DNA from: Anaeromyxobacter diazotrophicus
GTDB lineage: Bacteria > Myxococcota > Myxococcia > Myxococcales > Anaeromyxobacteraceae
Reading direction: 5' to 3'
NCBI RefSeq assembly: GCF_013340205.1
Contig: NZ_BJTG01000011.1
Coordinates: 1 to 64,000, forward strand
Length of the DNA stretch: 64,000 nucleotides
Part shown: positions 1-64,000 of the stretch, one piece after another
Position numbering within the stretch: the first letter of the stretch is position 1
Layout of the letters: each line of letters begins with the position of its first letter
The notes under the pieces: model-generated
What the model was told of the DNA's origin: nothing
Databases searched by the model: none
Seen by the model: only the letters and a program-made list of their open reading frames with translations
Made by a program: the position numbers and the translations under genes

Positions 1-497
1 GGCTCCTGGGACGCGCGAGGCTCGCGCTGGGACCGCTCGGCGACCACACCCGGCGAGAACGGGTTCGGCCGGCCGTCGCGCCTCGGAGCGGCCCGGCGCG
101 GCCGCGGGAGAGGCCTCCTTGCGCCTTCGCGTCCGCCGAAGCGCGATCCGCGCGGAAACGCGTCAAGCTCCCATGTGGGACGATCCGGACGATAGTTACG
201 ATAGGTGAACGCCTCGCCCGGCCCGCATCTGCCGCGGCCCCGCGTATTTCACCCTCGGGACACGTCGTGAGCCGGGCCACGCCCCGCCGCCTCGAACACG
301 CGGCTCCGCCTCGCGTGCGACGTCCGCCCAACGACCGCGCCCGCCCGCGCGGCGCCGCCCGCCCACCTGCCGCGCCCCTCCCTGCCGAACCCCGCCAGCT
401 CGCGCGAAACCGCTCCGAGCTGCGGGCGGGGTTGCGAGGCCTCTCCGCGCAGCCCGATACCCGCTCCGTGGGGAGAGGGAGAAGGGAGCGATACGCC
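1..497. other. Non-coding stretch at the left edge, no gene seen
   Basis: I see no convincing gene here. Frames crossing it are shadows without recognisable protein character. It lies downstream of the leftward Ser/Thr kinase gene, whose stop is at 498, and may hold the upstream region of a gene beyond the window. Two things stand out: three ACGAT boxes at a 9-base period (180-184, 189-193, 198-202), the last two overlapping a -10-like TACGAT, and a purine-rich GGGAGAGGG-type stretch at about 469-488 flanked by GCTCC and GGAGC, which could form a weak hairpin after the kinase stop. Confidence 0.5.
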
Positions 498-3400
498 TCA
501 GCTCGCCGCCTGCGCGGCCTCGAGCGCGCGCCGGATGCGCGGGGCGAGCAGGCCGGGGATGCGGCCGGCGAGCTCGAGCGCGCCTTCGAGCGCGGCCCGG
601 GCCGTGTCGAGCCGGCCGGCGCGGAGCGCCGCCAGCCCGCGCATCTCGAGCACCTCGACCGGCTCCTGCTCCACCGAGTCGCGCGCCGACCTCGCCAGGA
701 GCGCCTCCCACTCCGCGTCCGCCGCGCCGCGCGCCGCCAGCTCGACCATGTCGGCGAGGACGGCCTCGGACGGGCCGACCTCCGCGCCGCCCCAGCCCGC
801 CGCCCGCGCCTCCCGGTACCGCTCCAGCCGGGCGCGCGCGCCGGCCGCGTCGCCGCCCGCGAGGAGGGCGCGGGCGCGCAGGAGCAGCCCCAGCGGGCCG
901 GGCGCCGCCTCCGGGTGGCTGCGCTCGATCTCCTCGGCGCGGGCGAGGTGGGGGGCGGCGGCCGCGAGATCTCCCGCCTGGTAGTAAAGCTCGGCCAGGT
1001 TGAACTCGGAGGCGTACTCGGAGTCGAGGTGGCCCAGCTCGCGGGCGATGCGGATCGCCTCGAGCTGGCCGGCCACCGCCGCGGCGAGGTCGCCGCGGGC
1101 CACCGAGAGGTTCCGCCGGTTGGAGTGCGCCACCGCGACGTGCACCAGATCGCCGCGGCCGGTGGCGACCGCGCGGGCGCGCTCGAGGGCCGCCTCGGCC
1201 TGGGCCGGACGGCCCAGGTACGGCAACGCCGCCCCGAGGAGGAGCAGCGAGGCCACGAGCGTCTCGTAGCCGGCGTCGCCCTGCCGCCCGGCCAGCGCCG
1301 CGGCGCGGTCCAGGGTCGCGCAGGCGTCGGCCCAGCGCGAGGCGCGGAACAGCGAGCGGCCCCGGCCGAGATCGAGGCGGGCCTGCACGCGCGGCGACGG
1401 CACGCCGGGCAGGGCCTCGGCCGCCTCGACGCAGGCGCGGGAGGCGCCGAAGTCGCTCATCCAGTCGAGCGCGGTGGCCTCGTCGAGCAGGGCCTCGCGC
1501 TCCGCCGCCGCGTCCCCGAGCTCGCGCGCGACGGCGCAGGCGGCCTCGAGGTCGGCCACCGCGTCGCGGTGCCTGGCGGTGCGGCTCCGCATGAGCCCGC
1601 GCCCGCGGAGCGCCTCCAGCCGCTGCGGGAGGCTCGACGCCGGCAGGTTCTCGAGCGCGCGGGAGTAGAGCGCCTCCGCCTGGAGGTAGGCGTGCCGGCC
1701 GGCCTGGTCGGCGGACACCTGGAGGAAGGCGGCGGCGGCGTCGGCGCGCCGGCCGCTCTCCTGCCCGTGCACCGCCAGCCGGAGGAGCCGCGCGGGCTCG
1801 GGCAGCGACCCGGGCCGCAGGTGGAAGCGGAAGGCGGCCTCGTGGATGGCGGCGCGCAGGGCGTCCGGGGTGGAGCGGGCGACGGCGTCGCGGACCAGCG
1901 GGAGCCGGTACCGGGTGCCTCCGCCGCGGCGAGGCGGGACGAGGAGCCCGCGCCCGGCGAGGCGCCGGACCGCCGCCCCGGTGTCGAGCGGGAACGCGCC
2001 GCCGAGGCCCGCCTCGGCGAGCTGCGCCAGCACGCCGTCGGCCTCGCCGAGCGGCACCTCGTCGCCCAGCAGCGCCAGGAGCTGCGCGTGGGAGGCCAGG
2101 TCGGGCGGCATGGCGCGCAGCTCGGTGCCGGCCAGCCACTCGACGAGCGGCAGGTCGGGGACGCGGTCCAGCTCGTCCGTGGCGAGGTACCAGGACCGGC
2201 CCTGGGGTTGCGGGCGGACGAGGCCGTCGCGCCGGAGCCCGCGCACGAGCTCGACGAGGAGGAACGGCACGCCCTGGGCGCGCGCCGCGAGCCGCTCCAC
2301 GGCCTGCGCCGGGATCCCCTCGGCCGGCGCGAGCAGCCGGCGGCACAGCTCCGCGGCGGTGGCGGCTGGGAGCGGCTCGAGCCGCTCGAGCTGCCGCCGC
2401 GCCGCCCGCTCCCCCCAGTACGGCCGGGCGGCAGCGAAGGCGGGGCGCGCGAGCGCGCAGACGAAGAGGGGGGCGCGGGCCTCGGCCAGGGCGGCCGACT
2501 CCAGCGCGTCGAGCGCGGCGCCTCCCGCGAGGTGGGCGTCGTCGAGGAGGACGCAGAGGGGCCTCGCCGCCGCGCGGCGGCGCAAGAGCGACGCGGCGGC
2601 GCGGATCGCCAGCGCCGTCAGGGCGCCTGGCGCGGCCCCCGCCGCCTCGAGGAGCGGGGCGCCGGGCGCGAGCCAGCCGAGGGTGAGGGCCACGGCCGGC
2701 CACGCCTCGTCGCGCAGCTCCGGCGGGAGCGCCAGGGCGAGGAGCGAGCGCCCCGCGTCCGGCGGCGCCGCGGCCGCCGCCGGCACGTCGAGCAGCCAGC
2801 GCAGGAGGGCCGCCAGGGCGTCGCCGCTCTCGGGCGCGGTCCTGGCGCGCAGCTCCAGCACCAGCGGCGCGGGGGTGAGCGCGCGCAGGCGCTCCGCCAG
2901 CGCGGCGCCGAGGTGGCTCTTGCCGAGGCCGGGGTCGCCCAGCACCGATGTCACGATGGGTGAACGGTCGCGGGCCGCGTCCAGGGCCAGCGCGGCGAGC
3001 CGCGCGAGCACCTCGTCCCGGCCGAGCAGCGGGGGCGCCCCCTCGCGCACGACCGTGGTCTCGTCGGCGCCGGCCGGGTGGAGCGGGCAGACGAAGAGGT
3101 CCGGCCGTCCGGGGACGGTCTCGAGCCCCACCCCGACCAGCACCTCGGCCGCGCGGGCCGTGGCGAGCGCGCCGGCGGGATCGGACGCGGCCGGCCAGGA
3201 GCCCGGGTCGGAGAAGGCGGCGGCCAGGTACCGGTCGGCGCCGCCGGGACGGGGCCGGGCCAGCACCGCGACCAGGTCGACGAGCCCCCGCGGGGCGAGG
3301 CCGGCGGCGACGGCGCTGCGGGCCGCGTGCAGCGCGAGCCGGACCGGGTTCTCGCCGGCCGCCGGGTCGAACACCCAGGCGCAGCGCCGCCCCTCGGCGT

Positions 3401-4457
3401 GCGCGAGCACCCCGCCGAGCTGGGCGGCCGCGGCCTGGAGGCGCCCCACCTCGGCGCCCGACTCGAGGTAGACGACCCCCACGCTGCGCCGGGCGGCGCG
3501 GGAGGGCGGCGGCGCCGCCTGGGCGGCCCGCGGCGCGTCCTCGGGCGAGGAGCCCGAGAGGCTCGGCGCGACCGCCTCGAGGAGGGCCGCCGCCGAGGGG
3601 AAGCGATCCTCGGGCGCCTTCGCCAGGCAGCGCAGGATCGCCTGCGCCAGCGCGGCGGGCATCGGCGCGAGCGACGCGGGCGGCGGCGGCCGGAGGTTCA
3701 CGTGGGCGTGGCGCACCTCGGGCGCCGGCCCGAAGAACGGCGGCCGCCCCGCCGCGAGCTCGAGGAGGAGGGCCCCGGCGGCGTAGACGTCCGAGCGGGC
3801 GTCGGGCGAGAGGCCCTGGCACTGCTCCGGCGACATGTACTCGGCGGTGCCGGCGAAGCCCGGCGTCCCCGGCCCGGGCGCGGCGGCCCTGGCGCCGAGG
3901 CGCTCCGCCAGGCCGAGGTCGACGAGGCGCGCGACCCGGGGCTCGCCGGCGAGGAGCACGTTCTCCGGCTTGAGGTCCCCGTGCGCCCAGCCCGCGCCGT
4001 GGATCGCCGCGAGCGCCTCGAGCGTGGCGAGGACCGCGGGGCCGAGCTCGGCGCGCGGCAGCGCGCCTCCGCCCGCGAGCAGGAGGGCGTCGAGCGACGG
4101 CGCCTCCACCAGCTCCAGCGCGAGGTAGGGGGCGCCGTCGCCGAGCGCCCCTCGCCCCAGGAGGGCGGGCACCGCCGGCGGGCCTATCGCCCGGAGCGCC
4201 TCCGCCTCGCGCTCGAGCTGCTCCCGGGCGCCCGCGGCGTCGAGGCGCGCCACCTTGAGCGCCACCCGGCGGCCGTCCGCGGCGCGCTCCGCCTCGAACA
4301 CGGTGGCGAAGCCGCCGCGCCCCAGGAGGCCCCGGACGAGGTAGCCCGGCACCACCGGCAGCGCCGCCGGAGGCTCCGCGGGCGGCCGCGGCGGGGCGGA
4401 GCCGCACGGAGGGTGAGCCCCTTCGGCGCGGCGTCCGCAGGTCAGGCAGCGCGTCAT
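498..4457 (-). CDS. Ser/Thr protein kinase fused to a regulatory ATPase and TPR domain
   Basis: This is a 1319-residue cytoplasmic signalling protein. A short Cys motif (C4, C7, C18) precedes a Hanks-type kinase: glycine loop at 44-51 (LGRGGFAT), Lys68, catalytic loop HGDLKPEN with Asp161, DLG at 180-182 in place of DFG, and the SPE activation-segment end at 209-211. A region at about 325-460 resembles a degraded class III cyclase domain. An AAA/STAND-type ATPase follows, with Walker A GDPGLGKS (Lys513) and a Walker B-like LLDDAH. From about 880 to the end the protein is Ala/Leu/Arg-rich helical repeats of TPR type. This architecture is common in myxobacteria, where the TPR half probably binds partners. 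It is transcribed alone. The substrate is unknown. Confidence 0.9.
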   Translation of the reverse strand: MTRCLTCGRRAEGAHPPCGSAPPRPPAEPPAALPVVPGYLVRGLLGRGGFATVFEAERAADGRRVALKVARLDAAGAREQLEREAEALRAIGPPAVPALLGRGALGDGAPYLALELVEAPSLDALLLAGGGALPRAELGPAVLATLEALAAIHGAGWAHGDLKPENVLLAGEPRVARLVDLGLAERLGARAAAPGPGTPGFAGTAEYMSPEQCQGLSPDARSDVYAAGALLLELAAGRPPFFGPAPEVRHAHVNLRPPPPASLAPMPAALAQAILRCLAKAPEDRFPSAAALLEAVAPSLSGSSPEDAPRAAQAAPPPSRAARRSVGVVYLESGAEVGRLQAAAAQLGGVLAHAEGRRCAWVFDPAAGENPVRLALHAARSAVAAGLAPRGLVDLVAVLARPRPGGADRYLAAAFSDPGSWPAASDPAGALATARAAEVLVGVGLETVPGRPDLFVCPLHPAGADETTVVREGAPPLLGRDEVLARLAALALDAARDRSPIVTSVLGDPGLGKSHLGAALAERLRALTPAPLVLELRARTAPESGDALAALLRWLLDVPAAAAAPPDAGRSLLALALPPELRDEAWPAVALTLGWLAPGAPLLEAAGAAPGALTALAIRAAASLLRRRAAARPLCVLLDDAHLAGGAALDALESAALAEARAPLFVCALARPAFAAARPYWGERAARRQLERLEPLPAATAAELCRRLLAPAEGIPAQAVERLAARAQGVPFLLVELVRGLRRDGLVRPQPQGRSWYLATDELDRVPDLPLVEWLAGTELRAMPPDLASHAQLLALLGDEVPLGEADGVLAQLAEAGLGGAFPLDTGAAVRRLAGRGLLVPPRRGGGTRYRLPLVRDAVARSTPDALRAAIHEAAFRFHLRPGSLPEPARLLRLAVHGQESGRRADAAAAFLQVSADQAGRHAYLQAEALYSRALENLPASSLPQRLEALRGRGLMRSRTARHRDAVADLEAACAVARELGDAAAEREALLDEATALDWMSDFGASRACVEAAEALPGVPSPRVQARLDLGRGRSLFRASRWADACATLDRAAALAGRQGDAGYETLVASLLLLGAALPYLGRPAQAEAALERARAVATGRGDLVHVAVAHSNRRNLSVARGDLAAAVAGQLEAIRIARELGHLDSEYASEFNLAELYYQAGDLAAAAPHLARAEEIERSHPEAAPGPLGLLLRARALLAGGDAAGARARLERYREARAAGWGGAEVGPSEAVLADMVELAARGAADAEWEALLARSARDSVEQEPVEVLEMRGLAALRAGRLDTARAALEGALELAGRIPGLLAPRIRRALEAAQAAS

Positions 4458-4983
4458 TCCTCTCCAGGTCGTGCCGTGAGCGGCGAGCCGCGCCGGGCCG
4501 GGTCATTGTCGCACGCCCGCGTGGTCGATCGCGCGAGCGGGCCCGCGGCGCGCCCGTGCCCGCGGTGGGGAAAGGTCCCACGCCCGCGAGCTCGAGGTGA
4601 GCGGCGCCTCCCGGACGGGAGCCGCGGGGGCGCCGCGGAGCGCGAGCGCGTCCCAGGACAATGGTGGGTCGCCCGGCGGGCGGTGGCGCGGGGCGCGCGG
4701 CCGGCGGCGGCGAACGCGGCCGGCGCCGCGCCCGTCCCGGCGGTCCCGGCCGAGAGGAAGTGCAAGGATGACGGTTCGATGGCCGCGGGCGCCCCACGCT
4801 CGCGCCGCGGCCTGCGCCCCGGGTGGTACGCGGAGCGCCGCGACCTGCGGTGAACGTGGGACACTCCGCCGCTGTCCCGGGGCTCGCGCAACCTCGTTGC
4901 AATGCGTGGCCGATCCAGAGAACGATCGGTCGAACTCCCGATGGAAACCGCACGGGCCGGTGGCCCGCAGACGTGAGGACACG
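4458..4983. other. Divergent intergenic region between the kinase and a lipoprotein gene
   Basis: These 526 bases separate the leftward kinase from the rightward lipoprotein gene. No frame here looks coding: the longest leftward frame is Arg/Pro/Ala-rich with no family character. A weak rightward promoter is possible, with TTGCAA at 4897-4902, an 18-base spacer and AACGAT at 4921-4926, placing a start near 4933. A GAGGA ribosome binding site lies five bases before the ATG at 4984. Confidence 0.4.
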
Positions 4984-5961
4984 ATGACGGGACGCGGGCA
5001 GCTCGGCTTCCTCCAGGCAGCGACGGTGGCGCTCCTCCTTCCGGCGGCCGCGTGCGGCCCCGCGGCCAGCGGCGGGGCGGCCGGGACGCCGGGCAGCGGC
5101 CTCACCCAGATCGCCGGGCAGCCGTCGCTCGGGCCGGTGCTGGCCACCTGCGAGGTGCAGATGGTGGAGGGGAACGGGCTCGGGACGAACGGCCTCACCG
5201 GCAACGGCATCTGCCAGAACGGCCTGGGCGCGGCCGGGCTCGACCTCGCCAACTTCGACACCGCCAGCTTCGCGAGCTGGTTCAACGCGAACCCCGCGAC
5301 GGCGGAGATGGTCGTCGAGTACGCGTACCGGTGCGCCGCGCCGAGCGGCAAGTCGGTCACCTGGACGAACCCCGCGACCGGCGTCGCCTATACCTGGACG
5401 GGCGGGCTCGGCCTCGCGCCGAGCTGGGCCGGCGGCGCTCCCGCCACCGAGACCGAGCAGCAGCTCGTCTCGGCCTGCCTGGCCGCGCTGGTCAACAAGT
5501 ACGGCGTCAACGTCACCATCGCGGTGGAGGGGCGGACCGCCACCGGCGCCCGGATCCCGCTCACCCAGAACGAGCTCTTCGACTACCCCGTGCGGGAGGC
5601 CTGCTTCTTCGGGAACCTCTTCACCAACGACGGCGTCTTCGTCGGCCTCGATCACTGGGCGTGGCCCGACAGCATCTCCAGCGTGCGCGCCTGCGCCATC
5701 GACCGGCAGGCGGTGGGGCCGAGCATCGACTGCCCGCCCATGTACAACGTCGACTACTGCTGGAACCGCTGCACGCGCGACTGGACCGGCACCTTCTACG
5801 AGAGCTGCACCTTCAACGGGGTGACCTACAAGCCGCTGACGACCCGCATCGCCCTCTCCGACGTCTACCGGTGCGGCGACGGCGTGTGCCAGATCAGCGA
5901 GCACTGCGGCACGACCGACAGCGCGGACAGCTGCAGGTCCGACTGCGGGCTCTGCCCCTAG
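4984..5961 (+). CDS. Cysteine-rich secreted lipoprotein of unknown function
   Basis: 325 residues. I chose the ATG at 4984 because GAGGA lies five bases upstream and a lipoprotein signal follows at once: a hydrophobic stretch then LLPAAAC, with the lipidated Cys near residue 23. The mature start is Gly/Ser/Ala-rich, followed by Asn-Gly-Leu-rich repeats (NGLGTNGL, NGICQNGL). The C-terminal third is rich in Cys and aromatic residues and ends in a pattern close to GDGVCxxxExCxxxxxxxxCxxDC, which recalls Cys-rich modules of large myxobacterial outer-surface proteins. These Cys probably form disulfides outside the cytoplasm. No catalytic motif is visible. The next gene starts 34 bases later and could be co-transcribed. 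Confidence 0.8.
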   Translation: MTGRGQLGFLQAATVALLLPAAACGPAASGGAAGTPGSGLTQIAGQPSLGPVLATCEVQMVEGNGLGTNGLTGNGICQNGLGAAGLDLANFDTASFASWFNANPATAEMVVEYAYRCAAPSGKSVTWTNPATGVAYTWTGGLGLAPSWAGGAPATETEQQLVSACLAALVNKYGVNVTIAVEGRTATGARIPLTQNELFDYPVREACFFGNLFTNDGVFVGLDHWAWPDSISSVRACAIDRQAVGPSIDCPPMYNVDYCWNRCTRDWTGTFYESCTFNGVTYKPLTTRIALSDVYRCGDGVCQISEHCGTTDSADSCRSDCGLCP

Positions 5962-5995
5962 GCGCCGAGATCATGTCCCCGGGGGGAGGGGCGCG

Positions 5996-8266
5996 ATGAC
6001 GGACGGGGCCGCTGCCGGAAGGTGCACGCCGGCGCAGGACGATCCCGTCGAGCGCACCTCCATCCTGGGCCGGGTCCGCCCCCGGACCCAGCCGGAGCAA
6101 CCGGGCCTCCTGCTCGTCAGCGCGCCCGCCCCGGGCCTGGTCGGCGCGTACTTCGGCCTGGAGCTGGCGGAGGTCGTCATCGGCCGGGGGGGCGGGGCCG
6201 AGATCCGCGTCGACGACCCCGGCGTCTCGCGCGAGCACCTCAAGATCAGGCGCGCGCCGTCGGGCGAGTTCTTCGCCGAGGATCTCGGCTCCACCAACGG
6301 CACCTGGCTGAACGGCGTCGCCATCCGGTCGGCGGCCCTCGCCGAGGGTGACCGGTTGCAGATCGGGACCTCCACCGAGTTCCTCTTCGGCGCCAACCGC
6401 GGGGCGGTCCAGGCCGAGGTCCGGCTGCGTCAGGCGATCTCGGCGCCGGGCGCCGGGACCTGGGAGTGGTTCGTCGCGGGCGGCGCGCTCCAGCTCTACG
6501 GGGGCGTCGCGCGCGCCGTGGGCCAGGACGGCGACCGCACCGAGCCGCGGGCCGACGACTCCTGGGCCCGGGTGCACCCGGACGACCGCGCGGCGCTCCG
6601 GGCCCGGCTCGAGGCGGCGGCCGGGCAGGGCGGGGCCTTCGAGGCCGAGGTGCGGCTGGTCCGGCAGGACGGGAGCGTGTGCCGCGTCGCCATGTCGGGC
6701 GAGCCGTTCCGGGATCGGGGCGGGCGGCCGGTGCGGCTCGCGGGCGCGCTCCTCGACGTCACCGAGCGCCGGCTGGCCGACGGCGAGCTGCGGCGCCAGT
6801 CGCTCCTCTTCGACAGCCTCGCCGACGCGGTGGTGATCGTGGGCGCGGGCGGCACCATCCTCGACTGGAGCGCCAGCGCCGAGCGGCTGCTCGGGTGGAG
6901 CAAGGCGGAGGTGCTGGGGCGGCGCCCCGGGGCGCTGCTGCTGCGCAGCGGCGAGGAGCGGCTCGATCGCGTCCTCGTCGAGTGCGCGCGCCGCGGGGGA
7001 CGGCACTGCGAGGAGCTCGCGCTCCGCGCGAAGTCCGGCGCCGAGGTCCAGGCGGAGCTGGTGACGGTCCCGCTCGTCGGGCGCGAGGAGGAGATCGTCG
7101 CCTGCGTGGCGGTGTTCCGCGACCTGGGCGAGCGCCGGCGCCTGCAGGCGAGGCTGCAGATCGCCGAGCGGCTCGCGTCCCTCGGGACGCTGGCGGCCGG
7201 CGTGGCGCACGAGATCAACAACCCGCTCGCCTTCGTCACCTCGAACCTCGACTACGTCTCGAGGCAGCTCGCCGCGGTGGGGGAGGCGCTCGGCCCGGAG
7301 CGCGCGGAGATCGCGGAGGCGCTCGCCGACAGTCGGAGGGGGGCCGAGCGCATCGCCAGCATCGTCCGCGATCTGCAGGCCTTCGGCGGGAAGGAGCGCC
7401 CGGCGAACGCCGAGCAGGCCGATCCCAACGCGGCGCTGGAGTTCGCCCTGCGGATGTCCGACAGCCTCATCCGGCACCGGGCCAGGCTGGTGAAGGACCT
7501 GCGCCCGGTCCCCTGCGTGCGCGGCGAGGAGGCCAGGCTGGGACAAGTCTTCCTCAACCTGCTCGTGAACGCGGCGCACGCCATCGAGCCGGGCCGCGCG
7601 GACGCGAGCCTCATCCGCGTGAGCACGCGGTTCGACGACGCCGCGCGCCGGGTGGTGATCGAGGTGGCGGACGAGGGCGCCGGCATCCACCCCGAGGTCC
7701 TCCCCCGCATCTTCGAGCCGTTCTTCACCACCAAGCCGGTGGGGGCGGGGACCGGGCTCGGCCTCTTCGTGTGCCAGGGCATCGTGACGGAGCTCGGGGG
7801 CGAGCTCGCGGTGGAGAGCGAGCTGGGCCAGGGGACCACGTTCCGCGTGCTGCTGCCCGCGGCCGGCGCCGCGCCGCGGGTGGCACCGGCGAGCCGGCGG
7901 GTGCTCGTGGTGGACGACGAGCCGCTCCTGGGCTCCGCCTTGAAGCGCTGCTTCTCCGGCAAGTACGATGTGGAGGCGGTGGCCGACCCCCGCGAGGCGC
8001 TGATCCGCCTCCGCGGGGGAGAGCGCTTCCTGTTCGCCCTGGTGGACCTGCAGATGCCCGAGATGACCGGCCAGGACTTCCTGGCGTCCCTGCGCGAGAT
8101 CGAGCCGGAGCTGGCCCGCCACGCCGCCGTGATCACCGGCGGCTCCCTGGAGGAGGCGGCGAGCCGCTTCCCGGCCGGGGAGCGCCCGCCGCTCCTCGCC
8201 AAGCCCATCGACCTCGCGCGGCTCTCGGCGCTGATCGACGCGGCGGCGGACGAGGCGCGGGCGTGA
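5996..8266 (+). CDS. FHA-PAS-PAS hybrid histidine kinase with C-terminal receiver
   Basis: 756 residues with no obvious membrane segment, so probably a cytoplasmic sensor. Residues about 37-133 form an FHA domain with GRGG, SREHL and GSTNGTWLNG motifs, which bind phosphothreonine and suggest input from a Ser/Thr kinase. Two PAS domains follow (about 145-260 and 265-385). HisKA carries the phospho-acceptor His405 in HEINNPLAF, HATPase spans about 500-622 with the DEGAG and GTGLGL boxes, and a receiver ends the protein with Asp684 in LVDLQMP. A GGGGGGAGGG tract before the ATG is the ribosome binding site. The stop overlaps the start of the next gene (GTGA). A Ser/Thr kinase gene lies 1.5 kb away, making crosstalk plausible but unproven. 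Confidence 0.9.
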   Translation: MTDGAAAGRCTPAQDDPVERTSILGRVRPRTQPEQPGLLLVSAPAPGLVGAYFGLELAEVVIGRGGGAEIRVDDPGVSREHLKIRRAPSGEFFAEDLGSTNGTWLNGVAIRSAALAEGDRLQIGTSTEFLFGANRGAVQAEVRLRQAISAPGAGTWEWFVAGGALQLYGGVARAVGQDGDRTEPRADDSWARVHPDDRAALRARLEAAAGQGGAFEAEVRLVRQDGSVCRVAMSGEPFRDRGGRPVRLAGALLDVTERRLADGELRRQSLLFDSLADAVVIVGAGGTILDWSASAERLLGWSKAEVLGRRPGALLLRSGEERLDRVLVECARRGGRHCEELALRAKSGAEVQAELVTVPLVGREEEIVACVAVFRDLGERRRLQARLQIAERLASLGTLAAGVAHEINNPLAFVTSNLDYVSRQLAAVGEALGPERAEIAEALADSRRGAERIASIVRDLQAFGGKERPANAEQADPNAALEFALRMSDSLIRHRARLVKDLRPVPCVRGEEARLGQVFLNLLVNAAHAIEPGRADASLIRVSTRFDDAARRVVIEVADEGAGIHPEVLPRIFEPFFTTKPVGAGTGLGLFVCQGIVTELGGELAVESELGQGTTFRVLLPAAGAAPRVAPASRRVLVVDDEPLLGSALKRCFSGKYDVEAVADPREALIRLRGGERFLFALVDLQMPEMTGQDFLASLREIEPELARHAAVITGGSLEEAASRFPAGERPPLLAKPIDLARLSALIDAAADEARA

Positions 8267-10053
8267 GGCTCCTCGGCTCCGGGCGGGGCTCCTCGGGCCC
8301 GCCGCGGCGCCGGCTCCGCGCGGTGCTCCTCGGGCTCCTCGCGGCGGCGGCGTGCGGGGGAGGCGCGCCCGCGTACGACGCAGGCATCGACGGCGCCTAC
8401 CTCGTCCAGAGCTCCCAGGACTACGCCGGCACCGTCCCGCTGGTGCAGGGCCGGGCGGGGCTCCTCCGCGTCTTCCTCAGCGCCAAGCTCCCCGGCCTCG
8501 CGGCCCCCGCGGTGCGGGCGCGGCTGTACGACGCCGCGGGGGCGCTGCTCCAGACCTACGCGGCCACGGCCCAGCCGCCGCCCACCGCGCTCCCCGCCGC
8601 CGTGAGCGAGGCGTCGCTCGCCGGGTCGTGGAACTTCGCGATCCCCGCCGCCGACGTCCAGCCCGGCCGCTACCTCGTCGCTGAGATCGATCCGGTCGCC
8701 GGCGTCCCGGCCAGCCGCACCCGGACGAGCTTCCGCTACCCCGCCTCCGGCACCCTCGACGTGCGCGCGGTCCCGGCGGTCGCGATCACCGTCGTCCCGG
8801 TGGTGCAAGCGCCCGCCGGGCTGACGCCGCTCGAGCCGCTCGTGGCCGGCGTCGAGCCGGCCGGCGGCGTGCGCACGGTGGACGGATGGCTCGACCGGGC
8901 GAGGCGCATCCACCCGCTGTCCGAGGCCAGCGCCGCGCTCGGGGCCACCTACACCACGAGCACCGTCCTCGGCGCCGACGGCTCCGGCTGGTCGGCCCTG
9001 CTCGCCGAGCTCGAGCAGAAGCGGGTCGTGGACGGGAGCCCGAACAGCTACCTCGGCGCGGTGCGCGTGAGCTACACCTCGGGCACGGCCGGGATCGCCT
9101 ACGCGCTCTCCGCGCGCCGGCCCGCCTCGGTCCTGGTCTGGGACGCGGGGTCCACGCCCGACAATCCCCTCTACCAGAAGGCCGCCGCGCACGAGGTCGG
9201 GCACCTCCTGGGCCTGCTGCACGCGCCGTGCGGGATCCCGCCGGCGACCGCGGATACGGGCTGGCCCACCGGTCCGACCTACGCCGGGGCCCACATCGGC
9301 GTGTTCGGGTGGGATCCGCTCGACGGCTCGGTGAAGGACCCGGCCTCGGTCTACGACCTCATGAGCTACTGCGGGAGGCTCGAGACCACCTGGACGAGCG
9401 ACTACGGCTACCGCCGCGTCCTGAGCTTCCTGGGCGCGGTGCCGGCGACCGCGACCGCGACCGCGAGCAGGGCCGCGACCGCGACCGCCGTGGTCTCCCG
9501 CCAGCCGTGCCTGGTGGTCGCGGGCCGGGTACGCGAGGGAAAGGTCGAGGTCGAGCCCGCCTACGCGGTCGACACGATCCCGAGCGCCGTGTCTCCGGGC
9601 GAGTACGAGTTCGAGCTCGTGGACGGGGCCGGCGCCACGCTGTCCTCCGTCGCCTTCGCGCCCGCGCCCGTCGCCGCCGAGCGGGAGGGCGAGGCCGAGG
9701 AGCGGCACTTCGCGCTCGCGGTTCCCCTCGCCCGCGGCTGGGCCGACGCCGTGCGCGGGCTCGTGGTCCGCGAGCGCGGGGCGGTCGTGTACCGCCGCGC
9801 GCTGGCCGTCTCGCCGGGCGCGGTCGCGGTCGCCGCCGCGCCGGTCGCCGTGCGCGCCGCCTCCCGCCGCCACGCCCAGCTCAGCTGGGACGCGGCGGCC
9901 CACCCCGGCGCCCTGGTCCGCGACGCGCGGACGGGCGAGGTGCTGGCCTTTCTCCGCGGCGGGGCGGGCGTGGTGCAGACCGCCGCCCCCGAGCTCGAGG
10001 TGGTGCTCTCGGACGACGTGAGCGCGAGCCACCGGGTGGTGGTCGCGCCCTGA
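8263..10053 (+). CDS. Secreted lipoprotein metalloprotease of metzincin type
   Basis: 596 residues, starting at GTG 8263 inside the GTGA overlap with the upstream kinase; an upstream extension of the frame would run through the kinase and is rejected. The N-terminus has a basic segment, a hydrophobic core and LLAAAACGG, a lipoprotein cleavage site. The catalytic signature HEVGHLLGLLH begins at His310 and fits the metzincin pattern HExxHxxGxxH. About 55 residues later, LMSYC (Met367) supplies the Met-turn. The N-terminal third reads like beta-sandwich repeats. The C-terminal ~200 residues are beta-rich and hydrophilic. It probably sits on the outer surface and cuts protein. The closest families I would consider are M66 or M12-like peptidases. 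Confidence 0.85.
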   Translation: MRLLGSGRGSSGPPRRRLRAVLLGLLAAAACGGGAPAYDAGIDGAYLVQSSQDYAGTVPLVQGRAGLLRVFLSAKLPGLAAPAVRARLYDAAGALLQTYAATAQPPPTALPAAVSEASLAGSWNFAIPAADVQPGRYLVAEIDPVAGVPASRTRTSFRYPASGTLDVRAVPAVAITVVPVVQAPAGLTPLEPLVAGVEPAGGVRTVDGWLDRARRIHPLSEASAALGATYTTSTVLGADGSGWSALLAELEQKRVVDGSPNSYLGAVRVSYTSGTAGIAYALSARRPASVLVWDAGSTPDNPLYQKAAAHEVGHLLGLLHAPCGIPPATADTGWPTGPTYAGAHIGVFGWDPLDGSVKDPASVYDLMSYCGRLETTWTSDYGYRRVLSFLGAVPATATATASRAATATAVVSRQPCLVVAGRVREGKVEVEPAYAVDTIPSAVSPGEYEFELVDGAGATLSSVAFAPAPVAAEREGEAEERHFALAVPLARGWADAVRGLVVRERGAVVYRRALAVSPGAVAVAAAPVAVRAASRRHAQLSWDAAAHPGALVRDARTGEVLAFLRGGAGVVQTAAPELEVVLSDDVSASHRVVVAP

Positions 10054-10060
10054 GCCACGA

Positions 10061-11353
10061 TCAGGCGCCCCGCGAGATGAGGCCGTGGAGGAGGTCGGCG
10101 CGGTCCACGATGCCGGCGAGGCGGCCGGCTGCGTCGGTGACGGCGAGCACCTTGTCCTGGCCGCGGAGCATGGTCGCGATGGCCTCGGAGAGGAGCGCGT
10201 CCTCGCGGACGGTGGCGACGGCCCGGGTCATGACGTCCGCCGCGGTGTGCCCGCGCGTGTGCGCCGCGAGGGACTCCTCGCCCTGGCCGCGCCCGAAGGG
10301 CAGGCGCTGCATGAGCGAGCGGATCGCCCCGGGGCGCAGCGCCGGCGTGACGCGCTCGAGCAACTCGGCGTCGGTGACGAGCCCCACGGGCTTCCGGTCG
10401 CGGTCCACCACCAGGGCGCGGTTGAGCCGGGTGGAGACGACCGCCTGGAAGACCTCCGCCAGCGGCGACTCCGGCTGGACGGTGGGGACGTCGCGCCGCA
10501 TCACCCGTGCGATGGGCTGATCGCCTTCGAGCCCCAGCTCGCGGGGCCGCGGCTCCTTCCCCCCGAACCCGCCGCCGGCCCGGCGCAGGAGATCGAGCCG
10601 GCTCACCATCCCCACCAGCGCGCCGCGATCGTCCACGACCGGGAGGCGCTTCAGGCGGCGGCGCACCATCAGCTCGGCGGCGGCGGGAAGCGAGGCGAGC
10701 TCGCCGACGGTGACGGGGCCGGAGGTCATCACCTCGGCTGCCGTCAGGCCCTGCCGCGACAGCGGCTCGAGCACCTCGCGCAGCTCGGGGCGCTCGAGCC
10801 GCCGCAGCAGATCGAGCCGGACGCCCAGTCCGCCCCGGTGCACGAGGTCGCCGTTGGTGATGATGCCGACCGGCCGCCCCTGCTCCACCACCGGGACCGC
10901 CCGGTACGTCTTCCGGAGCATGAGCTCCACCACCTCGGGCAGCGGTGCCGAGGGCGCCACCGAGGCGACCTCACGGCTCATGACCTCGCGCACCGCGACG
11001 GTGGGGGCGAGATCGCGGAGCGGGTGCGGCTCGAACAGGAGGATGTCCGTGTCGTCCACCGTGATGAGGCCGTGGCGGACCAGCGCGCGCAGCCGCGGGG
11101 CGAGCCGCTCGACCTCCTCGGGCCGGTCGATCCACTCGACCACGACCGGGAGCTGCCAGGGGACGTCCGCGAGCGTGCTGAGGTGGATGCGGCCGGCGGC
11201 CCCGAACCCCTCGAGCCCCTTCAGCACGGTGGCGCCCTGGGCGTCCTCGGCCCTCAGGAGCTCCAGGATCGCGAGGTGCAGCGGCTTGCCGTGCACCCGG
11301 TCGCCCTCGTTCACGTAGATCCGGACCCGCTTCGCCTTGCCCAGGATCTCCAT
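10061..11353 (-). CDS. DUF190 (PII-like) protein fused to four CBS domains
   Basis: 430 residues. Residues 2-105 match DUF190: RVRIYVNEGD near the start, HLAILELLR, GLEGFG and the strand VVVEWID. Members of this family have a PII-like ferredoxin fold. Four CBS modules follow as two Bateman pairs at about 125-262 and 285-428, each with the pattern V.....LPVV....G...G.V.....L. CBS pairs bind adenine nucleotides, so the protein probably reads cell energy state. GAGGAGG lies five bases before the ATG. The gene is transcribed alone, tail to tail with the protease gene seven bases away. Its target is not visible; some DUF190 proteins sit beside transporters or channels, but none is adjacent here. 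Confidence 0.88.
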   Translation of the reverse strand: MEILGKAKRVRIYVNEGDRVHGKPLHLAILELLRAEDAQGATVLKGLEGFGAAGRIHLSTLADVPWQLPVVVEWIDRPEEVERLAPRLRALVRHGLITVDDTDILLFEPHPLRDLAPTVAVREVMSREVASVAPSAPLPEVVELMLRKTYRAVPVVEQGRPVGIITNGDLVHRGGLGVRLDLLRRLERPELREVLEPLSRQGLTAAEVMTSGPVTVGELASLPAAAELMVRRRLKRLPVVDDRGALVGMVSRLDLLRRAGGGFGGKEPRPRELGLEGDQPIARVMRRDVPTVQPESPLAEVFQAVVSTRLNRALVVDRDRKPVGLVTDAELLERVTPALRPGAIRSLMQRLPFGRGQGEESLAAHTRGHTAADVMTRAVATVREDALLSEAIATMLRGQDKVLAVTDAAGRLAGIVDRADLLHGLISRGA

Positions 11354-11603
11354 GCTCGCCTCCTCGACCGGCCGGCGATCTCATACGCGCCCCCGGGCGA
11401 GGGCGCCCGCCGGTCGCGGCCTGCGACGCCGCCAGGCGCCTCGGCCGGGGCTGTCGCCGCCGCGGGCCCAGCCGCCCGCGTGCCTGGCGGGGGAGCCTCC
11501 GGTTGGTTCGTGAACGGCCGCGCGCACGCCCCCAGGCTGCCTCGACGCCGAGCGCCCGCCGGGTTCCCCTCGCGCGGCTACCCCGCTCGCCAGGAGAGAC
11601 GAA

Positions 11604-13097
11604 ATGCCACACCCACGGCTGTCGCTGTCCGCCCTCGCCTTCGCCGCGGTCCTCCCGTCGCTCGCCGCCGCCGCGCCGTCGAGGTGCGAGCGGCTCGTCG
11701 CCGCGCTCTCCAGCCAGCTCGCCGACGTGACCTGCTTCGAGAGCGCCGACCTCACCACCGCTAACGCGTCCACCACGCCGCTCGACAACTCGCTGCCGGG
11801 CCTTCCGGCCGGCGCGTTCACGCCCAGGACCGATCGCGCCGTGCTGGTGGCGGCGCCGCCCCGCGGCACGCCCATCACCCGCGCGGTGCCCGGCGTCCAG
11901 CTCCAGGCCCGGTTCGCCGGCGATCCGACCGGCGAGGCGCGCTTCCTGCTGCGGCTGCCGGACGGGTGGAACGGGCGGCTGGTGGTGGCGGGCGCCTCCT
12001 CCCAGCGCAGCGAGTTCAACGGCGACTTCGCCTGGAGCGACTACGTCGTGCAGAAGGGCTACGCCTACGCCTCCCAGAACAAGGGGGTCTTCAACTTCAA
12101 GCTGGCGGCCGTGAGCGCCACGCCGCCCGCCGATCCGCTGCCGTGCCGCCTCAACCCCGGCTCGCCGGTGTGGGTCCACTTCTACGACGACGACCCGGGG
12201 CAGCCGTTCACGCGCTGGTCGGAGGTCATGCTGGACGCCGCCGCCGCGGCCCGGCGCGGCGTGCGGGCGCACTACGGCGAGCCGCCGCGCTACACCTACG
12301 CGGTCGGGACGTCGAACGGCGGGTACCAGGTGCGCCGCGCCGTCGAGCTGGCGCCCCACCTGTTCGACGGCGGGGTGGACTGGGAGGGCACCTTCGTCGA
12401 CGCGGGCGCCCCGAACCTCCTCACCGACCTGCCGCCGGCGGTGCTGAACTGGCCGGACTACCTCGCCTCCGGGAAGAGCAGCACCAGCACCGCCTACCGG
12501 AACTTCCTGGCGGCGGGCTACCCGCCCGACCTCGTCTCGGGCGCGGACTCGCTGTGGACCCACCACTGGGCGAGCTACTGGGAGCTGACCGAGTGCCAGT
12601 GGCAGAAGCGGCTCGACCCCAGCTACGACACCTACGGCGCGGGCACCGCCGGCTACAACTACCTGGCGCGGCTCTCCGCCTCCGACGTCGGCGCGCAGCT
12701 CGCCGCCATCGCCACCACCGGGCGCATCCAGCGGCCGCTCGTGACCGTGGCCGGGACGATGGACGCGCTCCTGCCCATCGACCACCACGCGCGGGCGTAC
12801 GCGCGCAAGGTGGCCGCGGGGCTGGCGGAGCGCGGCCACGGGGAGGGGGAGGAGGAGGGGAGGGCCCCGGACTACCGGCTCTACGAGGTCCAGAACGGCA
12901 ACCACATCGAGTCCTACGCCGATCTCTTCCCGCAGCTGCAGCTCGTCCTGCCCCACGCGCACGCCGCGTTCGACCTGCTGGTCGCGCACGTCGAGGCCGG
13001 CGCGGCGCTCCCGGCCGACCAGTGCGTCCCGCCCGGCGGCGCCATCGCGGGCGCGCCCGCGCAGCCGGGCCACTGCGCGGCGCTGTTCGCGCCCTGA
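11604..13097 (+). CDS. Secreted alpha/beta hydrolase, tannase/esterase-like
   Basis: 497 residues with a signal peptide (about 1-23, ending SLAAAA). AGGAGA lies eight bases before the ATG. The nucleophile motif is GTSNGGY near residue 235, with LPDGWNGRLVVAGASS upstream as a likely oxyanion strand. Downstream MDALLP and NGNHIES supply the probable Asp and His of the triad. This pattern fits secreted tannase/feruloyl esterase-like enzymes. The 3-hydroxybutyrate oligomer hydrolase family is an alternative I cannot exclude. Several Cys in the mature part may form disulfides. It stands alone, convergent with the sigma-54 regulator gene six bases away. Substrate unknown. Confidence 0.75.
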   Translation: MPHPRLSLSALAFAAVLPSLAAAAPSRCERLVAALSSQLADVTCFESADLTTANASTTPLDNSLPGLPAGAFTPRTDRAVLVAAPPRGTPITRAVPGVQLQARFAGDPTGEARFLLRLPDGWNGRLVVAGASSQRSEFNGDFAWSDYVVQKGYAYASQNKGVFNFKLAAVSATPPADPLPCRLNPGSPVWVHFYDDDPGQPFTRWSEVMLDAAAAARRGVRAHYGEPPRYTYAVGTSNGGYQVRRAVELAPHLFDGGVDWEGTFVDAGAPNLLTDLPPAVLNWPDYLASGKSSTSTAYRNFLAAGYPPDLVSGADSLWTHHWASYWELTECQWQKRLDPSYDTYGAGTAGYNYLARLSASDVGAQLAAIATTGRIQRPLVTVAGTMDALLPIDHHARAYARKVAAGLAERGHGEGEEEGRAPDYRLYEVQNGNHIESYADLFPQLQLVLPHAHAAFDLLVAHVEAGAALPADQCVPPGGAIAGAPAQPGHCAALFAP

Positions 13098-13103
13098 CGG
13101 AGG

Positions 13104-14432
13104 TCACTCCGGCGGTCGCTCGCCCAGGCTGGCGAGCATGGAGTAGAGCCGGCGGCGCGTGATCCCGAGCAGCTGGGCCGCGTGGGTCTTGTTGCCGCCG
13201 GCGCGCTCCAGCGCGGCGAGCAGGAGGTCGCGCTCGAAGGCGTCGAGCTGGAAGCCCTCGCCCAGCAGCTCGGCGGCGCCGCGGCTGCGGCCCGCCGGGC
13301 CGCTCGGGGCGACGTGCGCGGGGCCGATCCCGCCCTCGCCGGCCAGGATGAGCGCGCGCTGCAGCGCGTTCTCGAGCTCGCGGACGTTTCCGGGCCAGCG
13401 GTGCGCCGCGAGCCGCTGGCGCGCCGCGGGCTCGAGCTTGTCGGCCGGCAAGCCGCGCGCGGCGAGGAACCGCTCCGCGAGGGGGAGCACGTCCTCGGGG
13501 CGATCGCGCAGCGGCGGGACCCGGATCGCGAACACGTCCAGGCGGTAGTAGAAGTCCTCGCGGAACGCGCCCTCCGCGACGGCGGCGGCGAGGTCGCGGT
13601 TCGTGGCGGCGACGACGCGGACGTCGACCGTCCGCGGCTCGGTCGCCCCCAGCGGCACGAACGTGCGCTCCTGCAGGAACCTGAGCAGCTTCACCTGGGT
13701 GGCGGCCGGCAGCTCGCCGATCTCGTCGAGGAAGAGCGTGCCGCCGTCCGCCGCGGCGAGGTGGCCGGCCTTCCGCTGCACCGCGCCGGTGAAGGCGCCC
13801 TTCTCGTGCCCGAAGAGCTCCCCCTCGAGCAGGGTCTCCGGCAGCGCGGCGCAGTGGACCTCGACGAAGGGACCCGAGGCGCGGCGGCTCTGGAAGTGGA
13901 CGTAGCGCGCGAGCTGGCTCTTGCCGGTGCCGCTCTCGCCCAGCAGGAGGACGGTGGCGTCGGTCGGGGCGACCTGCCGCGCCGCCGCGAGCACCGCCTT
14001 CATGGCCGCGCTCTCCGCCACCAGGTCGGGGGTGAGCTGGCGCAGGAGCCGGTCGCCGCGGGCGGCGGCGCCGCGCTGCTCGGCGAGCCGCCGCACGCGC
14101 AGGCGCAGCTCGTCGAGCGCGAACGGCTTCGTCACGTAGTCCGCCGCGCCGGCCTTCATGGCGGCGACCGCGCTCTCGGCCGTCCCGAAGGCGGTCATCA
14201 CGATCACCTCCGGGGGCGACGGCAGCGCCCGCGCCGCCTGCAGCACCGCCAGGCCGTCCACGTCCGGCATGCGGAGGTCGGTCACCACCACGTCGCAGGA
14301 GCGCTCGGCCAGCAGCGCCAGGGCCTCGCGGCCGCCGCCCGCGCGCACCACGGCGTGGCCGTCGAGCTCCAGCGCCTGGGTGACGTACTTCCCCAGCTTG
14401 GGTTCGTCGTCGACGACGAGGACGCAGGCCAT
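13104..14432 (-). CDS. Sigma-54-dependent response regulator, NtrC type
   Basis: 442 residues in the standard order: receiver (1-120; VVDDEPKLG, phosphorylated Asp in VVTDLRMPD, Lys in TKPFALDEL), AAA+ activator (about 135-375) and Fis-type helix-turn-helix at the end (GNKTHAAQLLGITRRRLY). The ATPase has Walker A GESGTGKS and an intact sigma-54 contact loop GAFTGA. It is the last gene of the leftward operon 18120-13104, eight bases after its sensor kinase, so it is almost surely the kinase's partner. Obvious target promoters are those of its own operon and of the divergent Met-rich lipoprotein, though I found only a weak -24/-12 match in that gap. Confidence 0.93.
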   Translation of the reverse strand: MACVLVVDDEPKLGKYVTQALELDGHAVVRAGGGREALALLAERSCDVVVTDLRMPDVDGLAVLQAARALPSPPEVIVMTAFGTAESAVAAMKAGAADYVTKPFALDELRLRVRRLAEQRGAAARGDRLLRQLTPDLVAESAAMKAVLAAARQVAPTDATVLLLGESGTGKSQLARYVHFQSRRASGPFVEVHCAALPETLLEGELFGHEKGAFTGAVQRKAGHLAAADGGTLFLDEIGELPAATQVKLLRFLQERTFVPLGATEPRTVDVRVVAATNRDLAAAVAEGAFREDFYYRLDVFAIRVPPLRDRPEDVLPLAERFLAARGLPADKLEPAARQRLAAHRWPGNVRELENALQRALILAGEGGIGPAHVAPSGPAGRSRGAAELLGEGFQLDAFERDLLLAALERAGGNKTHAAQLLGITRRRLYSMLASLGERPPE

Positions 14433-14440
14433 GGCGGTAT

Positions 14441-15688
14441 CTACCCTCTCCGGAGCGGCAGGCGCAGCTCGAAGGTGGTTCCGGCCGGACCGGTGCCGGC
14501 CAGCTCGAGCGAGCCGCCGTGGCGCGCGACGATGCGGCGCGAGAGGGCGAGTCCGAGCCCGGTGCCCTCGGCGCGGCCGGTCGCGAACGGCTCGAACAGG
14601 CGCGCCTTCAGCTGGGGCGCGATGCCGGGGCCGTCGTCGGCCACGCGCAGGCGGAGCTCGGAGTCGCGCGCCTCCCCCGACACCTTCACCCGGCCCGCGC
14701 CCGCCTCGGCGGCGTTCTGGAGCAGGTTCGAGACCACCTGCCGCAGCCGCCCCTCGTCGCCGCGGAGGGTGGCCGGCGGCAGCTCCAGCTCCACCGCCAC
14801 GCCGGGGTGGGTGTGCGCGAGGCCCTGCGCCGCGTCAGCCGCGAGCCGGGCGAGGTCGCACTCCGCCTCGACCAGCGCCGGCTCGCGCGCGAGATCGAGG
14901 AAGTCCTGGGTCAGCCGGCGCAGCCGCTCGACCTCGCCCAGCACGTCGCCCAGCGCCTCGCGATCCGGCGGCGCGAGGCGCGGCCCCCCGCGCTCCTGCA
15001 TGAGCTCCACCGCGCCGCGGATGATGCCGATGGGGTTGCGGATCTCGTGCGCCGCCATGGCCGCCATCCGCGCCATGGCGTCGCCGCGGGCCGCGCGCTC
15101 CGCCGCCTCGGCGCGCGCCGCCTCGCCGCGCGCCCACTGCCGCGCCAGCGCGGCCAGGGCCAGCGCGCCGAGCGCCGCCAGCGCGACGGCCGCCCACAGC
15201 GCCCGCCGCAGCCGGTCGCGCGGGGCGAGGAACGACTGCCCGGCCTCGAGCCCCAGCACCGCCTCGACGCGCCCGTCGCGCCCGCGGATGGGGAAGTAGC
15301 CGGTGGCGATGCGCACGTCCGCCACCGACCAGGCGAAGGCGATGGAGGCCTCGCCCCCGAGCGCGCGCGCGACGCGGGCGGCGTCCACCCGCAGGAGGTC
15401 GGCCGGCGCGGGCGCCGGCCCGGTCGCGTCGGCCAGGACGCGCAGTGACGGCGAGACGAGGTAGGCCCCCTCGAGCTCGTTCGCGCGCATGACGCCCCGG
15501 AGCGTCTCGGCGTCGCCCCCGCGCGCCAGCAGCTCGGCCGCGGTCTCGCCGGCGCCGCGCAGGCGCTCCTCCAGGACCCGGTCGAGGGCGGCCGCCGCCG
15601 TCCGGTGGAGCGCGAACGTGGCGGCGAGCGCGCCGGCGAGCGCGATCGCCGCGGCGGCCAGGGGGGCGAGCGCGCGCGGCGCGATCAC
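14441..15688 (-). CDS. Membrane sensor histidine kinase
   Basis: 415 residues from GTG 15688, which overlaps the stop of the upstream gene as GTGA; the longer open frame reaching 17047 overlaps the barrel gene and is rejected. A transmembrane helix (about 6-28) and a second at about 165-190 enclose an extracytoplasmic domain of about 135 residues, probably a small Cache-like sensor. Then come HisKA with HEIRNPIGI and HATPase with VADDGPGI and GTGLGLALS. It should phosphorylate the regulator encoded just downstream. The signal is unknown. The upstream genes encode a beta-barrel protein and a Met-rich secreted protein, so an envelope or metal signal is a reasonable guess. Confidence 0.9.
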   Translation of the reverse strand: MIAPRALAPLAAAAIALAGALAATFALHRTAAAALDRVLEERLRGAGETAAELLARGGDAETLRGVMRANELEGAYLVSPSLRVLADATGPAPAPADLLRVDAARVARALGGEASIAFAWSVADVRIATGYFPIRGRDGRVEAVLGLEAGQSFLAPRDRLRRALWAAVALAALGALALAALARQWARGEAARAEAAERAARGDAMARMAAMAAHEIRNPIGIIRGAVELMQERGGPRLAPPDREALGDVLGEVERLRRLTQDFLDLAREPALVEAECDLARLAADAAQGLAHTHPGVAVELELPPATLRGDEGRLRQVVSNLLQNAAEAGAGRVKVSGEARDSELRLRVADDGPGIAPQLKARLFEPFATGRAEGTGLGLALSRRIVARHGGSLELAGTGPAGTTFELRLPLRRG

Positions 15689-17091
15689 AGGCCCCCCACC
15701 CAGCCCAGGCCGACCGCCGGCGCGACGCGCAGGTAGGCGAAGGCGGAGGCGTTCGACCAGACCTGCCGCGCCTCGAGGGACGCCTGGAGGAAGAGCCGGG
15801 CCGTGAGCTCCCACTCGAGCGCCGCGCCGCCGCCCAGGGAGGTGTCGGCGCGCGTCAGCCCGAGCTGCGGGTCGAGGGCGTCGTAGCCGCGCCACGCGAG
15901 CGCCGCGCCCAGCACCACGCGCAGCGCGGGCGCCGCGTCGAGCCGCAGCTCGACGCGCGGCCCGTGCTCGACGAACGAGAGCTGCGAGAGGTCGGTCGCG
16001 TCGCGCGCGACCCGGTAGCCGGCGAGCGCGCGCGCCCACCGCGCCAGCTGGACGGAGGCGCTGGCCTCGGCGGTCTGGAAGGCGCCGGAGAAGGGCTGGT
16101 AGAGCGCGCCCTGGTAGCTCTCGAGGCGCAGGGTGTACGACGCGGCCAGCGTGAGCGGTCCGGCCGAGGTCCAGCCCGCCGCGCGCGGGCCGTGCGCGGA
16201 GAGGAACGGCGAGCCGTCGAGGGTGCGGTAGGTGTAGCCGTACTCGGCCGCGAGCCCGCGCGCGGTGCCCCCGAGCTGCCAGCCGGCGGCGCCGGCGAGC
16301 CCCCAGGCGTCGAGCTCGGTGAACCGGAGCTGCTGGTGGAACAGCCCGCGGGCGGCGAGGTAAGGGCCGCTCGGGCCGAGCGGGCGGTAGAGCGCGCCGG
16401 CCGCGACGTCCACCTGGCCGTCGCTGGAGGTGTCGATGGGCGTGCCGCTCGGCGCGAGCTGGGCGTTCGAGTCCCAGCCGGAGGAGACCAGCGCGGAGAC
16501 CACCAGGCGCCCGCTGCGCCGCGCCAGGCGCGCCAGCGGCGCCGCCAGCGCCGAGACCTCGGGGTCCTGGCTGGCCGCGTCGAGCTCGGCCGCGGCCGCC
16601 TCGGCGTCCCCGGCGCGCAGCGCCAGGAGCCCCAGGTACAGCAGGGCCACGTCGCGGTGCGCGGGGTCCTCGCGCGCCGCGGCGAGCGCGTCCCGCGCCC
16701 GGTCGTCCTCGCCGAGCTCGTAGAGGGCGACCCCCTCGAGCAGCGCCGCGGAGGCGCCGGCGCCCGCCGCGCGCGCCTCCGCGAAGGCGCGCGCGGCCTC
16801 GCGCAGCTCGCCCGCCTCCAGCGCGCGCAGCCCGCGCTGGAGCGGGGCCGCGGCGGTCCCCTCGCGGCAGAGCGCGTCGAGCGCCGACCGCGAGGCCTGG
16901 TCGCCGGGGTCCCGCGCCAGCGCCTCGCGGTAGGCGAGCGCAGCGGTCTCGCGCGCGCCCGCCTGGCGCTCGGCGTCGCCCACCTCGCGGTAGGCGCTCG
17001 CGGCCGCCGGATCGGGCGCGCCGGCCGGCGGCGGCGGTGGCGCGCACGGGTCGGCGGCCGCCAGGGCGAGCGCGAGGAGGAGCCCCGTCAT
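15685..17091 (-). CDS. TPR plus outer-membrane beta-barrel protein
   Basis: 468 residues. A short signal peptide (about 1-14) is followed by a Pro-rich linker and Ala-rich helical repeats of TPR type (about 28-190). From about 195 to the end the sequence alternates in the manner of a beta-barrel, with many Trp/Tyr-bounded strands. The layout resembles surface-exposed TPR-barrel proteins such as the Slam family, but the match is structural impression only. It overlaps the upstream TPR gene by four bases (ATGA) and the kinase gene downstream by four (GTGA), so all are translated as a block. It may display or export a partner such as the Met-rich protein of the same operon. Confidence 0.7.
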   Translation of the reverse strand: MTGLLLALALAAADPCAPPPPPAGAPDPAAASAYREVGDAERQAGARETAALAYREALARDPGDQASRSALDALCREGTAAAPLQRGLRALEAGELREAARAFAEARAAGAGASAALLEGVALYELGEDDRARDALAAAREDPAHRDVALLYLGLLALRAGDAEAAAAELDAASQDPEVSALAAPLARLARRSGRLVVSALVSSGWDSNAQLAPSGTPIDTSSDGQVDVAAGALYRPLGPSGPYLAARGLFHQQLRFTELDAWGLAGAAGWQLGGTARGLAAEYGYTYRTLDGSPFLSAHGPRAAGWTSAGPLTLAASYTLRLESYQGALYQPFSGAFQTAEASASVQLARWARALAGYRVARDATDLSQLSFVEHGPRVELRLDAAPALRVVLGAALAWRGYDALDPQLGLTRADTSLGGGAALEWELTARLFLQASLEARQVWSNASAFAYLRVAPAVGLGWVGGL

Positions 17092-17705
17092 CGGGCGCCG
17101 CTCGGGGGCGGCGAGGTCAGCGCGGCGCGCTCGGCGGCCGCCTCGGCCAGGTGGTAGCGGTCGCCCCGGCGGGTGGCCAGCCCCACCGCCTCGTCGCAGT
17201 AGGCGCCGGCGAGCGCGGGGCGCCGGTCGGCGCGCCGCTCGGCGCAGCGCCCGAGGTACCAGTCGATCGACGCGCGCGCGGGCTCGCGCGCCAGCTCGGC
17301 GGCGAGCGCCGCCCGCGTCCGGCGGGCCTGCTCCGCGATGCGCGGGCCGGCGCGCTCGCCCACCTCCCCCAGCAGCCGGTCCGCGCAGAGGTAGAGGCGC
17401 GCGTCGTGGCAGGCGATGGCGCGGTAGTACCCGAGCACCGCGTCGTCGCCGGCCGCATCCGCCGCGGCGAAGACCTCCACCGCCTCCTCGGCGCGCCCCA
17501 GCTTCACGAGGCTGGCGGCGGCGTAGCCGGCCGCCTCCTTCGCCCCGAGGCGCTGCGCCACCCGGAACTCGACGAGGGCGGCCTCGTATCGCCCCTCGCG
17601 GAAGGCCTGGGCGCCGGCGAGCAGGTGCTCCGCGCCGCCGGGCTGTCCGGAGGTCGCCAGCAGGATCTGCAGGGCGAGCAGGAGCGGGGCCATCGCGGCG
17701 GGCAA
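17088..17705 (-). CDS. Secreted TPR-like helical repeat protein
   Basis: 205 residues. A hydrophobic N-terminus (MAPLLLALQILLATS) suggests export; the ATG at 17693 is an alternative start to that at 17705. The rest is helical repeats with the spacing of TPRs (GAQAFREGRYEAALVEFRVA is a typical unit), and three or four units can be traced. Cys residues near the middle (IACHDARLYLCADR) and later are unusual for a TPR protein and may form disulfides in the periplasm. It overlaps the next gene by four bases. It starts four bases after the Met-rich gene ends. Probably an adaptor for the barrel protein. Confidence 0.72.
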   Translation of the reverse strand: MPAAMAPLLLALQILLATSGQPGGAEHLLAGAQAFREGRYEAALVEFRVAQRLGAKEAAGYAAASLVKLGRAEEAVEVFAAADAAGDDAVLGYYRAIACHDARLYLCADRLLGEVGERAGPRIAEQARRTRAALAAELAREPARASIDWYLGRCAERRADRRPALAGAYCDEAVGLATRRGDRYHLAEAAAERAALTSPPPSGAR

Positions 17706-17709
17706 CGGC

Positions 17710-18120
17710 CTACATGCCGCGATGGGGCGGGTTCGGCGTCGTCGGCCCTCGGCCCGGCATCATCCCGCGCGAGCGCATCATCTCGGCCGGGCTGCTCGGC
17801 TCGCCGGCCTGGCGATCGCCGCGCATCGAGTCGCCCGCGCCGCCGCCGCGCATGGACCCCATCCCGCCCTGGCGCATCGCCCCGGCGCTCTTCTCGGCGT
17901 GCTCCATCGCCATGCGCTCCACCTCGCGATTCGAGGCGCGCGAGGCGTCCGTCAGCTGGCCGGCGGGGAGGGCGCCCTCGGGCAGCGCCGGCCGTCCGGA
18001 GGGCAGCGGCGCCGCCTCCCGGAGCGCCTCGCGCATGGCGACGCGCGCCGCGCCGGCCGGGTCGAGATCGGGGGGCGCGGCGAGCGCGGCGGCGAGGAAG
18101 AGGACGTGGAGGACCGGCAT
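17710..18120 (-). CDS. Small secreted Met-rich protein, first gene of the sensor operon
   Basis: 136 residues from ATG 18120; the longer upstream frame lacks protein character. Residues 1-15 are a signal peptide (VLHVLFLAAALAAPP). The C-terminal half is a low-complexity run of Met, Gly, Arg, Ser and His (for example GGMGSMRGGG and SRGMMPG), ending HRGM. Clustered Met in exported proteins often binds copper(I) or silver, but there is no Cys here and the role is inferred. It leads a five-gene block that ends in a sensor kinase and sigma-54 regulator, and it faces another Met-rich exported protein across the divergent gap. I do not recognise the family. Confidence 0.7.
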   Translation of the reverse strand: MPVLHVLFLAAALAAPPDLDPAGAARVAMREALREAAPLPSGRPALPEGALPAGQLTDASRASNREVERMAMEHAEKSAGAMRQGGMGSMRGGGAGDSMRGDRQAGEPSSPAEMMRSRGMMPGRGPTTPNPPHRGM

Positions 18121-18218
18121 GGCGTCTCCGGCCAGACCTTCGGCCGTACCAGGTGAAGAGCAAGCTACATACCATCGAGGGTTGGCGCGGGCTTGGGTGT
18201 CTCCGGCGAGCCCAGGCT

Positions 18219-18254
18219 GTACCGGCCGGTACGGCGGAGCGTACCGCGGCGTAC
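18219..18254. promoter_or_regulatory. Candidate operator: two tandem GTAC inverted repeats
   Basis: A perfect 14-base palindrome (GTACCGGCCGGTAC, 18219-18232) is followed by a second, imperfect one (GTACCGCGGCGTAC, 18241-18254). The four GTAC half-sites start at 18219, 18229, 18241 and 18251, so they lie on roughly one face of the helix. The array sits in the 268-base gap between two divergent genes for Met-rich exported proteins. Two dimers of a regulator could bind here and control both. A further GTAC is at 18146. A weak -24/-12-like stretch (about 18183-18199) lies just before it, with spacing one base short. Confidence 0.45.
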
Positions 18255-18388
18255 ACGGGCCGTAGCCGCTCGTCCCGCGCGCGCTGGGACGACGGGCGAC
18301 GCGCCGCGGCACGGAGGTTGCTCTCGCACCTCCACGTCGACCGCGCCGCCGCCTCCCGCGGCCTCGTCGCTCGACCACGGAGCCTCAC

Positions 18389-19093
18389 ATGAAGCGTCGC
18401 CTCCTCCTCGCCGCCGCCGTGACCCTCTCGGCCTGCGGCGGCGCGTCCACCAGCCCGAGCACCGCCGCCGTCACGCAGTACCGACAGGCCGCGCTCTCCG
18501 CCTCCACCGCGGTGACCACCTACCAGAGCTCGACCCAGACCATGGCCACCCCGGCCGACTGCCAGGCGGCGGCGCAGCAGTACGCGGCGCAGATGGGCGC
18601 GGCCGTCGCCGCCATGCGCGCCAGCTCGGGCAGCATGGACGACCACATGCGCTCCATGGGGCAGCCCGGCGCCGCCGACATGACCTGCGGCGCCGAGGTC
18701 CTGGCGACGCAGCTCCAGCAGCAGATGGGGGTGGCGTGCGCCTCGACCGACATGGCCCAGAACCGGGCGGTGGCGGCGCAGCACTGCCAGCAGATGGCGC
18801 TCGCCGCCGACCACCTCCAGATGCGCGCCGCGGCGATGGCGTCGATGATGGGCACCGGCAGCGGCGCCACGGGCGGCGGGATGACGAGCGGCGGCGGGAT
18901 GATGGGCGGCAGCGGGATGATGAGCGGCGCCGACATGACGAGCGCGATGCAGGGCATGACGGACGGCGGCTTCACCGGGCCCGACGGGCAGCACCTGGCC
19001 TGGAGCGACGCGATGCCGGGTTGCACGATGAGCGGAGGGACGTACCAGCCGGCCCCCACGGACGGCGGCACCCCGGTCACGCCGGCCGGGTGA
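18389..19093 (+). CDS. Met-rich lipoprotein of unknown function
   Basis: 234 residues. A lipoprotein signal (about 1-17, LSACGG) is followed by an Ala/Gln/Thr-rich helical region with spaced Cys (near 52, 94, 112, 129) and many Met and His. Residues about 145-195 are a Gly/Met low-complexity segment with repeats of GGGMMGG type. The end again holds Cys and Met. Met clusters with paired Cys and His would suit soft-metal binding, for instance copper, in the periplasm, but no named family is recognised. It is divergent from the operon whose first gene also encodes a Met-rich exported protein. The shared gap carries phased GTAC palindromes, which suggests joint control. Confidence 0.75.
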   Translation: MKRRLLLAAAVTLSACGGASTSPSTAAVTQYRQAALSASTAVTTYQSSTQTMATPADCQAAAQQYAAQMGAAVAAMRASSGSMDDHMRSMGQPGAADMTCGAEVLATQLQQQMGVACASTDMAQNRAVAAQHCQQMALAADHLQMRAAAMASMMGTGSGATGGGMTSGGGMMGGSGMMSGADMTSAMQGMTDGGFTGPDGQHLAWSDAMPGCTMSGGTYQPAPTDGGTPVTPAG

Positions 19094-19150
19094 CCGGAGC
19101 GGCTCGCGCGGCGCTTGGCGCCGGCCGCCGATCCGGGTACGGCAGTGCGC

Positions 19151-19834
19151 ATGTCCCTCCCGAGAGCCTGGGTCGCCTGGAGCAGCGGCAAGGACAGCGC
19201 GTGGGCGCTGCGCGAGGTGCAGCGCGCGGGCGAGGTGGAGGTCGTGGGGCTCCTCACGACCGTCACCTCGGAGTTCGGGCGCGTGTCGATGCACGCGGTC
19301 CGCGAGGCGCTCCTCGACCAGCAGGCGGAGCGGCTCGGCCTGCCGTGCCGGAAGGTGCGGATCCCCTGGCCCTGCCCCAACGAGGCGTACGAGCGGGAGA
19401 TGGAGCGGGCGCTCGCCGAGGCGAGCGCCGCGGGCGTGAGCCGGGTGGTGTTCGGGGACCTGTTCCTGCCCGACGTGCGCGCCTACCGGGAGGCGAAGCT
19501 GGCCGGCACCGGGATCGAGCCGCTCTTCCCGCTGTGGGGCCGGGACACCGCCCGGCTCGCCCGCGACATGCTCGACGGCGGCCTCGAGGCCACCCTCACC
19601 TGCGTCGACCCGCGCCGGCTGGGCCGCGAGCACGCCGGCCGCGCGTTCGACGCGGCCCTCCTCGACGCGCTCCCCGCCGGCGTGGACCCCTGCGGTGAGA
19701 ACGGCGAGTTCCACACCTTCGTCTCGGCGGGACCCATGTTCCGGGAGCCGGTGCGGGTCGTGGCGGGCGAGGTCGTCGAGCGGGAGGGCTTCGTCTTCGC
19801 GGACCTGAAGCCGGCGGAGGTGGTGGCCGGCTGA
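19151..19834 (+). CDS. DUF71/Dph6-type PP-loop ATPase
   Basis: 227 residues from ATG 19151; a longer frame from 19115 adds residues without family character. The N-terminus has the PP-loop SSGKDS, which binds ATP in the adenine nucleotide alpha-hydrolase fold. VVFGDLFLPDVRAYRE and the late CGENGEFHTF are signatures of the family that includes diphthine-ammonia ligase. Bacteria do not make diphthamide, so this protein must amidate or adenylate something else. It follows the Met-rich lipoprotein gene by 57 bases and is followed three bases later by the frame of a secreted protein, though neither neighbour points to a substrate. Confidence 0.85.
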   Translation: MSLPRAWVAWSSGKDSAWALREVQRAGEVEVVGLLTTVTSEFGRVSMHAVREALLDQQAERLGLPCRKVRIPWPCPNEAYEREMERALAEASAAGVSRVVFGDLFLPDVRAYREAKLAGTGIEPLFPLWGRDTARLARDMLDGGLEATLTCVDPRRLGREHAGRAFDAALLDALPAGVDPCGENGEFHTFVSAGPMFREPVRVVAGEVVEREGFVFADLKPAEVVAG

Positions 19835-19867
19835 GGGGTGACTACCTTTCTCCGGGGGCAGCTCGCG

Positions 19868-20740
19868 ATGCGCGCCGCACGAGGCAGGTCCGCCGGGGGG
19901 GCGGCGCTGGTCGCGCTGGCGCTGGTCGCGCCCGCCGCGGCGTCCGGGGACCCGGTGGCGGTGAGGCACTGGGAGGGGCTGGCGCACGGGTTCATCGGGC
20001 TGCGCACGCTGGAAGGGGTCCACCTCGCGGACGGGGAGCTGGTCGAGACCACGGCCCCCACCTCCGGTGGGAATCGCGTCTCGACGCGGCTCACCCTCCA
20101 CTTCGCGGACGGCTCGCTGCACGAGGAGCGGACCGTCTACCTCCAGCGCAAGACGTTCCGGCTGGTGAGCAACCACGTGGTGCAGAAGGGGCCGGCCTTC
20201 AAGACGCAGCTCGAGTCCACCATCTCCGCGAGCGGGCGGGTCACCGTCCGTTACACCGAGGAGGATGGGAAGGAGCAGCGGCTCGAGGAGCACCTGGCGC
20301 TGCCGCGGGACGTCGCCAACGGGATGCTCCTGGCGATGCTCAAGAACCTCTCGCCCGCGGCGCCCAAGACCACCGTGTCGATGGTGGCGATCACGCCCAA
20401 GCCGCGCCTGGTGAACCTGGAGATCTCCCCCAGCGGCGAGGAGCCCTTCTCGACCGGCGCCACCGGCCGGAAGGCCATGCACTACGTCGTGAAGGTGCAC
20501 GTGCCCGGGGTGACCGGCGTCGTGGCCTCCGTCCTCGGCAAGCTCCCCCCCGACTCGCACGTCTGGGTCCTCACCGGCGAGGCGCCGGCGTTCGTGAAGG
20601 CGGAGCTGCCGCTCTTCAAGGACGGCCCGGTGTGGCGGCTGGAGCTCCTGCACCCGGTCTGGCCCAAGGAGCCGAGCGAGGGAAAGGAGCCCAGGGCCAA
20701 GGAGGCCGAGGAGAAGGATTCGCAGGACGGCGGGCGCTGA
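19868..20740 (+). CDS. Secreted protein of unknown function
   Basis: 290 residues from ATG 19868, which starts a normal signal peptide (basic RAARGR, hydrophobic core, cleavage near APAAAS). The frame also allows GTG 19838. The mature protein is beta-rich with many charged residues, contains no Cys, and ends in a Lys/Glu-rich tail (about 265-290). An internal segment, NHVVQKGPAFKTQLES, and the alternating strands suggest a lipid-binding or all-beta fold, but I recognise no family. It lies between the PP-loop ATPase gene and the desaturase gene on the same strand and may be part of one transcript. Confidence 0.7.
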   Translation: MRAARGRSAGGAALVALALVAPAAASGDPVAVRHWEGLAHGFIGLRTLEGVHLADGELVETTAPTSGGNRVSTRLTLHFADGSLHEERTVYLQRKTFRLVSNHVVQKGPAFKTQLESTISASGRVTVRYTEEDGKEQRLEEHLALPRDVANGMLLAMLKNLSPAAPKTTVSMVAITPKPRLVNLEISPSGEEPFSTGATGRKAMHYVVKVHVPGVTGVVASVLGKLPPDSHVWVLTGEAPAFVKAELPLFKDGPVWRLELLHPVWPKEPSEGKEPRAKEAEEKDSQDGGR

Positions 20741-20840
20741 CGCCCACGGACGCACGCGCTCGGTGAGCCTGGGAGGGGCCGGGGCGCTGCCCGGCGCGCC
20801 GCATGACGCCGCGGTGACACGGCTGCGTCACCTTGGGGCG

Positions 20841-21929
20841 ATGACCGCTGCGAACGACGCGTCCCCTCCCTCCAGCGCCGGCCCCGGCGCACGGCCCGGG
20901 CCATCCCGCGCCCTCCCGGCCTGGCCGAGGCGGCGGCTCGCAGCGCTCCGGCGCTTCGAGGCGCCGAGCGCGGCGCGGGCCGCCTGGCAGCTCGCCAACA
21001 CGCTGCTCCCCTACCTCGGCGCTCTCGCGCTCATGGTGGTGACGCTGCGGCGCGGCCTGCCGTGGTGGACCACCGCGCTCCTGGGGGTCCTCGCCTCGGG
21101 CTTCATGGTCCGCCTCTTCATCCTGTTCCACGACTGCGTCCACGCGTCGTTCCTGCCGTCGGATCGGGCCGGCCGCGTCGTCGGGCGCATCCTGGGCGTC
21201 CTCGTCTTCACCCCGTTCGGCGAGTGGCGGCGCTCGCACCTCGGGCACCACGCCACCTCGGGCGATCTCGACCGGCGGGACCTCGGGGACGTCTGGACGA
21301 TGACGGTGGAAGAGTACGCCGCGGCGCCTCGCCGGAAGCGCTTCAGCTACCGGGTGACGCGTCACCCCGCGCTCATGCTGCTGGTCGGGCCGCTCCTCGT
21401 CTTCCTCGTGAACAACCGGTTCCCACCCCGCGGCGGCACGCGCGCGCGCGTGCTGAGCGTCCTCTCCACCGACCTGGCGCTCGCCGCGATCGCGACGGCG
21501 GCTTCGCTCACCATCGGCCTCGGGACCTTCCTCCTCGTCCAGATCCCGGTGCTCTTCCTGGCGGGGGTGTGGGGCATCTGGCTCTTCTACGTGCAGCACC
21601 AGTTCGAGCGGGCGTACTGGGTCCGCGGCGAGGTCTGGGATCCCCTCCAGGCGGCGCTCGCCGGCAGCTCGTACTTCAAGCTGCCGCGGGTCCTGCAGTG
21701 GTTCTCGGGGAACATCGGCCTGCACCACGTCCACCACCTCCGCCCGCGCATCCCGAACTACCACCTGCAGCGCTGCCTCGACGCCACCCCCGAGCTGCAG
21801 GCGGTCCGGCCGCTCACGCTCGCGGGCAGCCTGCGGTGCGGGCGGCTCGCCCTGTGGGACGAGCGCGCCGGAGACTTCGTCGGGTTCGACGCGGTGCCGC
21901 GGCCGAGCGCCGCGCCCGCGGGTTCGTAG
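20841..21929 (+). CDS. Membrane fatty acid desaturase
   Basis: 362 residues from ATG 20841; codons between the longer start at 20763 and this point have poor G/C at the third position, which favours the shorter form. The three di-iron His boxes are present: HDCVHAS, HLGHH and HHVHH. Hydrophobic segments between them form the usual four membrane helices. The enzyme inserts a double bond into membrane acyl chains using O2 and electrons from a ferredoxin or cytochrome b5-like donor. No electron-transfer gene is adjacent. The position of the double bond cannot be read from sequence. Confidence 0.92.
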   Translation: MTAANDASPPSSAGPGARPGPSRALPAWPRRRLAALRRFEAPSAARAAWQLANTLLPYLGALALMVVTLRRGLPWWTTALLGVLASGFMVRLFILFHDCVHASFLPSDRAGRVVGRILGVLVFTPFGEWRRSHLGHHATSGDLDRRDLGDVWTMTVEEYAAAPRRKRFSYRVTRHPALMLLVGPLLVFLVNNRFPPRGGTRARVLSVLSTDLALAAIATAASLTIGLGTFLLVQIPVLFLAGVWGIWLFYVQHQFERAYWVRGEVWDPLQAALAGSSYFKLPRVLQWFSGNIGLHHVHHLRPRIPNYHLQRCLDATPELQAVRPLTLAGSLRCGRLALWDERAGDFVGFDAVPRPSAAPAGS

Positions 21930-22013
21930 GCGCTCCCGCGGCGCACGCTCGCCGGCCGGAGCGGCGCGCGCCCCGCCGGTGCGCGCGCGCGGCGGCGTGC
22001 GCAAGGTCCTCTC

Positions 22014-22304
22014 ATGCCACGCAACGACCGCTCCGACGCGCTCTCCGTCCGCGGCGAGGACGACCCCCGCAACCCGCTCAAGGCGCTGGAGCAGGAGACG
22101 GAGCTCGAGCTCGGCAGGTCGGAGGCGAACGACACCGGGGGCGCGGAGCACCGGGGTCCGGGCGCCGGCGAGGGACGCGGCGACGAGCCGGCGAGCGCGC
22201 GGCGCGGGATGAAGGGAGCGAGCGGGTCCTCTACGGGCGAGCGCAGCGGACGCGACCCCGGCGCCGAGCCGGCGCGCGGAGCCGTGCCGCGCCGCGACGA
22301 GTGA
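22014..22304 (+). CDS. Small charged hydrophilic protein, hypothetical
   Basis: 96 residues. Third codon positions are almost all G or C, which supports coding. AAGG lies about nine bases before the ATG. The composition is extreme: Asp, Glu, Arg, Gly, Ser and Ala dominate with hardly any hydrophobic or aromatic residues, so it is probably disordered. It starts 84 bases after the desaturase gene and ends 31 bases from the converging biotin transporter operon. No family recognised. Confidence 0.55.
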   Translation: MPRNDRSDALSVRGEDDPRNPLKALEQETELELGRSEANDTGGAEHRGPGAGEGRGDEPASARRGMKGASGSSTGERSGRDPGAEPARGAVPRRDE

Positions 22305-22335
22305 CGGCGCCGCCGGCGCGCCGCGCGGGGCCGGC

Positions 22336-23055
22336 TCACCAGGCGGCGAGCGCGAGCGCGGCGCCGGCCACCGCGACCGCGACCATCACCTCGCGGGCCT
22401 GGAGCGGCTCCCCCGCCGGCCACGCCTCGGGCCGGTCGAGGCGGCGCGCCGCCAGCGCGAGCGTCTGATCCCAGGTCCCCACCGCCAGGTTCCGCGTGCC
22501 CGCCTGGAGCACGAGGAGGGCCGCGCGCGGCCGGGACACCTTCACCCGGCGCAGCCGGAGCGCCGCGCGCGCCTCCTGGAACCGCGCCCGGGCGCGCGGG
22601 ACGAAGTGGACCATGAGCGCGAGCGCCAGCGCCGCCTCCCACGCGCGCCGGCCGAGCACCGGGCGCGCCAGGCTCGCCGCGGCGAGGCCGAGCGCGCGCG
22701 GCGGGAGCAGCGCCGTCAGCGCCGCGCCCAGCAGGAGCAGGGCGGTGAGCCGGAGCGCGAGCGTGCCGCCCGCCGCCAGCGCCGCCGCCGCGCCCGGGCC
22801 GGCCGCGAGCGCGGTCGCGACGCGCACCGCGCCCCAGGGGAGGGCGAAGGCCGCGGCGCCCGCGGCCGAACGCAGCACCGCCCGCCTGCCGCGCCCGGCG
22901 GCGGCCAGCGCCCCCGCGAAGCCCAGCGCCTCGGCGGCCGCGGCGAGCGGCCCTCCGCGCCACACCAGGAGGCCCAGGAGCAGCGCCAGCGCGAGCAGGA
23001 GCCGACCGTCGAGCAGCGGGGGGCGGCGGCCCGGCGGGCGCGCGGGCGCGGTCAC
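22336..23055 (-). CDS. bioN: Energy-coupling factor transmembrane protein, biotin transporter
   Basis: 239 residues from GTG 23055, which overlaps the stop of the ATPase gene (GTGA). It is hydrophobic with about five or six membrane helices. The cytoplasmic part contains a long basic helix (ARARFQEARAALRLRR), as in CbiQ/EcfT proteins, which carry Ala-Arg motifs that couple to the ATPase. With BioM and BioY from the same operon it forms an ECF importer for biotin. The hydrophobic core is unusually rich in Ala and Leu, in line with the genome. Confidence 0.88.
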   Translation of the reverse strand: MTAPARPPGRRPPLLDGRLLLALALLLGLLVWRGGPLAAAAEALGFAGALAAAGRGRRAVLRSAAGAAAFALPWGAVRVATALAAGPGAAAALAAGGTLALRLTALLLLGAALTALLPPRALGLAAASLARPVLGRRAWEAALALALMVHFVPRARARFQEARAALRLRRVKVSRPRAALLVLQAGTRNLAVGTWDQTLALAARRLDRPEAWPAGEPLQAREVMVAVAVAGAALALAAW

Positions 23056-23780
23056 TCCCACCGCGGGACCTCGAGCCCCGGGCGCCAGGCGGAGGGCGGG
23101 CGGACCCCGTGGCGGCGCAGCTCGGGGAAGACGGCCTCGGTCGGCCCGCCCAGGGCGAGCCGCCCGCGCGCGAGCACGAGCCAGGCGTCCGCCAGATCGG
23201 CGAACGGCTCCACGTCGTGCGAGGCGATGACCTGGGTGCGACCGGCCTGGCGGTTCGCGGCGAGCAGCGCCCGCATCTCCAGGGCCGAGGGGTAGTCGAG
23301 CCCGGCGAACGGCTCGTCGAGCACCAGGACCTCCGGACCGTCCCGGAGGGCGGTCGCGATGCAGAGCTTCCGGCGCTGGCCGAGCGAGAGGGTCTGGACG
23401 GGCGCCGCCAGCTCGGAGAGCCCGAGCCGCGCGGCGAGCGCGCACGCCTCGTCCGCCCGGCGGGCGTCTCGCGGCGGCAGGCCGAGGAGCAGGTCCTCCT
23501 CGACCGTCGCGCCGATGATCTGCTGGTCCGGGTCCTGGAGGACCAGGGCCACGCCGTCGCGCACGCCGCCGCCGCGCCCCGGCGAAGGCTCGCCGCGCAC
23601 GGTCAACGTCCCGGCGGTCGGCTCGAACAGCCCGGCCATCAGCGCGAGCAGGGTGGACTTGCCGCAGCCGTTGGCGCCCACGACGCCGCACAGCCCGCCG
23701 GCGGCGACCTCGAAGGAGACGGCCTCGAGCACCGGCGGGCCGCCGGGGTAGGCGAAGGAGAGGTCGCGCGCGCGGATCAT
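23052..23780 (-). CDS. bioM: Energy-coupling factor ATPase, biotin transporter
   Basis: 242 residues, an ABC ATPase of the CbiO/EcfA type. Walker A is GANGCGKS, the Q-loop region is LVLQDPDQQIIG (typical of ECF ATPases), the signature is LSLGQRRK and Walker B is VLVLDEPFAGLD, followed by a switch His in ASHDVEP. It powers biotin uptake with BioN and BioY. Four-base overlaps with both partners show tight co-translation. A single ATPase gene implies a homodimer, as in other BioMNY systems. Confidence 0.92.
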   Translation of the reverse strand: MIRARDLSFAYPGGPPVLEAVSFEVAAGGLCGVVGANGCGKSTLLALMAGLFEPTAGTLTVRGEPSPGRGGGVRDGVALVLQDPDQQIIGATVEEDLLLGLPPRDARRADEACALAARLGLSELAAPVQTLSLGQRRKLCIATALRDGPEVLVLDEPFAGLDYPSALEMRALLAANRQAGRTQVIASHDVEPFADLADAWLVLARGRLALGGPTEAVFPELRRHGVRPPSAWRPGLEVPRWE

Positions 23781-24310
23781 GGGGGCGCCAGGCGGTGCGA
23801 GCCGAGGAACCGGGCGGTGGCGACCGCCAGCGCGACCTTGGCGAGGTCCTGGAGCACGAAGGGCGCGACGCCGGCGACCAGCGCGGCGCGCCAGCCGAGC
23901 GCCAGCGCCGCCCGGAGCTGCAGGACGCCGGCGGCGTAGGCCACCGCCAGCGCGGCGGCGCCGAAGGCGAGCCCGCGCGCCCAGGTGAGCGCGGCGCGGC
24001 CGTGCGCGAGGCCGGTCACCGCCGCGGCGAGCACGAAGCCGGCCAGGTACCCGCCGGTCGGGCCGAACAGTACGCCGAGCCCCGAGGCGCCGCCGGCGAA
24101 GACCGGCAGGCCGAGCACGCCCGCGGCGAGGTAGAGGAGGACCGCGGCGGGCCCGCCCAGCGGACCGAGCAGGAAGCCGGCCAGGAACGCGAAGAGCGGC
24201 TGCAGCGTGAAGGGCACCGGGCCGAGCGGGAGCTGGATCCAGGCGCCGGCGGCGATGCAGGCGGCGAGGAGCGCGATCCAGACCAGCCGGTGGGTGCGGA
24301 CGAGGTTCAT
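23777..24310 (-). CDS. bioY: Biotin-binding transporter subunit BioY
   Basis: 177 residues, hydrophobic with about six helices. Family marks are PLGPVPFTLQ near residue 30, GPTGGYLAGF in the middle, and the PFVLQDLAKVALA segment near the end. BioY is the S-component that binds biotin. Its gene overlaps bioM by four bases, giving the order bioY-bioM-bioN. No BirA operator of the usual form is visible upstream. A PAP2 gene lies 49 bases upstream on the same strand and may share the transcript without sharing function. Confidence 0.93.
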   Translation of the reverse strand: MNLVRTHRLVWIALLAACIAAGAWIQLPLGPVPFTLQPLFAFLAGFLLGPLGGPAAVLLYLAAGVLGLPVFAGGASGLGVLFGPTGGYLAGFVLAAAVTGLAHGRAALTWARGLAFGAAALAVAYAAGVLQLRAALALGWRAALVAGVAPFVLQDLAKVALAVATARFLGSHRLAPP

Positions 24311-24359
24311 GGCGACGGTGCGGCGGCGACCTGGGACGGCGTCGCGGGGCGCTGGGGGA

Positions 24360-25283
24360 TCAGGAGAGGGGCGACGCGCCGGCCGCGAGCCGCGCGCGCG
24401 GCGCGGCCCCTAGGGCGCGCCGCAGCGGCTCGGAGGCGGTGAGCGCCCCCGCGGCGACGAGCGCCCCGGCGGCCACGTCCACGGCGTAGTGGTGGGACAG
24501 GTAGACGGTCGAGCCCACGATGCCCGCCGCGAGGATCGCGAGGGCCACGCGCCAGCCCGGCAGCAGGCGCCACCCGAGCGCGAGGAGCGCCACCGCGACG
24601 GCCGTGTGGCCGCTCGGGAACGCGTCGAGGAGGTTCAGCTCGCAGACCCGAAGGAAGGTGCGCACCGCCCCGCTCGCGAGCCCGCCGCCCAGCACCGCCT
24701 CCGCCGCCGCCGCCGGCACGCGAGGGCCGGCCGCCGGGAAGAGGAAGTAGCCGAGGTAGGTGAGGAGCAGCGTGAGCTGCAGCGCGAACACGAGCTCGTC
24801 GAGCTCCTCGCGCCGGCCCTGCCGGTAGAGCCGCACCGCCATCGCGAGCGGCAGGACGTAGTAGCTCACGTAGAAGAGCGAGAAGAGATCCGTGAGCCAG
24901 GCGGGCCGCCCGAGCGCGCCGCGCCAGGCGGCCACGAGCGGTCCGAAGGCGCGGCCGTCGAGGGCGGCCAGGGCCGCGTCCCAGCGGTCCGGGGTGGACG
25001 CCGCGACCAGGAACCCGACCGACTCGTAGACGCCGACGATCACGAGGAGCGGCCCGAACACGTGGAGCGCGTCGCCGAGGTCCGACCGCGCCGCGAGCCA
25101 GGCGGCCCCGGCGACGACGAGCGCGAGCGCCGCGTAGAGCGCCAGGAACGGCGCCGGGCGCGGGTGGACCGCCGCGGCCACGACCGCCAGCGCCGCCAGC
25201 GCCCCGAGGAGGAGCCGGTCGACGGGGAGCAGCAGCGGCGCGCCGCCGCGGGCGGGGTGGTCGAGGGGCAGGGCGCCGCGCAT
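24360..25283 (-). CDS. PAP2-family membrane phosphatase/phosphotransferase
   Basis: 307 residues with about eight hydrophobic segments. The PAP2 motifs visible are FPAAGPR, SGHTAVAV and SHHYAVDVAAG, the last two with the catalytic His residues. The FPAAGPR form is typical of the inositolphosphotransferase/Aur1-like branch. It probably acts on a lipid phosphate at the membrane. The gene is divergent from the SDR gene, with 137 bases between them. Confidence 0.82.
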   Translation of the reverse strand: MRGALPLDHPARGGAPLLLPVDRLLLGALAALAVVAAAVHPRPAPFLALYAALALVVAGAAWLAARSDLGDALHVFGPLLVIVGVYESVGFLVAASTPDRWDAALAALDGRAFGPLVAAWRGALGRPAWLTDLFSLFYVSYYVLPLAMAVRLYRQGRREELDELVFALQLTLLLTYLGYFLFPAAGPRVPAAAAEAVLGGGLASGAVRTFLRVCELNLLDAFPSGHTAVAVALLALGWRLLPGWRVALAILAAGIVGSTVYLSHHYAVDVAAGALVAAGALTASEPLRRALGAAPRARLAAGASPLS

Positions 25284-25420
25284 GGCCGCATTCTACGCGC
25301 CGGCGGCGGCGCGCGACATCGCGTTCTAAGGCCCGGCCAGCCGCGGCGCGGTTACAATCGCCAGCCCACGCAGCGGCGAGCCGCGGCGCGCCGGCGAGGC
25401 GCCGCGAGAGGGAGCGCGAG

Positions 25421-26188
25421 ATGGCGGGACGGGAGCTGAGCGGCACGGTGGCCCTGGTGACGGGCGCGAGCAGCGGGATCGGGGCCGCGACCGCGCGCGC
25501 CCTGGCGGAGGCCGGGGCGGCGGTGGCGCTGGTGGCGCGGCGCAAGGAGCGGCTCGACGCCCTCGCCGCCGAGCTGGCGCGGTCCGGGGCGCGCGCGCTG
25601 GCGCTCGAGGTGGACGTGACCGACCAGGCGCAGGCGCGGGCGGCCGTGCAGCGGACCGTGGGCGAGCTGGGCAGCCTGGACGTGCTGGTGAACAACGCCG
25701 GGGTGATGCTGCTCGGGCCCATCTCCGGCGCGCCGACCGAGGAGTGGGATCGCATGATCGCCCTGAACCTCCAGGGCCTGCTCTACACGGCCCACGCGGC
25801 CCTCCCGCACCTGCTCGCGGCGGCGGAGCGCTCGCCGCGCCGCGTGGCGGACCTCGTCAACGTGAGCTCGGTGGCCGGCCGGCGCGCTCGCAGCGGGGCC
25901 GGCGTCTACAACCTGACCAAGTTCGGCGTCGGCGCGTTCAGCGAGTCGCTGCGGCAGGAGGTCACGGCGCGCCACGTGCGCGTGTCCCTGGTCGAGCCGG
26001 GCGCCGTCGACACCGAGCTCGTCAGCCACGTCCGCCCCGAGGTGCGCGAGCAGTCGACCCGCACCTTCGCGAACGTCGAGATGCTGGAGGCCGAGGACGT
26101 CGCCGACGCCATCCGGTACATCGTGACCCGGCCCCGCCGGATGGCCGTGAACGAGCTCCTGGTGCGGCCGACCGAGCAGGAGTTCTGA
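25421..26188 (+). CDS. Short-chain dehydrogenase/reductase
   Basis: 255 residues, classical SDR length. The Rossmann motif TGASSGIG (about 14-21), NNAG, the catalytic Ser in NVSSVAG, and YNLTK (Tyr and Lys of YxxxK) are all present. A basic RRKERL after strand 2 suggests NADP preference. GAGAGGGAGCG lies before the ATG. A -10-like TACAAT is at 25353-25358 but without a clear -35 box. Substrate unknown; it is close to the YdfG/serine dehydrogenase-like group by general look. Confidence 0.9.
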
Positions 26189-26222
26189 GCGGCAGGGCGC
26201 CCCCGGCGGCGCGAATTCACGT

Positions 26223-26252
26223 TTGACACCGCGGGCCTGCGGGCCCTACGGT
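26223..26252 (+). promoter_or_regulatory. Sigma-70 promoter of glyQS
   Basis: TTGACA at 26223-26228, an 18-base spacer, and TACGGT at 26247-26252. Transcription should start near 26259, giving a leader of about 36 bases with GAGGAGG before the GTG at 26295. The same -10 sequence and spacer length recur upstream of the lipoprotein gene at 29389. Confidence 0.7.
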
Positions 26253-26294
26253 GCCCGGTCCGGCAGCGCCGAGGGCGCCGCCGAGGAGGCGCGC

Positions 26295-27203
26295 GTGACG
26301 TTCCAGGAGCTCATCCTCAAGCTGCAGCAGTACTGGTCGAGCCGGGGCTGCATCCTGGCCCAGGGCTACGACCTCGAGGTCGGCGCGGGCACCATGAACC
26401 CCGCCACCTTCCTGCGCGTGCTCGGCCCCGAGCCGTGGAAGGTCGCCTACGTGGAGCCGTCGCGCCGCCCCGCCGACGGGCGCTTCGGCGAGAACCCGAA
26501 CCGCCTGTTCCAGCACCACCAGTTCCAGGTCATCCTGAAGCCGCACCCGCCCGACGTGCAGGACCTCTACCTCGGGTCGCTGAAGGCGATCGGGATCGAT
26601 CCCCTCGAGCACGACATCCGGTTCGTGGAGGACGACTGGGAGAGCCCGACGCTCGGCGCCTGGGGCCTCGGCTGGGAGGTGTGGTGCGACGGGATGGAGA
26701 TCACCCAGTACACCTACTTCCAGCAGGCGGGCGGCTTCGAGGTGCGGCCGGTGGCGTGCGAGCTCACCTACGGCCTCGAGCGCATCGCCATGTACCTGCA
26801 GAACGTCGAGAACGTCTACGACGTGGAGTTCGTGAAGGGCGTGAAGTACCGCGAGGTCTTCCACCGCAACGAGTACGAGCAGAGCGAGTACAGCTTCCGC
26901 GCCTCCGACCCGAAGATGCTGTTCGAGCTCTTCGCGACCTACGAGCGCGAGTGCAAGCGGCTGCTGGAGCTGAAGCTCCCGCTGCCCGCGTACGACTACT
27001 GCCTCAAGTGCTCCCACGCGTTCAACCTGCTCGACGCGCGCGGCGCCATCAGCGTCACCGAGCGCGCCGCCTACATCGGGCGGGTGCGGGCGCTCGCCCG
27101 CGGCTGCGCCGAGGGCTACCTCGCCATGCGCGAGCAGCTCGGGTTCCCGCTCCTCGCCGCGGCGCAGGCGAACGGCAAGAAGACCAAGAAGAGGGCCGCG
27201 TAA
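26295..27203 (+). CDS. glyQ: Glycyl-tRNA synthetase alpha subunit
   Basis: 302 residues from GTG 26295. This start has GAGGAGG just upstream, gives the usual N-terminus ([13 protein letters not shown]), and lies after the promoter; a longer frame from 26223 would begin inside the -35 box. The conserved [19 protein letters not shown] and [12 protein letters not shown] segments belong to the catalytic core that adenylates glycine. It works as an alpha2-beta2 enzyme with GlyS, encoded three bases downstream. The C-terminal end is Lys-rich. Confidence 0.97.
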
Positions 27204-27206
27204 GCC

Positions 27207-29327
27207 ATGGCACACCTGCTCTTCGAGATCGGCAGCGAGGAGATCCCGGCCGGCTTCGTCCCGCCGGCGCTGCGGCAGCTCACCGAGGACCTCACGAAGG
27301 CGCTCGACGAGGCGCGCCTCGCCCACGGCGAGGTGAAGGCGGTCGGCACGCCCCGCCGGCTCTGCGTCTGGGCCCGCGACGTGGCGGCGAAGCAGCCGGA
27401 CGCGAAGACCGAGGCGCTCGGCCCGTCGGTGCAGGCGGCCTTCGACGCCGAGGGCAAGCCCACCGCCGCCGCGCTCGGCTTCGCGAAGAGCCAGGGGGTC
27501 GAGGTGGAGGCGCTCGCGCGCGTGCAGACGCCGAAGGGCGAGCGGCTGGCGGCGCACAAGGTGGAGAAGGGCCAGCGGGCGGAGAAGGTGCTGCCGGCGC
27601 TGCTGGAGAAGCTGGTGGCGGGCCTCCGCTTCAAGAAGGCGATGCGCTGGGGCGACACCAGCGTCACCTTCGCCCGCCCCATGCGCTGGATGACGGCGCT
27701 CTACGGCGGCAAGGTGGTGAAGGTCCGCTACGGCGACATCGTCTCGGGCGCGGTCAGCTACGGGCACCGCTTCAAGGCGCCCAGGGCGGTGAAGCTCACC
27801 GGCGCGCCCGAGGACTACCTCGCGAAGCTGCGCAAGGCGTTCGTCCTCGCCGATCCGGCCGAGCGGCGCGTCGAGATCCAGAAGCAGCTCGCCGCCGCGG
27901 CCAAGAAGGGCGGCGGCGCGGTCCGGCCCGACGAGGCGCTCCTCGAGCAGGTGACGTACCTCGTCGAGCACCCCACCGCGGTGCTGGGCGAGTTCGAGGC
28001 CTCGAACCTGGAGCTGCCGGCGGAGGTGGTCATCTCCGAGCAGCGCAACCACCAGCGCTACTTCGCCGTGCTCGACGGCGAGCGCAGGCTCACGAACCGC
28101 TTCATCGCGGTCTCCGGCACGCCGGTGAAGGACCCCAAGGTCGCGCGCAACGGCTACCAGCGCGTGCTGCGGGCGCGCCTCGCCGACGCGCGCTTCTTCT
28201 TCGAGGAGGACCGCAAGCGGCGCCTCGAGGACCGCGTGCAGGACCTCGGGCGGCGCACCTACCAGGCGAAGCTCGGCACGGAGCTCGAGCGGGTGGAGCG
28301 GATCGAGCGCATCGCCGGGCAGCTCGCCGCCGCGCTGGGCCTCTCCGCGCAGCAGCCGGCGGTGGCGCGCGTGGCGCGGCTCTGCAAGGCGGACCTCGGC
28401 ACCGGGATGGTGGGCGAGTTCCCGGAGCTGCAGGGCGTCATGGGCGGCCACTACGCGCGCCTCGACGGCGAGCCGGCCGAGGTCGCCGACGGCATCGAGG
28501 ACCACTACAAGCCCATCGGCGCCGCCGAGGACATGCCGCGCGGCGACGCCGGCGCGCTGGTCGGCCTCGCCGACCGGCTCCACCAGCTGGTCGGGATCCT
28601 GGGCGTGGGCGAGAAGGCCACCGGCGCCGCCGACCCGTTCGGCCTGCGCCGCGCCGCCATCGGCATCGTCCGCATCGTCCAGGCGCGGGGCTACCACCTC
28701 TCGCTGGGCGCCGCGGTGGACGCGGCGCTGGACGCGCTCGCGGGCAAGGTGGGCCAGGACCGCGCCGCGGTGAAGGCGCAGGTGCTCGACTTCCTGCGCG
28801 GGCGCCTCAAGGCGCAGTGGAGCGACGAGTTCGAGGTGGACCTGGTGGAGGCGGTGCTCGCCGCCGGGTTCGACGACCTCGTCGACGCGCGCCAGCGGCT
28901 CGCCGCGCTGGCCGACGTGAAGCGGCGCCCCGACTTCGTCCCGCTGGCGGTCGCCTTCAAGCGCGTCGCCAACATCCAGGAGAAGGCGAAGGGGGAGGGC
29001 GGCGGCGCGGTCGATCCGGCCCAGCTCCGCGACGAGGCCGAGCGGCGGCTGCTCGCCGAGGTGGAGCGGGTCGAGGCGGCGGTGGCGGTGCACCGCGAGG
29101 CCGCCCGGCGCGACTACGCCGCGGTGCTGCGCACCGTCGCCGAGCTGAAGCCGGCGGTGGATCGCTTCTTCGACGAGGTGCTCGTCATGGCCGAGGAGCC
29201 GGCGCTGCGCGCCAACCGCCTCGCGCTCGTGAAGCGCGTCGCCGCGCTCTTCGCCGACGTGGCCGACTTCAGGAAGATCCAGGCCGAGCTGCCGCCGGGC
29301 GCGGCTCCGGCGCGCGCGGCGGGGTAG
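27207..29327 (+). CDS. glyS: Glycyl-tRNA synthetase beta subunit
   Basis: 706 residues, full length for the family. It opens with the signature LLFEIGSEEIPAGF. Other marks are MRWGDTSVTFARPMRWM and GVMGGHYA. The HD-like central part precedes a C-terminal anticodon-binding domain (about 570-690). It binds tRNA-Gly and joins GlyQ in the alpha2-beta2 enzyme. It begins three bases after the glyQ stop, so the two are co-translated. Confidence 0.97.
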   Translation: MAHLLFEIGSEEIPAGFVPPALRQLTEDLTKALDEARLAHGEVKAVGTPRRLCVWARDVAAKQPDAKTEALGPSVQAAFDAEGKPTAAALGFAKSQGVEVEALARVQTPKGERLAAHKVEKGQRAEKVLPALLEKLVAGLRFKKAMRWGDTSVTFARPMRWMTALYGGKVVKVRYGDIVSGAVSYGHRFKAPRAVKLTGAPEDYLAKLRKAFVLADPAERRVEIQKQLAAAAKKGGGAVRPDEALLEQVTYLVEHPTAVLGEFEASNLELPAEVVISEQRNHQRYFAVLDGERRLTNRFIAVSGTPVKDPKVARNGYQRVLRARLADARFFFEEDRKRRLEDRVQDLGRRTYQAKLGTELERVERIERIAGQLAAALGLSAQQPAVARVARLCKADLGTGMVGEFPELQGVMGGHYARLDGEPAEVADGIEDHYKPIGAAEDMPRGDAGALVGLADRLHQLVGILGVGEKATGAADPFGLRRAAIGIVRIVQARGYHLSLGAAVDAALDALAGKVGQDRAAVKAQVLDFLRGRLKAQWSDEFEVDLVEAVLAAGFDDLVDARQRLAALADVKRRPDFVPLAVAFKRVANIQEKAKGEGGGAVDPAQLRDEAERRLLAEVERVEAAVAVHREAARRDYAAVLRTVAELKPAVDRFFDEVLVMAEEPALRANRLALVKRVAALFADVADFRKIQAELPPGAAPARAAG

Positions 29328-29349
29328 GGGGCGAGGCGCCGCAAACCCC

Positions 29350-29379
29350 TTGACCCGCCTCGGATCAGGCGGTTACGGT
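29350..29379 (+). promoter_or_regulatory. Sigma-70 promoter, leaderless candidate
   Basis: TTGACC at 29350-29355, an 18-base spacer and TACGGT at 29374-29379, matching the glyQS promoter in -10 box and spacing. Transcription should start at about 29386-29389, right at the TTG start codon of the lipoprotein gene. Confidence 0.5.
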
Positions 29380-29388
29380 TCGCGACCC

Positions 29389-30852
29389 TTGGCCGCCCGC
29401 TCTCGCATCGCCGCGCTCCTCCTCCCCTTCGTCGCGGCCGCGTGCCACGACGCCCAGCGCTCCGTCCCGCCGACGATGGACCGCTTCTACTACCCGACCG
29501 GCCTGGCGGTGCGGCACGCGCCCGCCACCTGCGTCGCGGGGACCGCCGGCTGCCAGAGCCAGCTCCTCGTCGCCTCGTCGAACTTCGACCTGCGCTACGA
29601 CGCGATCACCGGCGGCACGGTGCTCGCCGTGGACGTGGACCGGGCGCTCGGCGGCGTCCCGAACGCCGCCGCGGGGCCGTTCCTCCCGGGCGCGATCCTC
29701 GGCAGCACGCGCATCGGCAGCTTCGCGGGCGAGGTGGCGTACGTGGACGAGGCGAGCTGCCCGGGCTGGGGCAAGGCTCCGCAGGTGCTCGTCACCTCGC
29801 GCGCGCAGAACGTGCTCTACCGGCTCGACGTCGACGCCTCGACCGGCGCGCTCTCGTGCGGCGCCGGCTGCGAGCTCCCGCTCGCGCCCACGCTGGCCGA
29901 CGGCTACGGGGTGACGGTCGTCTGCGGCGACCTGGCCGCGGCGGGCGGGGGAGCGACGCAGCCGCGCCACCTCGCCTTCGTCACCTACCTGCGCTCGCCT
30001 TCGTCCGAGGGGTTCCTCTCCCGGATCGACCTCGACTCGGGCGCGATCGAGGCGACCTACGACGTCGGCATCGAGCCCACGCAGAGCACCGCCTTCGACG
30101 AGGGCCGGGGCCTCCTCTTCGTGAGCGAGCGGTTCGCGACCGTCGGCATGGCGAGGCTGCGCTGGATCGACCTCGCCTTCCCGCAGCTCGGGTCGGGCTC
30201 GGTGGACTACGGCCAGGTGGTGCGAGGGGCCGAGCTGGTGACGCTCGGGCTCTCGAGCGACTCGCCGCCCTCGCGCGCCTACGTGGCGGCGCGACTGTTC
30301 GACGTGGACACCGCCACCTCGAGCGGGCTGCGCCCGGTGGGCGACGTGGGGGGCGCGCTGCTCGTGCTGGATCTGAAGGCGGTCCTCGCCGGGGCGCCGG
30401 CCGCGGAGACGATCCTGGACGTCGCGCACCTCGACCGCGGGCCCACCGCGCTCGCCGTGGTCCCGAAGCTCGACGCGGCGGGGAAGCCGCAGGTGGACGC
30501 GTCGGGGGTCCCGCTCGACCTCGTCGTGCTCACGAGCTCCGATGACGGCTCCATGACCTTCTACGACGACCAGCTCGGGCAGCCCGTGGCGGCCTTCAGC
30601 GTCTGCGGGAGCGGGGCGTCGGGCGATGCCCGGGCCCCGGGCCCCTGCCCGCTCGGGGCTCCGGTGCTCGGCAAGCAGCCGTTCGGCCTCGCCTACGAAC
30701 CGTACCAGCTCGGCGGCAAGTCGCTGGCGCGCCTCTTCGTCGGCTCCTTCGACCGCGGCTGGGTGAACGCCATCGTGTTCGACCCGGCTCACCCCGACGC
30801 ACTCGACTCGTCGTCCTTCTCCTGGGCGCGCATCGGACCGGAGCGCCAGTGA
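29389..30852 (+). CDS. Outer-surface lipoprotein, probable beta-propeller, start TTG
   Basis: About 487 residues from TTG 29389. The longer frame from 29350 would begin inside a promoter box, so I prefer the later TTG. It is followed by ARSRIAALLLPFVAAACHD, a lipoprotein signal. The mature protein holds repeated beta units of the kind LVASSNFDLRY and GTVLAVDVDRAL, and ends GSFDRGWVNAIVFDP, as in YncE-like beta-propellers. Several Cys pairs may be disulfides. Its stop overlaps the start of a second large lipoprotein gene (GTGA), so the two form a unit. Function unknown. Confidence 0.7.
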   Translation: MAARSRIAALLLPFVAAACHDAQRSVPPTMDRFYYPTGLAVRHAPATCVAGTAGCQSQLLVASSNFDLRYDAITGGTVLAVDVDRALGGVPNAAAGPFLPGAILGSTRIGSFAGEVAYVDEASCPGWGKAPQVLVTSRAQNVLYRLDVDASTGALSCGAGCELPLAPTLADGYGVTVVCGDLAAAGGGATQPRHLAFVTYLRSPSSEGFLSRIDLDSGAIEATYDVGIEPTQSTAFDEGRGLLFVSERFATVGMARLRWIDLAFPQLGSGSVDYGQVVRGAELVTLGLSSDSPPSRAYVAARLFDVDTATSSGLRPVGDVGGALLVLDLKAVLAGAPAAETILDVAHLDRGPTALAVVPKLDAAGKPQVDASGVPLDLVVLTSSDDGSMTFYDDQLGQPVAAFSVCGSGASGDARAPGPCPLGAPVLGKQPFGLAYEPYQLGGKSLARLFVGSFDRGWVNAIVFDPAHPDALDSSSFSWARIGPERQ

Positions 30853-33359
30853 AGCGCGTCACCCTCGTCCTCCTGGCCGCCCTGGCGGCGTGCTCCTCCG
30901 GGCCCTCCTCGATCGGCGCCCGCTTCGGCGGTCCGAGCGCGATCGTCCAGTTCTACGGCATCACCCGCAACAACGCCGCCACCGGGACGGTGGCGCCGTA
31001 CCTGGCGGTGGCCGACGCGCGCACCGGCGACCTGCGCCTGCTCGACCCGTCGGTGGACCAGCCGATCCTGGGGCCCGCGGTCATCTACCCGCTCTCCATC
31101 CCGACCTTGCCGCGGCCGCTGCACCTCGCGGCGGCCTCGCTCGGCGACGGGAACGCCGACGTGCTCGTCTCCGCCAGCGCGGGCCAGCCGACGCTGCAGG
31201 TGGTCGAGACCTGGACGGCGCAGAACCGGGTCGCCGCGTCTCTCGAGCTCGCGAACCTTCTCCCCAAGCTCGGCGCCGACGCCGAGATCCTCGCCCTGGT
31301 GGGCCTCACCGCCAAGCCGGACGGGGTGCACCCCGTCGGCCGCATCCTCGCCTCGGTGAGCGGCCAGAAGCTCGTGGTGGTGGACTTCACGCGCGCCGCG
31401 GACGGCACGGGCGCCGTGGTGGCCGGCACGCCGGTCCTCCAGCCGCTCACCTTCGACGCGGTGGACCTCGCGGTCGGCCCGGACGGCACCACCGTCTACG
31501 CCGCCACCCACGACCCCCTCAGCCTGAGCGGCGTCACCGTCCACGGCCTCGTCGAGCTCGCCGCCGGTGGGGACGCCGCCACGACCTTCCCCGCCTTCGT
31601 CTACGACGCGCTCGCCCCGACGGTGGCGGTGGCGGCGGCGATGGTGGACGAGCGGGTGGTGGCGACGCCCGGCGTCGTGGACTCGTGCGCGGCCGAGCAG
31701 TTCACGGGGACCCCGGTGCTCCGGGTCTACGCCGCGCTCGACCCCACCGGCTGCGGGCCCGACCAGGCCATCGGCTGCGGCGTCGCCACCCTGGAGCGCC
31801 TGCCCGCCGACGCCTCCGGCCACCTCGTCTCGGATCTGGCGGCGCAGGCGGCGCCGGCCGCGGCGAATCCCTGGACGCCGACCGCCGCGCCTGTCCAGGC
31901 GCAGCCCTTCCGGCAGCCCATCCCCGTGCCGGGCGTGCCGCTCCACCTCGCCGTGGCGAACGCGCCGGCCAAGAACACCAGCCCGGACGACCCGGCGCGC
32001 ATCCCGACCACGAGTCCGGTCATCAGCACCACCTGCCCGGCCACCGGCAGCCCGACGAGCCCGCTCGCCCGCCTGCTCTACGGCTCGGCGCTCCGGTACA
32101 CCAGCGCGGTCGGCATGGTCACCTCGACGGACGGAAACGTCTACTGGCTCGACCTGTCGCGCGCCGCGCCGGTGGTGAGCTCGACGCCGCTCGCCGGCCT
32201 CGGGCGCACCGAGGTCCTCTCCGCCACGAGCGACGTCGTCGGCGCGGGCGAGTGGCAGCTCGCGCTCTGGTACGACAAGTACGGCTACGACACGTCGACG
32301 AACGCGCTGGTCACCCTGAGCAGCGCCCTGGTCGTGGACGCCCTCACGCTGCCGGTCGCCATCGAGACCTGGCCGGGCTTCACGCCGACCGCGGGATGGA
32401 CCGCCGTGTACGAGGGCGCGCTCCCGGGTCTTTCGGGGCGGCCGGGCGTGGTCGCGGGCGACGGCGTCAACGCCTGGGCTGGCATCCAGAGCGACACCGG
32501 CAACACCCGACCTCTCTCGGACCCCGCGCGGTGGTACGCACCGGTGCGCGTCGACGAGCCCGCGCGCGGCGTCCACGTCGGCGACATCGTGACCTTCCCT
32601 GATCTCGGTGCCGACTGCCAGGCCTTCGTGACCGCCATACTGCCGGCAGCCTCCGGACCGCTCGCGGGCGTCGCCTTCCCCGGGGGCGCGCTCCAGCTCG
32701 CGACCCCGCTCCCGGCCTGCCTCGACGCGGCCACAGCTGCCCTGCTCCCCACCCAGATCACGGTGCTGGGGGCCGGCGTGGTGGTCTCGAACGACGCCTC
32801 GGGCTACCAGGGCCGCGCGAAGATCGCGCTCCAGGGCGACAGCCCCGCCGACACCGTCTACACGCTCGCCTGGCTCTCCGACGCCGAGCTCGCCGCCTCG
32901 ACCGATCCCGACGCGGCCGTGAAGCGCCGGCACGCCCGCCGCCTCTTCTACCCGACTGACGGCCCGTGCCCGCTCCCCTCGGCGACCACGCCGGTGGCGA
33001 TGCGGACGCTCGGCTGCTACGAGATCTTCCCGCGGATCGTGGACCCGCTCGCCCCCGGAGCGGCCATCCGCTTCCGGGTGGGCCTGCGCAACATCACCTC
33101 GCCCGCCCTCGTGGCGACCGCGGCCGATCACCCGCCGCGGGGGGCGGGGATCCGCTTCAGCACGCAGAGCGGGCTCGCCCAGTCCTCGCGCCGCCCCGGC
33201 TTCGGCGGCGCCCCGCCCGCGAGCGTGGTGGCGGTGGACCCGGGCGACCTCCCCAACCACACGACCGAGGACTTCCGCTTCTACACCGCGTACCAGGACG
33301 ACGTGGTGATGTGGTTCGCCACGACCGGCACCCCGAGCCAGGTGACCAGCATCCGCTGA
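30849..33359 (+). CDS. Large lipoprotein with beta-repeat character
   Basis: 836 residues from GTG 30849, overlapping the previous stop. A lipoprotein signal (VTLVLLAALAACSSG) precedes a beta-rich region with segments such as YLAVADARTGDLRLLDP and DVLVSASAG, suggesting propeller-like blades in the first third. Cys pairs around 275-315 and near 695-715 imply disulfides. No catalytic motif is seen. It is translationally coupled to the lipoprotein upstream, and the two probably form one outer-membrane complex. Family not recognised. Confidence 0.72.
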   Translation: MKRVTLVLLAALAACSSGPSSIGARFGGPSAIVQFYGITRNNAATGTVAPYLAVADARTGDLRLLDPSVDQPILGPAVIYPLSIPTLPRPLHLAAASLGDGNADVLVSASAGQPTLQVVETWTAQNRVAASLELANLLPKLGADAEILALVGLTAKPDGVHPVGRILASVSGQKLVVVDFTRAADGTGAVVAGTPVLQPLTFDAVDLAVGPDGTTVYAATHDPLSLSGVTVHGLVELAAGGDAATTFPAFVYDALAPTVAVAAAMVDERVVATPGVVDSCAAEQFTGTPVLRVYAALDPTGCGPDQAIGCGVATLERLPADASGHLVSDLAAQAAPAAANPWTPTAAPVQAQPFRQPIPVPGVPLHLAVANAPAKNTSPDDPARIPTTSPVISTTCPATGSPTSPLARLLYGSALRYTSAVGMVTSTDGNVYWLDLSRAAPVVSSTPLAGLGRTEVLSATSDVVGAGEWQLALWYDKYGYDTSTNALVTLSSALVVDALTLPVAIETWPGFTPTAGWTAVYEGALPGLSGRPGVVAGDGVNAWAGIQSDTGNTRPLSDPARWYAPVRVDEPARGVHVGDIVTFPDLGADCQAFVTAILPAASGPLAGVAFPGGALQLATPLPACLDAATAALLPTQITVLGAGVVVSNDASGYQGRAKIALQGDSPADTVYTLAWLSDAELAASTDPDAAVKRRHARRLFYPTDGPCPLPSATTPVAMRTLGCYEIFPRIVDPLAPGAAIRFRVGLRNITSPALVATAADHPPRGAGIRFSTQSGLAQSSRRPGFGGAPPASVVAVDPGDLPNHTTEDFRFYTAYQDDVVMWFATTGTPSQVTSIR

Positions 33360-33459
33360 GCGGCGGCGGGTCAGCCGGGCGCCCGTACGCCACCCTGGGT
33401 GGCGCCCGTGGGTGACGGCCCACCGGGGCTGCCCCGTCGTCGCGACGCACGCGCTGGGG

Positions 33460-33489
33460 TTGGTCGGCCGCGCGCCGTTCTGCTAGCTT
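33460..33489 (+). promoter_or_regulatory. Sigma-70-like promoter of the FHA gene, leaderless candidate
   Basis: TTGGTC at 33460-33465, an 18-base spacer and TAGCTT at 33484-33489. A start about seven bases later falls at 33496, two bases before the GTG at 33498. No ribosome binding site is visible. Confidence 0.4.
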
Positions 33490-33497
33490 CGAGCGCC

Positions 33498-33902
33498 GTG
33501 CCTCCCATCTCTCCGGCCCTCTCCGCGCCCCCGGGCGACGGGCGCCGCGCGGTCGTCGAGCGCGTGCTCCGCACCGCGGACGAGCTGGAGCGGCGCGCCC
33601 GCGCCCTGCAGACGGGCGCCGCGGCGCGCCTCGCGCTCGTCACGGCGGCGGGCGTGGTGTCGGCGGGCGGGCGGCAGCGGCTCGTGCTCGGCCGCGGGCC
33701 GCGGTGCGACGTCGTGCTCACCGGCCGTCACATCTCGCGCCAGCACGCCGCGCTGGTGCACCGCCTCGACGGCTGGTGGGTCGAGGATCTCGGCTCTCGC
33801 AACGGCACCTGGTGCGGCGGCGAGCGGGTGGCGCGGCGCCGGGTGGGCCACGGCGACGTCCTGCGGCTCGCCGACGTGGCCGTGCGCTGCCGGCTGAGCT
33901 GA
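33498..33902 (+). CDS. Small FHA-domain protein
   Basis: 134 residues from GTG 33498. The frame runs back to 33399, but that part crosses the promoter and is Arg/Gly/Pro-rich. The N-terminal 45 residues are helical (VVERVLRTADELERRARALQ). The FHA domain fills the rest, with LVLGRGPRCDVVL, GRHISRQHAALV and DLGSRNGTW, so the phosphothreonine-binding residues are kept. It probably docks onto a substrate of a Ser/Thr kinase. No kinase gene is adjacent; the nearest in the window is at 498-4457. Confidence 0.82.
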   Translation: MPPISPALSAPPGDGRRAVVERVLRTADELERRARALQTGAAARLALVTAAGVVSAGGRQRLVLGRGPRCDVVLTGRHISRQHAALVHRLDGWWVEDLGSRNGTWCGGERVARRRVGHGDVLRLADVAVRCRLS

Positions 33903-34001
33903 GGGTCCGGTCGGGCGCCGCCCGCCGCCTCGCGCGCGCCCGGGGAGCTCGATCGCGGGGCCGCCGTCGGGCCGCCGGCGGGTTATGCTCCGGCCCTCCA
34001 G

Positions 34002-36698
34002 ATGCCCACGCTCACGCTCATCGACGGCTCGGGGTTCGTCTTCCGCGCCTACCACGCGCTGCCGCACCTCTCCACCACCAAGGGCGTGCCGACGAACGCC
34101 GTCTACGGCTTCACGACCATGCTCCTCAAGGCGCTGCGGGAGCACGCGCCGACGCACGTGGCGCTCGTCTTCGACGCCGGCCGCAAGAGCTTCCGGAACG
34201 AGCTCGACCCGACCTACAAGGCGAACCGCCCGGAGGCGCCCGACGACCTGGCGCGCCAGTTCCCGCTGGTGCGCGAGGTGGCGCGGGCGCTCAACGTCCC
34301 CGTGCTGGAGGAGGCCGGGTTCGAGGCCGACGACGTCATCGCCACGCTGGCCTGCCGCGCGCGGGAGCAGGGGTTCGAGGTGGTGGTCGTCACCGGGGAC
34401 AAGGACTTCGCCCAGCTGGTCGACGACAAGCTCTCCCTCTACGACCCCATGGCGGAGGCGAGCGGCCGGGGCGGCTGGACCGGCCCGGCCGAGGTCGAGA
34501 AGAAGCTCGGCATCCCGCCCGCGCAGGCGGTCGAGTACCAGGCCATCCTGGGGGACAAGATCGACAACGTCCCCGGGCTGCCGGGGGTGGGGGAGGTCAC
34601 CGCCGCCGCGCTGGTGCGCAAGTTCGGCTCGGTGGAGGAGATGCTGCGCCGCCCCGAGGAGATCCCGGCGGCGGTGGCGCGCGGCGGCGAGAAGCTCAAG
34701 GAGAAGATCGTCGCCGGCGCGGAGCGCCTGCGCCTGAACCGTCGGCTGGTCGCGCTGCGCAGCGACATGGCGCTGCCCTACCGGCCGGCGGACTTCGCGC
34801 GGCAGCCCTTCGACGCGGAGAAGACGCGGGCCCTCTTCGGCGAGCTCGAGTTCTCGCGGCTGCTCAAGGACCTGCCGGCGCCCCCGCCCACCGCCCGGCG
34901 GGAGGAGACCGAGCTCGTCCTCACCCGCGCCGCGCTCGACGCCGCGGTGGCGGCGGTGCGCGCGGCGGGCGAGGTGGGCCTGCGCGCGGCGCTGGGCGAC
35001 GGCCACCCGCGCAAGGAGCCGCCGTTCGGCGTGGCGTTCGCGGGCGGCGGGCGCGCCTTCTACCTGCCCCTCGGCCACCGCTACCTGGGCGCGCCGGCGC
35101 AGCTCTCCCTGGCCGAGGCGCGCGAGGGGCTCCGGCCGCTGGTGGAGGACGCGGAGGTGGCGAAGCACGGCCACGATCTCAAGGCCGAGGCGCACGCGCT
35201 CCGGCAGCTCGGGCTCGAGCTGCGCGGCCCGGGGGTGGACACCGAGATCGCGAGCCGGCTCCTGCTCCCCACCCGGCGCGAGCACGCGCTGGTGGACGTG
35301 GCGCGGGAGCGGCTCTCCTGCGAGCTGCCGCCGATGGAGGAGGGCGGGGGCGGGAAGCGCGGCGCGCGCACGCCGCCCTGGGAGCTGCCGGCGGAGCAGG
35401 TGGGGACCGCCGCGGGGGCCTGCGCGGCGGTGCTCCCGGACCTCGCCGCCGCGCTCCGGCGCGGGCTGGAGGACGAGGGGCTCACCCGGCTCTACGAGGA
35501 GGTGGAGCGGCCGCTCGTCCCGGTGCTGGCGCGGATGGAGCGGCTCGGCATCCAGGTGGACACCTCCGCCATGGACGCGATGAGCGCCGAGTTCGGGAGC
35601 GCCATCCAGGAGCTGGAGAAGCGCATCCACGGCGCGGCCGGGCGCGCGTTCAACGTCGCCTCCACCCGCGAGCTGGCGCAGGTGCTCTTCGAGGAGCTGA
35701 AGCTGCCGGTGCTGAAGCGGCTCAAGACCGGCCCCTCGACCGACCAGGAGGTGCTGGAGAAGCTGGCCGAGCAGCACCCCCTGCCGGCGCTGGTGCTGGA
35801 GCACCGCTCGCTCTCGAAGCTCAAGGGCACCTACGTCGACGCCCTGCCGCAGCTCGTCGAGGCGGACGGCCGCATCCACACCACCTTCCACCAGGGCGGC
35901 GCCGCCACCGGCCGGCTCAGCTCCTCCGACCCGAACCTCCAGAACATCCCCATCCGCACCGAGCTGTCGAAGCGGATCCGCGCCACCTTCGTGGCGCCGC
36001 CGGGCCAGCTGCTGCTCTCGGCCGACTACTCGCAGGTGGAGCTCCGGATCCTGGCTCACTTCGCGAAGGACCCGGCCCTGCTCGCCGCCTTCCAGCGGCG
36101 GGAGGACGTGCACGCCGCCACCGCCGCCGAGACCTTCGGGGTGGCCCGCGAGGCGGTGACGAGCGACCAGCGGCGCATCGCCAAGGTGCTCAACTTCGGC
36201 ATCGCCTACGGGCTCTCCGCCTTCGGCCTGTCGCAGCGGCTCGACCTGCCGCCGGCGGAGGCGCAGGGCATCATCGACCGGTACTTCGCGCGCTACGCGG
36301 CGGTGAAGGCCTGGCTCGAGGCGACGGTGGCGGAGGCGCGCCGGACGGGCGAGGTGCGCACGCTCTTCGGGCGCAAGCGGGCCCTGCCGGAGCTGCTCTC
36401 CCGCAACCCCGCGCTGCGGCAGGGGGCGGAGCGGATGGCGGTCAACACGCCCATCCAGGGCACCGCCGCCGACCTCATCAAGATCGCGATGATCAGGGTC
36501 GACCGCGAGCTCGCTGCGCGCGGGCTCGACGCGCGGCTGCTCCTGCAGGTGCACGACGAGCTGGTGCTGGAGGTGGCGGAGCGGGACGCCGAGGCGGCCG
36601 CCGAGCTGGTGCGGACGCAGATGGGCGCGGCGGCGGAGCTGGCGGTGCCGCTCGAGGTGGAGGTGGGGACGGGGCGGAGCTGGGCCGAGGCGCACTAG
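34002..36698 (+). CDS. polA: DNA polymerase I with apparently inactive proofreading domain
   Basis: 898 residues. The 5'-3' exonuclease (1-290) is intact, with LIDGSGFVFRAYHA, FEADDVIATLA, VTGDKDFAQLV and GDKIDNVPG. The polymerase domain has motif A (SADYSQVELR), the O-helix (RRIAKVLNFGIAYG) and motif C (QVHDELVLEV). The middle domain (about 305-480) aligns with 3'-5' exonuclease by fold, but the first DxE is replaced around VGLRAALGDG, and the second acidic site reads DLKAEAH, so proofreading is probably lost, as in Taq polymerase. A TATGCT box at 33984-33989 is only 12 bases before the ATG and there is no ribosome binding site. The gene faces divIVA. Confidence 0.96.
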   Translation: MPTLTLIDGSGFVFRAYHALPHLSTTKGVPTNAVYGFTTMLLKALREHAPTHVALVFDAGRKSFRNELDPTYKANRPEAPDDLARQFPLVREVARALNVPVLEEAGFEADDVIATLACRAREQGFEVVVVTGDKDFAQLVDDKLSLYDPMAEASGRGGWTGPAEVEKKLGIPPAQAVEYQAILGDKIDNVPGLPGVGEVTAAALVRKFGSVEEMLRRPEEIPAAVARGGEKLKEKIVAGAERLRLNRRLVALRSDMALPYRPADFARQPFDAEKTRALFGELEFSRLLKDLPAPPPTARREETELVLTRAALDAAVAAVRAAGEVGLRAALGDGHPRKEPPFGVAFAGGGRAFYLPLGHRYLGAPAQLSLAEAREGLRPLVEDAEVAKHGHDLKAEAHALRQLGLELRGPGVDTEIASRLLLPTRREHALVDVARERLSCELPPMEEGGGGKRGARTPPWELPAEQVGTAAGACAAVLPDLAAALRRGLEDEGLTRLYEEVERPLVPVLARMERLGIQVDTSAMDAMSAEFGSAIQELEKRIHGAAGRAFNVASTRELAQVLFEELKLPVLKRLKTGPSTDQEVLEKLAEQHPLPALVLEHRSLSKLKGTYVDALPQLVEADGRIHTTFHQGGAATGRLSSSDPNLQNIPIRTELSKRIRATFVAPPGQLLLSADYSQVELRILAHFAKDPALLAAFQRREDVHAATAAETFGVAREAVTSDQRRIAKVLNFGIAYGLSAFGLSQRLDLPPAEAQGIIDRYFARYAAVKAWLEATVAEARRTGEVRTLFGRKRALPELLSRNPALRQGAERMAVNTPIQGTAADLIKIAMIRVDRELAARGLDARLLLQVHDELVLEVAERDAEAAAELVRTQMGAAAELAVPLEVEVGTGRSWAEAH

Positions 36699-36706
36699 CG
36701 GTCGCG

Positions 36707-36728
36707 TCGCCGCAGCCGGTCGCGGCGA
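36707..36728. terminator. Stem-loop between convergent polA and divIVA
   Basis: TCGCCGC (36707-36713) and GCGGCGA (36722-36728) form a perfect 7-bp stem with an 8-base loop in the 44-base gap between two converging genes. It could act from both sides. There is no T-tract, so it is not a standard intrinsic terminator. Confidence 0.35.
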
Positions 36729-36742
36729 GGCGCGAACCCGCG

Positions 36743-37246
36743 TTACGCGTTCTCGGACTTCTTCTTCGCGGGCAGGTACTCCACCCCCGCCTCGCGGCCG
36801 TCGTGGGCGAACGTCTCGAGGAGCTTGAGGTGGCCGCCGACCATGGCGCGCACCTCCGCCTCGAACTGCACGCGCTGCCGCTTCATCTCGTTGATGTCGT
36901 CGACGATGCGGGTGTAGCGCTGGTGCGCGCCCTGGACGATCTTCTCCGCCTGCAGCTCCGCCTCGGCGAGCGTGATCTCCGCCTCCTTGCGCGCCGCCTC
37001 GCGGATCTCCTCGCACGCCTTCTGCGCGGTGATCATGGTCTCCTGCAGCGCGCGCTCCCGGCTGCGCAGCTCGGAGATCTCCTCGTCCATGTGCTGCACG
37101 TCCTCGCGCAGCATCTGGTTCTCGCGCGCCAGCTCCTCCACCTGGGTGGCGACGAGCGAGAGGAAGCCCTGCACCTCCTCGCGGTCGAAGCCGCGCATGC
37201 GGCGGCGGAAGGCCTTCTGCGTGATGTCGAGGGGCGTGATCTTCAT
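36743..37246 (-). CDS. divIVA: DivIVA-family cell-pole/division scaffold
   Basis: 167 residues from ATG 37246; the open frame continues upstream only as shadow. The N-terminus has the membrane-binding DivIVA signature (ITPLDITQKAFRRRMRGFDREEVQGFL). The rest, about 30-150, is a long coiled coil rich in Glu, Arg and Gln. The end is Lys-rich. DivIVA proteins bind curved membrane and recruit partners at poles or septa. Members in delta-proteobacteria and myxobacteria look like this in length and form. Confidence 0.93.
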   Translation of the reverse strand: MKITPLDITQKAFRRRMRGFDREEVQGFLSLVATQVEELARENQMLREDVQHMDEEISELRSRERALQETMITAQKACEEIREAARKEAEITLAEAELQAEKIVQGAHQRYTRIVDDINEMKRQRVQFEAEVRAMVGGHLKLLETFAHDGREAGVEYLPAKKKSENA

Positions 37247-37341
37247 GGCGGCTCCCGGTGGGGCGGGGCCGACCCTACCGCGCTTCCGAGACTCCGTCCA
37301 AATCGCGCACGGCGACCGACACCCGCCCACACCGCGGGGCG

Positions 37342-39435
37342 CTACGCCGGGCCGGCCAGCGCGCGCGGCGCGGGCGGGCGGAGCTCCGGGGGCGCGGCGA
37401 CCGCGAACGTGAGCGGGAGCTCGACGCGGAAGGTGGTCCCGCGCCCGGCGCCGCTCTCGAGGGCGATGTGCCCGCCGTGGGCCTCCGCGATGCTCCGGGC
37501 GATGTAGAGGCCGAGGCCGAGCCCGCCGCGGCCGGGGTGGTGCCCCTGCGCGAACGGCGCGAAGAGCCGGGCCTGCTCCGCTGCGGGGATGCCCGGGCCG
37601 GTGTCGGCGACGGTGAGCGCGGCGCCCGCGACCGAGCGCTCCGCCCGGACGGTGATCGCGCCGCTCCCGCCGTGCTTCACCGCGTTCGCGACCAGGTTGG
37701 TGACGAGCTGCTCCAGGCGCGTCCGGTCCCATCGGCCCACCAGCCCGTCCGCGACCTCGACCGCCAGCGCGCGCCGGCTCGCCCCGAGCTCCGCCTCGAA
37801 GCGCGCCGCCGTCTCGCGCACCACCTCGGCCAGGTCGCAGGGCGCCAGCTCCAGCGAGAGCCGCTCGCTCCGGATGCGGGCCAGGTCGAGCAGCGTGTTC
37901 ACGAGGGCCGTCAGGCGATCGACCTGGCGCGCCACCACGCCCAGCCGGCGCTGCGTCTCCGGGTCCACCGCGGCCCCCGGGCGCGCGCTCTGCTTCCGGA
38001 GCAGCTCGACCTGCAGGTGGAGCGCCGAGAGCGGCGTGCGCAGCTCGTGCGAGGCGATGGAGAGGAACTCCTCCCGGGCGCGGACCGCGGCCGCGGTCTT
38101 GGCGTGGAGCAGCGCGTTCTCGATGCCCTGGGTGAGCCTGCGGGCGAACTCCTCCGCCAGGCCGCGGTCGTGCGCGCCGAACCGACCCGCGGCGGCGAAG
38201 AGGGAGAGGGTCCCGAGGCGCTGGCCGCGCGCCACCAGCGGGAGGACGAAGGCGCTCGCGGCCCGCAGCGCCTCGGGGAGCTCGGCCGCGTCCGCGCCGG
38301 CCGGGGCGAGCGGGAGCGGCCCCTCGAGCAGCGCCGGCGCCGCGACGCCGCGCCGCTCGGACCGGCCGAGGCGCTCCGCGGCGCGCTCGGCCGGCGCCTG
38401 CAGCTCCGGGCTGGCGTGGGCCACCACCGCCGCGAAGCCCTCCACCTCGACGCACGCCCACTCGGCGAGCGAGCCGGCGGCCATGGCGGCGCCCGCCTGC
38501 GCGAGCTCGTGCACCTCGAGGCTGCGCGAGAGCTCGTCCGAGGCGCGCGCCAGGAAGGCCGCCTCCGAGCGCGCGTGGACGGACGCGGTGACGTCGACCG
38601 AGAGCGCGTGGAGCTCGACCCGGCTCGGCTCGTCGCCGGGGAGCAGGCGCAGGGTGGTCTCGAAGAAGGCCGTGCTCCGGTCGGCCCGGAAGAGGCGGTG
38701 CTCGAGGGTGGCGGGCGCGCCGCCCGGGGAGAGCGCGGCGGCGGCGGCGGCGAAGCGCGGGCGGTCCGCCGGCGGCAGGCGCTCCAGCCAGGACGCCGGC
38801 TCGGCCGTCCAGCGCTCGAGCGGGAAGCCGAGCAGCGGCCCCGCGCTGGGGCTCACGAAGGTGCACCCGAGCGTGAGGGGGTCGAGCGTCCAGGCGATGG
38901 CGTGCGAGAGGCCCTCCACGAGCGTCTGGTACCGGCGCTGGGCCACCTGCTGGCGGCGCAGCGCGCGCACCTCCAGCTGGGCCAAGGTGTGGGCGTGCTC
39001 GCGCCGCTCGTGGGCGCGCAGGAGCTCCGCCTGCCGCTGGATCTCGAGCCGCGCCCGGTGCAGCGCCACGAAGGCCGCCACCTTCGACCGCAGCACCTCC
39101 GGCTGGAGCGGCTTGCGGAGGTAGTCGACGCCGCCGCTCTCGTACCCGGCGAGCACGCGCGCCTCGTCCTCGGCGAAGGCGGTGACGAAGACGATGGGGA
39201 TGTTGCGCGTCCGCTCGTTCTGGCGGACGAGCCGCGCCGTCTCGTAGCCGTCCATCCCCGGCATCTGGACGTCCATCAGGATGAGCGCGCAGTCGTGCTT
39301 CAGGAGGAAGCGCAGGGCCTCGGCGCCCGACTCCGCCTTCACCAGCTCGTACTCGGGCGAGGCGAGCGCCGCCTCCAGCGCGAGCAGGTTGGAAGGCCGG
39401 TCGTCGACCAGCAGGATCTGGATCGCCTCGCTCAT
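37342..39435 (-). CDS. Hybrid histidine kinase: receiver-PAS-GAF-kinase
   Basis: 697 residues from ATG 39435, where the protein begins with a receiver (ILLVDDRPSNLLALE, Asp in LILMDVQMPGMDG, Lys in LRKPL). A coiled stretch leads to PAS (about 165-285) and GAF (about 290-440) domains, then HisKA with HELRTPLSALHLQ and HATPase with VADTGPGI and GRGGLGLGLYIA. No membrane segment, so it is cytoplasmic. The frame continues far upstream opposite the next gene, but that is antisense to the poly-HAMP kinase and not coding. It is divergent from that kinase, 177 bases apart, and the two may work together: this N-terminal receiver could take phosphate from the other kinase. Confidence 0.92.
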   Translation of the reverse strand: MSEAIQILLVDDRPSNLLALEAALASPEYELVKAESGAEALRFLLKHDCALILMDVQMPGMDGYETARLVRQNERTRNIPIVFVTAFAEDEARVLAGYESGGVDYLRKPLQPEVLRSKVAAFVALHRARLEIQRQAELLRAHERREHAHTLAQLEVRALRRQQVAQRRYQTLVEGLSHAIAWTLDPLTLGCTFVSPSAGPLLGFPLERWTAEPASWLERLPPADRPRFAAAAAALSPGGAPATLEHRLFRADRSTAFFETTLRLLPGDEPSRVELHALSVDVTASVHARSEAAFLARASDELSRSLEVHELAQAGAAMAAGSLAEWACVEVEGFAAVVAHASPELQAPAERAAERLGRSERRGVAAPALLEGPLPLAPAGADAAELPEALRAASAFVLPLVARGQRLGTLSLFAAAGRFGAHDRGLAEEFARRLTQGIENALLHAKTAAAVRAREEFLSIASHELRTPLSALHLQVELLRKQSARPGAAVDPETQRRLGVVARQVDRLTALVNTLLDLARIRSERLSLELAPCDLAEVVRETAARFEAELGASRRALAVEVADGLVGRWDRTRLEQLVTNLVANAVKHGGSGAITVRAERSVAGAALTVADTGPGIPAAEQARLFAPFAQGHHPGRGGLGLGLYIARSIAEAHGGHIALESGAGRGTTFRVELPLTFAVAAPPELRPPAPRALAGPA

Positions 39436-39612
39436 GGGACCGCCCCGTTCTAGAGACCCCGGGGTGAGGACGCAACGCGACGCGCCTCCCCGCGGTGTTG
39501 CCTCGAATGAGCAGTGGCCCCTCTTAGGGCTAGGAAGTTCGCGGCCCTCTGGGACAATAGCTCCTTCATTTTCGCCGCGGTCCCGCCCCGACGGGTCCGC
39601 TCCCGAGGACGC

Positions 39613-45084
<5,472 letters not shown>

Positions 45085-45120
45085 GGCGCCCGCGCGGCTC
45101 GTACCGGGAGGAGGTCCACC

Positions 45121-45336
45121 TTGGACGATCGCCCTCGCCGCTCACCCTGGAAGCGCCTCCTCGCCGGCCTCGGCGCCGGGGCGCTGCTCGGGCTGACCTA
45201 CAGCTTCGCCTCGCAGGCGCTCGGCTCGACCTGATCGATCGCCTGCAACCCGGCGGTCGCCGGGTCGATGGGGGCGCTGCTCGGCGCGGTGGCCTTCGCG
45301 GGCGACGGAGGGCGCGAGCCGCGCGAGCGGCGCTGA
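45121..45336 (+). CDS. Small membrane selenoprotein candidate with in-frame TGA (Sec38)
   Basis: 71 codons from TTG 45121 with GGGAGGAGG six bases upstream. Codon 38 (45232-45234) is TGA, but the frame stays open to TGA 45334-45336, and third positions remain almost all G/C after it. Read as selenocysteine, the protein has a Gly-rich helix (about 13-30), the motif STUSIACNP and a second helix (about 48-60). I recall small DUF6132 membrane proteins with Gly-Thr-Cys-Pro-(I/L)-Thr-Ser-Asn-Pro at the same place, so Sec would replace a conserved Cys. Cys42 lies four residues away and could pair with it. A hairpin with a GGTC loop follows the TGA. It lies 36 bases after the poly-HAMP kinase gene and is probably co-transcribed. 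The alternative is a pseudogene or sequencing error. Confidence 0.75.
45232..45269 (+). promoter_or_regulatory. Candidate bacterial SECIS element
   Basis: After TGA (45232-45234), CCCGGC (45249-45254) pairs perfectly with GCCGGG (45259-45264) around the loop GGTC (45255-45258). The first loop G is 21 bases past the TGA, inside the window seen for bacterial SECIS elements (roughly 16-37). The E. coli fdhF element also carries GGUC in its apical loop. A lower 5-bp helix is possible between ATCGA (45234-45238) and TCGAT (45265-45269), with a 10-base bulge. SelB would bind here to recode the UGA. Confidence 0.65.
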
Positions 45337-45342
45337 GCGCGC

Positions 45343-46845
45343 CTACCCGAGGCTCTTGAAGATCTCCCGCAGCCGGTCGAGGAGCTGATGCGGCTCCTCG
45401 GGCGGGCGCACCGCGCCGGTGGCGGCCTGCTCGACGGTGCGGGTGAGCCCCGCGCGCCGGCGCGCCAGCACGTCGGTCAGCTTGCGGGCCACCTCGGGCG
45501 CGCGGCCGAACAGCTCGCCGAACGCCTCGCGGTCGACGGCGACGAGCGCGCTGTCCTGCGTCGCGGCGACGGTCGCCGAGCGGGGATCGCCGGTGAGGGC
45601 GGCCATCTCCCCGAAGAAGTCGCCCGGCCCGAGCCGCGCCACCTCCTGCTCGCGGCCGTCCGGCGCGCGCACCCGCACCACCACCTCGCCGTCGGCCACC
45701 ACGTAGAACGGGGCGGGGGCGGTGTCGCCCTGGCGCAGGATGACCTCGCCGCGGCCGAAGCGGGCCACGCGCGCCCGGGCCGCCAGCTCGCGCCGGAGCG
45801 CCGGCTCCACCGGGGCGAGGAAGTCCACGTGCGCGAGCAGGGCCTCCACGTCCACCTCCTCGGCCCCCGCCGCCGGCCGCGCGCCGCGGGCGAGGCGCAC
45901 CTCGTTCCCGACCGGCGAGAGCGCGATCCCGGCGCGGTGCAGGCGGTACCAGAGCTGGGAGCGGACCTCGTCCTCGACCTCGCCGCCCTGCTCCCACCGC
46001 CCCACCCAGAACAGCACCTCGTACTGGATGGCGGCCGGGGCCAGCTCCGCGGTGCGCACCACCGGCGGCGGCTCCGCCACCACCCGGGGGTTCGAGCGCA
46101 CCACCGTCAGCGCCGCGTCCTTGAAGGCGTTCGGCGGCACGTCGTAGGCGAGCGAGAGCGCCACCCGGCGCATGACCGAGCCGCGGCGGGAGAGGTTGTA
46201 GACCGCCTCCTTGGCCACCGCGTTGTTGGGGATGGTGAGCCCCTCGCCGGCGCCGGTGAGGATCCGGGTCGCCCGCCAGCCGATCTCGACCACCTTCCCC
46301 TGGTGGGCGCCGATGCGGACCCAGTCGCCCTCGCCGAACGGCCGCTCCGCCTGCAGCGAGAGCCCGGCGAAGAGGTTGCCGAGCGTCTCCTGCAGCGCGA
46401 GGCCCAGCACGAGGGAGATGACGGCGGAGCTCGCCAGCACCGCGCTGACGTCGATCTCGAGCGTCGCCTGCAGGATGACGAGCAGCGCCAGGACGAACAG
46501 CACCCCGTCCACCAGGTCGCGCAGGATCTTCGGCGTCTCGACCCCGGTGCGGCGGCGGTGGAGCAGGCTCCAGGTGGCGGCGCTCCCGCGGATGGCGCCG
46601 AAGGAGAAGAGCACCAGCCCCGCCACGAAGAGCCCCTTGTCGAGCTTGTGCCAGGAGGCGCGGTTGGGCGTCAGCGCGCGCAGGAAGGCGGTGGCGAGGA
46701 AGAAGAGGAGGTACTTCACGGCGCCGGAGAGGTCGCGCCGGTAGGCCTCGTCGCGCGTGAGCGACCGCGCCGTCATCATTGCGGCGAGGAGCACGAAGCC
46801 GAAGGCGCCGGTGGCGTAGCGGGCGAGGAAGTCCTCGAGGTCCAT
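45343..46845 (-). CDS. MscS-type channel with C-terminal cyclic-nucleotide-binding domain
   Basis: 500 residues. About four or five membrane helices occupy 1-150; the pore-lining helix and MscS beta domain follow (LALQETLGNLFAGL, then GDWVRIG, GKVVEIGWRATRI and IPNNAVAKEAVYN). Residues about 350-470 form a cNMP-binding domain: RFGRGEVILRQGD, FYVVADGEVVVRV, GDFFGEMAALTGDPRSATVAA. The pattern FGEMAALTG followed by RSAT is the phosphate-binding cassette. The channel probably opens to membrane tension or a bound nucleotide. It converges on the selenoprotein candidate with a six-base gap and is divergent from holB. Confidence 0.9.
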   Translation of the reverse strand: MDLEDFLARYATGAFGFVLLAAMMTARSLTRDEAYRRDLSGAVKYLLFFLATAFLRALTPNRASWHKLDKGLFVAGLVLFSFGAIRGSAATWSLLHRRRTGVETPKILRDLVDGVLFVLALLVILQATLEIDVSAVLASSAVISLVLGLALQETLGNLFAGLSLQAERPFGEGDWVRIGAHQGKVVEIGWRATRILTGAGEGLTIPNNAVAKEAVYNLSRRGSVMRRVALSLAYDVPPNAFKDAALTVVRSNPRVVAEPPPVVRTAELAPAAIQYEVLFWVGRWEQGGEVEDEVRSQLWYRLHRAGIALSPVGNEVRLARGARPAAGAEEVDVEALLAHVDFLAPVEPALRRELAARARVARFGRGEVILRQGDTAPAPFYVVADGEVVVRVRAPDGREQEVARLGPGDFFGEMAALTGDPRSATVAATQDSALVAVDREAFGELFGRAPEVARKLTDVLARRRAGLTRTVEQAATGAVRPPEEPHQLLDRLREIFKSLG

Positions 46846-46926
46846 GGGACGAGCATCCTACCGCCGGCGGCCCGCGCAAAGCGGCGGAAGCGCCCGCCCG
46901 GCCTTATGTTATGGTCCGCCCGCCCC

Positions 46927-47988
46927 ATGCCGTTCTCGGAGCTCATCGGCCAGGATCGCGCCCTCGGCGCGCTGCGCGCGGCGCTCTCGCGGGGAGCCCT
47001 CCACCACGCCTACCTCTTCGCCGGTCCGGAGGGGGTGGGGAAGGGCACCGCGGCGCGGCTGCTCGCGCAGGCGGCCAACTGCGAGGGCGGGGCGGCATCG
47101 GGGAGCGCCGCCGGCTTCCGGACCGACCCCTGCGGCGCGTGCGGCCCCTGCCGCAAGATCGCCCGCGGCACCCACCCCGACGTCCTCGCGCTGGCGGAGG
47201 AGCGGGTCATGGCGAAGGCCGGCCGCTGGGAGCCGAAGGGCGGGCGGACGCCGTCGAAGGACATCGTGGTGGACCAGGTCCGCGACCTCGTCGACCACCG
47301 CCTGTCGCTGCGCCGCTTCGAGGGGCGCCGCCGGTTCGTGGTCATCGACCCCGCCGACGCGCTCAACCCGCAGGCGCAGAACGCGCTCCTCAAGACGCTG
47401 GAGGAGCCGCCCGCCGACACCACCCTCGTGCTCGTCGCCTCGAGCCCGGACGCGCTGCTCCCCACGATCCGCTCGCGCTGCGCCCGGCTCGCCTTCGCGC
47501 CGCTGCCGGAGGCGCTCCTGGCCGAGCGGCTCGCCGCGGCCGGTCGCGCGCCCGAGGACGCGCGCCTGCTGGCGGCGCTGTCCGGCGGCTCCCTGGGGCG
47601 CGCGCTCGCGCTCGACCCGGACGCGCTCCGCGCCCGCGAGGAGGCGGTGGCGGCCGCCGCGGCGCTCGACCCGGGCGACGCCTCCACCTGGATCACCTTC
47701 GCCGCCGCGCAGGCCGAGGATCGCGAGGCGGCGCGCGAGACCTGCGAGCTCCTGCAGCTCTGGCTCCGGGACGTGCTGGCCTTCCAGGCGGCGGGCGCCG
47801 CGGCGCCGCTCGCGCTGGCGGAGCTGGCCGAGCGGACGGCCGCCGCCGCCGGGGCGCTCGCGCCGGCGGACGTGCTCCGCCGCGGCGAGGCGGCGCGCGA
47901 GGCGGCGGCGGCGCTCCTCCAGAACGCGTCCCCGGCGCTGGCGCTGGAGCGCATGCTCATCGACTGGTTCCATGGCGAGCTTCGGTAA
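46927..47988 (+). CDS. holB: DNA polymerase III delta-prime subunit
   Basis: 353 residues, an AAA+ clamp-loader subunit. It opens with ELIGQDRALGALRAAL and HAYLFAGPEGVGKG (P-loop). Four Cys (NCEGG, then CGACGPC) bind zinc. VIDPADALNPQAQNALLKTLEEPP and SRC (sensor 1 and Arg finger region) are typical. It helps load the sliding clamp with DnaX and HolA, whose gene overlaps its 3' end by 17 bases. TATGTT/TATGGT boxes (46905-46915) lie 11-16 bases before the ATG with no ribosome binding site, so the leader is very short. It starts the holB-holA-metG-tatD run. Confidence 0.93.
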   Translation: MPFSELIGQDRALGALRAALSRGALHHAYLFAGPEGVGKGTAARLLAQAANCEGGAASGSAAGFRTDPCGACGPCRKIARGTHPDVLALAEERVMAKAGRWEPKGGRTPSKDIVVDQVRDLVDHRLSLRRFEGRRRFVVIDPADALNPQAQNALLKTLEEPPADTTLVLVASSPDALLPTIRSRCARLAFAPLPEALLAERLAAAGRAPEDARLLAALSGGSLGRALALDPDALRAREEAVAAAAALDPGDASTWITFAAAQAEDREAARETCELLQLWLRDVLAFQAAGAAAPLALAELAERTAAAAGALAPADVLRRGEAAREAAAALLQNASPALALERMLIDWFHGELR

Positions 47989-49339
47989 GGGGCGCCCGGC
48001 GCGCAAGGCCGAGGGGGCCACGCTGGAGCTGTGCCTCGACGAGGCGCGCGCCGGCCGCCCCGCGCCCGTCTACCTCTTCGAGGGCGACGCGTACCTGGCC
48101 GGCCGGGCCGCGCGCGAGCTCGCGCAGGCGCTGGTGCCCGAGGCGCAGCGCGACCTCAACGTGGTGGAGCTCGACGCCGCGGCCTCGCCGGCCGAGGTGG
48201 CCGCCGAGCTCGCGACCCGCGGGCTGTTCTCCGGCCCGGAGGCGCGCAAGGTGGTGCTGGTGCTCGAGCCCGCCTTCCTCACCTCCAAGGAGGACGGCGG
48301 CGGCCCCTTCGCGAACGCGCGCGAGGCGTGGAAGAAGGGGCGGCAGCGCGAGGGCGCGCGCAAGCTCCTCGCGCTGGCGGCCAAGGCCGGCTGGAAGGCG
48401 GAGGCGCTCGCCGGGGACGGCGCGCCCACCGCGGCGGAGTGGAAGAAGGAGCTGGGCGTCGAGGGGGCCGACCTCGAGTTCGTGCGCGAGGCGGCGGCCT
48501 GGGCGGTGGAGAAGGAGATGAGGTCGCCGCGCGACGACGCCTCGGCGCTCGACGCGGCGCTGGCGGCGGGCCTCCCCCCCGGGCACGTGCTGGTGGTGGC
48601 CTCGGGGAAGGTGGACGGTCGCCTGCCGCTGGTGAAGAGGCTCGCCGCCGCCGGGCGGCGGGTCGCGCTCGCCATCGGGACCGAGGGCACCTGGGACGCG
48701 CAGCGGCCGGTGCTGCGCCCGGTGCTGGAGGGGCTGCTGGCGGGCACGGGAAAGACCATCGACCGCGCCGCCGAGGAGCGGCTGGCGGCCCTCGTCGGCG
48801 CCGACGCCCGCACGCTGGCGAGCGAGGTGGCGAAGCTCGTCGCCCACGCCGGCGACCGGAAGACCATCGGCGCCGCCGACGTGGACGCGCTCGTCACCCG
48901 CGTCGCCGAGGATCCGTTCTTCGCCCTCGGCAACGCCGTCGAGGCGAAGGACCTGCCCCTCGCGCTGGCGGTGCTCGACCGGAGCCTGGCCGACGGCGCG
49001 CACCCCATCATGCTGCTCGGCATGCTCGCCTCGGCCGTCCGCCGGCTGGTGGTGGAGCGCGAGCGCGGGCGCCGGGCGGCCGGGGAGCGCCGGATCGCGA
49101 GCTACGACGCCTGGCAGGCGCAGGTGCTGCCGCACATCCCCGAGGAGGAGCTCGGGTCGAAGAAGCCGTACGGGTTCTGGATGAAGTACCAGGCGGCGCA
49201 GCGGTACTCGCGCGCCGCGCTGCTGCGCGGGCTCCGCGATCTCGCGGACGCCGACCTGGCCATGAAGTCGGGCGCCGACGAGCGGCCGCTGCTCGAGCGC
49301 GCGCTGTGGCGGCTGATGGCCGCCGATACGAGAGGATGA
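47972..49339 (+). CDS. holA: DNA polymerase III delta subunit
   Basis: 455 residues from ATG 47972, which overlaps holB by 17 bases. It begins with a Lys/Arg stretch, then PVYLFEGDAYLAGRAARELA, the start of a HolA domain. LVGADARTLASEVAKLVAHAG and ADVDALVTRVAEDPFFALGNAVEAKD are strong family marks of the middle domain. The C-terminal domain (about 320-450) is helical. It is longer than the usual ~340 residues because of an insertion around 100-160 rich in Lys, Glu and Ala. Delta opens the clamp for loading. Confidence 0.9.
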   Translation: MASFGKGRPARKAEGATLELCLDEARAGRPAPVYLFEGDAYLAGRAARELAQALVPEAQRDLNVVELDAAASPAEVAAELATRGLFSGPEARKVVLVLEPAFLTSKEDGGGPFANAREAWKKGRQREGARKLLALAAKAGWKAEALAGDGAPTAAEWKKELGVEGADLEFVREAAAWAVEKEMRSPRDDASALDAALAAGLPPGHVLVVASGKVDGRLPLVKRLAAAGRRVALAIGTEGTWDAQRPVLRPVLEGLLAGTGKTIDRAAEERLAALVGADARTLASEVAKLVAHAGDRKTIGAADVDALVTRVAEDPFFALGNAVEAKDLPLALAVLDRSLADGAHPIMLLGMLASAVRRLVVERERGRRAAGERRIASYDAWQAQVLPHIPEEELGSKKPYGFWMKYQAAQRYSRAALLRGLRDLADADLAMKSGADERPLLERALWRLMAADTRG

Positions 49340-49343
49340 GGAC

Positions 49344-51452
49344 GTGAGCGAACGAATCCTGGTGACGAGCGCGCTGCCCTACGCCAACGGCAGCCCGCAC
49401 CTCGGGCACCTCGTCGAGTACATCCAGACGGACATCTACGTCCGGTTCCGGCGCGCCTGCGGGGACGACGTCACCTACGTCTGCGCCGCCGACGCGCACG
49501 GCACGCCCATCGAGGTGAACGCCGCCAAGGCGGGCGTCGCGCCCCGGGACTTCGTGGAGAAGTACCGGAAGGAGCACCACGAGGGCTACCGGGCCTTCGG
49601 GGTCGAGTTCTCGACCTTCTACACCACCGACTCGCCCGAGAACGCCAAGTGGGCGTACCGCGTCTACGACGCGCTCAAGGCGAAAGGCCTCATCTACAAG
49701 AAGTCGGTCGAGCAGCTCTACTGCGAGACCGACCGGCGCTTCCTGCCCGACCGCTTCGTGAAGGGCACCTGCCCGAAGTGCGGCACCCCCGACCAGTACG
49801 GCGACGTCTGCGAGCACTGCGGGACCACCTACGACCCGCGGGAGCTGAAGCAGCCGTACTGCGCCATCTGCCGGACGCCGCCGGTCGTGCGCGCCAGCGA
49901 CCACGCCTACGTGGACCTCAAGCGGCCCGAGGTGAAGGGGATCATCGAGGGCTGGGTCAACGCCGAGGGGCACCTCGAGCCGGCGGTGCGCGAGCAGGTG
50001 AAGGGCTGGCTCGCCGACCTGCAGGACTGGTGCATCACGCGCGACGAGCCGTACTTCGGGTTCCCGGTGAAGGACCCGGAGTTCAAGGGCAAGTACCTCT
50101 ACGTCTGGGTGGACGCGCCGATCGGCTACCTGTCCTCGGCGGAGCACTACTTCGCGGCGGAAGCACCGACCCACGAGCGGCTCGCCCCGGCCGAGTTCGA
50201 GCGGCGCTACCTGGCCGAGGGCGCGCCGACGCGGCTGGAGCACTTCATCGGCAAGGACATCCTGCGCTTCCACGCCGTCTTCTGGCCCGCCATGCTGTGG
50301 GCGACCGGCCTGAAGCGCCCGGACCGGATGCCCGTCCACGGCCACCTCACCGTGAACGGCGAGAAGATGTCGAAGTCGCGCGGGACGTTCGTCACCGCCA
50401 GCACCTACCTCGAGTCCGGGCTCGACCCGGAGCTGCTCCGCTACTACTACGCCTCGAACCTCTCGCCCGGCATCTACGACCTCGATCTGGCGCTGGAGGA
50501 GTTCAGGAACCGCGTCAACGCCGACCTGGTGAAGCGCATCGCGAACCTCGCCTCGCGCGTCCACGCGCTCGTCGCGAAGGCGGGCGGGGAGCTGGCGCGC
50601 CCGGCGGCCCCGGCGGGCGGCGAGCTCGCCGCGGCCACCGCCCGCGCGCTGGCGCAGGCGCGGCCCGCCTTCCGCGAGCTCGAGTACCGGGCGGCGCTGC
50701 GCGCCGCCAACGACCTGGCCGACCTCGGCAACAAGGCGCTCCAGGACCAGAAGCCGTGGGAGCGGCTCGAGGCGGAGGGGGCGCGGGCGCTGCTGTACGA
50801 CCTCACCAAGGCGCTCCACGGGCTGGCGGTGATGCTGGCGCCGGTCCTGCCGCGCTTCGCGGCCGGGCTGGCCGAGGCGCTCGGCGGCGTGAGCCTGGCC
50901 TGGCCCGAGGGCTTCACGCCCTTCGACGGCCAGCCGGCCCGCTTCACCGCCAAGCCGCCGCAGATCCAGCCGGTGGATGCGAAGCAGGTGGCGAAGCTCA
51001 TCGTCTCCCTGCCGGACGCGCCCGCCCCGAAGGTCGCGAAGGCGCAGAGCCCGGCCGAGACCGCCAGCAAGGCGACCGTGAAGCCCGCGGCCTCCGCCGG
51101 CGCGGCCGGGGCGCCGGCGTTCGGCGTGATCCAGTACGACGACTTCGCCAAGGTCGAGCTGCGGGTGGGCGAGGTGCAGGCGGCCGAGGCGGTGCCGAAG
51201 GCGGACAAGCTGCTCAAGCTCACCGTCGACGTGGGGGAGCCGGCGCCGCGCACCATCGTGGCGGGCATCGCCCAGGCCTACCCCGATCCGAGCGCGCTCG
51301 TCGGCCGCCGCATCGTCGTGGTGGCGAACCTGGCGCCGCGCCCGCTGCGCGGCATCACCTCGCAGGGCATGCTGCTCGCCGCCGGCGAGCCGCCCGACCT
51401 GCAGGTGGTCACCGTCGGCAAGGGGATCCCGGCGGGCACCCGCGTGAAGTGA
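49344..51452 (+). CDS. metG: Methionyl-tRNA synthetase with C-terminal tRNA-binding domain
   Basis: 702 residues from GTG 49344 (GAGGA upstream). The HIGH motif appears as HLGH in PYANGSPHLGHL, and KMSKS is exact in GEKMSKSRGTF. Zinc-knuckle Cys pairs (CPKC, CEHC, CAIC) lie at about 140-180. A C-terminal Trbp111/EMAP-like domain (about 592-702) follows a linker rich in Ala and Lys: YDDFAKVELRVGEV and LAPRPLRGITSQGMLLA. It charges tRNA-Met. It begins four bases after holA and is followed by tatD. Confidence 0.97.
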   Translation: MSERILVTSALPYANGSPHLGHLVEYIQTDIYVRFRRACGDDVTYVCAADAHGTPIEVNAAKAGVAPRDFVEKYRKEHHEGYRAFGVEFSTFYTTDSPENAKWAYRVYDALKAKGLIYKKSVEQLYCETDRRFLPDRFVKGTCPKCGTPDQYGDVCEHCGTTYDPRELKQPYCAICRTPPVVRASDHAYVDLKRPEVKGIIEGWVNAEGHLEPAVREQVKGWLADLQDWCITRDEPYFGFPVKDPEFKGKYLYVWVDAPIGYLSSAEHYFAAEAPTHERLAPAEFERRYLAEGAPTRLEHFIGKDILRFHAVFWPAMLWATGLKRPDRMPVHGHLTVNGEKMSKSRGTFVTASTYLESGLDPELLRYYYASNLSPGIYDLDLALEEFRNRVNADLVKRIANLASRVHALVAKAGGELARPAAPAGGELAAATARALAQARPAFRELEYRAALRAANDLADLGNKALQDQKPWERLEAEGARALLYDLTKALHGLAVMLAPVLPRFAAGLAEALGGVSLAWPEGFTPFDGQPARFTAKPPQIQPVDAKQVAKLIVSLPDAPAPKVAKAQSPAETASKATVKPAASAGAAGAPAFGVIQYDDFAKVELRVGEVQAAEAVPKADKLLKLTVDVGEPAPRTIVAGIAQAYPDPSALVGRRIVVVANLAPRPLRGITSQGMLLAAGEPPDLQVVTVGKGIPAGTRVK

Positions 51453-51460
51453 GCGCCGGC

Positions 51461-52243
51461 ATGCCGCACCTCATCGACAGCCACGCCCACCTGGACTTCG
51501 AGGATTACCGCGCCGACCTCGACGCGGTGATCGCCCGCGCCCGCGCCGCGGGGGTGGAGCGGGTGGTGCTCATCGGGCTGTGGCGCGCCCCCGGCGACTT
51601 CGGCAACGCGCTGGCGCTCGCGGCGGCGCAGCCGGCCACCTTCGCCGCGACGGTCGGCATCCACCCCCACGAGTGCGCCAAGGTGCCCGAGGAGGACTGG
51701 CGCGCGATGGAGGCGGCGGCCAGGGACCCGCGGGTGGTGGGGGTGGGGGAGACCGGCCTCGACTTCCACTACGACCTGTCGCCGCGCGAGGTGCAGGAGG
51801 CCTCGTTCCGCCGCTCGATCCAGGCCGCCCGCGCGGCGGGCAAGCCGGTGGTGGTGCACGTGCGCGAGGCGGACGAGGCGTGCGCGCGCGTGCTGGCCGA
51901 GGAGGGCGTGCCGCCGGCGGGCGGCGTCATCCACTGCTTCACCGGCGACTGGGCGCGCGCCCGGACCTACCTCGACCTCGGCCTCTACCTGTCGGTGGCG
52001 GGGGTGGTGACGTTCAAGGCCGCCGGCGACCTGCGCGAGGCGGTGCGCCGCGTCCCGCGCGACCGGCTGCTCGTCGAGACCGACTGCCCGTTCCTCGCCC
52101 CGGTGCCGTTCCGCGGCAAGCGGAACGAGCCGGCGCACGTGGCGCACACGGCGGCCCAGGTGGCCGAGCTGTGGGGCACCACGGTCGACGAGGTCGGGGA
52201 CGTGACGAGCGCCAACGCGCGGCGGCTGTTCAGGCTGGGGTAG
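51461..52243 (+). CDS. tatD: TatD-family metal-dependent DNase
   Basis: 260 residues from ATG 51461. GTG 51449 would overlap the metG stop (GTGA) and add four residues; either is possible. The metal ligands are clear: DSHAHLD at the start, GETGLDFHYD, VVHVREAD, IHCFTGDW and VETDCPFLAPVPFRGKRNEP. TatD enzymes are 3'-5' exodeoxyribonucleases with a TIM barrel. It follows metG, a pairing found in many bacteria. A TatD-associated radical SAM gene occurs 8 kb downstream. Confidence 0.95.
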   Translation: MPHLIDSHAHLDFEDYRADLDAVIARARAAGVERVVLIGLWRAPGDFGNALALAAAQPATFAATVGIHPHECAKVPEEDWRAMEAAARDPRVVGVGETGLDFHYDLSPREVQEASFRRSIQAARAAGKPVVVHVREADEACARVLAEEGVPPAGGVIHCFTGDWARARTYLDLGLYLSVAGVVTFKAAGDLREAVRRVPRDRLLVETDCPFLAPVPFRGKRNEPAHVAHTAAQVAELWGTTVDEVGDVTSANARRLFRLG

Positions 52244-52249
52244 GGCGGC

Positions 52250-52993
52250 CTAGCCGTCCCAGCTCCCCCACTCGTCGGCGGTGTCGGGCGGGAGCTGGCC
52301 CTTCGTGCGCTCGTGCCACTCGACCACCTCCCACCCGCGGTGCTCGGCGGCGGCGCGGAAGGGCGGCTTGGGGTTCACCACCACCGGGTTCCCGACCGCC
52401 TCGAAGAGCGGCGTGTCGGCGACCGAGTCGGAGTAGACGAAGCTCTTCGCCAGGTCGATGTCGTAGCTCTCCGCCACACGCTCGACCACCGAGCGCTTGC
52501 CGTCGCGGAAGACGACCGGCGGGACGATCTGGTCGGTGGCGCGACCGTCCACCACCCGGGTGCGCGTGCCGATGGCCACGTGGGCGCGCAGGTGCCGGCC
52601 CACCTCGTCGATGATGTACTGCGGCGAGCCGGAGGCGACCACCACCAGGTGCCCGGAGAGGAGGTGCTTGCGGATCTGGCGCACGGCGCCGGTGGTGATG
52701 CGCTTGCGCAGGTGGCGCTGGAAGCAGGCGTGCGCGTGCGCCTTGATCTCGTCGGCGCGGAGCCCCTGCTGGCAGCGCGAGCCCACCTCGACCATGTCCT
52801 GCTCGGAGAGCCGCCGGCGCGCGTACTCGTAGATGATGCGCGGGATCCGCGCCCGCATGTCGGGCCGCATGATCTTCTCGCTGTAGAGGTACCAGGTGAA
52901 GATCGTGCCGGCGTTGCCGTCGAGGAGCGAGTCGTCGACGTCGAAGATGGCGGCGGTTCGGCCGAAGGGGACCACGGGGGAGCGATTGTACAC
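52250..52993 (-). CDS. HAD-IB family phosphatase
   Basis: 247 residues. HAD motif I is FDVDDSLLDGN, motif II ASGS, and motif III YSDSVADTP, with the Lys in FRDGKRSVVE. The cap domain is the helical C1 type of the SerB/HAD-IB group. Such enzymes dephosphorylate phosphoserine, phospholipids or related compounds; the substrate here cannot be told. The start ATG 52993 is the first in frame. The gene converges on tatD with six bases between stops. Confidence 0.88.
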   Translation of the reverse strand: MYNRSPVVPFGRTAAIFDVDDSLLDGNAGTIFTWYLYSEKIMRPDMRARIPRIIYEYARRRLSEQDMVEVGSRCQQGLRADEIKAHAHACFQRHLRKRITTGAVRQIRKHLLSGHLVVVASGSPQYIIDEVGRHLRAHVAIGTRTRVVDGRATDQIVPPVVFRDGKRSVVERVAESYDIDLAKSFVYSDSVADTPLFEAVGNPVVVNPKPPFRAAAEHRGWEVVEWHERTKGQLPPDTADEWGSWDG

Positions 52994-53030
52994 GCGTGGG
53001 CGCGGCGGGGAGGAGCCCGCAGTGCGGCTC

Positions 53031-53064
53031 CTCTCCCTGGCCCTCTCCCCGGGTGGGGGAGTGG
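53031..53064. repeat. CT-rich imperfect hairpin between two leftward genes
   Basis: A CTCTCCCTGGCCCTCTCC stretch is followed by GGGTGGGGGAG, giving an imperfect G/C hairpin in the 72-base gap upstream of the HAD gene. A related GGGGAGAGGGAG tract is seen at about 470-481. Such CTCTCCC/GGGAGAG elements are often scattered in GC-rich genomes; it may help end transcription from the YhaM-like gene. Confidence 0.4.
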
Positions 53065-53065
53065 C

Positions 53066-54691
53066 CTAGTGGTTCTCCCCGGCCGGCACGTCGCCCGGCG
53101 CCGGGGTCTCGGCGACGCCCGGGGTCGCCGTGGCGGGGGCGTCGGAGGGCGGCGGCGGCTCGGTGGCCGGCGGCTGCGCCTCGGCGGGCGCGGACGCCTG
53201 GGGCTCCGGGTGCGCCTCGCCGGCGCCCTCGATCTTCTGCGCCAGCGCGGCGAAGGGGTTGTGCGTGAGCGACGGGGACGCCTTCGGGCGCGCCTGCGGG
53301 CCCTTGTCGCCCGGCAGCCGCGGCCCGGTGTACCCGCGCTTGCGGTCGCCGGGGCCTCCCGCGCCGCCGGGGCCGCCCGGGCCGCCGCGGAAGCCGCCGC
53401 CACCGCCCGGGCCGCCGTGGCCGCCGGGCGCGCCGTGCGCGCGCTCGGGCCGCGGCGGGCGCTCGGGGCGCTCCCGGCGCTCCGCCGGAGCGCCCTCCTT
53501 CGGCGCCTCCGCGCCCGCGGCCGCCTCGCCCGGCGCGGCCGCCGCGGCGGCGCGCTCGGGGCGCGGCTCGGGCCGGCGCTCCTGGCGCTTGCGTTTCTGC
53601 GCGCCCTGGCCGCCGCCGGCCGGCCGCTGCTGCGGCCCGCCCTCGCGCGGCACGTAGATGACCGGGGTCATGAGCTCCGGCGGGGGCCCCTTCTTCTCGA
53701 CCTGCGCCGTGGGGAGCGTCCCGCGCCAGATGTGCTGCTCGTACACGTTGTCGGAGCTGGTCCAGCGCCGGTTGCCGCCCTCGCGGCCCATGAGGTTGAG
53801 CCAGGAGTTCACGCGGCTGTCGAGCTCGTCGATCTCGTGCGTGAGGAGCGCCTCGAGCGTCATCGGCACCTTCGGCGAGCCGTACTCGAGGCGGCCGTGG
53901 TGGGCGAGCACGAGGTGCACGAGGTGGTGCTCGAGGTCGCGCGGCACGCCCGCGCGCCGCGCCTTGTCGTGGATCCACTGCGCGGTCATGACGAGGTGGC
54001 CGACCAGGCGGCCCTCGTCGCTGTACTCGACCTGCCGCTCGAAGGAGAGCTCGCGGATCTTGCCGAGGTCGTGCAGGAAGGCGCCGGCGACGAGCAGGTC
54101 GCGGTCGACCTGCGGGTAGTGATCGGCCAGCCGGTGGGCGAGCTTCAGGCACGAGACCGTGTGCTCGAGCAGGCCGCCCGGGTAGGCGTGGTGCACGCTC
54201 TTCGCGGCCGGCGCGCGGCGCAGCCGGCTGGCCACGTCGTCGTCCTCCAGGAAGGCGCGGACGAGCTTCTTCACGTTCTCGTCGCTCACCGCGTCGACGA
54301 GCGCGACGAGCTCCTTCCACGCCGCGTCCTCCTCCGGGCTCGGGCCGGTGCGCTCCGGCTTCTTCGGCTCCGGCGGCGGCGCCCAGACGAACTCGGCCGC
54401 CTCGAGCTGGGCGGGGTCGGCCTTCGTCACCTGCTCCAGGCGCAGCTGCGGCTTCCCCTGGAAGGCGCCGACCTGACCCTCGACCTCGACGAGGTCCTTC
54501 TCCTCGAAGATCTGGGCCAGCTCCTCGACGCGCTCGAACGCGCGCGCCTCGAGCTCGCCGGTCTTGTCGTGCAGCGTGACGGAGAGGTAAGCCTTGCCGC
54601 TCTTCGCGGTCGGGACGGCCTTGCGGGCGACGAGGAAGATGCTCTTCACCCGCTCGCCCTCCTTGACGTCCTTGACCCAGATCTTGTCCAT
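53066..54691 (-). CDS. YhaM-like 3'-5' exoribonuclease (OB-fold plus HD) with Gly-rich tail
   Basis: 541 residues. Residues 1-95 form an OB-fold (LSVTLHDKTGELEARAF, LVEVEGQVG). A Glu/Pro/Lys linker leads to an HD domain (about 165-345): HHAYPGGLLEHTVS, AGAFLHDLGKIREL, VLAHHGRLEYGSP. Both are typical of YhaM/CBF1 nucleases, which trim RNA or DNA 3' ends. The last 190 residues are unlike the family: Pro, Ala, Glu, Arg and Gly-rich, with an RKRQERRPE patch and a long run of GGP/GGX repeats near 430-455. It is likely disordered and may bind RNA. The start ATG 54691 is the family start. Confidence 0.88.
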   Translation of the reverse strand: MDKIWVKDVKEGERVKSIFLVARKAVPTAKSGKAYLSVTLHDKTGELEARAFERVEELAQIFEEKDLVEVEGQVGAFQGKPQLRLEQVTKADPAQLEAAEFVWAPPPEPKKPERTGPSPEEDAAWKELVALVDAVSDENVKKLVRAFLEDDDVASRLRRAPAAKSVHHAYPGGLLEHTVSCLKLAHRLADHYPQVDRDLLVAGAFLHDLGKIRELSFERQVEYSDEGRLVGHLVMTAQWIHDKARRAGVPRDLEHHLVHLVLAHHGRLEYGSPKVPMTLEALLTHEIDELDSRVNSWLNLMGREGGNRRWTSSDNVYEQHIWRGTLPTAQVEKKGPPPELMTPVIYVPREGGPQQRPAGGGQGAQKRKRQERRPEPRPERAAAAAAPGEAAAGAEAPKEGAPAERRERPERPPRPERAHGAPGGHGGPGGGGGFRGGPGGPGGAGGPGDRKRGYTGPRLPGDKGPQARPKASPSLTHNPFAALAQKIEGAGEAHPEPQASAPAEAQPPATEPPPPSDAPATATPGVAETPAPGDVPAGENH

Positions 54692-54741
54692 GGTCCGCGG
54701 AAGCTAGCTCAGGCGCGGCGGCGAGACAACACGGTTTCCTC

Positions 54742-54747
54742 TATGTT
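54742..54747 (+). promoter_or_regulatory. -10 box of pncA, leaderless candidate
   Basis: TATGTT at 54742-54747 lies six bases before GTG 54754 and nine before ATG 54757, so transcription should start at or next to the start codon. No -35 match is seen. Confidence 0.4.
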
Positions 54748-54753
54748 CAGGGG

Positions 54754-55398
54754 GTGATGCGCCTCGATCCCGCCCGCGACGCCCTGCTCGTGGTGGACCT
54801 CCAGCACGACTTCCTGCCGGGCGGCGCGCTCGCCGTCCCCGGCGGCGACGAGGTGGTGGCGCCCATCGCCCGGCTCGCCCCCGCCTTCCCGACGGTGGTG
54901 GCCACCCAGGACTTCCACCCGCCCGGGCACGTGTCGTTCGCGTCCGCGCACCCCGGCCATCGCCCGTACGAGTCGCTGGCGCGCCCGCAGGGCGCGCAGG
55001 AGCTGTGGCCGGATCACTGCGTCCAGGGCACGCGCGGGGCGGCCTTGCACGAGGGGCTGCCCGACCGCGCGCTCACGCTCGTGCTCCGCAAGGGCACCCG
55101 CCGCGAGGTGGACTCCTACAGCGCCTTCCGGGAGAACGCCGGACCGGACGGCCGCCGGCCCACCACCGGGCTCGCCGCGTGGCTCGAGGCGCGCGGGGTG
55201 CGGCGCGTCTTCGTGTGCGGGCTGGCGCGCGACTTCTGCGTGCGCTGGAGCGCGCTCGACGCCGCCGAGGCCGGCTTCGAGGCGTGCGTCGTCGACGATC
55301 TCACCCGCGCCGTCTTCCCCGAGCGCCGCGCCGAGGTGGACGCGGCGTTCGCCAGGGCCGGCGTGCGCCTCGTGGCCGGCCGCGAGCTCGAGCGCTGA
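54754..55398 (+). CDS. pncA: Nicotinamidase
   Basis: 214 residues; GTG 54754 and ATG 54757 are adjacent and either may serve. The catalytic Asp is in LLVVDLQHDF, metal ligands are in TQDFHPPGH, the Lys is in LRKGTRREVDSYSAF, and the nucleophilic Cys is in GLARDFCVRW. It turns nicotinamide into nicotinate for NAD salvage. The match to PncA is close throughout. It is divergent from the YhaM-like gene. Its -10 box is very close to the start codon. Confidence 0.95.
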   Translation: MMRLDPARDALLVVDLQHDFLPGGALAVPGGDEVVAPIARLAPAFPTVVATQDFHPPGHVSFASAHPGHRPYESLARPQGAQELWPDHCVQGTRGAALHEGLPDRALTLVLRKGTRREVDSYSAFRENAGPDGRRPTTGLAAWLEARGVRRVFVCGLARDFCVRWSALDAAEAGFEACVVDDLTRAVFPERRAEVDAAFARAGVRLVAGRELER

Positions 55399-55441
55399 GC
55401 GCGCACATCGCCGCACCTCGCCCCGCCCCGCGGCCACGCGA

Positions 55442-55470
55442 TTGACGGCGCCGCGCGGGCAGGGTTCGAT
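55442..55470 (+). promoter_or_regulatory. Candidate sigma-70 promoter of the HEAT/HD-GYP pair
   Basis: TTGACG at 55442-55447, a 17-base spacer and TTCGAT at 55465-55470. Transcription would start near 55477. AGGAAG follows at 55479-55484 before the GTG at 55491. Confidence 0.4.
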
Positions 55471-55490
55471 CGCCCCCAGGAAGCCCACCC

Positions 55491-57182
55491 GTGGCCCCCG
55501 TCCGCTCACCCCCCGCCGCGGTCCCCGCCGAGCGCCCGGCCGCGTCGCCCGTGGCGCAGGCCGCCGCCGGCGTGCTGCTCGCGCTCTCGCGCGCCGCCCG
55601 GAGCTTCGTGCTCTACGACGCCGGGAACGCGGTGGTGCGGCAGCTGCTCGCCGACTACCGGGACCGCGCACGCGACGCGCTCTCCGCCTTCGGCGCGCTG
55701 GCGATCGAGGTGCGCCCGTTCGAGCTGGCGGTGGCGGGCGAGGTGGTCTACCGCGAGCCCGATCGCGAGAAGTCGCTCGCGTTCCGCCTCTTCCGCGACG
55801 GCGTGCGCCGGCTCACCCTGCAGCCCTCGGTGAGCTGGGACGAGCTCCTGCAGCTGCTCCAGATCCTGGCGGTGCGCTACACCGCGGTGCGGCAGCAGGA
55901 GGAGGACATCGTCACCCTGCTGCGCAAGGCGGAGTTCGGCGGGATCACGATCGAGGCGGTGGAGGGCTTCACCCCCTCCGAGGAGAACCCCGAGCCCGAG
56001 CTCGACGAGCAGGCGCAGCGCGCCGCGCGCGCCCAGCCGCCCGCCGGCTGGGACACGCCCCTGCCCCGGCTGCCGCAGCCCGCGCCGATCGCCTTCCGCG
56101 AGGTGCCGGAGGCGGAGCTCGCCGCGCTGCGCGCGCAGGCGAGCGACGAGCAGGAGGCGGTGGCCGAGCTGGCGCTGTCGCTCGCGCGCGACCTGCTCGC
56201 CGAGGCGTCCCGCGCCGGCTGGCCGCTGCCGAACCCGGACCTCTCCGCCTTCTTCGCCGAGCTGCGCGACGCGCTCCTCGCCGACGGCGAGCTCGAGTCG
56301 CTGCGGCGGCTCATCGACCTCATCGGCGACACCGGGGGCGGCGAGCTCCGCGAGGCCACGCTGCGAGGGCTGGGCGACGCCCGCACCCTGGACCTCGTGC
56401 TCGCCTCCGTGCCGGAGGACGCCGCCCAGCTCCCGCCCGCGCTGGTGCCGTTCCTGCCGCTCCTCGGGATCGAGGCGGCGCTCGACCGGCTCCTGCCGGA
56501 CGCCGGCACGTCCGAGCCGCGGCAGCGGCTGCTGCTGCGGATCGTGCTGGCGCGCCTGCCGCGCGAGGCGGACGCGGTGCTGGCGCGCCTCTCCGCCTTC
56601 GACCCGCGCCTCGCCCGCGAGCTGGCCCGCGGCATCGTGGCGCGCGCGCCGGAGCGGGCGAGCGAGGTGGCGCGCCAGCTCCTCGGGCAGCAAGACGCCG
56701 CGCTCCGCCTGGAGGGGCTCGCCGCGCTCGAGCGCGCGTCCGGCGCCTTCCCGCTGCGCCCGGTCTGCGACCTGCTCACCGACCCGGCGTTGCCGGTGCG
56801 CGTGCGCGCCGCCGAGCTGCTCGGCCGCCACGGCGACGCGGCGGTGCTCGAGCCGCTGCGCGCGCAGCTCGAGGGCAAGCGCGAGCTCCCGCCGGAGGAG
56901 GCCGAGGCGCTGGGCCGGGCGCTGGCGCAGGTGTCGCCGATCTTCGCCGGCCGCCTCTTCGCGGGCTGGCTCGACCCGAAGGCGCGCTTCCTGCGCGGCC
57001 TGTCCGCGCAGCAGCGGACCCTGCAGTGGGCGGCGGTGGCGGGGGAGGGCGAGCTGCCGGGTCCGGAGGCGGAGGCGCTGCTCGCCGGGCTCGCCGAGCG
57101 CGGCGAGCCGGAGCTGCGGCGCCACTGCCTGGCGGTGCTGGCGCGGCGGAGGAAGGGGGCCGGGCATGCCGGTGCGCCTTGA
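55491..57182 (+). CDS. Helical-repeat (HEAT-like) protein of unknown function
   Basis: 563 residues from GTG 55491. The N-terminal 180 residues (LLALSRAARSFVLYDAGNAVVRQ onward) form a mixed domain that recurs in degraded form in the next gene. From about 215 to the end the sequence is Leu/Ala/Arg-rich helices of HEAT type, for example ALRLEGLAALERASGAFPLRPVCDLL and RVRAAELLGRHGDAAVLEPLRAQL. HEAT stacks bind partner proteins. It overlaps the HD-GYP-like gene by 17 bases, so the two proteins are probably made together and interact. Confidence 0.75.
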   Translation: MAPVRSPPAAVPAERPAASPVAQAAAGVLLALSRAARSFVLYDAGNAVVRQLLADYRDRARDALSAFGALAIEVRPFELAVAGEVVYREPDREKSLAFRLFRDGVRRLTLQPSVSWDELLQLLQILAVRYTAVRQQEEDIVTLLRKAEFGGITIEAVEGFTPSEENPEPELDEQAQRAARAQPPAGWDTPLPRLPQPAPIAFREVPEAELAALRAQASDEQEAVAELALSLARDLLAEASRAGWPLPNPDLSAFFAELRDALLADGELESLRRLIDLIGDTGGGELREATLRGLGDARTLDLVLASVPEDAAQLPPALVPFLPLLGIEAALDRLLPDAGTSEPRQRLLLRIVLARLPREADAVLARLSAFDPRLARELARGIVARAPERASEVARQLLGQQDAALRLEGLAALERASGAFPLRPVCDLLTDPALPVRVRAAELLGRHGDAAVLEPLRAQLEGKRELPPEEAEALGRALAQVSPIFAGRLFAGWLDPKARFLRGLSAQQRTLQWAAVAGEGELPGPEAEALLAGLAERGEPELRRHCLAVLARRRKGAGHAGAP

Positions 57183-58530
57183 CGAGGAGCTGGCGCGCGC
57201 GCAGTCGAGCCTCTCGCGCGCCATCGGCCGGGCGCGCGCCGGCGAGGACCGGGAGCTCGCGCAGAAGGTCCGCGAGGGCGGCGAGGCGCTGGCGAGCGTG
57301 CTGTGCGGGCTGCTCAAGATGAGCCGCGTGCACGCCGCCGACAACCGCGCCTTCGACGCGCCGGTGGCGGAACTCTCGCGCGTGGTCGCCGGCCTGCACG
57401 AGCTGCTCGGGACGCTCCAGCTCGTCACGGTGGAGGACCAGGTCTACCTGAACGACTTCCGGGTGCGCACCGAGGGCAAGGCCGGCGTGCGCGACCTGGG
57501 CGCCGAGCTCGCCAAGCACAACGTGGGCGGGGTCGCGGTGCACGCCCCGCTCGACGGGCCGGCGGTGCGCGCCCTGGTGACCGCCTTCGCGGAGCGGCCG
57601 GCCGAGTCCGGGCCGCGCACGGCGCTCGCGGCGGGCCTCGCCATGCGCGGGGTGCGCGCGGTGGAGCTCCTGCCGCGCTTCCGCTTCCGCGCGCAGAGCG
57701 AGGGGGAGCAGGCGGCGATCGACCCGGCCGAGGCGCTGCGGCGCGCGCTCCGCCTGTGCGAGGAGAGCTTCGACCAGCTCGCCGCCGGGCGGGTGGTGAA
57801 CCCGCTCCCCCTGCGGCGCGCGGTGGTCGAGCTGATCACGGTCGGCCCGGCGACGCCCGAGCTGTGGGAGCACCTCGGCGAGGCGCTGCCGCACGCCAGC
57901 CACGCGGCGACGGTCGCCCTGCTGGCGCTGCTCGTCGGCCGCGCCGCCGGCTTCGGCCAGGCGGTGCTCCAGGACCTGGGGCTGGCCGCCCTGCTCCACG
58001 ACACCGGCTACGCCCAGCTTCCGGCCGAGGTGGCCCAGGGCCCGGACGGCCTCGCGCGGCATCCGGGGGAGGGGGCGCGCATCCTCCTCCGGCAGCGCGG
58101 CTTCAACGCGGCCAAGCTGCGGCGCCTGCGCGCCGTGCTCGATCACCACCGCGATCACGCCGCGCCGGGAGGCGCGCCCTCGATCCTGGGCGAGATCCTG
58201 CGCCTCGCCGAGGACTACACGACGCTGCTCCGCCTGCACGGCGCGCGCATCTCGCCCGCCGACGCGCTCGGCGCGATGGCGCGGGCGGCGGGCCGGCTCT
58301 ACCAGCCGGCGCTCGTGCAGCTCCTGGTGAACGTCCTCGGCCGATACCCGCCCGGGACACTGCTGGAGCTGGACGACGGTCGGTACGCGCGGTCCATCTC
58401 GCCCGTCCGCAGCCGCGAGACGTTCGCCCAGCCGTTCGTGCGGGTCTACGACCTGCGCACGCGCGCGCTCAGCGCCGAGCGGCTGGACCTGGCGCTCTGC
58501 GGCGCGGTGCGGCGGACCCTCCCCGGGTGA
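57166..58530 (+). CDS. HD-GYP-like protein lacking the GYP motif
   Basis: 454 residues from ATG 57166, inside the end of the HEAT gene. The first 180 residues resemble the N-terminal domain of the neighbour in outline. The C-terminal half (about 240-400) is an HD-GYP fold: an early His (HASHAATVALL), HD at His278-Asp279 (LLHDTGYAQLP, with Tyr for the usual Lys), HPGEGARIL, HHRDH, and ILRLAEDYTTLL. The metal ligands seem kept but HHERxDGxGYP is replaced by HHRDHAAPGG, so activity on cyclic-di-GMP is doubtful. It may bind a nucleotide or act on another one. Confidence 0.8.
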   Translation: MPVRLDEELARAQSSLSRAIGRARAGEDRELAQKVREGGEALASVLCGLLKMSRVHAADNRAFDAPVAELSRVVAGLHELLGTLQLVTVEDQVYLNDFRVRTEGKAGVRDLGAELAKHNVGGVAVHAPLDGPAVRALVTAFAERPAESGPRTALAAGLAMRGVRAVELLPRFRFRAQSEGEQAAIDPAEALRRALRLCEESFDQLAAGRVVNPLPLRRAVVELITVGPATPELWEHLGEALPHASHAATVALLALLVGRAAGFGQAVLQDLGLAALLHDTGYAQLPAEVAQGPDGLARHPGEGARILLRQRGFNAAKLRRLRAVLDHHRDHAAPGGAPSILGEILRLAEDYTTLLRLHGARISPADALGAMARAAGRLYQPALVQLLVNVLGRYPPGTLLELDDGRYARSISPVRSRETFAQPFVRVYDLRTRALSAERLDLALCGAVRRTLPG

Positions 58531-58566
58531 CCGCCCGCGATCCCTTTCGAGGCCGTCCACTGAGAG

Positions 58567-58582
58567 TGGCATGGCGCTTGGG
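58567..58582 (+). promoter_or_regulatory. Candidate sigma-54 promoter of the Usp gene
   Basis: TGGCATGGCGCTTGGG has the -24 TGGCA and -12 TTG with exact spacing; only the -12 C is G. A start near 58594 gives a 66-base leader with GGGGGAGGAAG before the ATG at 58660. Confidence 0.5.
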
Positions 58583-58659
58583 TAGGACAGGTCTCCTGGG
58601 CCTCCGCCTGCACGCTTTGCGCGCGGCGCGGGGCCGCGACTCCGGGGGAGGAAGAACCG

Positions 58660-59136
58660 ATGACCTCGATCAAGCGCATCCTGGTCCCGATCGACTTCTC
58701 GCCCTCGTCCCGGGCGGCGCTCGGCCACGCGCTCGCCCTGCGGTCGGCGTTCGGGGCCGGCGTCAGCGTGCTCCACGTCCACGAGCCTTCGGGGTTCGTA
58801 GGGGCCGACTCGCTCGCCCTCATGCCCATCGATCACCCGAGCGGGCGCTGGGAGCTGGTGCGCGTCGAGATCCTGCGCGAGCTGGAGCAGTTCCTGGGAA
58901 TCGAGCGGCCCGGGCTCGACGAGGTGCGCGTCGAGGCGGGGGTGCCCGCGGACGTCATCCCGGAGGTGGCGCGCGACGGGGGCTTCGACCTCGTGCTCAT
59001 GGGCACGCACGGGCAAGGGCCCGTCTCGCGCCTGGCGCTGGGGGGCGTGGCGGAGGCGGTGGTGCGCAAGGCGCACTGCCTGGTCATGACGCTGCGCCTG
59101 CCCGGCCGCGTCGCGCGCGAGGCGCTCTGCATGTAG
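58660..59136 (+). CDS. Universal stress protein (UspA family)
   Basis: 158 residues, a single Usp domain. RILVPIDFSPSSRAALGHAL is the standard start. The ATP-binding motif G-x2-G-x9-G-(S/T/V) appears in MGTHGQGPVSRLALGGVAEAVVRK, so it probably binds ATP. A strong ribosome binding site (GGGGGAGGAAG) is five bases upstream. A sigma-54-type promoter candidate lies at 58567-58582. It is followed by a CBS protein gene on the same strand, a common pairing in stress and energy-state responses. Confidence 0.93.
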   Translation: MTSIKRILVPIDFSPSSRAALGHALALRSAFGAGVSVLHVHEPSGFVGADSLALMPIDHPSGRWELVRVEILRELEQFLGIERPGLDEVRVEAGVPADVIPEVARDGGFDLVLMGTHGQGPVSRLALGGVAEAVVRKAHCLVMTLRLPGRVAREALCM

Positions 59137-59162
59137 CCCCTGGCGCCTCCTCGGCGCGGCGG

Positions 59163-59178
59163 TGGCCTCCCCCTTGCT
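59163..59178 (+). promoter_or_regulatory. Candidate sigma-54 promoter of the CBS gene
   Basis: TGGCCTCCCCCTTGCT carries TGGC at -24 and TTGCT at -12 with exact spacing. A start near 59190 would leave only about ten bases before the ATG at 59200, occupied by GGGGGGGAGA. Confidence 0.5.
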
Positions 59179-59199
59179 ATCCGACCCGGTGGGGGGGAG

Positions 59200-59643
59200 A
59201 TGCCCAAGCACACGGTGCAGCGGTACATGACGGTGAGCCCGGTCGTGATCCCGAGCCACCGGACGCTCGCCGACGCGCACCAGCTCATGCGCGAGCGCGG
59301 CATCCGGCACCTCCCGGTGGTCGAGGGCGCTCGGCTCGTCGGCGTCGTCTCGCAGCGCGACCTCTACCTCATCCAGACGCTCCGCGGCGTCGACGCGGGC
59401 GCCGAGCCGGTCTCCGAGGCGATGAACGCCGAGCCGTACGCCGTGCCCCCCGAGGCGCCGCTGGAGGAGGTGGCGCGCGAGATGGCGGCCCACAAGTACG
59501 GCGCGGCGGTGGTGGTGCAGCGGGGCGAGGTGGTCGGGATCTTCACCACCGTCGACGCGCTGCGAGCCCTCGCCTCGGTGCTCCGGCGCGGCCGCCCTGC
59601 GGCCCCGCCGCGCCCTCCGGCGCGGGCGACCGAGCCGCGGTGA
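59200..59643 (+). CDS. Two-CBS-domain protein
   Basis: 147 residues: a stand-alone Bateman module. CBS1 (about 8-62) has VQRYMTVSPVVI and LPVVEGARLVGVVSQRDLY. CBS2 (about 75-128) has VSEAMNAEPYAVPPEA and AAVVVQRGEVVGIFTTVDAL. Such pairs bind AMP/ATP and report energy state. A GGGGGGGAGA site precedes the ATG, and a sigma-54-type promoter candidate lies at 59163-59178. The C-terminal tail is Pro/Arg-rich. Confidence 0.93.
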   Translation: MPKHTVQRYMTVSPVVIPSHRTLADAHQLMRERGIRHLPVVEGARLVGVVSQRDLYLIQTLRGVDAGAEPVSEAMNAEPYAVPPEAPLEEVAREMAAHKYGAAVVVQRGEVVGIFTTVDALRALASVLRRGRPAAPPRPPARATEPR

Positions 59644-59806
59644 AGTCGCGGCGCGGGGACGCAAGCCGTGCGTCGGCCGCCGGGGGCAGCGCAACCTTGG
59701 CGTGACAAACTGCGGGAATTCGCGGGATTAGGCCCCGGCATGCGGCGTGTAAAGGCGGGTGGGCGCGAAAGGAAGAGGCCCTGCCGCCTTCGAAGGTCAC
59801 GCCGAA
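59644..59806. other. Upstream region of the DksA-like gene
   Basis: 163 bases without a gene. A weak sigma-70-like start is possible (GTGACA at 59702-59707, GATTAG near 59726). TTGGCGTGACAAACTGCG at 59698-59715 resembles a -24/-12 promoter but its spacing is one base too long. Confidence 0.25.
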
Positions 59807-60115
59807 ATGAGCCGTATTGAAGCCGAGGCCCGCAACCTCCTGCTCAAGCGCCGCGAGTCGCTGTGCCGGGGGCCCATGGAGTCCCAGCGGGGCGACCCCA
59901 CCTCGAGCTGGCGCGACTGGGAATCCCAGGTCGAGCCGATCGCCGAGCCGGCGCGGCGCGAGCTGGCGGACATCGAGGAGGCGCTCCGGCGCATCGAGGA
60001 GGGCAGCTACGGGCGCTGCGTGGCGTGCGGCGGCCCGATGGGCCTGCAGCGCATCCGCGCCATCCCCGAGGCGCGCTACTGCGTCACCTGCAGCGGGCAC
60101 CGCGACCTGGGCTGA
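59807..60115 (+). CDS. DksA/TraR-type zinc-finger protein
   Basis: 102 residues from ATG 59807; the frame extends to 59759 but the earlier part lacks family character. The N-terminal half is helical (LADIEEALRRIEEGSYGRC is the classic DksA approach). The zinc finger is CVACGGPM with a second pair YCVTC. The coiled-coil tip that carries the DxxDxA motif of true DksA is not evident, and the protein is short, so it is nearer to the TraR/YbiI group. It should bind the RNA polymerase secondary channel and tune promoters. Confidence 0.85.
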   Translation: MSRIEAEARNLLLKRRESLCRGPMESQRGDPTSSWRDWESQVEPIAEPARRELADIEEALRRIEEGSYGRCVACGGPMGLQRIRAIPEARYCVTCSGHRDLG

Positions 60116-60188
60116 TCGCGTGAGCGCCGCGGCGGTGCTTCACCCCGGGAGGGTGGAGATCGCCCTGCAGGCGCGTTAGACCCTGGCG

Positions 60189-60854
60189 GTGGACGAACAC
60201 GCTCCCGGCACCTCGACGGTCTACGCCTACCCCCTCGGCGACGCGCTCTACCTGAACGTCACGAGCGCGTGCACGCTGGCGTGCACCTTCTGCCCCAAGA
60301 TCCGCGACGACGACTGGGTAGTGGGCGGCTTCGACCTGAAGCTGCGCGGCAATCCGACGGCCGACGAGGTGTGGGCCCAGGCGCTCTCCGCCGGGCTGTC
60401 CGGCCGCTCCGAGGTGGTCTTCACGGGGCTGGGCGAGCCGACGCGGCGCCTGCCGGTCGTGCTGGAGCTGGCGCGCCGGCTCCGGGCGGCTGGGGTGCGG
60501 CGCATCCGACTCGACACGGATGGGCTGGCGAGCCTGCGCGAAGGGCGCGACGTCGTCCCCGAGCTCGTGGCGGCCGGCCTCGACGCGGTGAGCGTCTCGC
60601 TCAACGCCCCGGACGCCGCCACCTACGCCCGCATCTGCCCGAACCGGTTCGGCGAGCGCGCGTACGCGGCCTGCCAGGAGTTCATCCGCGCCTGCGTCGC
60701 CGCGCGGCTCGAGACGGCGGCGAGCTGCGTGGCCCTCCCGGAGCTCTCGGAGGCGGCCTGCCGCGCCGTCGCCGAGGGGCTCGGGGCGCGGTTCCGCTGG
60801 CGGCCGTACGATCGGCTCGGCCGCTTGCCCGAGCCCAAGGCGCAACCTGCCTGA
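60189..60854 (+). CDS. Radical SAM protein, TatD-associated type
   Basis: 221 residues from GTG 60189. The cluster motif is CTLACTFCPK (CxxxCxxC), preceded by YLNVTSACT, as in the TatD-linked radical SAM family. FTGLGEPTRRLP is the SAM-binding GGE-type motif, and IRLDTDGLASL follows. The small size means only a partial TIM barrel. A third Cys region (AACQEFIRACV) occurs later. The substrate is unknown. Members of this family often sit beside tatD; here tatD is about 8 kb away. Confidence 0.88.
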   Translation: MDEHAPGTSTVYAYPLGDALYLNVTSACTLACTFCPKIRDDDWVVGGFDLKLRGNPTADEVWAQALSAGLSGRSEVVFTGLGEPTRRLPVVLELARRLRAAGVRRIRLDTDGLASLREGRDVVPELVAAGLDAVSVSLNAPDAATYARICPNRFGERAYAACQEFIRACVAARLETAASCVALPELSEAACRAVAEGLGARFRWRPYDRLGRLPEPKAQPA

Positions 60855-60914
60855 GGGCCGCGCGTCTTCACGCGGCGCGCGGGCAAACCTGCTGGACCCG
60901 CGCACAAAACCCGT

Positions 60915-60925
60915 GCATAACATGC
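60915..60925. promoter_or_regulatory. Inverted repeat with -10-like box before the sigma-54 regulator
   Basis: GCATAACATGC is an inverted repeat (GCAT-N3-ATGC) that overlaps TAACAT at 60918-60923, a fair -10 box. No good -35 is at the right distance. A start near 60930 would give a 40-base leader to the ATG at 60971. Confidence 0.3.
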
Positions 60926-60970
60926 GGCGGCGCGCATCATTTGCGGAGCTGCGCCGCCTGAAAGGCAGGC

Positions 60971-62416
<1,446 letters not shown>

Positions 62417-62430
62417 GGCAGGGCGGGGAG

Positions 62431-63537
62431 CTACCGCGCCGCCGGCAGCCGGAGCGCGAAGCGCGCGCCGCCGCCCGGGGCGTCCTCGATGGTGATGCTG
62501 CCGCCGTGCTGCACCACGATGGCGTGGACGATGGAGAGGCCGAGCCCGGAGCCCTGCGCCTTGGTGGTGAAGAACGGCTCGAAGATGCGGTCGCGCAGCT
62601 CCGGCGCGATGCCGGGCCCGGAGTCGTCCACGTAGATCGCCACCTCGCCGGAGGCCGGCTCCTCGACCTGGCAGGAGACGCGCACCGTCCCGCCGCGGCC
62701 GACCGCGTCGAGCGCGTTGAGCGCCAGGTTCATCACCACCTGCCGCAGGCGCTCCTCGTCGCCCGCCACCCGCGGCACCGGCTGGAGGTCGCGCTCGAGC
62801 GCGATGTGGCGCCGCTCCGCCTCGCCCTCCAGGAGGTCGAGCACCTTGGTGAGGACCGTCGCCACCTCCACCGGGTGCGGCTGGAACTCGCGCGGGCGGG
62901 CGAACTGGAGGAAGTCCTCGAGGATGTGGTCGAGCCGCCGGATCTCGTCGCGCACGAGCTGGAGCGGCTCGAGCAGGGGCGGCTGGGTGGCCGCCGGCAG
63001 CCGCTGCAGGCGGCGCTCGAGGACGGTGAGCTGGAGCGCGGCGGCGTTGAGGGGGTTGCGGATCTCGTGGGAGAGCCCGGCCGTCATCGTCCCCACCGCC
63101 GCCAGCTTCTCGGCCATCTGGGCGCGGCGCGACAGCTCGCGCTTCTCGCCGTGCAGCCGCACCTGCCGCATCGCCTGCTCGACGGTGACGAGCAGCTCCT
63201 GGGTGGCGCACGGCTTCACCAGGTAGGCGCAGGCGCCGGCGCGCACCGCCGCCACCGCCGACTCCAGGGTGGCGAAGCCGGTGAGGAGCACCACCTCGCC
63301 GTCGGGGGCCACCTCCTTGAGCTGCGGCGCGAGCGCGGTGCCGTCGCCGTCGGGGAGCCGCAGGTCGACGAGCGCCACGTCGAAGCCCTGCTCGCGCGCG
63401 CCGTGCAGCGCCTCGGCGCAGGTGCCGTGCCCGCGCACGGCGTAGCCGGCCTCCTCCAGGATCTCGGTGAGGTTCTCGACCAGGGTGGCGTTGTCGTCCA
63501 CGACGAGGACGCGCGGGCGGTCGTGCAGCTGGCTCAT
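62431..63537 (-). CDS. Receiver-histidine kinase hybrid
   Basis: 368 residues from ATG 63537, overlapping the upstream stop (ATGA); the longer frame to 63840 crosses another gene. A receiver comes first (VLVVDDNATLVENL, Asp in VALVDLRLPDGDG, Lys in LVKPCATQ), followed by HisKA with HEIRNPLNAAALQL and HATPase with VDDSGPGIAPEL and GSGLGLSIV. No membrane segment. It is likely the phosphodonor for the converging sigma-54 regulator gene, 14 bases away. The receiver in front lets another kinase control it. Confidence 0.92.
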   Translation of the reverse strand: MSQLHDRPRVLVVDDNATLVENLTEILEEAGYAVRGHGTCAEALHGAREQGFDVALVDLRLPDGDGTALAPQLKEVAPDGEVVLLTGFATLESAVAAVRAGACAYLVKPCATQELLVTVEQAMRQVRLHGEKRELSRRAQMAEKLAAVGTMTAGLSHEIRNPLNAAALQLTVLERRLQRLPAATQPPLLEPLQLVRDEIRRLDHILEDFLQFARPREFQPHPVEVATVLTKVLDLLEGEAERRHIALERDLQPVPRVAGDEERLRQVVMNLALNALDAVGRGGTVRVSCQVEEPASGEVAIYVDDSGPGIAPELRDRIFEPFFTTKAQGSGLGLSIVHAIVVQHGGSITIEDAPGGGARFALRLPAAR

Positions 63538-64000
63538 GCGCGGCTCCCGTGCGGCGAGGCGTGGCGCCGCTCCACCTCGGCCAGCAGGGCGGCGGTGTCG
63601 AACGGCTTCGCGAAGACCGCCGCGGCCGGCACCGGCGGCGGCGCGTCGTAGGCGCTCTGCACGATGAGCGGCAGGCCCGGGTACTTGGCCGCCAGCCGCA
63701 GCATCGCCTCGCCGTCCGGGCCCCCGGGCAGGCGCAGGTCGACGAGCGCGCAGCACGGCACGACCGGGCCGAGCCGGTCGGTCTCCAGCACCGAGGCGGC
63801 GGTGACGGCCGAGAACCCGCGCGCGCGGAGCGCCTCGCACAGGTTGTCGCGCAGCGCCGCGTCGTCCTCGACCACGGCCACCAGGCCCCCGCGGCGCGCC
63901 ACCGCGAGCAGGTCGAGCAGGCGCGCGATCGGGACCGGCTTCGACAGGACCGCCAGCAGCCCCTCCCGCCGCGCCGCCTCGAGCTCGCGGTCCTCCACGT
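63534..64000 (-). CDS. Receiver-domain protein, cut by the right edge
   Basis: Only the C-terminal ~155 residues are inside the window; the open frame continues past the edge, so the visible GTG near 63998 is probably not the start. The first 35 residues look like the end of one receiver (LAVLSKPVPIARLLDLL) and the rest is a full receiver (VVEDDAALRDNL, Asp in CALVDLRLPGGPDG, Lys in FAKPFD). It may therefore be a double-receiver or the tail of a hybrid kinase. It overlaps the next kinase gene by four bases, so the two form a phosphorelay unit. Confidence 0.8.
   Translation of the reverse strand, partial: VEDRELEAARREGLLAVLSKPVPIARLLDLLAVARRGGLVAVVEDDAALRDNLCEALRARGFSAVTAASVLETDRLGPVVPCCALVDLRLPGGPDGEAMLRLAAKYPGLPLIVQSAYDAPPPVPAAAVFAKPFDTAALLAEVERRHASPHGSRA

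Follow-up and report, generated by a model that had tools for sequence, protein, structure and literature searches.

A recurrent in-frame TGA codon very probably encodes selenocysteine in a small two-helix membrane protein of Anaeromyxobacter

Does the TGA at codon 38 of a short gene behind a large histidine kinase end a 37-residue peptide, or is it read as selenocysteine (Sec, U) within a longer membrane protein? The gene lies in the 64,000-nucleotide stretch of Anaeromyxobacter diazotrophicus DNA analyzed here (the window), and its architecture as given in the original prediction, i.e., a ribosome-binding site, a TTG start and 71 codons with a TGA at codon 38, was borne out by direct reading (Table 1). 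Past this TGA, 33 more codons follow before the final stop, and the translation with U is LDDRPRRSPWKRLLAGLGAGALLGLTYSFASQALGSTUSIACNPAVAGSMGALLGAVAFAGDGGREPRERR. The TTG at 45121 is the earliest usable start 3' of the histidine kinase stop, in the same frame and 36 bases after it. The kinase itself (window 39514-45084, + strand, 1856 aa), which immediately precedes the putative selenoprotein gene in the same frame, is a very large hybrid histidine kinase with a long run of near-identical repeats that look HAMP-like by eye. Judged from sequence comparisons, window 45121-45336 very probably encodes a 71-residue two-helix membrane protein in which TGA codon 38 is read as Sec. The best explanation overall would be a genuine selenoprotein gene with a SECIS-directed Sec38 and a remote kinship to DUF6132, to which we assign a probability of roughly 0.93, its biochemical role being graded separately.

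Table 1 Features of the putative selenoprotein gene in window coordinates
Feature	Position	Strand	Details and basis
Ribosome-binding site GGGAGGAGG	45106..45114	+	6 nt upstream of start codon; read directly
Coding sequence, 71-residue selenoprotein (putative)	45121..45336	+	TTG start, final stop TGA 45334-45336; full-length homologues
First predicted membrane helix, ~residues 12-34	45154..45222	+	hydrophobic stretch
Sec-encoding TGA (putative), codon 38	45232..45234	+	15 genomes share TGA at this column; 13 close homologues have Cys
Cys42, partner of Sec38 in U-x-x-x-C motif	45244..45246	+	invariant in 23-member alignment
Bacterial SECIS hairpin (predicted), 7 bp ACCCGGC / GCCGGGT	45248..45265	+	loop GGTC 45255-45258, 20 nt after TGA
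Second predicted membrane helix, ~residues 44-61	45250..45303	+	model helix 44-60

Comparison of the window protein with 24 genomes of its family retrieved relatives in three more genomes, at 52-69% identity and each with TGA at the codon-38 position; that the gene is present in only 4 of these 24 genomes counts against the selenoprotein reading. The resulting four-sequence alignment was next searched against 195 genomes of the phylum (Myxococcota level), with two further widening rounds, and TGA was found at exactly the codon-38 column in 15 genes from 15 genomes and four families, while TAA or TAG occupied it in no member. The original prediction had suggested looking for homologues with Cys or U at this position and aligned past the TGA, and both kinds were found: the TGA homologues, with identities down to ~30%, are homologous on both sides of the codon, and 13 close homologues carry Cys at the Sec column, nearly all with a C-x-x-x-C motif. 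In genome G146, one weak match differs slightly in the placement of its Cys residues. A separate set of DUF6132-like proteins with Cys was also recovered by the phylum searches. Invariant columns in the 23-member alignment are Sec/Cys, Pro44, Gly55 and Cys42, the last confirming the predicted cysteine four residues past the TGA. Across the six pairs that the four close orthologues form, change was greatest at third codon positions in 6/6 pairs before the TGA and in 5/6 after it, and least at second positions after it, as coding sequence on either side of the TGA would predict. On the tree, the TGA forms need three state changes, at least two of them forced by well-supported branches, and the exact number of Sec/Cys changes is uncertain owing to the shortness of the alignment. 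Two genomes (G156 and G157; L090-L092, L096) each combine a single TGA form with a single Cys form and are useful for Sec/Cys comparison. Among viral contigs and plasmids the scans turned up no relative, and two scans of genome contigs gave no match and only two already known members, respectively; the contig-scan patterns were back-translated with Cys codons and would thus miss TGA forms.

Behind the TGA, the core GCGGTCGC stands at a fixed distance in 15/15 TGA genes, forming a hairpin whose GGUC loop begins 20 nt past the UGA, and it is absent from all five Cys homologues read at the DNA level. Published limits for bacterial SECIS elements are a loop of 3-9 nt with G in its first two positions, a stem of 4-16 bp, a spacing of 16-37 nt and a minimum free energy of at most -7.5 kcal/mol (PMC13188914), and the window hairpin (spacing 20 nt, GGUC loop, 7-bp stem and -13.3 kcal/mol when folded alone) falls within them. 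Within the group designated f11 the unbroken stem is 4 bp, with a bulged U and extra pairs after it in some members, and the folding energy of the wider region is by itself not outstanding (z 0.53, one case). Synonymous-site conservation and covariation are stronger SECIS evidence than folding energy. The loop codons are GCG for Ala and GTC for Val in every one of the 15 TGA genes, their wobble bases being invariant; the wobble positions of other conserved residues vary freely (Gly35: C8 A1 G3 T3; Gly55: C8 G4 A1 T2). Moreover, Pro44 and Ala47 have codons whose wobble bases stand opposite one another in the stem, and these bases are complementary in 15/15 (C-G 8, G-C 6, U-A 1), the sole U-A pair belonging to a member from the window's own genus. 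As related sequences are not independent, at least two distinct double changes were counted for a covarying pair. In a TGA-containing formate dehydrogenase gene of the same genome, the Sec codon is followed by GGCC-GGUCU-GGCC, whose GGUC loop matches that of the window hairpin. Three such formate dehydrogenase genes are present in all (G000:C4:75552-78596, C6:335304-338300 and C10:25062-28097; L137-L139), the SECIS loop being GGUC in one and AGUUU-type in another. Rfam models at gathering thresholds gave no match in the window and none at selB.

The genome itself (G000; 4.83 Mb, 17 contigs, 100% complete) is equipped for Sec insertion: the proposed check for selA, selB, selC and selD found all four, i.e., selB (337 bits), selA, tRNA-Sec (selC, 76.3 bits) and a selD that has an in-frame TGA of its own. 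Across the phylum, selA scores above the cut-off in 15/15 genomes that hold a TGA form, and only Cys forms occur in the three tested ones that lack selA (G162, G034, G041). The tRNA-Sec was not recovered in three TGA-form genomes, G010, G012 and G024, with assembly completeness of 92, 80 and 70%, respectively. In one genome with a Cys form (G034:C26 and C28) tRNA-Sec and a TGA-containing selD occur and selA was not found, perhaps owing to an incomplete assembly. A separate genome (G028:C477 and C273) has two full-length selD genes, one with an in-frame TGA and one without.

Were the TGA a true stop, the product would be a single-helix peptide of 37 residues, which is the reading expected from ordinary gene callers, and the remainder would be a decayed or untranslated remnant. 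We regard this as very improbable, given that amino acids are conserved on both sides of the codon in 15 genomes, that Cys-type homologues are full length, that substitutions 3' of the TGA are of the coding type and that a SECIS hairpin follows. Structures downstream of UGA can also programme read-through, so the codon might be passed by near-cognate suppression, inserting, e.g., Trp or Cys in place of Sec. That, too, is hardly credible: homologues have Cys at the site and none has Trp, the genome has a complete set of Sec genes besides several further selenoprotein genes with TGA, and the hairpin fits a SelB-type SECIS and has the same loop as that of the genome's formate dehydrogenase. A sequencing error, raised as an objection in the original prediction, is rejected as the identical TGA occurs in 15 genomes with the hairpin conserved, and the conserved TGA and hairpin likewise reject a frame artefact. 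The Sec-for-Cys replacement put forward in the original prediction is thus supported by the 15 TGA and 13 Cys homologues at one column, the Sec machinery and the SECIS hairpin, and the selenoprotein reading is the one we retain. Under this reading, SelB bound to the GGUC-loop hairpin just behind the UGA would bring Sec-tRNA to codon 38, and the product would be a protein of 71 residues whose two membrane helices are joined by a short loop bearing the Sec38-x-x-x-Cys42 pair.

The residue context of the TGA had been likened in the original prediction to the conserved Cys site of DUF6132 (PF19628), a group of small membrane proteins that bear the motif GC-x-TG-x-CPITSNP. This link holds only at a distance. 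Profile-profile alignment (hhalign) of the family with nine DUF6132-like sequences of the phylum spans 62 columns with a probability of 97.7% (E 2.5e-12) and places Sec38 over the Cys of the DUF6132 GTC motif, and both groups appear to have two helices flanking a short Cys-bearing loop. However, the PF19628 model matches neither the window protein nor anything in a direct genome search, and it finds 3/23 family members weakly (best E 0.0083), short of the gathering score. Of the two GC-x-TG-x-C cysteines only the second aligns (as Sec) and the first is absent from the family; the second conserved Cys thus precedes the site in DUF6132 but comes four residues after Sec in the window family. Furthermore, the DUF6132-like members found in the phylum have Cys only, in contrast to the Sec of the window protein. 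As far as these alignments can tell, the family is distantly related to DUF6132 and stands outside the Pfam membership; the Cys, Asn-Pro and Gly-Ala positions that both groups share speak for true homology, although Gly/Ala membrane repeats can inflate such scores.

Neither Pfam nor NCBIfam gave a useful match to the window protein or the 23 members, and in NCBIfam 20.0 no relevant match was seen for 23/23 members at E up to 1, the TsoA, TsoY, GOS_B/C and DG/DF models included. A 2026 review lists 119 prokaryotic selenoprotein families (PMC13188914), and neither among these nor among the deep-Sep additions of PMC12013277 is there a small two-helix U-x-x-x-C membrane family that could be equated with this one. 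Nearest by motif is TsoA (NF045695, LULAxC), in which, judging from the motif name, Sec is followed by Cys four residues on, but its model matches 0/23 members at E up to 1. The YeeE/YedE thiosulfate transporter selenoprotein (PF04143), sulfur-related, also lies in the membrane and has its Sec in a loop, but its motif is GUxSG rather than U-x-x-x-C; the Sec-containing mercuric transport protein (PF02411) is likewise a small membrane selenoprotein, but its C/SxxU motif is spaced differently, and neither of these Pfam families was matched. The window family seems to be one of selenoproteins that current catalogues lack, and an uncurated GenBank annotation of it may exist.

What might such a protein do? 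The predicted structure has helices at residues 9-33 and 44-60, the latter being the second membrane helix that had been anticipated past the TGA, and a short turn helix at 38-41 that contains Sec (mean pLDDT 64, i.e., low-to-moderate confidence); a search of solved structures gave no relative. N-terminal tails are basic across the family and the loop has few charges, and this arrangement of charged N- and C-terminal tails around a little-charged loop suggests that both termini are cytoplasmic and the Sec/Cys loop periplasmic. Among the neighbors at the seven DUF6132-like loci read, Pfam identified rhodanese, thioredoxin, a rhodanese-thioredoxin fusion, a YgaP-like membrane protein, OsmC and a metallo-beta-lactamase-fold protein, hinting that DUF6132 serves sulfane-sulfur metabolism; at four loci (L104, L105, L107 and L109) DUF6132-like genes are clustered with rhodanese, thioredoxin, OsmC and metallo-beta-lactamase-fold genes. 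The neighbors of the U-type genes inspected share no common theme across families beyond local synteny: the order polA, U-gene, histidine kinase and MscS-like channel is partly kept in the window's family, and in the f11 group the U-gene is followed by a SprT-like gene and lipoproteins. Because DUF6132-like genes adjoin rhodanese and thioredoxin genes, a sulfane-sulfur or thiol role is proposed, and since the U-type genes lack a constant neighbor across families, it rests on these remote relatives. We tentatively infer that the Sec/Cys pair could act as a membrane-anchored relay, either in selenol-thiol redox or for sulfane sulfur (persulfide), in which Cys42 would resolve a selenenyl-sulfide formed at Sec38.

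The main rival to a relay role is metal binding, in which Sec/Cys would hold a soft metal or metalloid (Hg, As or Cu) in a small membrane transporter or sensor. Sec-containing transport proteins, including MerT-like ones, are listed in a recent review and have been proposed to bind metals (PMC13188914), the window protein is a small membrane hairpin, and ArsR-like and methyltransferase-like genes, identified by sequence reading only, are present at one DUF6132-like locus. Nevertheless, no metal-resistance gene was recognized beside the U-type genes inspected and a match to the MerT family is absent, so that we deem this role unlikely.

Selenoprotein genes are routinely truncated or missed, short ones above all, and this family would add a two-helix membrane protein whose loop holds a Sec at an unusual U-x-x-x-C spacing. 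For the uncharacterized DUF6132 group, the Cys replaced by Sec would be a first clue to the active residue. More speculatively, these proteins may represent an uncatalogued class of membrane-embedded Sec-x-x-x-Cys relays that move reducing power or sulfane sulfur/selenium and in which Sec and Cys have been swapped repeatedly. The Sec/Cys pairs found in close relatives, and even within one genome, would allow direct tests of why selenium is used.
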